DNA of 26,146 nucleotides from a virus, in the IMG/VR virus record IMGVR_UViG_3300030329_002620, positions 1 to 26,146 of that record. The stretch is one strand, 5' to 3'. Shown in pieces: positions 1 to 26,146 of the stretch; position 1 is the stretch's first letter, and every line of letters starts with the position of its first letter. The position numbers and the translations under genes were made by a program. The notes beneath the pieces were generated by a model. The model made no database searches. It had not been told where the DNA came from and worked only from the letters and a program-made list of their open reading frames with translations.

Positions 1-123
1 CATAGGCTTGGCTTTAGCCAATTCAGATTGAACAGCCGTATTTGCATTGTATCGCGTGGTTATTGGCCTGCCAGGAGCTTCACTGGTGGGTGCAACTTGC
101 GATTGATATAAAGGTATTCTCAT
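1..123 (-). CDS. N-terminus of a virion protein, truncated by the window edge
   Basis: The frame opens with ATG at 123 and stays open to base 1, giving 41 residues beginning MRIPLYQSQVAPTSEAPGRP. Its ATG overlaps the TGA of the upstream gene (ATGA), so it is translationally coupled as the next gene of the late operon. In T7-like podoviruses the genes after the gp14-like protein encode the larger internal virion proteins, which are ejected with the DNA. An N-terminus of this kind (MRxPxYQSQ...EAPG) is familiar to me from that position in other podoviruses. The visible part is too short to show any domain. The assignment rests on gene order and this short motif. Confidence 0.6.
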   Translation of the reverse strand, partial: MRIPLYQSQVAPTSEAPGRPITTRYNANTAVQSELAKAKPM

Positions 124-641
124 GTGCTAAACCACCCATACTGATCGGCCATACGCGCTGTTTGGCCTATACCGCTGATTAATGATGATGTTCCTTGTGA
201 GCGCAAACTAGCCGCCTGTGCGCCGCCTTCCATGCGTGACAATTCAGCAGCTAGGCGCTTATCTTCCTGTGCATCCGTAAGCTGCATATTCGCCACTTCA
301 TTATTGAAATCGGCTGTTGCCATTTCAAAATCATATTCTCTGGCATTGCGTGATAAAACTTCAAAGGTTGTTTCACTGGCTATATCAATATTGGCAAAAG
401 CAGTATTAGCTCTTACTTCGCTTTGCACTTGATCCAGGCCAATCTTGCGCCTGGTTTTAAAGATATTGTGATTGGTATTAACAATATCAATTTGCTTTCC
501 TAGCAAATCAATATCACGCTCAATTAATTGTGCGTTTTTCTCGCCTACTTCTCTTGCCGCATCTGCCGCGTTATCATACGCTGCTTTTTGCGTAAAAGCA
601 TTTAATAAGGCTGTTCCTGCTGTTACTACTTGCCAAAACAT
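120..641 (-). CDS. T7 gp14-like internal virion protein
   Basis: About 173 residues from ATG 641, which follows the upstream TGA by one base. An in-frame TTG at 653 is an alternative start. The protein begins MFWQVVTAGTALLNAF, a short hydrophobic start. A long, Ala/Glu/Asn/Arg-rich, mainly helical region follows (about residues 15-140), then a Gly/Ser-rich C-terminus. Size, composition and place after the tail nozzle gene fit the internal core/ejection proteins of the T7 gp14 type, which help the DNA cross the outer membrane. No catalytic motif is visible. The function is inferred from order and composition. Confidence 0.6.
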   Translation of the reverse strand: MFWQVVTAGTALLNAFTQKAAYDNAADAAREVGEKNAQLIERDIDLLGKQIDIVNTNHNIFKTRRKIGLDQVQSEVRANTAFANIDIASETTFEVLSRNAREYDFEMATADFNNEVANMQLTDAQEDKRLAAELSRMEGGAQAASLRSQGTSSLISGIGQTARMADQYGWFST

Positions 642-642
642 A

Positions 643-3000
643 TCATATATCAAACGTGTTAAGTCTTGGATAAACAGCCAAGACGGTTAAAGGTAAAGCT
701 TGGGTTTGCCGGATATACACACGGTCATCTTCAAAAAAACCGCCTGTAAATTCGATTTCCTTATCGCCAGTGAATAAAGGCACGGCTGTATCCGTAGCCA
801 TTGAGCTATCCCGAAAACTCAGCGTTTCCAAAGAATCGGAGCTTGCCCCCACATCCAGACCCACAGAACGATACAAACGAACCGTTACGCCATGTAACCG
901 CTTGGGTTTGCCCTGTGAGGTGCCATCAGCGCTTCCTGATTCCAATCTTAGCGTTTGCATAACACTATCATAAGGAAACCCCATAACAGCCGTTGTAGAG
1001 CTAAAACTAAGCGTTACACCGCCACTGGATACCGTGCGATTAGCATGGGCTGCACCATTAGCCATAATCTCAAGAACTTCTTCCTCAAGATGATATAGCC
1101 CTGTCATTGCCGTTGCGCCTGTTCCTGCTGTCGGCCATGTTGAAGGATAGGAAAGGCCACTATCAACAAAGAAACCTTTTTCTGTTGAATTGCCAAAATC
1201 AATGGACTTCAATCGCTCTACATATCTTTTAACCAATCCCTTCACGGTTCGCTTTACAATCATATATAATTCATCTTCACCGCTTTCGCTTGGCAAAGTT
1301 GCTATACTTTCCACTACCGCCTGTGACTCTGATGTAACGGCTAATCGGGTACTATCAGAGGAGGCTAAAACTAAATAACTGCCAGCACTATCAACAACAG
1401 TGACTTCATTGGTGCTCGCCGTTGCTGTAAAATTGCTATTAGCATTTATAGCTGTAGCAATAAGAGTCGCAGAAGCATTGTTGCTTGTATTTGGTCTGAA
1501 ATGCAACGTAGAAGAAGGATCAGAACTTCCTACAGCATCGCTTGTAAAAACAACTTCTGTTCCATCAGATTTTGTTAATGTGATTGTCGAGCCAGTTGCA
1601 ATGTTCGCATAATCCGTAACCGTAATTTTTGCTGTGCCAAAAGAACCGCCAATGACATGCTTATGCCAGGCAACTACCTGTTCTTCCCTGCGATACGTCA
1701 TGCCTAATAACGTGCCATCAGCCCTTAAACACCAGACAATAGAATCCGGCTCTTGCTGATAGGCAAATTCCGTAATACCGCCTTCAGTAATATGCTCACT
1801 GAGAATCGTCATATCAGGCGCAGCATAGCCTTCTTCATCGACATCGCCGACATAGCGAAATTCTCTTATTTTCCTTTTGTTTCTTTGGAGAAAAAGCGTA
1901 ACATCCGCTACTTGTATCGGAGCAACTTTAGCACTGCCGTAGTTGCTGTATTTCCTAATGAGTGTTGTTGTCGGCGTAATAGGGCCGTTTGAATCGGTGG
2001 TCAGAACATATTCGCCACCAGACGTACCAATGGTCAACACTCTAGTTGCACTTAACCACCTTATTTCATTGACCGTATTACTAGCTAATGTGTAATTCAA
2101 AGCATCATCGGCATTACTACCAACAGTATGATCAGTATAAGCTCCATTCTTGGAAAACCACAAAGTTTGTGGGTAACTATTTGTTGCCCCGAAAACCAGC
2201 CTTTGCTCAAAAAATGTCACAACACTTGGATAATTATTCGCACTTGCATTTAGGCTTAAACTGGCACTTGTCAGGCTAGGCGTGGCAAATGTCCAGTTAT
2301 TATCCGCTGATCTTGTTAATGTCCTGATAGCATAACTAGGATGCACAAAATACATGGTATCAGCACTTTGCACAAAATTAACATCAGCCAATACGCTGCT
2401 AGGATAAGGGCTTGCTATTTCATAGATTTCCGTAGCTGTCTGCGTTCCCCCACTGGCAAAAGCCGTCATGGAAGTGGTATTGATCGCCGTGCCATGCAAA
2501 TCAGTCAGGGTAAAGGTATTGGTTGTAACATTTGCAACCAGATAATTACGGCCTGACAATTGTGTCATGGAGTTGCCTGAGTTATCTATTTCAATATAAA
2601 CTTCATCTCCATTGCTATATCCGTTACTTGTAGCTGTAATAACACCAGGGTTAGCTTGTGTAATGCCAGTTATATCCCTGACTGTAGAGCTTAAAGTCTG
2701 TCTAGGATTTCCATCTGTATCCTTGCGATACACACGCATAATGCTATCGCCAAATTCCAGAATATAAGTATCACTGGTTTTAAACTGAAATGGAATTAAT
2801 CGTGTGGTATCGTCACTATCTTTGACTTCGCCTAGAAACTCCGTGCCTGGCCTTCGTGTTACACCGCCTTGTGGCAACACAAGGAAATTAGTTAGCTCTG
2901 ATAGCCCTTCACGGTATTTCTGGAGTCCTACCCTGCCTTCCAGCTTTGGTGATAATTCACCGCCAGTAAAGGACGATAAGGCTGGTGCCGATTTCGCCAT
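643..3000 (-). CDS. Tail nozzle protein, T7 gp12-like (tail tubular protein B)
   Basis: 785 residues. ATG 3000 follows the TAA of the upstream gene directly (TAAATG). The N-terminus carries the signature of this podoviral family: FTGGELSPKLEGRVGLQKY, then NFLVLPQGGVTRRPGTEF. Such proteins form the distal nozzle of the short tail in T7-like phages. The length fits the family (about 700-800 residues). A Ser/Thr-rich stretch at about 460-570 looks like an inserted beta-sandwich or Ig-like module, and the rest is beta-rich. Its neighbours are tail tubular protein A upstream and a gp14-like protein downstream, the T7 gene order. No transmembrane segment or enzymatic motif is visible. Confidence 0.8.
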   Translation of the reverse strand: MAKSAPALSSFTGGELSPKLEGRVGLQKYREGLSELTNFLVLPQGGVTRRPGTEFLGEVKDSDDTTRLIPFQFKTSDTYILEFGDSIMRVYRKDTDGNPRQTLSSTVRDITGITQANPGVITATSNGYSNGDEVYIEIDNSGNSMTQLSGRNYLVANVTTNTFTLTDLHGTAINTTSMTAFASGGTQTATEIYEIASPYPSSVLADVNFVQSADTMYFVHPSYAIRTLTRSADNNWTFATPSLTSASLSLNASANNYPSVVTFFEQRLVFGATNSYPQTLWFSKNGAYTDHTVGSNADDALNYTLASNTVNEIRWLSATRVLTIGTSGGEYVLTTDSNGPITPTTTLIRKYSNYGSAKVAPIQVADVTLFLQRNKRKIREFRYVGDVDEEGYAAPDMTILSEHITEGGITEFAYQQEPDSIVWCLRADGTLLGMTYRREEQVVAWHKHVIGGSFGTAKITVTDYANIATGSTITLTKSDGTEVVFTSDAVGSSDPSSTLHFRPNTSNNASATLIATAINANSNFTATASTNEVTVVDSAGSYLVLASSDSTRLAVTSESQAVVESIATLPSESGEDELYMIVKRTVKGLVKRYVERLKSIDFGNSTEKGFFVDSGLSYPSTWPTAGTGATAMTGLYHLEEEVLEIMANGAAHANRTVSSGGVTLSFSSTTAVMGFPYDSVMQTLRLESGSADGTSQGKPKRLHGVTVRLYRSVGLDVGASSDSLETLSFRDSSMATDTAVPLFTGDKEIEFTGGFFEDDRVYIRQTQALPLTVLAVYPRLNTFDI

Positions 3001-3606
3001 TTAGAATCTTGCCTCAATAAAGTCTGATGCTTCAATGCGCTGTGGTGCGCCTTCTGTCGCATCAACAAAACGTGCTTCTTTGAGCTTTTCCTGATAAAGC
3101 GAATAAGTGGTATTGGTAAGGGAAGTGCTTCCTGTAATCGCATAGCATACTTCATGGGCTAATCGTGCCGCTAATGTATCTATGAGACTGGAATCATATT
3201 GGGTCGTATCGGTGACTTGCCCGATATACTTGATTTTTACCGTTCCTTCATTGGTTAATAACTTTCTGCCTTCAATAACGAAAACAGGGGAGCCATCGGT
3301 GCTTGTCATGTTATCCATTGGATATGTTAAGGTGCCGTTGCTAAACTCAAGCACCCTGAGACAATAAGGATCGGTAGGCAGTACATATTGGTATGTATAG
3401 CCGAAATTAGGAGCAGAGCTATCCTGAGATAAGGTTGCTCTGGTAATAAGGCTATTCCAGGGATGGGATCTAAAAACGGAATCACGTACACTATCAAAGC
3501 GCTGATTAATAACAATCGCCGCCTTCGTGTTTTCCGATAAGGAGCTAATGGTGGTTGCACCAATGCTGTTTAGCGCGAAATTCGCTATATCGACTTTAGA
3601 TGCCAT
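3001..3606 (-). CDS. Tail tubular protein A, T7 gp11-like adaptor
   Basis: 201 residues from ATG 3606, preceded by the Shine-Dalgarno sequence AGGAGA. The N-terminus MASKVDIANFALNSIGATTI matches the usual start of gp11-type head-tail adaptors (...xxNxALxxIGxxxI). It is followed by an FDSVRDSVFRSHPWN segment, also typical of the family. The protein forms the ring below the portal that joins head to nozzle. The length is normal for the family. It lies just downstream of a strong leftward terminator (3618-3647), so its transcription depends on read-through or antitermination. Confidence 0.82.
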   Translation of the reverse strand: MASKVDIANFALNSIGATTISSLSENTKAAIVINQRFDSVRDSVFRSHPWNSLITRATLSQDSSAPNFGYTYQYVLPTDPYCLRVLEFSNGTLTYPMDNMTSTDGSPVFVIEGRKLLTNEGTVKIKYIGQVTDTTQYDSSLIDTLAARLAHEVCYAITGSTSLTNTTYSLYQEKLKEARFVDATEGAPQRIEASDFIEARF

Positions 3607-3617
3607 TCGTTTCTCCT

Positions 3618-3647
3618 AGAAAAAAAGAAGGGGGGATTGCTCCCCCC
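3618..3647 (-). terminator. Rho-independent terminator, leftward, inside the late operon
   Basis: On the minus strand a 6-bp G/C stem, GGGGGG (3647-3642) with CCCCCC (3635-3630) and the 6-nt loop AGCAAT, is followed by a T-rich tract TTCTTTTTTT. It lies between the small virion protein (3654-4118) and tail tubular protein A. Placed after the capsid genes, it probably sets a step-down in expression between abundant head proteins and less abundant tail proteins. Confidence 0.85.
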
Positions 3648-3653
3648 GACCAT

Positions 3654-4118
3654 TTAATCAATGACGTAATGCATTGTGAGTTCAACGGTGCCTGTACCGG
3701 CAGCACCACCCATCACAACAGTAATAGGAATACCGTCCTTGTCTGCATCAACAACGGAATTTCTTCCTAGTGCAGACGTAGCAGCAATATCCACTGTCGT
3801 AATGCTCGTGCTTGCAGCAGCAGCTTTGTACTCATCAACATCCAGCGCAACGGTTGTGCCGTCACTGTCTTTGTAAGCAGCATGGCCTACAGACAAGGTT
3901 GTTGATGAACCCATTGCATCATGGACAAGCTCTCCTGAGAGTATTCTTGCGCCATTTGGCAAGTTGAACATTTCGATAACATCACCAGACGCTAGGCTGG
4001 AAGCTTCATAGAGCGCATACGCAACCCTTATTCGGCCACCCATCTCATTGGGCTTGATGTTTTCTTTCGGATCATTTTGATCCCACTTGGTTTTTTGTAC
4101 AGAATAAACAGTAGCCAT
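3654..4118 (-). CDS. Small virion protein after the capsid gene (candidate head decoration protein)
   Basis: 154 residues from ATG 4118. The Shine-Dalgarno AAGGAG overlaps the stop codon of the spliced capsid reading frame (4132-4134). The N-terminal third is polar (QKTKWDQNDPKENIKPNEMG). The rest is small, Ala/Gly/Thr/Val-rich and probably beta-structured, and ends in VELTMHYVID. No enzyme motif is visible. The position right after the major capsid gene, before a strong terminator, suggests a high-copy structural protein such as a head decoration or minor head protein. I recognise the position but not the family. Confidence 0.6.
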   Translation of the reverse strand: MATVYSVQKTKWDQNDPKENIKPNEMGGRIRVAYALYEASSLASGDVIEMFNLPNGARILSGELVHDAMGSSTTLSVGHAAYKDSDGTTVALDVDEYKAAAASTSITTVDIAATSALGRNSVVDADKDGIPITVVMGGAAGTGTVELTMHYVID

Positions 4119-4131
4119 AATTCAGTTCTCC

Positions 4132-5238
4132 TTATTCGTTACAGGCGATTTGGACTCATTTATGTTCACTCTAGTTCGCTAAACTAAAGCCGTCTTTTCA
4201 GACCGCTATCTGTCGCCAGATAGATCAGACTATATCATCAACCACTTGGGTTGCTCTGCGCTTCGGATCGCTTGATCCTACTCCTAAAAAGGATAGTCGT
4301 TGCACGTTCCCATAATTGGGCTTCGCTCAGGATTATCTACTTGAGACTTCCCCTGAGTTCACAGAGTTTTCAAATTATATTACTATAATAGGCTGCTATT
4401 AATTAACAGAAGTTTCCTGCATTCTAGTCGCACCAAATGATGAACAATAATAAACTTGCGTAGCATATGATTTATCGCTTCGCTCATCTATTTTTGCCGT
4501 TGGCTCTTTACCGATAGCCAACTTACAGCCTTCTTGCGCCCAAGCGTAACAAAGCCTGCTTGTACCATCGTCCGTTAGGCGATTGGAACGAATGAACTTA
4601 AAGCCCATAAACGTATCAATATCACCTTGAACAAGAGCTTTTACAGTATTGTAATCTGCACTTGTAACGGTTGATAGATTAAGCAAGTCCTCGATTTGCT
4701 CTGGGGATACAACCATGTATCGTGGAATAGACGGATCAGTATCCGCTTCATCCAAAATTTTCTTGGCTGAAATCATCTTTGCAAGTGTTAGCCCTGCACT
4801 GCCATGCACGATCTTTTGTGCTGATGGTAAAGCTGTAGATGTAGAACCAGTTGTTCCTGTCTTGGCTGTTCCACCAAGAGCAGTAATAATGGCATCATCC
4901 ATTGCCCGACCAATCGCCGCCGCAGCAGCCCTGGCATAAGTTGATGTTGGATCAATTAGTAAGCGCAACTTATCCTGATCATCAATCAAGTCCGCGTACT
5001 CATAATCGGTTAGAGTGACCATGCGTCTAGCATGGGGTGTGTCCATCAATGGGGTATCCCCATGTCTGGTCGTTCTGGCTTGAGCAGCAGCACTGCCGAC
5101 CTGCTCAAAAAATGCCTTGTCACCATTTACTGTCTCTGTATCAACGGCATCACGCAAAAGGGAACCCATTTGCTGTGATAGCATTTGTACATTGGCAGAA
5201 TACTGATTGACAAAGGCGGTGGTGATTTGTGTACTCAA
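4132..5238 (-). CDS. Major capsid protein, interrupted by a group I intron (exons 5238-4406 and 4156-4132)
   Basis: Exon 1 is 833 nt (5238-4406) and exon 2 is 25 nt (4156-4132). Together they make 858 nt, exactly 286 codons, for a 285-residue protein. The start is TTG at 5238 with a near-perfect Shine-Dalgarno AGGAGGT five bases upstream. The sequence looks like a HK97-fold phage capsid protein: MSTQITTAFVNQYSANVQML, then a polar N-arm, YEYADLIDDQDK, Ala-rich helices and FGATRMQE near the end. Unspliced message stops at 4399 after ETSVN. Splicing replaces VN with VVQIACNE and a TAA next to the Shine-Dalgarno of the following gene. A tail of that kind (VV-I-C after the GATRxxE motif) is what I expect at the C-terminus of this capsid type. 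The scaffold gene lies upstream. Confidence 0.85.
4157..4405 (-). ncRNA. Group I intron (subgroup IA2-like), 249 nt, no internal ORF
   Basis: Read on the minus strand, all core helices are present. P1 pairs exon CTGT and intron TA with TAGCAG, placing a U-G pair at the splice site. P3 is CTCTG (4366-4362) with CAGAG (4258-4254). P4 is CTCAGG with CCTGAG. P7 is GACTAT (4298-4293) with ATAGTC (4233-4228). P7.1 is TCCT-TTTT-AGGA and P7.2 is GGATC-AAGC-GATCC. P8 is CAACC-CAAGT-GGTTG. P9 is CTATCTG-GCGA-CAGATAG, and a further P9 hairpin is followed by the terminal omega G at 4157. The motifs GCAACGACTATCC and GATATAGTCTG closely follow the phage T4 td intron, as do both ends (T|TAATT... and ...GAACATAAATG|). 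Removal fuses the exons in frame. Confidence 0.93.
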
Positions 5239-5250
5239 AGCACACCTCCT
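5239..5250 (-). promoter_or_regulatory. Strong ribosome binding site that fixes the TTG start of the capsid gene
   Basis: Minus strand AGGAGGT (5250-5244) lies five bases before TTG 5238. No ATG is close by in this frame. The unusual start codon is therefore backed by the best Shine-Dalgarno sequence in the operon, as expected for the most abundant virion protein. Confidence 0.8.
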
Positions 5251-5375
5251 AAGTTTTTGTATTTTAAGGGTTTTTGCGTCTGATTATCTCTTGCGAGGTC
5301 ATTCTTGCATCTTGAGCCGTGCTATACTGTTGACTTACAACTTGCGTTAGGATTCCTAAAAAGGATTGTCCTACA

Positions 5376-6179
5376 TTACATATGCTCTCTTAGCGCTAAC
5401 GCTTCCTGAACATAGAAATCATGTTGAGGGTGGGTCTTATCCCAATAAGGCGTATCTTTCGCCATTAACTGCATAATCTTGCGATTAGCTTCCTGGGGAG
5501 TCATAATCAATTCCTGTGGCTCGCCTTCCAGGGTATCTTCACCCATTTGGCTTGCCAGATTAACAAATAAACGGACAACCGCAGGATGATCGCCTAAAAG
5601 CCTGCCATCCTCCAGCTTCACATTATCAAGCAATTCCAGGCTGTTAAAATGCTGTGCAGCATTCTTTGCCAGTTTTAGTTTTTGCTCGAACGCTTTGCCG
5701 TATTCTTTTTCGAGTTCTGCCTTGCCTTCCTGGATAATGGCTTCGGTTTGCTCTGTTTTGCTAGATATTTCGGCGCTGGCTTTTTCGGCAAGCGATTTCG
5801 CCATACGTTCAGCTTGCTTTCCATTAAGACCAACATCATAAGCAATTTGCTTAAAGGCCACCAAATCATTGTCCTCAAAGCCATCAACAGCTTTAAACTC
5901 ATATTGATCGGCAGCATCAGGACGGCCAAGCTTCTGGTAAACATTATTCCATTCCTCATCAGTTGCGCTTTTGCCAGGGAGTGGCAGTTTATCCACGCCA
6001 ATCATTCTTTGCGCATGGACATAAGATTTCGCTAATCCAGCCGCATCTGTGAAATTCTTCAGACTTGGCTCTGTTTGTAATTCCTGTGGTAAACTATCTA
6101 AAAAACTAACTGGTGCAGCATCAACAGGTGCCGCTTCCGCTTGAGATCCAGAATCCTGGATTGCCTCTGTTTCACTCAT
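5376..6179 (-). CDS. Capsid scaffolding protein
   Basis: 267 residues. ATG 6179 overlaps the TGA of the upstream gene by several bases. The protein is acidic at the N-terminus (MSETEAIQDSGSQAEAAPVD), followed by SFLDSLPQELQTEPSLKNFTDAAGLAKSYVHAQRMIG, a motif region common to podoviral scaffolds. The middle (about 110-190) is rich in Glu, Lys and Ala and is probably a long helical coiled coil. Scaffolds direct capsid assembly and are then expelled or degraded. The gene sits between portal and capsid, as in T7-like phages. The 137 bp between it and the capsid start hold no gene I can support. Confidence 0.85.
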   Translation of the reverse strand: MSETEAIQDSGSQAEAAPVDAAPVSFLDSLPQELQTEPSLKNFTDAAGLAKSYVHAQRMIGVDKLPLPGKSATDEEWNNVYQKLGRPDAADQYEFKAVDGFEDNDLVAFKQIAYDVGLNGKQAERMAKSLAEKASAEISSKTEQTEAIIQEGKAELEKEYGKAFEQKLKLAKNAAQHFNSLELLDNVKLEDGRLLGDHPAVVRLFVNLASQMGEDTLEGEPQELIMTPQEANRKIMQLMAKDTPYWDKTHPQHDFYVQEALALREHM

Positions 6180-6423
6180 TCGATATTCCTCTTTGCTGTT
6201 GCAGTTTTTTCTGAGGCTCCATCATTCTGAGAACATTAAGAACCACAGACCTTTGCCCTTCAAAAAAAGCGGTGTCGTAAGGATCACCCTTGGCATACGT
6301 TGTCTGGTAAAAGCCAAAGCATACCTTTAAATGCTCCAGCACGACCTTCCCATCATCGGTGTCGAACAAGCGCTTATAGTTGCCTCTAAGCTGCTCTATC
6401 GTCAGTTCATTTATTTTCTTCAT
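6172..6423 (-). CDS. Bbp19-like small conserved phage protein
   Basis: 83 residues from ATG 6423, overlapping the portal stop (ATGA). It carries YKRLFDTDDGKVVLEHLK and YAKGDPYDTAFFEGQRSVVLNVLRM. This pattern (RLFxTxDGxxVLxxL ... DPYxTAFxEGxRSVVL) is that of the Bbp19-like family named after Bordetella phage BPP-1. Its role is unknown. It constantly sits between portal and scaffold genes, which suggests a part in head assembly or packaging. Confidence 0.75.
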   Translation of the reverse strand: MKKINELTIEQLRGNYKRLFDTDDGKVVLEHLKVCFGFYQTTYAKGDPYDTAFFEGQRSVVLNVLRMMEPQKKLQQQRGISNE

Positions 6424-8036
6424 GCGGCTGGCGGCGTTTCCTGCGCGGCTGCATCACTCAACACCTTCATCATAGGCGCTGTTTTCTGCATTTGATCTGC
6501 CGCTTGAGCCTCTTGCTGCTGTTCTGCCATCATGCGCTGCTGTTCAGCTTTAGCTTCACGAATAGCCATCACCTGATCATCAGAGCGAATAACCCTGGCC
6601 GGAATACCGGCAACATCAATTAAATACTTCACAAGGCCATTTTCATCCAGATAATCCATAACAGGCGCAACTTCTGCTAATTGAAGCATGATTTCCAGGC
6701 CACGCATCATAGACTGCAAATCAGTCATTTTCTGTGCTTTGGCTAATGGGGATACATACTCAATATCAATATCCTGCCCCTGCAATGCTTCTGGCGGTAC
6801 AGGTAATTCACCATTACGCAATAACAGCTTAAAACTACGCTGAATAAGCGGTTGCAGTAATTCGCTTTGCAATCGGCCCATCACTGGCCCTAAAAGCCGC
6901 ATTTTCTCCTCATTACGCTGCAACACTTCGGTTGCCGTCATACTTGGGCTTTCGTTTAATTGTAGCTGATCAACGTAAAAAGCAGAGCGAATAGAGTTTC
7001 TTCGCTGCTCCTCCATGCTTAATCCAATGGGATTGGTAGCTCCTGCCTGTAAAGGCTCTAAACGATCCCTGGTTCCAGTACGATAGAAGTTCAATGCGCC
7101 TGGGGTAGTACGCACCGGGAGAAGAAAACCATCGTCTGGAACCATTAATGGGGGATCAAGCTGTTTTTGTGCGGAACGTATGCTGACCTCAGACATACGG
7201 TTGACCATTTTCACATCACTCAAACAACTCATTCCTGGGGAACGTCCGTAGTTACTTGTTGAATCCTTGTTAAACCGTGGAACACAGAAAGGAAATTCGT
7301 CAAAACCGCCCTCGCCTAGCAATACTTTTGTCTCTTTGTGATAATAAACCGATGCCACAGGCTTGTTAAAAGCACCCGTAGCCCCTTCATTGGGATACAC
7401 CACATGCACAACTTCATGCTCATTAAAAGGGTTTTTCTCTAAATCCTTCTGCACTCTATCCGGCAAATCATCCTTGCCAAATCTTTGTGCTATTTGCCTT
7501 GCCGTTAATTCAAAGCATCGGTACACCGTATCAATACGATCCTCCGCATTGGCCGTAATAGCCAGTTCACCAATATGCCGTGCGGAAAAACGCAAGCCGT
7601 TGGAATCATATTCAATAAATAAACAAGCCGTGCCGAATACCACCAGATCATAATAAAGCTCATGGATTTCCTGCTGAAAATTAGAGCGCTGTAATGCCTT
7701 GTTTAGTAATTCCGCACACCCTTCCAGCCATTCATTCGCCTCATCATCCTGATCTAGACCCAAATCACGATACCGCATGGCAAACCAGGGGCTTGCAGGA
7801 CTTGTCAGCATTCCATGCAAACTACTTGCTAATAACTCAACAGAGTGTATCCCTGTACTATCGTAAATTAACTCTGTCCTTTTATCGCCCTGCGATCTTT
7901 TCTTGGTAATATCGGCTTTTCTTGGCAATAGATAATCAGCCAAATCCTGCCAATGCTTTTCCCAATTAGACCGTTGACCAAGTAATTTCTCATACTTGCG
8001 GCTTAATTGTTCCACCATTTTGTTTGGTACTGCCAT
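6420..8036 (-). CDS. Portal (head-to-tail connector) protein
   Basis: 538 residues, the normal size for the podoviral head-tail connecting protein family. ATG 8036 overlaps the upstream TAA (TAATG). Recognisable segments are RSNWEKHWQDLADYLLPRK near the N-terminus, YDSTGIHSVELLASSLHGML, and FGRSPGMSCLSD-type sequence (here YGRSPGMSCLSDVKMVNRM), then SPSMTATEVLQRNEEKMRLLGPV. Together they are diagnostic of T7-like connectors. The C-terminus (about 490-530) is Gln/Ala/Glu-rich and probably helical, forming the crown inside the head. The protein is the dodecameric pore through which the terminase motor packages DNA. Confidence 0.95.
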   Translation of the reverse strand: MAVPNKMVEQLSRKYEKLLGQRSNWEKHWQDLADYLLPRKADITKKRSQGDKRTELIYDSTGIHSVELLASSLHGMLTSPASPWFAMRYRDLGLDQDDEANEWLEGCAELLNKALQRSNFQQEIHELYYDLVVFGTACLFIEYDSNGLRFSARHIGELAITANAEDRIDTVYRCFELTARQIAQRFGKDDLPDRVQKDLEKNPFNEHEVVHVVYPNEGATGAFNKPVASVYYHKETKVLLGEGGFDEFPFCVPRFNKDSTSNYGRSPGMSCLSDVKMVNRMSEVSIRSAQKQLDPPLMVPDDGFLLPVRTTPGALNFYRTGTRDRLEPLQAGATNPIGLSMEEQRRNSIRSAFYVDQLQLNESPSMTATEVLQRNEEKMRLLGPVMGRLQSELLQPLIQRSFKLLLRNGELPVPPEALQGQDIDIEYVSPLAKAQKMTDLQSMMRGLEIMLQLAEVAPVMDYLDENGLVKYLIDVAGIPARVIRSDDQVMAIREAKAEQQRMMAEQQQEAQAADQMQKTAPMMKVLSDAAAQETPPAA

Positions 8037-8227
8037 TAAGCTTTTCCTAACAATGATTGCTTTTTCTTCTTAACTCCGGCCATACTTCGGCCTTGCGATT
8101 TACCAGCCATGCGCTGGTTTAAACGCTCCAATGGATTAAAATTCATAGAAAAACGCATGTTTTGTAACGGCTGTGAGGATAAAGCCCCCATAACACCAGC
8201 CATATTCTTTTTTTTACCATACGCCAT
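8036..8227 (-). CDS. Small basic phage protein between portal and terminase
   Basis: 63 residues from ATG 8227. The protein is strongly basic, with Lys/Arg clusters at both ends (MAYGKKKNMAG, VKKKKQSLLGKA) and no predicted membrane segment. It is packed between neighbours by overlapping stop/start codons, so it is very likely real. I recognise no domain. It ends in SLLG-like residues, as does the next protein upstream (RPKRSLLAAA), which suggests that the two share a short C-terminal motif for binding a common partner. Confidence 0.6.
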   Translation of the reverse strand: MAYGKKKNMAGVMGALSSQPLQNMRFSMNFNPLERLNQRMAGKSQGRSMAGVKKKKQSLLGKA

Positions 8228-8763
8228 TAGGCCGCTGCCAATAACGATCTTTTAGGTCTAAGCGCATCACCGCTGCCAGAAAGCAATCCTTGTGCGGAAG
8301 TAACAATCGTATCGCCTTTATATCCCTTTTTCTTATCCTTTTTGGCTTCTTCCGTTGCGGCTGTCGGGGTCACGGCCCCTGTTGTCGTGTTCGCAAGATT
8401 TGTCATGGTTTGCTGCGCTGTTGATACAGGTGTTGCAGTAGACGCTTGCGTTGTAACTGGCTCTGCCGCCTGCGTTACCATTGACTTTTTAGCTTCTTCT
8501 GCTGCCTTCTTAGCCCTGGCATCAGCCCTTTCATCCTTATCCTTTTCAGCCTGTGTGCGTGTATCCTCATAAGGCCTGGTGTAGTACATCCCTGGCTTTA
8601 TACTACCTTTACCTGTTCCAATTTCGTAATCCGCAACAGCGAAACGTCTTTCGCTTTCCGGGATATTTTTCTCTGCTTCAGCCTTTCCCATATCCTGGGC
8701 CAAGCCCACAGGATCGGTGAAATTACGCTTTAAGTTGTTTACAAATCTCGTAAAGAAGTCCAT
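8227..8763 (-). CDS. Phage protein with low-complexity middle, between TerL and portal
   Basis: 178 residues from ATG 8763, which overlaps the terminase stop (TAATG). The N-terminal 60 residues are conserved-looking (MDFFTRFVNNLKRNFTDPVG). Residues about 70-95 are a charged, Lys/Ala/Glu-rich helix. Residues about 95-140 are Thr/Ala-rich and likely disordered. The end reads GYKGDTIVTSAQGLLSGSGDALRPKRSLL, a DTIxTSxxGLL...SLL tail that I associate with small podoviral virion proteins at this position. The function is unknown. A minor head protein is possible. Confidence 0.6.
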   Translation of the reverse strand: MDFFTRFVNNLKRNFTDPVGLAQDMGKAEAEKNIPESERRFAVADYEIGTGKGSIKPGMYYTRPYEDTRTQAEKDKDERADARAKKAAEEAKKSMVTQAAEPVTTQASTATPVSTAQQTMTNLANTTTGAVTPTAATEEAKKDKKKGYKGDTIVTSAQGLLSGSGDALRPKRSLLAAA

Positions 8764-10043
8764 TACATCCTCGCTTCAAATGGATTATAATTCGTATCTG
8801 CCTGCGTTTGCGGCGGTCTAACATGATGCTCATAATCCCGATGCCCTACCGCAAAATAACGAAAAGCATCACTGGCATGGGATGACCAATCATGGACAGG
8901 CGTAGAACGAAAGGTTTTCATCCTTTCATTGTATGCCCTGTGATAATGCCTGATGGCTTCCAAGCCCACTTTGCACTGATCACGATCAAAATAACACTTA
9001 CTGAAAATCATCTTGGCGGCATGAAGTCCATCTTCCAGGGGCAGTTTCGGCACCACTCTGAAATTAATACCCAACTCATAGGCCGTTTCCCGTCTGCTTT
9101 TACCGCTACCCAACTCTCGCACTTCGATATCATGGGGTGCATTGTGTGAGCCGTACAAGTACCCCCGCTCTTGCAGGATTCTTGCATAGAAATTCAAGCC
9201 TTCCCCTCGATTTTCATAATAATCAATTACATGAACCGCACGGCCAACATTCTGCGTAAACCAAATGCTGGTACTGTCATTCACACCCAGATCCCACCAG
9301 GTATGAACCTTATGCCCTTCATCATAAGGCACCGCTGTTATGCGCCCTGCTTGACTGATTTTCTCTATTTCCTTAGCCCATATCGCGCCAGGAACATTGG
9401 CAACCCATGAACATTCGTATTCCTGATTATACTGATCCTCAGACATGCTTTTCTTCGCACTGTCCAATTCCTCATCATCTAAAATCCCTGTTTCACTGGC
9501 CTTGTAAACACTGGTAACCCAATCCTCAGAGTCCTTCGCCATTTCATAAAGCTCATAAAAGCTATTCATACCCTGCGGCGTACCCATGAATATCGCATAT
9601 CCCTTGCGGTCACTTAATGCCGGGCGAATAATCTCAGGGAATAAAGACGCCGGCATCTGGGCATACTCATCATGCACCGCACCATCCAGATATATTCCTC
9701 GTAAACTATCAGGCGATTCCGCACCCAAAAGCTGTATTCTGGCACCATTGGGCAAATCACAACGCAATTCCGTTTCATGGAACCTTGTTGTTGGTATGGC
9801 AGAACTAAACTGCTTTAAATAATCCCAGGCCACCGCCTTGGCCTGCCTGTAAGTCGGCGCTATATACGCAAATCTTGGATTGGGCTTATCGCTTAATATC
9901 GCATCCCTTAGAAGATGGTTGATCGCCAGAACCGTCTTGCCAAACCGTCTGTGGCAGCACACAACGCCCCATCTCTTTTCCTTGAGCTTCGTATGCAATT
10001 CCCTCTGCAACGGCCTTGGATGATAAGGAATCTTAATCTGCAT
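8763..10043 (-). CDS. terL: Terminase large subunit (packaging ATPase/nuclease)
   Basis: 426 residues from ATG 10043. TTG 10061 is an alternative, but either start overlaps the upstream gene. The ATPase domain has Walker A at about 30-37 (CHRRFGKT), Walker B with catalytic Glu at about 120-126 (LDGAVHDE) and coupling motif MGTPQG at about 153. The RNase H-like nuclease domain starts near WWDLGVNDST (Asp about 251) and has a late SDAFRYF motif whose Asp completes the metal site. It cuts concatemeric DNA and drives it through the portal. TerS and a small conserved protein lie directly upstream. Confidence 0.95.
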   Translation of the reverse strand: MQIKIPYHPRPLQRELHTKLKEKRWGVVCCHRRFGKTVLAINHLLRDAILSDKPNPRFAYIAPTYRQAKAVAWDYLKQFSSAIPTTRFHETELRCDLPNGARIQLLGAESPDSLRGIYLDGAVHDEYAQMPASLFPEIIRPALSDRKGYAIFMGTPQGMNSFYELYEMAKDSEDWVTSVYKASETGILDDEELDSAKKSMSEDQYNQEYECSWVANVPGAIWAKEIEKISQAGRITAVPYDEGHKVHTWWDLGVNDSTSIWFTQNVGRAVHVIDYYENRGEGLNFYARILQERGYLYGSHNAPHDIEVRELGSGKSRRETAYELGINFRVVPKLPLEDGLHAAKMIFSKCYFDRDQCKVGLEAIRHYHRAYNERMKTFRSTPVHDWSSHASDAFRYFAVGHRDYEHHVRPPQTQADTNYNPFEARM

Positions 10044-10257
10044 CGTTTCCAGGCCAAACAAAAATAGGCGTATTCTCGCCTACCCATGCACCCTCAATAT
10101 TAAAACAAAAATACTCATACGCATCTTCACACGACATGCCATCCCTTTTACACAGAATATCAATCACCTTTTCCGCATCATAAACCAACACAGGTGATTT
10201 CGTAGCCTGATTGCCCTCGCCTATAATGGCATCATCATATCCATCTGCTTTTAACAT
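10033..10257 (-). CDS. Small conserved phage protein between terminase subunits
   Basis: 74 residues from ATG 10257 (TGATG overlap with the TerS stop). A longer TTG-initiated version from 10269 is less likely. The pattern MLKADGYDDAIIG ... VLVYDAEKVIDIL ... MSCEDAYEYFCFNIEGAWVGENTPIFV belongs to a small family I know from many phage genomes next to terminase or replication genes. Its activity is unknown. Acidic and compact, no metal-binding cysteine pattern, no membrane segment. Confidence 0.75.
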   Translation of the reverse strand: MLKADGYDDAIIGEGNQATKSPVLVYDAEKVIDILCKRDGMSCEDAYEYFCFNIEGAWVGENTPIFVWPGNDAD

Positions 10258-10667
10258 CAGCCATCCCAACTCAGCGTAATACTTCCACTGGTCGCCTTAC
10301 TGTCATTCGGATTATTCCTTATGCCGCCAAAGGGCTGTAATTGCCTTCTCAGCTTATCCAGATTATCCAGCCTAACCCTGCGCCACTGCACCTCCGCCAT
10401 CGCCATCTTCGGATCACTTGGCATCGGAGCATCCATAATATCACGCATCTGATCACCAATGTGCTCGCCCTGTATCGCCCTGGCCTTACTGTACGCTTCC
10501 CATGCCTCCTCATTATTCTGCACATACGCCATAATCGTCTTCCGATGAGGAAGCGTGTCACTGTTAGCGCAAATGGCCGTTAAGCTTTCACCGTCCGCTA
10601 AACGATCACAAACAACCGCCATCATGTCCATCGTCACAATAGACGTACCTTTAGGATGCCTAGCCAT
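10257..10667 (-). CDS. terS: Terminase small subunit
   Basis: 136 residues from ATG 10667. An in-frame TTG at 10676 would add three residues. The N-terminal helix-turn-helix is LADGESLTAICANSDTLPHRKTIMAYV, the usual DNA-binding start of Sf6-type small terminases. A helical oligomerisation segment follows (EEAWEAYSKARAIQGEHIGDQM), with the typical later motif AEVQWRRVRLDNLDKLRRQLQPF. It recognises the packaging site and loads TerL. It is the first gene of the late operon, downstream of a leader hairpin. Confidence 0.88.
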   Translation of the reverse strand: MARHPKGTSIVTMDMMAVVCDRLADGESLTAICANSDTLPHRKTIMAYVQNNEEAWEAYSKARAIQGEHIGDQMRDIMDAPMPSDPKMAMAEVQWRRVRLDNLDKLRRQLQPFGGIRNNPNDSKATSGSITLSWDG

Positions 10668-10723
10668 AACTGCCAATCAATGATTTGCGCTTCTTCTTCT
10701 TGGGCATATCTTCGCATCTTTCT

Positions 10724-10758
10724 TAGAAAAGGGGAGCAGCAGAGGTAAAGCTGCTCCC
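10724..10758 (-). terminator. Leader hairpin/terminator in front of the late operon
   Basis: On the minus strand a perfect 9-bp stem GGGAGCAGC / GCTGCTCCC (10758-10750 with 10740-10732; loop of 9) is followed by C and TTTTCT. It stands 57 bases before the TerS start with no long gene in front of it. A terminator upstream of the late genes is the layout used for antitermination in lambdoid phages. The T tract is short, so termination may be partial. Confidence 0.55.
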
Positions 10759-11104
10759 AGTTAGACATAACGGAGATGAACAGCGGCCCAACAATGTTTG
10801 TCAATAACTAGTGGAGGAAAGCCGCCATTCTATACAACATATGGTTTATTTGCGTACATAGTGCAAGCTTTTTTTTGCGTATAGCGTCAATTATTTTAAT
10901 GAGCAGGGAAGTGTTGCTTTAATGTGATGGCTTGTAAGTGTGTGTGTGGGGCTACGATAGATGGCATATATGATAAATATTCGCAGGCTGGATCTGGCGA
11001 GGGTGGGCTTGCCTGCATTGCCTGAAATAAAAGCACCAATCCCTAGCAAATAAAGGAAAGCACTAATGGTCGCAGGTAAATAGCCTGTGGTCATTGCAAT
11101 AAAA
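10759..11104. other. Intergenic region with operator-like site; no firm gene
   Basis: A TATAGA -10-like box reads leftward at 10834-10829, without a good -35. At 10874-10890 lies a 17-bp site, TTTGCGTATAGCGTCAA, that matches the repressor operator consensus of this phage at 12 of 17 positions. A related string TTTGCGTACATAGTGCAA occurs just before it (near 10849). A leftward open frame at 10891-11094 (67 codons, a hydrophobic N-terminal half) has no Shine-Dalgarno and I do not call it. It contains the 11-mer ATGGTCGCAGG (11066-11076, plus strand) that also occurs three times in attP. Confidence 0.5.
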
Positions 11105-11336
11105 ACAATAGCTTACAAGGCTAATAGCTTATTATAGCTTATTATATGCATATCGCGTGCATGATATGGCAGGCAATGAGTGCCTTAATATGCACCAACT
11201 GATTAAAGCTAATAAACAATAAACGCTTAAAATAGATAAATGCTTTAAATATTATTTGCTCTTATTAATAGCTAATAATAAAAGCTAATAATATAATTGC
11301 ATAATATGCTTATAATAGATAGCTTATAATTAATAC
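11105..11336. repeat. AT-rich cluster of AGCTAATAA / TTATTAGCT-like repeats (cluster A)
   Basis: Very AT-rich, gene-free DNA. It contains a perfect 10-bp tandem TAGCTTATTA at 11125-11134 and 11135-11144, AGCTAATAA at about 11208, AGCTAATAAT at about 11270 and 11283, and two GCTTATAAT units near 11310 and 11323. Several overlap the palindrome TTATTAGCTAATAA. The same motifs recur at 13313-13490. Iterons of a replication origin, or binding sites for a host or phage regulator, are the plausible roles. TATAAT-like strings mean that promoters may also be hidden here. Confidence 0.65.
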
Positions 11337-11364
11337 TTGACGTTAAACGTCAATTATGCATAAT
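11337..11364 (+). promoter_or_regulatory. Early promoter with repressor operator
   Basis: TTGACG (11337) as -35 is followed after 16 bp by CATAAT (11359) as -10. The -35 is part of a perfect inverted repeat, TTGACGT-TAA-ACGTCAA (11337-11353), the best copy of the operator-like sequence found elsewhere in the window. It would drive the small-gene cassette that starts at 11401. Confidence 0.7.
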
Positions 11365-11400
11365 GAGGTCATTGTCAATTTAACAGCGGAGAATAATACA

Positions 11401-11841
11401 ATGACAGTAAAAGAAAAATTAACATGCAAAGATAAAGTAAAAGACAGCTTTCAAAACTTGCTAGATGATTGGCTATTAGCTTCCCTTTATTGTGGGCAAA
11501 CGAAAGAGCAATTGGAAGATCAAGGCCATGATATAGAGTCTGTAGAAGATTATATTCAATATGACAGCTTGTTTGATTATGTAAATCAAACGGCTCTATC
11601 ATTTGACTTTGTAGAAGCTAATACATTTAATGATCAAAAAATTGGTTATTTTCGTTTACAGCTATCCTATGGTGGCCCATCAACAGAGTTTAGAGTCTAC
11701 ACTGATAAAGACCTAAATATTGATCGCATCGAGTACTGGTATCTTGATTGGTATGATGGTGCTTCTGTTGTTGTGGACTCTTCAAACTCTATTGTTGTTG
11801 ATTTAATCCAGCAATTTTTAGAAATCGAAAGCTATGAATAA
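11401..11841 (+). CDS. Conserved phage protein of unknown function
   Basis: 146 residues. ATG 11401 is chosen over 11356 because GCGGAGAA precedes it at normal spacing and 11356 lies next to the promoter. The end contains YFRLQLSYGGPSTEFRVYTD and YWYLDWYDGA, an aromatic motif pattern that I have seen in hypothetical proteins of phages and plasmids. The rest is acidic. No enzymatic or DNA-binding motif is visible. It is first in a cassette of small genes controlled by an operator-bearing promoter, so an early host-takeover or lysogenic accessory role is possible. Confidence 0.7.
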   Translation: MTVKEKLTCKDKVKDSFQNLLDDWLLASLYCGQTKEQLEDQGHDIESVEDYIQYDSLFDYVNQTALSFDFVEANTFNDQKIGYFRLQLSYGGPSTEFRVYTDKDLNIDRIEYWYLDWYDGASVVVDSSNSIVVDLIQQFLEIESYE

Positions 11842-11929
11842 GCTTGAAATCATTAAGGAAATCATTGGCGCAATATCGCTAGTGATCTCCATCTATCTTA
11901 TCATTTTATTTTTTGGAGTTTTGACATGA
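11834..11929 (+). CDS. 31-residue single-span membrane peptide
   Basis: ATG 11834 lies inside the last codons of the preceding gene (TATGAATAA) and the TGA at 11927 overlaps the ATG at 11926 (ATGA). The product begins MNKLEIIKEIIGAISLVISI and continues as a hydrophobic stretch to FFGVLT: a short charged N-terminus and one transmembrane helix (about 10-30). Coupling at both ends supports translation. The function is unknown. Toxin-like or membrane-regulatory peptides have this form, but nothing here shows toxicity. Confidence 0.5.
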   Translation: MNKLEIIKEIIGAISLVISIYLIILFFGVLT

Positions 11930-11976
11930 ATTTTACTGCTAATTGTAGGTTTAACAGCGGAGAAAGGAAACCTAAC

Positions 11977-12201
11977 ATGAAACATAAAATAGGAATAGTT
12001 TGGGGAGAAGATCCCTCTAACTCTGGTTTTGATTTATATGAGTATTCATTTAACACGCAAGCTGAATTAGATGCTTTTATGCATGGGGTCGATGAAATGG
12101 ATGCATGGCAAGACTACCCATCTGGTGAAAAAGGCTACAATGTTATTGGCAAAAATGGAGATTTTGCAACACTTGCTGATCTTAAAAAGGAGTATGAATG
12201 A
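11977..12201 (+). CDS. Small phage protein of unknown function
   Basis: 74 residues from ATG 11977. This start is favoured by the leader TTTAACAGCGGAGAA (11950-11964), which also precedes the 11401 gene and the integrase. An in-frame ATG at 11926 would add 17 residues and is coupled to the preceding peptide. The protein starts MKHKIGIVWGEDPSNSGFDL, then YSFNTQAELDAFMHGVDEMDAW, and is acidic. Such sequences (TQAELDAFLxGVxExxGW) are common in small phage hypotheticals. No known activity. Confidence 0.65.
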   Translation: MKHKIGIVWGEDPSNSGFDLYEYSFNTQAELDAFMHGVDEMDAWQDYPSGEKGYNVIGKNGDFATLADLKKEYE

Positions 12202-12389
12202 TGGAATTAAAAACAGATTATGAAGCATTAGTGCAAGGGTTATACCTTTCAGTAACTGCCCCAACTGAAGAAAAATCTCAGGAATGTTTAAAAATAGCTA
12301 ATGAAATTGCTAGCAGATTATCTAGTGATGAAGTTGAAAAAGCAAAATTAGAAGCTGAAAAACTTTTAAAGGAGAATAATGATGGCTAA
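12198..12389 (+). CDS. Small helical phage protein
   Basis: 63 residues. ATG 12198 overlaps the preceding TGA and has GGAG five bases upstream. A second ATG at 12201 is equally possible. The sequence is dominated by helix formers: LYLSVTAPTEEKSQECLKIA then SDEVEKAKLEAEKLL. The LxVTAPTEEKxxEC motif occurs in other phage hypotheticals that I recognise by pattern only. Function unknown. Confidence 0.65.
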   Translation: MMELKTDYEALVQGLYLSVTAPTEEKSQECLKIANEIASRLSSDEVEKAKLEAEKLLKENNDG

Positions 12390-12702
12390 AATAGATGATG
12401 ATTATGAGAAGCTAACTGCAAAAAAGTTAAATTATGATAATAAAGTTTTATCTGCGATTAGTTATTGCTCACAAGTTGTTGGCGAATACACAACAAGCAT
12501 TGAAGGATGCCGTTTTATTTCTTGGCATGATCCAAGCTATCAATCTGAAAATAATGGTTATTGGCTAAATCTAATAATTTGTGATGATAACAAGCCGAAT
12601 ATTTTAATTTATGAATCTGAAATTAATCCTGCTGATAGGTACAAGGTCTACAAAATAGTTGGCTATTGTGCTTATCATGGCGTTAATTATGAAATTGCTT
12701 AA
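12382..12702 (+). CDS. Phage protein of unknown function
   Basis: 106 residues. ATG 12382 has AAGGAG seven bases upstream (12379 is an alternative) and overlaps the preceding stop by several bases. The product has an acidic, Lys-containing N-terminus, then a Cys/aromatic-rich body with CRFISWHDPSYQSENNGYW and ends YCAYHGVNYEIA. No family recognised. It is the last gene of the rightward cassette, ending just before a terminator. Confidence 0.6.
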   Translation: MAKIDDDYEKLTAKKLNYDNKVLSAISYCSQVVGEYTTSIEGCRFISWHDPSYQSENNGYWLNLIICDDNKPNILIYESEINPADRYKVYKIVGYCAYHGVNYEIA

Positions 12703-12716
12703 TGGAGAATGAATGA

Positions 12717-13178
12717 TCAAGAATAAAGCGCCTTCGGGCGCTTTTTATTTGCCTTGTAAAAGACTCTTATCAAGCTATCAATATAAAGCTTTTTCATGGT
12801 CCTTCTATCGCAGTGAAAGAGCTTACTAATCTTTGTCCATTGAATGCCCCTATGCCTGAAAGCTCCTGAATGGGCACAGGCCCATAATATCTTTCTTTCC
12901 CTTTCTGTAGCGTGCTGAATGAGGCAGAAAAGCACATATTCATATTGATCTATTTGGCGCGAGTTGGCCGATGCTAATCGTGGAGTGAATGCTTCATAGC
13001 CGTAGCTTGCCCACGCTTGCTGATAGGCCGGCCAGCTTGCAAGCTTTTGTTTACGGATCGCCGGTGGCAATCTGCGCTCTGTTTCAGCAGCTTCTAAAAG
13101 CCAGTCATCAAAGGCTTCAACATTTCTAGGAAAGTCCAAGTGAATGCTCCATTTGCTCAATGAATTTCCTGCATTCAT
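12717..13178 (-). CDS. DUF6362-like phage protein with C-terminal helix-turn-helix
   Basis: About 153 residues from ATG 13178 (TTG 13181 also in frame). It overlaps the preceding gene by about 50 bases, so a later non-ATG start is possible. The motifs VEAFDDWLLEAAETERRLPP, then SWPAYQQAW and YGYE, then QIDQYEYVLFCLI and RERKILWACAHSGA, match the layout of DUF6362, common in phages of alphaproteobacteria. Residues about 115-150 look like a helix-turn-helix (IQWTKISKLFHCDRRTMKKL). It may act as a DNA-binding regulator. Its last codons contain the terminator hairpin. Confidence 0.7.
   Translation of the reverse strand: MNAGNSLSKWSIHLDFPRNVEAFDDWLLEAAETERRLPPAIRKQKLASWPAYQQAWASYGYEAFTPRLASANSRQIDQYEYVLFCLIQHATERERKILWACAHSGAFRHRGIQWTKISKLFHCDRRTMKKLYIDSLIRVFYKANKKRPKALYS
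12725..12748. terminator. Bidirectional terminator between convergent operons
   Basis: AAAGCGCC-TTCG-GGCGCTTT (12725-12744), an 8-bp stem with the very stable TTCG loop, is followed by TTATTT in the plus direction. In the minus direction it lies inside the last codons of the 12717-13178 gene and is followed by ATTCTTG. It ends the rightward cassette and probably also the leftward block. Confidence 0.9.
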
Positions 13179-13305
13179 CAATGTCTTTTAATGAATTAAA
13201 ATGATCAATAAATTTCCAGCGCTCTTTAGACTTCATGCCTTCTACAATGCGCTCTAATCTATTGGCATATAGCTTTTTCTGAATAGTGAATTGCTCAATA
13301 TTCAT
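13126..13305 (-). CDS. Small charged helical protein, unknown
   Basis: 59 residues from ATG 13305 (TTG 13311 also possible). It is rich in Glu, Lys and aromatic residues (FTIQKKLYANRLERIVEGMK) and predicted to be all helix. The Shine-Dalgarno is weak. It overlaps the next gene by about 50 bases. It stands immediately downstream of repeat cluster B, which may hold its promoter. No family recognised. Confidence 0.45.
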   Translation of the reverse strand: MNIEQFTIQKKLYANRLERIVEGMKSKERWKFIDHFNSLKDIDECRKFIEQMEHSLGLS

Positions 13306-13312
13306 GGGCAAC

Positions 13313-13490
13313 CCTATTATAGCTAATAATATTATATGCTATTATATTATAAGCTAATAATGCTATTAATAGCTTGCTAATAAAGAAGCCAAAAAAACCT
13401 TTTGGGGAGGTTTTTTGGCTCTTATGGACTTTTAAATTAAAGGCTAGTAAATTATCAGCTAATAATATTATATGCTTATAATGGCTTGCC
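13313..13490. repeat. AT-rich AGCTAATAA repeat cluster B with strong hairpin
   Basis: The 20-mer AGCTAATAATATTATATGCT occurs exactly at 13321-13340 and 13457-13476. Related strings (AAGCTAATAATG, ATTAATAGCTTGCTAATAAA) fill the space between. At 13387-13420 a long hairpin pairs AGCC-A7-CCT with AGG-T6-GGCT around TTTGGGG. It has terminator character in both directions. An 83-codon frame across this region (13295-13546) is probably an artefact. Cluster A (11105-11336) shares the units AGCTAATAATAT and ATATGCTTATAAT. Confidence 0.7.
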
Positions 13491-13520
13491 TTAAGAAGTA
13501 AATTATTGTTGCGAACCATG

Positions 13521-13655
13521 TCAAGTCTTTTCTGCATGAAAGCCAAACATTTCTCTGATCTGTTGCATTAAAATCAAAGCACAATGATTGCAAAAAGGCT
13601 TGTTTTCTATGATCTTATCAGCTTCTCTCTTGTTGCATTTACTGCATGTTTTCAC
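13521..13655 (-). CDS. 44-residue zinc-ribbon peptide
   Basis: GTG 13655 has a perfect AAGGAGG Shine-Dalgarno seven bases upstream. The product has two CxxC pairs (CSKC at 4-7, CNHC at 22-25) and a helical tail (ALILMQQIREMFGF), so it should fold as a small zinc ribbon. It overlaps the preceding peptide gene (13639-13809). Tiny zinc ribbons in phages often bind host proteins or nucleic acid; the target here is unknown. Confidence 0.65.
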   Translation of the reverse strand: MKTCSKCNKREADKIIENKPFCNHCALILMQQIREMFGFHAEKT

Positions 13656-13809
13656 AGGGTTCCTCCTTTGGATAATAAACAATCAATTCACAGCCGCATT
13701 TAGGGCATTCATATTGTCTTAGAAACAACCATTGATCAGGGTCATAATCTCCATCACAGGCATGATCGCCCTTCCATTCACAGATAGCGTCACACTGCTC
13801 ACACCTCAT
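13639..13809 (-). CDS. 56-residue cysteine-rich zinc-binding peptide
   Basis: ATG 13809 overlaps the methyltransferase stop (ATGA). The peptide contains CEQC at 3-6, further Cys at 10 and 18, and CPKCGC at 35-40, so it can bind one or two zinc ions. The second CxxC is in the form typical of zinc ribbons (YECPKCGCELIVYY). Its position after the methyltransferase and before another zinc ribbon suggests a small nucleic-acid-related accessory set. Confidence 0.65.
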   Translation of the reverse strand: MRCEQCDAICEWKGDHACDGDYDPDQWLFLRQYECPKCGCELIVYYPKEEPCENMQ

Positions 13810-14483
13810 TCAAGCACCTTGGGTTGCAAATCTGATGCAAAAAACGTCTTGCCTTGGTTCGTACATGATTTTAAAAAAACGCCAGAACCACAGAAAGGGT
13901 CTAGGAAAAGCCCTTGTGGGGGACAGTAACATTGTAGCAATATATTTGATAGTTCTTCTGGCTTAGAGGGCAAGCTTCCTGTATGTGGTTTGTTAAAATG
14001 GTAGTGATCCCTAATCCATGTGCCTCGATCATCTTTGCAGAAGTTTCTCCCCTCTTGGTTGTAACCTTCAAAGACCTTACTAGACCTTTTAAAATCTTTT
14101 GTTTTAGAGGAGTATGGTACCCCTGATCTTGGTTCAAAAAATGCATCAGTCTTATCCAGAACACAGTGAAAAATTTTCTGAAAGCTAACCAAAGGCAATT
14201 TCTTTGAAACCCAAGCGCCACCATTGGTAAAAGTCCAAACCAGTTCCCTTCTAAAAATATGGGCAACAGATTTTCTTAAATTGAAATCAAAAGGCTGTTT
14301 AGTAAAACAAAGGATGTTTCCTGTATTTTTTAGTACCCTTTCGCATTCTGCAATTAAACCTTTAGAGATGAAGTAATCCCATTGATCATAGCTAGGGTCT
14401 AATATAATTAAATCTATTGACCGGCACCTTAATTCGCCAATAAAATCCAAAGCATCCAAATTATAGACAAAATTAACTTTCAT
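13806..14483 (-). CDS. DNA methyltransferase, N6-adenine/N4-cytosine type
   Basis: 225 residues from ATG 14483 (TAATG overlap). Catalytic motif IV is DPSY (29-32) in IILDPSYDQWD. The cofactor-binding FxGxG-type motif is near the end (LDPFCGSG, 194-201), preceded by a KPEEL segment. Motif IV before motif I is the beta order of the N6_N4_Mtase family. It would methylate an amino group on adenine or cytosine in a short site, protecting phage DNA from restriction or marking it. No cognate restriction enzyme is visible, so an orphan enzyme is likely. It lies between a VRR-NUC operon and two zinc ribbons. Confidence 0.88.
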   Translation of the reverse strand: MKVNFVYNLDALDFIGELRCRSIDLIILDPSYDQWDYFISKGLIAECERVLKNTGNILCFTKQPFDFNLRKSVAHIFRRELVWTFTNGGAWVSKKLPLVSFQKIFHCVLDKTDAFFEPRSGVPYSSKTKDFKRSSKVFEGYNQEGRNFCKDDRGTWIRDHYHFNKPHTGSLPSKPEELSNILLQCYCPPQGLFLDPFCGSGVFLKSCTNQGKTFFASDLQPKVLE

Positions 14484-14695
14484 TACTCAAGCACCTTGGG
14501 TCTTGAAGGTGGAATTTCCATGAAATGAATGTGGCGATAATGATGCTCATAAAAAAAAGCAAAACTCTCATTGTGCAATGTGCAGGGAATGTGAATATTG
14601 TGATGCGTAAAAACCATCAATTGCTCAACAATGGTCTGACATTGTTCCATAGATGGAAACTCAAGCATTAAAATTGCTAGGATTGGCGGATACAA
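14483..14695 (-). CDS. Small phage protein upstream of the methyltransferase
   Basis: 70 residues from TTG 14695, which has AGGA a few bases upstream. ATG 14668 is an alternative without Shine-Dalgarno. It contains LAILMLEFPSMEQCQTIVEQ and a His-rich middle (FTHHNIHIPC ... YEHHYRHIHF). It overlaps both neighbours, supporting its reality. The His clusters might bind metal, but I know no family for it. Confidence 0.55.
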   Translation of the reverse strand: MYPPILAILMLEFPSMEQCQTIVEQLMVFTHHNIHIPCTLHNESFAFFYEHHYRHIHFMEIPPSRPKVLE

Positions 14696-15183
14696 GTTAG
14701 TTTCCTACTCTTTCTTCTCCTTTCCTCCGCTAGCTTCTTTTTTATCTCTCGTTGTCTTTGCTTTTCTTTTTTTTGTGAATTAATTAATACCTGCTCTGCC
14801 GTAAGCATTGCCTTGCCCATCGGATGGTTGGCAAGCCGCAAAACAGGGGCTAAAGCCTCATGGCACTCAGCAAGTGAATGGCATACAAAATAATGCAAAC
14901 CAATATGTTCCAAACTTTCCCTGATATTCTTCTGATGAGCACTTAAATAATTGCCAGGTTTTTTAAGCTCAATAAACACAGGCTTGCAATCGCGTACAAA
15001 TATTTCCAGGTCAGGCCAGCCGGATTTAAAGCCAAGAGTCTTCAGTTTTTGATACCACTGAACCTTATTGCCCCTGCCCTCATTCGCACTGTGATGTAGA
15101 ATGTGCGGCCTTGGTAGCTCCAAGCCTAGCCACTTTACTACCGACTTATGTAAGTCGTTTTCATTGGAGTAAGCACTATACAT
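14677..15183 (-). CDS. VRR-NUC domain nuclease
   Basis: 168 residues from ATG 15183, which overlaps the stop of the Cro-like gene; an earlier ATG at 15198 is less likely. The fold is PD-(D/E)XK: HHSANEGRG at 31-39, SGWPDLEIF with Asp 58, and VFIELKKPG with Glu 72 and Lys 74. These are the catalytic residues of VRR-NUC enzymes, often associated with structure-specific cleavage of replication or recombination intermediates. Residues from about 135 to the end are Lys/Arg/Glu-rich and helical, probably DNA-contacting. It is in the leftward Cro operon, expressed early in lytic growth. Confidence 0.85.
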   Translation of the reverse strand: MYSAYSNENDLHKSVVKWLGLELPRPHILHHSANEGRGNKVQWYQKLKTLGFKSGWPDLEIFVRDCKPVFIELKKPGNYLSAHQKNIRESLEHIGLHYFVCHSLAECHEALAPVLRLANHPMGKAMLTAEQVLINSQKKEKQRQREIKKKLAEERRRKSRKLTCIRQS

Positions 15184-15394
15184 GCCGATAAAAATCATTG
15201 GGCTGAACAGCACCGCCAGTAGCCTCAATAATAGTACGCATGTGGCGAATTGACGGAATGTGTCTAACTGAACCAGTCTTATGATCAGGAGCTAAACACC
15301 ACCTACGAACCATTGTAGCCTCTTTTAGCCCTAGTTTTCTTGCTAATTGAGAATAGTTTAGTTTTTTTTCGTTTCTGTATTCTTCTAAGGTCAT
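15176..15394 (-). CDS. Cro-like helix-turn-helix regulator
   Basis: 72 residues from ATG 15394. A helix-turn-helix spans about 8-55: EKKLNYSQLARKLGLKEATM followed by a recognition helix and a basic loop. It is transcribed leftward from the switch region, divergent from the repressor at 15572-16213, the classic place of Cro. A good Shine-Dalgarno is missing, so translation may be weak or start very close to the 5' end of the mRNA. The predicted promoter overlaps that of the repressor. Confidence 0.78.
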   Translation of the reverse strand: MTLEEYRNEKKLNYSQLARKLGLKEATMVRRWCLAPDHKTGSVRHIPSIRHMRTIIEATGGAVQPNDFYRHV

Positions 15395-15402
15395 TGGTAA
15401 AT

Positions 15403-15473
15403 TTGACGCGATTTGACAAGTTAATTGATTTGGTGTAGTTTACTATTTCTTTACTTTAAACGTCAAGTATAAA
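15403..15473. promoter_or_regulatory. Lysogeny switch: overlapping divergent promoters with two operators
   Basis: Rightward promoter: TTGACA (15413) - 17 bp - TAGTTT (15436). Leftward promoter: TTGACG (15466-15461) - 18 bp - TAAACT (15442-15437). The two -10 boxes overlap almost completely, so only one polymerase can bind at a time. Operators: TTGACGCGATTTGACAA (15403-15419) covers the rightward -35. TTTACTTTAAACGTCAA (15450-15466), 15 of 17 matches to the best site, covers the leftward -35. A further TATAAA at 15468 may be an alternative rightward -10. Confidence 0.7.
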
Positions 15474-15571
15474 TGTAAAGGAGCGTTTTAAGTAGATCAA
15501 TGCAAGACTTGTGGAGAATTAAAATGTTAGCTATTACCAAAAAGGAGACAAACGGAAAAGAGGATCCAATA

Positions 15572-16213
15572 ATGACTATTCAAGCTAATGTGAATCTAGC
15601 CAGAATTGTAAAGAGTTTGGGCCGTCAAAAAAAGTGGATAGCAGGCAAATTAGGCGTAAGCCCATCGACAGTATCGCGTCATTTAAGCGGTACATTGCAG
15701 CTTACGCTGAAGCAAATCGAGCAATACAGTCATGTTCTGGGCGTACACCCTAATAGTATCATCGGGGTGCCGGATATCCTTGTTATCGGGGAAGCGGACA
15801 GACATGATGACGTTACATTTCGGAGAGAGAATGAGCCTAGAAGGTATCTGACACCTCCCCCTAATTTCCTTATTAATGCACCGAATATCTGTGCCATTAT
15901 AAGATCCAGTAATCAGGGGATGGACTGGAAGAATGGATCTATTCTTATTTTAGAACCTGACAATATGAGAAACAGGGTTTTCGATGAGGAAACATCATTA
16001 AGGCAAATTTGTGTGTTGGAATGTAAAACCGCAGAAGAAGTGATAATTACCATTGGAATCCCTATGTTTACAGATGGTGAATATCAGGTGCTAAAGCCTG
16101 CAAATCCTGCTGATGGAATGCGTGGTGTTAGCATAAAATGGGCCTGCCCTATAAGGGCAGCTATCTATGGGGCCATCAAATGTGGCTGGCAAAGCATCGA
16201 AAAGGAGGAGTAA
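15572..16213 (+). CDS. Phage repressor (CI-like) with S24-like C-terminal domain
   Basis: 213 residues from ATG 15572. In-frame ATGs at 15524 and 15500 would add 16 or 24 residues, but the helix-turn-helix begins right after 15572, which has GAGG upstream. HTH at about 8-62: RQKKWIAGKLGVSPSTVSRH. The C-terminal half resembles the LexA/S24 dimerisation fold (IIRSSNQGMDWKNGSILILEP). However, the usual catalytic GxSM motif is altered to SSNQGM, and I cannot place the catalytic Ser/Lys pair with certainty. It may therefore not self-cleave. It should bind the operators listed in this window and maintain lysogeny. Confidence 0.82.
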   Translation: MTIQANVNLARIVKSLGRQKKWIAGKLGVSPSTVSRHLSGTLQLTLKQIEQYSHVLGVHPNSIIGVPDILVIGEADRHDDVTFRRENEPRRYLTPPPNFLINAPNICAIIRSSNQGMDWKNGSILILEPDNMRNRVFDEETSLRQICVLECKTAEEVIITIGIPMFTDGEYQVLKPANPADGMRGVSIKWACPIRAAIYGAIKCGWQSIEKEE

Positions 16214-16215
16214 CA

Positions 16216-16824
16216 ATGACGCATTTAAGAAGTAAGCTTAATCCCTTTTTTTCCGAGGATGACGCTGGCAAGGTTAAGCTTTGCGAACAAAGACAAGGAA
16301 CACTAAATGAGCAATTATCGTACTGGAAAGGGCAAAAAAGAAGTATAGAAGAACCAGCCCCAGTGGACTCTCCAAGAAAGCCAAACGATCATTTTGAGCA
16401 ATCATTAATTAAACATACAGCCTACCACAACGCAACAATAGAATTAGCGAAATATAAAAGAGTTGGTAAACCATCAAAATCAAAAGAACACGCCGAAATT
16501 AAAACTTATTTTAATAGTACAGCGAACAAAATTGCGTATGCTTCGCTACTTTATTTAAACTATTTTGATAAGAAACTTCTTAAAAAAACTATAGTAAGTA
16601 GCAGTTTAGCCATCACAGCAAAAGCCGCTAGTGATATGGTAAATGAATGCATATCTAGGGGATATGTTTTAAAAGTAAATACCAGGGAGCATGAGGCTAG
16701 CCCTTATTTTATTGAGGCTTACTTGTCATACATCAATGAAGAAGTTCATCGGCTACTGCCAAAAGCTCGCCTAATGATTTCATTTATGGACGCGATAAAG
16801 GCAACACAAGAAGCAAATAAATAG
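16216..16824 (+). CDS. MarR-like winged-helix protein
   Basis: 202 residues from ATG 16216, with AAAGGAGGAG directly upstream; longer frames from 16138 overlap the repressor and are not needed. After a polar N-terminus, about residues 90-180 look like a winged helix: YASLLYLNYFDKKLL, then AITAKAASDMVNECISRGYV. This is the position of the recognition helix and wing in MarR-type proteins. It is co-transcribed with the repressor, so it should be made in lysogens. It may regulate phage or host genes. Confidence 0.65.
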   Translation: MTHLRSKLNPFFSEDDAGKVKLCEQRQGTLNEQLSYWKGQKRSIEEPAPVDSPRKPNDHFEQSLIKHTAYHNATIELAKYKRVGKPSKSKEHAEIKTYFNSTANKIAYASLLYLNYFDKKLLKKTIVSSSLAITAKAASDMVNECISRGYVLKVNTREHEASPYFIEAYLSYINEEVHRLLPKARLMISFMDAIKATQEANK

Positions 16825-16851
16825 TATAGCTAATATATTATTGACTATATT

Positions 16852-16880
16852 TTTACATGATTTAAAAAGTCAATTATACT
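16852..16880 (+). promoter_or_regulatory. Promoter of the recombination/early operon with operator-like spacer
   Basis: TTTACA (16852) - 17 bp - TATACT (16875) is a good sigma-70 promoter. Its spacer contains ATGATTTAAAAAGTCAA (16857-16873), matching the repressor operator at 12 of 17 positions. The surrounding DNA also has TTGACT at 16841 and an AGCTAATA-type string at 16827. Repressor binding here would switch off the downstream operon in lysogens. Confidence 0.65.
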
Positions 16881-16906
16881 TTACTAAGACAAATACTTTA
16901 CATAAT

Positions 16907-16943
16907 ATCCCTGTAAGACAAATCAGTTTTGCAGGGATTTTTT
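16907..16943 (+). promoter_or_regulatory. Attenuator-like hairpin that contains the ribosome binding site
   Basis: ATCCCTG (16907) pairs with CAGGGAT (16932-16938), with an 18-nt loop, and T6 follows directly before ATG 16944. The only Shine-Dalgarno-like bases (AGGGA) lie in the 3' arm. The structure could both terminate transcription and hide the start of the nuclease gene. It lies 27 bases after the -10 box. Confidence 0.65.
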
Positions 16944-17942
16944 ATGAGCTTAAAAGACATACCACTCGCACCAGCATGGGCAACACGCTTTCACTACTAT
17001 CATCATAGTAATGCCAGCAAAGACTTGTCTAAGGTGTTCATGGATAAGGTCTTTATTCGCCCATTAATTGAAGCCGCCTGGAATGTGATCCGTTCTAAGG
17101 AGTCTACAGCAGAGCAAAAAGAACAGGCTTTCGCTTTACTGGATATTTTAGATCAAAAGCGTAATGGAAGCCAATCGGCTGTGATGCTTGCTGGTATTCT
17201 AGCCCAAATTGCGGCTAATCGTGTCCTTCTCGAAAATTGGCCTCTTGTAAAGGCCATAGAGGAGGCAATCGAGGCTTTTGAATCATATACCCCCCGAACA
17301 TGGGATGGGGGCGTAGACGAGGCTAGAAAGGCCGTATGTAAGGACGAGCTACCTAGCATTATTGAGAATGCTGTTAAAGGTATTCAAGAGACACTTTCAC
17401 AGGAAAACCGCATATTTGGAGAGCGAGAATTGTTTGCCAAGATTCCTGGCCTGGAAATTCCCTACCTAACGTATCCAGATTATAATCTTTTTGCTGATTT
17501 AAAAACTAAATGGTCAAAACCAGCAGAAACCAAATCAGGCGTGAGGGCCGCTTCGCTCCCCAAAAGCCTCAATGGGATTTATGACCTTAGAAATGTTTTC
17601 CAAGTTTGTGGTTTCTACAAGCTGTCAGGGAGACTGCCTTCCCTACTCTATGTGAATAAAAGTGATTATCGCATTTTAAATGCCAATAACTGCTATCATC
17701 TTTCAAAAGAATATCTTGATGAAATGTCACAAATTATCATTGAGAAGCTCCAAAGCGTAGAATTTAAACTCCGTGCAGCAAAGGATCGCTATGATCTGAT
17801 CCGCATGGAGCCACCAGATTTTCAATCGATAGATTGGAAAGAACCGCCAGTGTATTTGGACTATATCAAAAAAATAAAAAACGATGCACTGGCTGACAAT
17901 ATTAAATTGCAAAAAGTCATGGAGGAAATGAATGCAACTTAA
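16944..17942 (+). CDS. PD-(D/E)XK (RecB-like) exonuclease candidate
   Basis: 332 residues from ATG 16944 (TTG 16929 in frame is upstream inside the hairpin). The C-terminal half has TYPDYNLFADLKTKW: Asp 179 and Asp 185-Leu-Lys 187 form the PD-(D/E)XK core. A helical part follows (NVFQVCGFYKL), with the usual Q before a hydrophobic helix as in RecB/Cas4-type nucleases. The N-terminal half is helical. Next to a probable annealing protein it would be the exonuclease of a phage recombination pair. I infer this from motif and neighbours. Confidence 0.72.
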   Translation: MSLKDIPLAPAWATRFHYYHHSNASKDLSKVFMDKVFIRPLIEAAWNVIRSKESTAEQKEQAFALLDILDQKRNGSQSAVMLAGILAQIAANRVLLENWPLVKAIEEAIEAFESYTPRTWDGGVDEARKAVCKDELPSIIENAVKGIQETLSQENRIFGERELFAKIPGLEIPYLTYPDYNLFADLKTKWSKPAETKSGVRAASLPKSLNGIYDLRNVFQVCGFYKLSGRLPSLLYVNKSDYRILNANNCYHLSKEYLDEMSQIIIEKLQSVEFKLRAAKDRYDLIRMEPPDFQSIDWKEPPVYLDYIKKIKNDALADNIKLQKVMEEMNAT

Positions 17943-18288
17943 TTTAGAACTAAGTAAATCACTTCGCAAAAATGCGAGTGATACAGAGCAGTTAGCTTAT
18001 AAAAAAATTATGAGTTACCTGGCTAAAGAGCGTGGTTTGCACCAGAAGATTTTAACAGCGGTATCCAATGCAACCCACACCCCACAACTCCAAGGTCTTA
18101 CAGGCCATGAAGTCTGCGAAACACTAGGTCATGATGTGTTTACAATCAAGCCCAGAATTACAGAGCTTTACAACGCAGGCGCATTACAGAAAACAAAGCT
18201 CCGGCGAAAGAATAGTCGGGGGAATAGTGAAACCGTGTGGGGCATTACGCCTATCGGTGAATCGACTCTGGAGAAAAAGGATGGCTAA
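17932..18288 (+). CDS. Winged-helix DNA-binding protein
   Basis: 118 residues. ATG 17932 lies within the end of the nuclease gene (11-bp overlap). The C-terminal two thirds fit a winged helix: GLTGHEVCETLGHDVFTIKP, RITELYNAGAL, then a basic wing KLRRKNSRGNSETVWGITPIG. This arrangement is frequent in small phage proteins of recombination/replication operons. It may load partner proteins or act on the operon. No enzymatic motif. Confidence 0.65.
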   Translation: MQLNLELSKSLRKNASDTEQLAYKKIMSYLAKERGLHQKILTAVSNATHTPQLQGLTGHEVCETLGHDVFTIKPRITELYNAGALQKTKLRRKNSRGNSETVWGITPIGESTLEKKDG

Positions 18289-19009
18289 AAGGCAAATACC
18301 AGAAAAGCTATTAGCTATTTTAAAAGATATTGGCTTATCAGAACGAGAGTCGATATGGGATTGTCATGGCACACCTGTTGTGTTGCACAAAGCTTTAGAG
18401 AAAATAGCTTCCTTTAAAAAGATTACATTTAACGAGCCAACGATCATTCATTCTGATCCAAAGGAAAAAACATGCATACTCAATGTATCAGGCTCCATTG
18501 GTGATCGTTCTGAATGGAGTATTGGTGAAGCTACGCCTTATAATAATAAGAATGCTTACCCTTACGCGATGGCTGAAAAAAGAGCCAAGGATAGGGTTAT
18601 TCTAAAGCTTATTGATGTTGCAGGGGATGTTTATTCTGAGGAAGAAGCTGATGATTTTAAAGCTAGTCGGCCTCATAAGCCACCAAACCAGGAAATGAAA
18701 GACATTACGCCTAAACCTGATGAGGGCATTGAGGAATATAACAAAGTCATTGAATCAACAGCCCCTAAAGCGGAAGTCCCAGAATTAGAGGCAATCCCTG
18801 ATGTAATGGACGAAAATAACCACATGGAAATTTTTGGACAAATATCTCAGGAGCTTCAAAGAGTCGAAAGCAATCCGCAATTATCTAAATTTGCAAGCCG
18901 ATGGATGCCTATTCTTGAAAAACTCAATGAAAAAGAAGGCAAAAACGTGCAGCACATTATGAGCACAATGGATTACAAACTTAAAAACTTTAAAGAAAGG
19001 AACTTTTAA
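18281..19009 (+). CDS. Putative ssDNA-annealing/recombination protein
   Basis: 242 residues. ATG 18281 overlaps the preceding stop; the longer frame from 18131 is a shadow of the winged-helix gene. The core (about 20-130) has SIWDCHGTPVVLHKALEKIA, WSIGEATPYNNKNAYPYAMA and EKRAKDRVILKLIDVAG, then SEEEADDF. The GEA...YPYAMAEKRA...L pattern recalls single-strand annealing proteins of the ERF/Rad52-like kind, where a GxA...YAxRRALxxLLG motif is found. The C-terminus is acidic and low complexity until a final helix. Nuclease neighbour supports this. Exact family uncertain. Confidence 0.6.
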   Translation: MAKRQIPEKLLAILKDIGLSERESIWDCHGTPVVLHKALEKIASFKKITFNEPTIIHSDPKEKTCILNVSGSIGDRSEWSIGEATPYNNKNAYPYAMAEKRAKDRVILKLIDVAGDVYSEEEADDFKASRPHKPPNQEMKDITPKPDEGIEEYNKVIESTAPKAEVPELEAIPDVMDENNHMEIFGQISQELQRVESNPQLSKFASRWMPILEKLNEKEGKNVQHIMSTMDYKLKNFKERNF

Positions 19010-19326
19010 TGCCTAGTAGAAACAAACCACAATTAGGAAATGGGAACATACAATCGGATAACAAAAAACTTGTTGCCTCCGCATGGTTCAATTCAATTAA
19101 AAGAGAGAATGCTGAAATAGCAATGCCTATCATTGTACGGCTTCACAAAATGATGCTTGAGCACAACATCACTGTCAGCGTGAGATTAAGCGATACCAAC
19201 CATAGCGATAGCTATACGGATCATAGACTGGTCGCTAACTTTAATCTTTTCCCTAATAAATTAGCTGAAGAAGATGATGTTAAAGTTGAAGAGGATAAAT
19301 TCGATGCAAACAGATTTAACGCATAA
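19009..19326 (+). CDS. Phage protein of unknown function
   Basis: 105 residues. ATG 19009 overlaps the preceding TAA (TAATG). The protein has a polar start, a helical middle (AEIAMPIIVRLHKMMLEHNI), then short beta-like segments (VSVRLSD, HRLVANFNLF) and an acidic tail. No motif recognised. It is in the middle of the recombination operon, so a role as a nucleic-acid or partner-binding accessory is plausible only by location. Confidence 0.6.
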   Translation: MPSRNKPQLGNGNIQSDNKKLVASAWFNSIKRENAEIAMPIIVRLHKMMLEHNITVSVRLSDTNHSDSYTDHRLVANFNLFPNKLAEEDDVKVEEDKFDANRFNA

Positions 19327-19555
19327 AAATCTTCTTGATGCAAAAGAAGTGTGTTTGAAATTATGGGGTAGCACCGATGAAAAATTCTACAAAAGGACAA
19401 TCAGAATTATCAAATCTGGACAGATTCCAAGCGTTTGTGATGGGAGAAAACGATACGTCAAAGCCGTTGATCTTGAGCAATTCTTACGAACTGACCGTAG
19501 GGATTACTCCAGGGAGGATGACAATTCTCATGTTTGGAAAAGCAATTATTCGTGA
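19304..19555 (+). CDS. Excisionase-like (AlpA/HTH_17-type) DNA-binding protein
   Basis: 83 residues from ATG 19304, with GAGG upstream; it overlaps the preceding gene by 23 bases. The sequence LLDAKEVCLKLWGSTDEKFY then IIKSGQIPSVCDGRKRYVKAVDLEQFL is the pattern of MerR-like winged helices used by excisionases and AlpA. These bend DNA at attachment sites and turn integrase toward excision. As the phage has an integrase, this is the best Xis candidate in the window. A simple regulator is the alternative. Confidence 0.72.
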   Translation: MQTDLTHKNLLDAKEVCLKLWGSTDEKFYKRTIRIIKSGQIPSVCDGRKRYVKAVDLEQFLRTDRRDYSREDDNSHVWKSNYS

Positions 19556-19631
19556 GCTTGACGAAAAGGAGCTTCTTTGGATTTCACAGAAAGCCTTGGA
19601 AGCTGCAAGAGAAATGATGGAAAGCAAATGA
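19377..19631 (+). CDS. Small overlapping protein, start uncertain
   Basis: The frame ends at TGA 19631, which overlaps the ATG of the next gene (ATGA); this speaks for translation. ATG 19377 would give 84 residues, but 179 bases overlap the excisionase-like gene in another frame. ATGs at 19440, 19518 and 19530 are alternatives, and AGGGAGG stands at about 19511-19517. The certain part is the C-terminus, ILMFGKAIIRELDEKELLWI and SQKALEAAREMMESK, which is helical. No family recognised. Confidence 0.45.
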   Translation: MKNSTKGQSELSNLDRFQAFVMGENDTSKPLILSNSYELTVGITPGRMTILMFGKAIIRELDEKELLWISQKALEAAREMMESK

Positions 19632-19846
19632 GTAACGGCAAAAAACCATGCGTGTTTTGTGCGGAACTGTTTACCTACACTTCGCACCAACAAAAGTATT
19701 GCTCACTTAAATGCCGTTACACATACCACGACCAACGGAAAAAGAGCAGAAAAAGCAATACAGCTATTGGCATTGCACGACCAAAGATGCCAATAACACT
19801 GCCTTACATACCAGAAAGGCTTATTGAGAGAGAAGAAAATCATTAA
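19628..19846 (+). CDS. Zinc-finger protein with basic tail
   Basis: 72 residues from ATG 19628 (ATGA coupling). CVFC near the N-terminus and CSLKC about 20 residues later (QQKYCSLKCRYTYHDQRKK) form a four-Cys zinc knuckle of the treble-clef type, followed by many Lys/Arg. Such domains in phages usually bind DNA or RNA. The rest is likely flexible. It sits between an excisionase-like gene and the 19860 gene in the early operon. Confidence 0.65.
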   Translation: MSNGKKPCVFCAELFTYTSHQQKYCSLKCRYTYHDQRKKSRKSNTAIGIARPKMPITLPYIPERLIEREENH

Positions 19847-19859
19847 AAGGAGAGAAAAA

Positions 19860-20615
19860 ATGATTAAAAAAACTACAAATACAAATCTAACGATTGATGC
19901 TTTAAAGCAGGGGAGAATTACCTTGCGAATGATTGGGAACACCCCGATTATATTTAACCGCATGGCTGAAAAAGCCAAAAGGGATTTGCTTATTGGGGCT
20001 GGCCGTAAAACCGCTGCACAAAAAAAAGATATAAAGCATAATCCTGAAATGGAGTTTAGATCATCAATACATAAAATGGCTGACGGTGATACTTTATTAG
20101 GATTCCCAGCGGCTGGTGTAAAAGGTGCTATGGCAACGGCTGCACTTGAAACCACTGGGGTAAACAAAACATCTGTTAATCGTTTGATTTTTTTACCTCA
20201 ACAGAAAGTACCTATTTGGGGTACGCCAAAACTGTATATGGATGTTGTGAGGTCTAGCGACATGAACAAAACCCCTGATATTAGAACCAGAGCTATTATC
20301 AATGAGTGGTGTGCAGAAGTTGACATTGCATTTGTTACTCCAACACTTTCACAGCATTCTATTGTAGCTCTGTTGCAAAATGCAGGGATGATTTGCGGTA
20401 TTGGCGATAACAGACAAGAAAAAGGTAAAGGAAACTTTGGATCTTGGTTTGTTGATTTTGAAGGTAATGACCAATTCAAAGATGTGTGGGAAGCTAGAAC
20501 TAAAATTGCTAGAAAAGCTCAAGAAAAAGCTATGAAAGATATCATTATAAATGATGAAGAAACCCAAGAGCTTTATGATTTTTACAAAGAAGAAGTTATT
20601 AGGAGAGCAGCATAA
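19860..20615 (+). CDS. Conserved phage protein with RAMP-like sequence features
   Basis: 251 residues. ATG 19860 has AAAGGAGA upstream. The start (GRITLRMIGNTPIIFNRMAE), LLGFPAAGVKGAMATAA (79-95) and a Gly-rich stretch GMICGIGDNRQEKGKGNFG (176-194) form a pattern I recognise from a large family of hypothetical phage proteins. TPIxxNR at the start, PAxxxKGA in the middle and a late G-rich loop recall RAMP/Cas7-type RNA-binding proteins. The resemblance is only by eye. The gene is coupled to the next one (TAATG), and the pair often travels together. Confidence 0.6.
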   Translation: MIKKTTNTNLTIDALKQGRITLRMIGNTPIIFNRMAEKAKRDLLIGAGRKTAAQKKDIKHNPEMEFRSSIHKMADGDTLLGFPAAGVKGAMATAALETTGVNKTSVNRLIFLPQQKVPIWGTPKLYMDVVRSSDMNKTPDIRTRAIINEWCAEVDIAFVTPTLSQHSIVALLQNAGMICGIGDNRQEKGKGNFGSWFVDFEGNDQFKDVWEARTKIARKAQEKAMKDIIINDEETQELYDFYKEEVIRRAA

Positions 20616-21127
20616 TGTCACTTCGTTTTACAAAACAAGATAGACAAAATATCATCAATGATTACCTCAATGAAACAGGGCGGAACAGTTATGTTCCGTC
20701 CGAATTTATCGATTGGTTGCAAGATAATCCAAGCCATAAACTTTATGATTACATTTTTAGTGATTCTGAAGAAGAAGCTGCATATAAATATAGAGTTCAT
20801 TTAGCAAGACAATTTGCATCTGGTCTTAAATTAACGATTGAAGTATCTAAAATGCCTATGCCCTCTAAGATCGAAAATTTAAAGGTTGTTGATGTGCCGT
20901 CACTTATTTCGCCTATCAATAATAGAGCCAATGGTGGTGGGTATGTACCTGTAGATGTTCAAGATACTGACACAATGTCTGAACTTGTATTGCAAGCTCA
21001 TCAAGCTTTGAAGTCTTGGAAGGGTAGATATGCTGGAACTTGTGAATTGTCAGGCATAGATATCAGTGCGATAGAAAGCATACTAGAAGAATTAAAAGCT
21101 AAAACAGTTAAGGAAGAAGCAGCGTAA
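20615..21127 (+). CDS. Conserved partner protein of the 19860 gene
   Basis: 170 residues from ATG 20615 (TAATG). It has FIDWLQDNPSHKLYDYIF, EEAAYKYRVHLARQFASGLK, a flexible middle with IENLKVVDVPSLISPINNRA, and helical ends. I have seen the WLxxNPxHxLYD...YRxxxARxFxxGL pattern beside the preceding family in other phages. Its function is unknown. It is the last gene of the rightward operon; the pentamer array starts at the first base after its stop codon. Confidence 0.65.
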   Translation: MSLRFTKQDRQNIINDYLNETGRNSYVPSEFIDWLQDNPSHKLYDYIFSDSEEEAAYKYRVHLARQFASGLKLTIEVSKMPMPSKIENLKVVDVPSLISPINNRANGGGYVPVDVQDTDTMSELVLQAHQALKSWKGRYAGTCELSGIDISAIESILEELKAKTVKEEAA

Positions 21128-21762
21128 GTCGGTTGAGTTGGGTCTTGTTTTGTTTGGTTGCGTAGAGTTGAGTTCAGTTCTGTTGAGTTAAGTCGGTTAT
21201 GTTCCGTTACGTTCGGTTGCGTTGTGTTTCGTTGAGTTCCGTTGAGTTCTGGCGGTTACGTTTTGTTGGGGTTCGTTACGTTACTGTAAGTTCTGTTTGG
21301 TTTGGGTTTGTTAAGTTACGTTGGGTTTCGTTTAGGCGGTTGGGTTATGTTCAGTTGCGTTATGTTCGGTTCAGTTACGTTCAGTTGCGTTTCGTTAAGT
21401 TTAGGCGGTTGGGTTTGGTTACGTTCAGTTTCGTTAAGTTATGTTGCGTTAAGTTCAGTTATGTTAAGTCGGTTTAGTTAGTTTCCGTCAAGTTCAGTTC
21501 CGTTGCGTTCCGTTGCGTTCCGTTAAGTCGGTTAAGTTGTGTTATGTAAAGTTACGTTCAGTTTGGTTGCGTTATGTCGGTTCTGTTAGGTTCAGTTACG
21601 TTTTGTTGCGTTACGTTAAGTTCTGTTCTGTTCTGTTGAGTCGGTTACGTTATGTCGAGTTGGGTTCTGTTATGCTTTGATGGGGAATGTTAAGTCGGTT
21701 GGGTTGGGTTAAGTTTGGTTCGGTTATGGTCAGTTGGGTTGGGTTCCGTTAGGGTAAGTTAA
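21128..21762 (+). repeat. Hierarchical GTTNN pentamer array, 10 blocks, about 635 bp
   Basis: The array is built from 119 successive 5-mers, of which 105 are exactly GTTNN. It is divided into ten blocks, each opened by one 4-mer, GTCG or GGCG. Blocks start at 21128, 21192, 21251, 21335, 21404, 21468, 21527, 21576, 21640 and 21694. The spacings 64, 59, 84, 69, 64, 59, 49, 64 and 54 are all 5n+4, so the pentamer phase is kept without a single further indel. The NN positions use all 16 dinucleotides. The array contains stops in every frame and does not code. It lies in the 3' untranslated part of the early operon, before a terminator. Function unknown. Confidence 0.95.
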
Positions 21763-21763
21763 G

Positions 21764-21790
21764 AAAGGGCGCATAAAGCGCCCCTTTTTT
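21764..21790 (+). terminator. Rho-independent terminator after the pentamer array
   Basis: GGGCGC (21767-21772), loop ATAAA, GCGCCC (21778-21783), then C and T6. The 5' side is preceded by AAA, so the stem may lengthen with one bulge. It ends the rightward operon just before the integrase stop codon (21789). On the minus strand the T tract is poor. Confidence 0.88.
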
Positions 21791-22970
21791 ATGCCTTCTT
21801 CCGATAATTATTTACATCAAAGACTTCTGCTTTTTTCTCTTTGAAATGGGTGCGATCCGCACCAGTGTCTATCTTCTTAACATAAACGCTATCTGTTATT
21901 TTAATGCTGCTATGCCCCATTTGATCGGTGGTATAACGCTCATCAAAGTTCATGCGTGTGATAGATGCAAAGTAATTACGCATGGCTTTCCAGGTAATTC
22001 TTGGCACACCAGCTTTTTGTATTGCCTTTTCTATTTCACGTTGCATCTTACTATGGCTACACCAAGGGTTTATCGACCCCTCATTTTTGCTAGGCCAAAT
22101 GTAACAATCATCTTTTGTCATGCTTGGATCACAGGATAGCTTATACTTTTTAAGCTCCAGCAAGAGCACAGGATCAATGTCCAGCCCCCTATTCCCAGCC
22201 TCAGTCTTAGGCTCAGGCTTTACATATTCTACTGTGCCTTCTGTAATGTCTTTAAGGGCTATTGTTTTGTTGACGACACATAACTGTTCATCAAAGTTAA
22301 TATCGCCCCATTGTAGCGCCCTCTGCTCTCCCTGACGCATACCCATTCGTGCAGCAAACATCAAAGCTAATGACCATTCAGGATCAGCCGCATCAATGAT
22401 TTTCTGGATATTTTCTGGATGAATATGATCGCCTGTAATCTTTGGCTTGCTTTCTTTCTGCCCAATAATATCCTGGGAAACATGTATATTTCTACATGGG
22501 TTACTTTCCCTGCACTCAATAGTAACAGCACGATCAAGCATAATACTAAAATATCGAAAATAACTTCTTGCTGTTTTGCTTGTGCGATTATGTGTAAGGC
22601 TTGGAAAAATCTGCGTAATAAGATGAGAAGCTTTTAAATCTTTTACAAGCACATCACGCAATGGCTTGTATAGGTTCCTCTTATTAAGCGACACGGCTGG
22701 TATGTCTAAAATGGCATTGATAGCTCTTAATACATTTCGCCTATCTTTTTTCACAGAAGATTCATAGTGATTGTATAAATCGCCAAATGTGTATTCATCT
22801 GTCTCTACGAATACTCTGCTTTGTTGCGATTCTAATCTTTCCTTTTCAGCTAAAGCTTCTTCAATTGTTTTTTTAAAAATACGCTTTCTTTTATTATATT
22901 GATTTCTATATATTAATTGATACTGGCCTTTGTTAGCACCAGTACCGACAAGATTTATTCTTATTTCCAT
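21789..22970 (-). CDS. int: Tyrosine-recombinase integrase
   Basis: 393 residues from ATG 22970, chosen because GGAGAAG precedes it at normal spacing; TTG 23006 upstream lies inside the operator. N-terminal arm-binding domain (about 1-60), SAM-like core-binding domain (about 61-175), catalytic domain after 180. Catalytic residues: Arg 212 (GMRQGE), Lys 255 (PKTEAG), Arg 331 in ITWKAMR, His 353 (QMGHSS) and Tyr 363 (SVYVK). The first His of the usual HxxR box is Trp 327, a departure from consensus. It integrates the phage at a tRNA gene, as attP shows. Confidence 0.95.
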   Translation of the reverse strand: MEIRINLVGTGANKGQYQLIYRNQYNKRKRIFKKTIEEALAEKERLESQQSRVFVETDEYTFGDLYNHYESSVKKDRRNVLRAINAILDIPAVSLNKRNLYKPLRDVLVKDLKASHLITQIFPSLTHNRTSKTARSYFRYFSIMLDRAVTIECRESNPCRNIHVSQDIIGQKESKPKITGDHIHPENIQKIIDAADPEWSLALMFAARMGMRQGEQRALQWGDINFDEQLCVVNKTIALKDITEGTVEYVKPEPKTEAGNRGLDIDPVLLLELKKYKLSCDPSMTKDDCYIWPSKNEGSINPWCSHSKMQREIEKAIQKAGVPRITWKAMRNYFASITRMNFDERYTTDQMGHSSIKITDSVYVKKIDTGADRTHFKEKKAEVFDVNNYRKKA

Positions 22971-22989
22971 TTTCTTCTCCGCTGTTAAA

Positions 22990-23034
22990 TTGACGTAAGA
23001 CGACAACTATACATCGCGTAAGAAGTAAATTCAA
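22990..23034 (-). promoter_or_regulatory. Integrase promoter with operator at the transcription start
   Basis: Minus strand TTGAAT (23034-23029) - 17 bp - TATAGT (23011-23006). The 17-bp operator-like site (plus strand TTGACGTAAGACGACAA, 22990-23006; 14 of 17 matches to the best site) follows the -10 directly and would cover the start point. It runs into the leader GTCAATTTAACAGCGGAGAA (22994-22975) shared with the 11401 gene. Confidence 0.72.
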
Positions 23035-23040
23035 GTTTCA

Positions 23041-23264
23041 TTGCCTGCGACCATCCACTTAGGTGGATACAATTTTACGCTTTTTTTGCGTAAGTCATTG
23101 ATTTTATGGTAGGCGAGGCAGGACTCGAACCTGCGACCATAGCGATGTAAAGCTACAGTACGCCATATTTTCCAATAAAACAAGCTATATAGAGTTATGC
23201 AGGGAAAGTATGATTATGCAAAGTTATGCAGAACTGGATACGGTTTGCCTGCGACCATCCACTT
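23041..23264. other. attP: Phage attachment site attP with arm-type direct repeats
   Basis: The exact 20-mer TTGCCTGCGACCATCCACTT occurs at 23041-23060 and 23245-23264, about 100 bp on either side of a tRNA 3' end (23107-23151). Its core CCTGCGACCAT also occurs in the tRNA part (23130-23140). TTATGCA occurs three times at 23195, 23214 and 23224. A 6-bp hairpin ATCCAC-TTAG-GTGGAT follows the left repeat. Flanking arm sites plus a tRNA core next to int is the standard attP structure. Confidence 0.8.
23107..23151 (-). other. 3' end of a tRNA gene (core of attP), not a complete tRNA
   Basis: Read leftward, it contains the variable loop TGGTC, T arm GCAGG-TTCGAGT-CCTGC, acceptor strand CTCGCCT, discriminator A and CCA. 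There is no D arm and no 5' acceptor strand, and the anticodon stem does not pair cleanly, so identity to the host gene probably ends near the anticodon loop. After integration this segment would restore the host tRNA. I cannot name the amino acid. Confidence 0.8.
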
Positions 23265-23273
23265 TTATAGGGA

Positions 23274-23726
23274 TTACACCGCGATCTCAAAATGTGGACA
23301 GTCTATAAAAACTCGCCTATTTTGTGAACGTCTAAGGTCAGCATATTCATTCATAAGATCTTCAGCTGTACCCTCATGGTCAGTTAAATTCTTATGCCAG
23401 CCAGCACCCCATCTTAAAGGCAAGCCAATAGCTTTTGCTGATGCTTTCATTGCGTCTGCGATTTCATCGTAAACACCAATTTCCCAGCAAACCTCGCCAT
23501 CTATATAAGCCACCAGGTCTACAGCATTACCATCAATGTGTTTTGATTTGAGCGTTTGGCTGCGCTTCTGGTCATACAATTGCTGCTGACGTTCCTGGGA
23601 GCGCAGCCCTTCTGTTACGCCAAAGTCTACTGTGGTCTTAATAATAGCGTCATGGACGCAACGAACCAACATTGGATTTACACCCTCTAATCTAGTGAGT
23701 GATCTTTGTGATAATTTAAATGCCAT
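23274..23726 (-). CDS. Endolysin, peptidase M15 (D-alanyl/L-alanyl-D-glutamate peptidase type)
   Basis: 150 residues from ATG 23726 with AGGAGA upstream. Zinc-binding motifs of M15 peptidases are visible: SKHIDGNAVDLVAY (His 63, Asp 70) and the C-terminal DCPHFEI (His 145). VTEGLRSQERQQQLY at 37-51 is also typical. It cuts peptide cross-links of the cell wall at lysis. No signal peptide is present, so export should depend on the holin next door. Last gene of the leftward late transcript before attP. Confidence 0.93.
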   Translation of the reverse strand: MAFKLSQRSLTRLEGVNPMLVRCVHDAIIKTTVDFGVTEGLRSQERQQQLYDQKRSQTLKSKHIDGNAVDLVAYIDGEVCWEIGVYDEIADAMKASAKAIGLPLRWGAGWHKNLTDHEGTAEDLMNEYADLRRSQNRRVFIDCPHFEIAV

Positions 23727-23734
23727 AATTTCTC

Positions 23735-24112
23735 CTATCCTTTAAATTTAGAAATCCCTCTTAAACCAAAACTACTCGCAATTGATGCGTACATTCCAAC
23801 CTGTACCCATGTTGGGCAGTTAGATAAATTCTCAAAACCAGCTGCCATTATGGGCTGAACAATTGGGATAAAATTTCCTACTAGAATAAGCACAAAAACA
23901 ATTGTCCAAAGCTCATCCTTCCAGCTGTCTTTGCTGGCAGTCGCCATGATCTTTTCCCAGCCAGCTTCATGTGTTGCAGCTGTTTTCATTATCTCTGCTT
24001 TAGCTACGGCCTCTGCTTTTTTTATTTCAGCTGCGCTGCGTTGCCCTTCAACCTTTCCATCCAGGTAAGTTGCTGCAAGGTTTCCTACTGTTCCTAAAAT
24101 TTTTAAAATCAT
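23735..24112 (-). CDS. Holin (3TM holin family candidate)
   Basis: 125 residues from ATG 24112 (ATGA overlap with the preceding gene; GGGGAAAAG upstream). A charged, Ala/Glu/Lys-rich helix (about 20-60) is followed by SWKDELWTIVFVLILVGNFI, a membrane segment, and another hydrophobic part ending in QVGMYASIASSFGLRG. WKDE before a membrane helix and SFGxRG at the end are typical of the gene-transfer-agent/phage holin of the 3TM family. It forms the membrane lesion releasing endolysin. Confidence 0.8.
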   Translation of the reverse strand: MILKILGTVGNLAATYLDGKVEGQRSAAEIKKAEAVAKAEIMKTAATHEAGWEKIMATASKDSWKDELWTIVFVLILVGNFIPIVQPIMAAGFENLSNCPTWVQVGMYASIASSFGLRGISKFKG

Positions 24113-24306
24113 TTCTTTTCCCCATTCATCCAGATCCCAAAACATCCTGTCAAAGCACCCATACAAACAGATACTAACCCACTTTGCTGAATTGTAGGAT
24201 TGTCTAATGCCATGTACCAATGAACGCTTTGATAAGTAAGTATTGTTACAACAAGCATCATTAGCCTGGGGAATATCTTGTAATTATCAATAAAAGTTTG
24301 TGCCAT
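24109..24306 (-). CDS. Two-span small membrane protein, lysis accessory
   Basis: 65 residues from ATG 24306, with GAGGT upstream. MAQTFIDNYKIFPRLMMLVV starts the first membrane segment (about 12-30). A second lies at about 42-60 (GLVSVCMGALTGCFGIWM). The motif NYKIFPRLMML is one I recognise from lysis regions of other phages. It may be a second holin or antiholin. Coupled to the holin gene. Confidence 0.7.
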   Translation of the reverse strand: MAQTFIDNYKIFPRLMMLVVTILTYQSVHWYMALDNPTIQQSGLVSVCMGALTGCFGIWMNGEKK

Positions 24307-24310
24307 TTAA

Positions 24311-24403
24311 TTACCTCAAAAATAACCAGGGTGGGGGAAAATAGATGCACCAGAGATAACTAAGAAAGATACTGATGATAAGTAGGAGTGTTTCAACTTG
24401 CAT
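24311..24403 (-). CDS. 30-residue membrane peptide
   Basis: ATG 24403 lies inside the end of the preceding gene and the TAA at 24311 falls in the Shine-Dalgarno of the next (GAGGTAA). The product begins MQVETLLLIISIFLSYLWCI and ends FPPPWLFLR: one transmembrane helix with an aromatic/proline tail. The tight packing supports it, though it has no clear Shine-Dalgarno. Role unknown, possibly a lysis accessory peptide. Confidence 0.45.
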   Translation of the reverse strand: MQVETLLLIISIFLSYLWCIYFPPPWLFLR

Positions 24404-24881
24404 CCTGTTTTTTCTTCAACCAAACAATGAATATGATGAAGCCAATAACGGTGACAAAAAGAAGAAACATAAAGAAACCTTCAACAATTTGCTGTTTCAA
24501 CTTTTGAGCTTTATAGATATTCTCAGTCCTGACTTTTCTGATACGAGCTTCTTCTTTTAAAACGTCTTCCCAGGCTTTCACTCCCCACGACATTTTAATT
24601 TGCATTTCAAGAGCGTAGCGCATTTCTGCACATTTCTTTTGTGCGATCACGGATTGCACGGCTGCATTTTCAACCGTGTCACCAGATAAAAATTTACGGT
24701 AGAACGGTGGGTTTTTTGTCGATTTTACCGCTTCGTCAATGTCACTGGTTGCGCGCATCCATCTTGAGAGATCAGAACCCATGCTTTCAATGTCACGCCC
24801 CATTGCAAACGCTTTTTTCAAATTATTAAAAGCGGAAGTGGCCGTGGTCAACACAGCCCCAACTGTGACAGGATCAAACAT
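24393..24881 (-). CDS. Membrane-anchored phage protein with coiled-coil, unknown
   Basis: 162 residues from ATG 24881. Begins MFDPVTVGAVLTTATSAFNN LKKAFAMG, then ESMGSDLSRWM, a Lys/Glu-rich helix (about 75-135), and a single membrane helix at about 136-156 (FFMFLLFVTVIGFIIFIVWL). I recognise the DPVTxxxxxxxAFxxxKKxFxxGxxxESMxxDLxRWM pattern from hypothetical proteins of marine phages. A C-terminal rather than N-terminal anchor argues against a standard Rz spanin. Lysis or virion function remains open. Confidence 0.65.
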   Translation of the reverse strand: MFDPVTVGAVLTTATSAFNNLKKAFAMGRDIESMGSDLSRWMRATSDIDEAVKSTKNPPFYRKFLSGDTVENAAVQSVIAQKKCAEMRYALEMQIKMSWGVKAWEDVLKEEARIRKVRTENIYKAQKLKQQIVEGFFMFLLFVTVIGFIIFIVWLKKKQDAS

Positions 24882-24886
24882 TTTAA

Positions 24887-25060
24887 TTAAGTTCGGATGA
24901 CCAAAGAGATTAATAATAATATGGTTGAGCCAGCTGAACCAATCAGGATCATTTCCAGGCGTTTAATAGCCTTCGTTAAGGTGTCTAGTCTGGTATCATT
25001 AACGGCCTTGTACGTTTCGAAATCGGAGCGTAACCGTCTTATATCATCCAGTTCAGTCAC
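24887..25060 (-). CDS. Small coiled-coil/membrane protein (XhlA-like layout)
   Basis: 57 residues. GTG 25060 overlaps the preceding TGA (GTGA). Residues 1-35 are a charged heptad-like helix (TELDDIRRLRSDFETYKAVN ...), and residues about 37-55 are a transmembrane helix (MILIGSAGSTILLLISLVI). This is the layout of XhlA-type hemolysin/lysis proteins. The gene lies in the lysis module five bases before the next gene. Confidence 0.65.
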   Translation of the reverse strand: MTELDDIRRLRSDFETYKAVNDTRLDTLTKAIKRLEMILIGSAGSTILLLISLVIRT

Positions 25061-25380
25061 CAGGGTTTTCCTCTTGCTGTTACTGGTGCTTTGCTTAGTG
25101 CTATTTGTGCAGCAATACTATCCTCTATTTCTTTTACCTTGTACGATCCCATAATAGCCTTACACCAAGCGATACAATTAGCTTCTGTCACATCATTATA
25201 GGGAATAAAATCTCCTGCTGGTTCTGGTATGTTAATTGATCCATAGGATCTACCGCTATGCACCACATCATCGACCGTCTCTTTATCTGTGCATTCCCAG
25301 TGTAACTGATGGATTTGATTTGCACCTTTTGATCCATCAATAGTTCGTTCGGTATTTACGATTGTCCATGTTGCTGCCAT
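25057..25380 (-). CDS. DUF7936-like phage protein beside the tail fibre
   Basis: 107 residues from ATG 25380 with AAGGAT upstream. Starts MAATWTIVNTERTIDGSKGA, then QIHQLHWECTDKE, IPYNDVTEANCIAWCKAIMG and ends GKPW. The pattern ATWTI...HW...FIPYxxxTExxxxxW...PW is one I associate with a small domain family near tail fibre genes (DUF7936). It may be a tail fibre assembly or attachment protein. No enzyme motif. Confidence 0.65.
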   Translation of the reverse strand: MAATWTIVNTERTIDGSKGANQIHQLHWECTDKETVDDVVHSGRSYGSINIPEPAGDFIPYNDVTEANCIAWCKAIMGSYKVKEIEDSIAAQIALSKAPVTARGKPW

Positions 25381-25381
25381 A

Positions 25382-26146
25382 TTAAGATCCTTCCAATTTA
25401 ACGATTCTTGCTTCTAATTCTTGAATGGTCTTGACCAAGAGAGGTACAAGTTTACTATGATCTATAGACTGATGACTTGGTACAGATCGTGTTCCCATTA
25501 CTGCTTCTTTAGTTACATTTCCTTCGCTATCTCTTTCCACTGGCGAAACTTCATACCTCTCGTCACGCATTGCATCTTTTTCTCCTTCAATAGCTTCTGG
25601 AACTATAGAAGAAACTTCATGGGCTAAGAAACCATCCACTAAGGTATTAGTGTCGTCTATTTTCCAATTAAATCGTGCAGGTTTTAACTGCTTCAATCGT
25701 GTTGTAGCATCCCAATCATAAGATATATTTTCTTTTAGGCGATAGTCAGAAGATGTAACAAAACTTGTGGCAGTTGTTGAAGTGTTGATACCCCCAATGT
25801 AAGTTCCATTATGGTAATGAAGATTAACATTTTGTGACCCTGTATCACCACTAGCTCTTGAAAAAGACATTTGAGCAAAACTGTTATCATGTGATATTGC
25901 CATTCCACCACTAGAACTAGTCCAAGCACCAGTACCAAACATCACAGTACCACCATTAAAATAGCTGTCTCCACCAGCCCTAATTTGAACGGTGGTTGTA
26001 TCTACATTTTTGATACGTAATCTTCCTTCATTAACGTCATTTGTAGATAATTCAAAAGTATCTTTACCATCTGTGTTTGGAGAGCAAACAATTCCCCCAT
26101 TTACATCTAATGTATTATTCGGAGAAGTTGTGCCAATACCAACATT
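25382..26146 (-). CDS. Tail fibre, C-terminal part with S74 intramolecular chaperone
   Basis: Open from the window edge to TAA 25382; about 254 residues are visible and the N-terminus lies outside. The visible part starts NVGIGTTSPNNTLDVNGG, a repeat unit typical of beta-helical fibres. Then come Ser/Gly-rich beta segments and SSDYRLKENISYDW, the hallmark of the S74 peptidase/chaperone domain, whose self-cleavage is expected near SSD. The end is a coiled coil (LVKTIQELEARIVKLEGS). The domain trimerises the fibre and then cuts itself off. Fibres of this type bind host receptors. Confidence 0.9.
   Translation of the reverse strand, partial: NVGIGTTSPNNTLDVNGGIVCSPNTDGKDTFELSTNDVNEGRLRIKNVDTTTVQIRAGGDSYFNGGTVMFGTGAWTSSSGGMAISHDNSFAQMSFSRASGDTGSQNVNLHYHNGTYIGGINTSTTATSFVTSSDYRLKENISYDWDATTRLKQLKPARFNWKIDDTNTLVDGFLAHEVSSIVPEAIEGEKDAMRDERYEVSPVERDSEGNVTKEAVMGTRSVPSHQSIDHSKLVPLLVKTIQELEARIVKLEGS

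What the first reader, a model, noticed from the sequence alone, without database searches (positions are those of the whole stretch)
21128..21762. Two-level repeat code: GTTNN pentamers in blocks opened by a G(T/G)CG tetramer
A 635-bp array of 119 pentamers (105 exact GTTNN) is divided into 10 blocks. Each block starts with GTCG or GGCG, and all nine spacings equal 5n+4 (n = 12, 11, 16, 13, 12, 11, 9, 12, 10). No indel breaks the phase. The tetramers are thus part of the design, and block length is variable but pentamer length is not. I know no described phage repeat like this. It lies between the recombination operon and int, begins right after a stop codon and ends at a terminator. Ideas: GT-rich strand favoured by RecA/annealing proteins; polarity signal for replication or packaging; origin; G/U-rich RNA that titrates a protein. 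The 5-bp period is about half a helical turn, so GTT alternates between DNA faces.
Basis: partly seen in the sequence, partly recalled or inferred. Interest (0 to 1): 0.93.

Follow-up and report, generated by a model that had tools for sequence, protein, structure and literature searches.

The report
Phage RNA-guide array with gapped code
The strange GTTNN repeat is a row of about ten guide-RNA units of a recently reported phage system (VIPR, related to CRISPR's RNA-binding proteins), here in a GTT-based, tetramer-divided form whose two-letter gaps spell targets in genes of rival phages.

Summary
It is not a DNA recombination or packaging signal. Two genes upstream on the same strand, window 19860-20615 encodes a RAMP (Cas7/Csm3-like) protein; its family lies beside such arrays in 18 of 21 array loci. 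The only sequence relative in the PDB is 36pp, 'SUSP1 Vipr protein'. A 2026 preprint (PMC13142463) describes VIPR: Vipr plus vrRNAs of 9-16 GGY/NN pentamers whose NN pairs specify DNA with a one-base skip. The window carries the same anatomy with core GTT instead of GGY. Decoding works in its clade: one sibling guide reads TTMRYAHLAPK, matching 11/11 dinucleotides in a tyrosine integrase (116 of 120 pattern hits lie in codon register); another matches 23/24 bases in a terminase gene that was not sought. The window's block 8 reads LRHTFATNLLL, the integrase active-site box. New relative to the preprint's main text: GTT (and GCA) cores, changed repeatedly across Vipr phylogeny, and a 4-nt punctuation instead of tails. 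Its supplement could not be read, so part may already be known.

The parts
19860..20615 (+). vipr: RAMP (Cas7/Csm3-like) protein, 251 aa from the ATG; PHROG 4652 (unknown function)
   Evidence: phrog_4652 E=4e-14; profile of relatives hits PDB 36pp 'SUSP1 Vipr protein' E=1.4e-43, window protein alone E=6.5e-4; AlphaFold model pLDDT 77, pTM 0.73, best PDB fold matches Csm3-type RAMPs, E about 1e-4, modest TM 0.3-0.5
20615..21127 (+). candidate accessory gene (vap), 170 aa, function unknown
   Evidence: adjacent to vipr/array in 8 loci; no Pfam match, weak phrog_15946; model mostly helical, pTM 0.44, no fold match
21128..21762 (+). vrRNA (guide) array, GTT core, 10 tetramer-opened blocks
21128..21191 (+). 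block W1: GTCG + 12 pentamers
21192..21250 (+). block W2: GTCG + 11; partly shared with L094 block 1
21251..21334 (+). block W3: GGCG + 16
21335..21403 (+). block W4: GGCG + 13
   Evidence: no target found
21404..21467 (+). block W5: GGCG + 12; decodes to G[WC]TQSK[IM]AKQ[IM], resembling a helix-turn-helix motif (suggestive only)
   Evidence: no exact target
21468..21526 (+). block W6: GTCG + 11; homologous to L251 block
21527..21575 (+). block W7: GTCG + 9
21576..21639 (+). block W8: GTCG + 12; decodes to LRHTFATNLLL, the tyrosine-recombinase active-site box
21640..21693 (+). block W9: GTCG + 10 (most degenerate)
21694..21762 (+). block W10: GTCG + 13; homologous to L094 block 3
   Evidence: only an out-of-frame chance hit
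21767..21790 (+). intrinsic terminator ending the presumed vipr-vap-array transcript
   Evidence: GGGCGC-ATAAA-GCGCCC then CTTTTTT

Best explanation
The array is the guide-RNA array of a VIPR system. The vipr, candidate vap and array are read on one strand up to the terminator. Each block (about ten GUUNN units after a G[U/G]CG tetramer) is one guide. Vipr, a Cas7-like RAMP, oligomerises along the RNA with one subunit per 5 nt, holding the constant GUU; the free NN pairs base-pair with DNA, skipping one target base per subunit, so a guide reads NNxNNxNN and the skipped base falls on codon wobble positions. Binding represses genes of competing temperate phages (integrase, terminase). The 4-nt tetramer breaks the register and marks where one guide ends and the next begins. 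Shown here: protein family, linkage, grammar, and decoding of sibling guides. Taken from the preprint on other VIPRs: RNP formation and repression. Inferred: transcription, subunit footprint and tetramer role in this phage.
For: Vipr family next to the array in 18 of 21 loci, same strand, within 0-1.4 kb. Profile match to PDB 36pp SUSP1 Vipr, E=1.4e-43; Csm3-type folds top the PDB list. Preprint: vrRNAs are 9-16 repeats of conserved triplet plus NN with a 1-nt skip; the window has 9-16 units per block. Guide L254:6482, not used in any search, matches 23/24 bases in a terminase gene of L356, score 21 against a shuffled-guide maximum of 16 over 7 Mb; 0- and 2-nt skips score 12. Window W8: 2 of 3 distinct pattern hits are in tyrosine recombinases, in register. 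Related guides differ by AG/CG (Arg) and TT/CT (Leu) more than expected, 8 of 50 against 2.
Against: No full-length target was found for any of the window's own ten guides: W4 and W5 none, W10 one out-of-frame chance hit; W8 matches 9 of 12 dinucleotides at best and its local score alone does not exceed shuffles. W8 had only one, 3-mismatch hit in 385 genomes of one bacterial class. The core is GTT, not GGY, and no structured 3' tail separates the blocks. The synonymy count includes non-independent pairs. Transcription was not observed.
Confidence: 0.9

Rival explanations
1. A DNA element (origin, packaging or recombination hotspot) bound on duplex or single strand by a phage protein with a 5-nt footprint, such as an annealing protein.
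For: Strong strand bias and strict period; RecT-type annealing proteins are thought to bind about 5 nt per subunit (own knowledge).
Against: The linked conserved gene is a RAMP, not an annealing protein; the NN positions carry decodable coding-sequence information, unexpected for a scaffold site; arrays sit at varied places in unrelated phages.
Confidence: 0.04
2. An RNA sponge or regulator: a GU-rich transcript that titrates a multimeric RNA-binding protein in the way of TRAP on (G/U)AGNN repeats, with NN merely neutral.
For: 3+2 periodicity resembles TRAP sites (own knowledge); RAMP linkage also fits RNA binding.
Against: NN would then drift freely, but sibling guides hit integrase and terminase genes in codon register and related guides change with an excess of codon-synonymous steps.
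Confidence: 0.04
3. A repeat that codes for a repetitive protein, or a simple pentanucleotide expansion.
For: One 92-aa ORF overlaps it; simple GTTNN repeats are common in bacterial genomes.
Against: 8-22 stops per frame; NN entropy 3.8 bits against 0-1 in simple repeats; tetramers shift the frame; blocks within an array mostly do not share sequence.
Confidence: 0.01

Closest known systems
VIPR, type II (phage SUSP1 and P. fulva prophage; PMC13142463, PDB 36pp)
   Same: RAMP protein of the same family, small adjacent gene, pentamers of conserved triplet plus hypervariable NN, 9-16 units per guide, 1-nt-skip decoding into competitor genes.
   Different: Core GTT rather than GGY; ten guides head to tail divided by a 4-nt G[T/G]CG instead of separate RNAs each with a structured 3' tail; accessory gene not shown to be related.
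VIPR-like loci on Rhodobacterales plasmids (Sulfitobacter NZ_CP136687, Paracoccus NZ_CP040759)
   Same: Vipr 64% and 58% identical to the window's, downstream array with the same GGCG punctuation.
   Different: Core GGY; these nest among GTT-core relatives on the Vipr tree.
CRISPR class 1 effectors (Csm3/Cas7) and crRNA
   Same: RAMP fold; RNA-guided filament logic.
   Different: No CRISPR array, no other cas gene found; gapped rather than contiguous code; one RAMP only.

Membership tests
VIPR | RAMP protein of the Vipr family encoded beside the array | tested here: met
   36pp match E=1.4e-43 by profile, 6.5e-4 alone; Csm3-like fold; linkage 18 of 21
VIPR | vrRNA of alternating conserved triplet and hypervariable NN ('GGY/NN, or a related consensus') | tested here: met
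   GTT/NN, 105 of 119 exact, NN near random; the strict GGY form is not met, but GGY relatives lie inside the same Vipr clade
VIPR | 9-16 pentamers per guide | tested here: met
   blocks of 9-16; 7-18, mode 10, in 15 loci
VIPR | NN pairs match DNA targets with a 1-nt skip | tested here: met
   met for two sibling guides of the same clade; only partly for the window's own block 8
VIPR | accessory vap gene | tested here: inconclusive
   conserved adjacent ORF 20615-21127; could not be compared with vap1-6
VIPR | RNA expressed and bound by Vipr; DNA binding and repression | not testable with these tools
   needs small-RNA sequencing and binding assays
VIPR type II | conserved structured 3' tail after each repeat tract | tested here: not met
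   blocks abut, divided only by a tetramer
CRISPR-Cas | palindromic repeats with contiguous spacers and cas genes | tested here: not met
   no cas-like family match among ten ORFs from 16929-23006; no repeat-spacer structure

The most novel reading that the evidence does not exclude
The core triplet is an exchangeable part of the code (GGY, GTT and GCA in different phages, changed several times on the Vipr tree), and one 4-nt step in an otherwise 5-nt filament replaces tails and processing signals, so that one transcript carries ten guides whose limits are set by a register break that Vipr itself senses.
Probability: 0.4. Interest if true: 0.85.

Novelty: new variant of a known kind. Interest (0 to 1): 0.74.

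Why it matters
It shows that an unexplained phage repeat is readable: guides of this phage group can be decoded to genes of rival phages, so who fights whom can be inferred from sequence. It extends a just-reported RNA-guided DNA recognition system to a new core triplet and a compact multi-guide layout, and gives direct tests of what sets the core specificity and the guide limits.

Tried and rejected
Rfam: only a group I intron elsewhere. No tRNA. Target search within 2 Mb of mostly unrelated loci and within related phage genomes: nothing above shuffled guides. Decoded W10 core: one hit, out of frame, chance. W4: none. W5: none. Guide family L254:6418: two out-of-frame hits. W6-type pattern in eight target-bearing contigs: none. 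W8 in 385 genomes of one class: one 3-mismatch hit. Fold of the candidate vap: no match. TRAP-like and annealing-protein readings were considered and dropped after the RAMP gene was found. The preprint's supplement (fig. S17 consensus, S18 staggered arrays) could not be read, so overlap with its types is open.

Full report
OBSERVATION. The array is exactly as described: 119 pentamers from 21128 to 21762, 105 of them GTTNN, in ten blocks opened by GTCG or GGCG. Positions 1-3 are fixed, positions 4-5 nearly random. Exact 5-base spacings number 84, with at most 14 in 500 shuffles. The same grammar with other contents recurs in independent contigs; 68 of 73 tetramer spacings in 15 loci are 4 modulo 5.

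RELATIVES. The pattern (GTTNN)7GTT found about twenty further viral contigs with high-entropy arrays; the bacterial genome hits that scored in the same analysis were low-entropy simple repeats. An all-against-all comparison of ORFs around 21 array loci showed one family in 18 of them, on the same strand and within 0-1.4 kb upstream: the window's ORF 19860-20615, PHROG 4652, function unknown. Cultured phages with this protein (Mycobacterium, Gordonia, Felix-like Escherichia phages, a cyanophage, Pseudomonas and Vibrio phages) also have period-5 arrays beside it, with cores GGC, GGT or, in the Vibrio phage, GCA.

IDENTITY. A profile of the family has one strong PDB match, 36pp 'SUSP1 Vipr protein', E=1.4e-43. 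The AlphaFold model (pLDDT 77) is closest to Csm3-type CRISPR RAMPs, with modest TM-scores. A 2026 preprint (PMC13142463) reports VIPR: Vipr RAMP proteins with vrRNAs of 9-16 pentamers, GGY alternating with NN; NN pairs specify double-stranded DNA with one skipped base per unit, the skip mostly on codon wobble positions; the reported function is repression of competing phages. Its main text mentions 'a related consensus' and several array layouts whose details are in a supplement I could not read.

DECODING. If the window is a VIPR, NN pairs of a block should read as codon positions 1-2 of a target. The closest relatives (Vipr 83-96% identical) provided the test. Guide L254:6546 reads T T M/I R Y A H L/F A P K. 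Its central eight dinucleotides, with wobbles seen in sibling guides, hit at least 120 viral contigs; 116 of the 120 lie in codon register, in the conserved TMRYAHLAP segment of tyrosine integrases, and one (L361) matches all eleven dinucleotides. A second guide, L254:6482, never used in a search, matched 23 of 24 bases in the terminase gene of L356, one of those contigs: score 21 at 1-nt skip, 12 at 0 and 2, best shuffled guide 16. Read on the gene's strand (worked out by hand) it gives L-A-M-A-V-Q-Y-W-V-E-Q-M, with the skipped bases at wobble positions. The gene is called terminase from its sequence (DDRLDALAMAVQYW motif; own knowledge), not from a family search.

For the window itself, block 8 reads L R H T F A T N/K L L L, the active-site box of tyrosine recombinases. 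Its nine-dinucleotide pattern found three distinct sequences, two of them recombinases in codon register. The phage's own genome matches at most 14 of 22 bases, so it would not target itself. No full-length target was found for any window guide, which is unsurprising for a phage of unknown host. Vipr relatives at 58-64% on Rhodobacterales plasmids and portal similarity to pelagiphages point to an alphaproteobacterial host, by inference.

Homologous guides in related phages differ in a telling way: 8 of 50 single-base dinucleotide differences are AG/CG or TT/CT, the only single first-two-base changes that keep an amino acid (Arg, Leu), against 2 expected. Pairs are not fully independent, so this is supporting evidence.

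WHAT IS NEW. The core here is GTT. On a Vipr tree GTT and GGY are not single clades: at least three changes are forced by well-supported branches, and the GGY plasmid loci sit among GTT relatives; some branches are long and the GTT set was found by searching for GTT. The guides abut, divided by a tetramer: G[T/G]CG in this clade, the plasmids included, and GGCA in actinophage and cyanophage arrays. The tetramer as guide boundary is inferred: block sizes match the reported guide sizes, and both sibling matches fill their blocks (11/11, 11/12 dinucleotides).

VERDICT. A VIPR guide array with a variant core and compact punctuation. Family membership is well supported; mechanism in this phage rests on homology plus decoding, not on experiment.

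Noticed in passing
4206-4415, minus strand: A compact group I intron (Rfam RF00028, 96 bits) without an ORF lies right at the 3' end of the likely major capsid gene; whether it splits that gene was not settled.
   Followed up: partly
L419:2350-3300: Vibrio phage 1.266.O has a distant Vipr relative flanked by arrays whose core looks like GCANN.
   Followed up: partly
L055:13280-13690, L037:1800-3320, L018:1287-1887: Other GTT arrays use different 9-base punctuation: G[T/C]ATTNTAA and GGCNGATNN.
   Followed up: no
21128-21762 and related arrays: The last dinucleotide of a block is AA in 39 of 80 blocks, so the final unit may be part of the boundary rather than the guide.
   Followed up: partly
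L356 (contig of 28 kb): A temperate phage contig carries matches to two different guides of the same sibling system, in its integrase (partial match) and terminase genes.
   Followed up: yes
L011, L058, L083: Three loci with GTT arrays showed no Vipr-family ORF in the fetched stretch; not examined further.
   Followed up: no
25382-26146, minus strand: The contig ends inside a tail-fibre-like gene with a C-terminal chaperone-like segment (from sequence appearance only).
   Followed up: no
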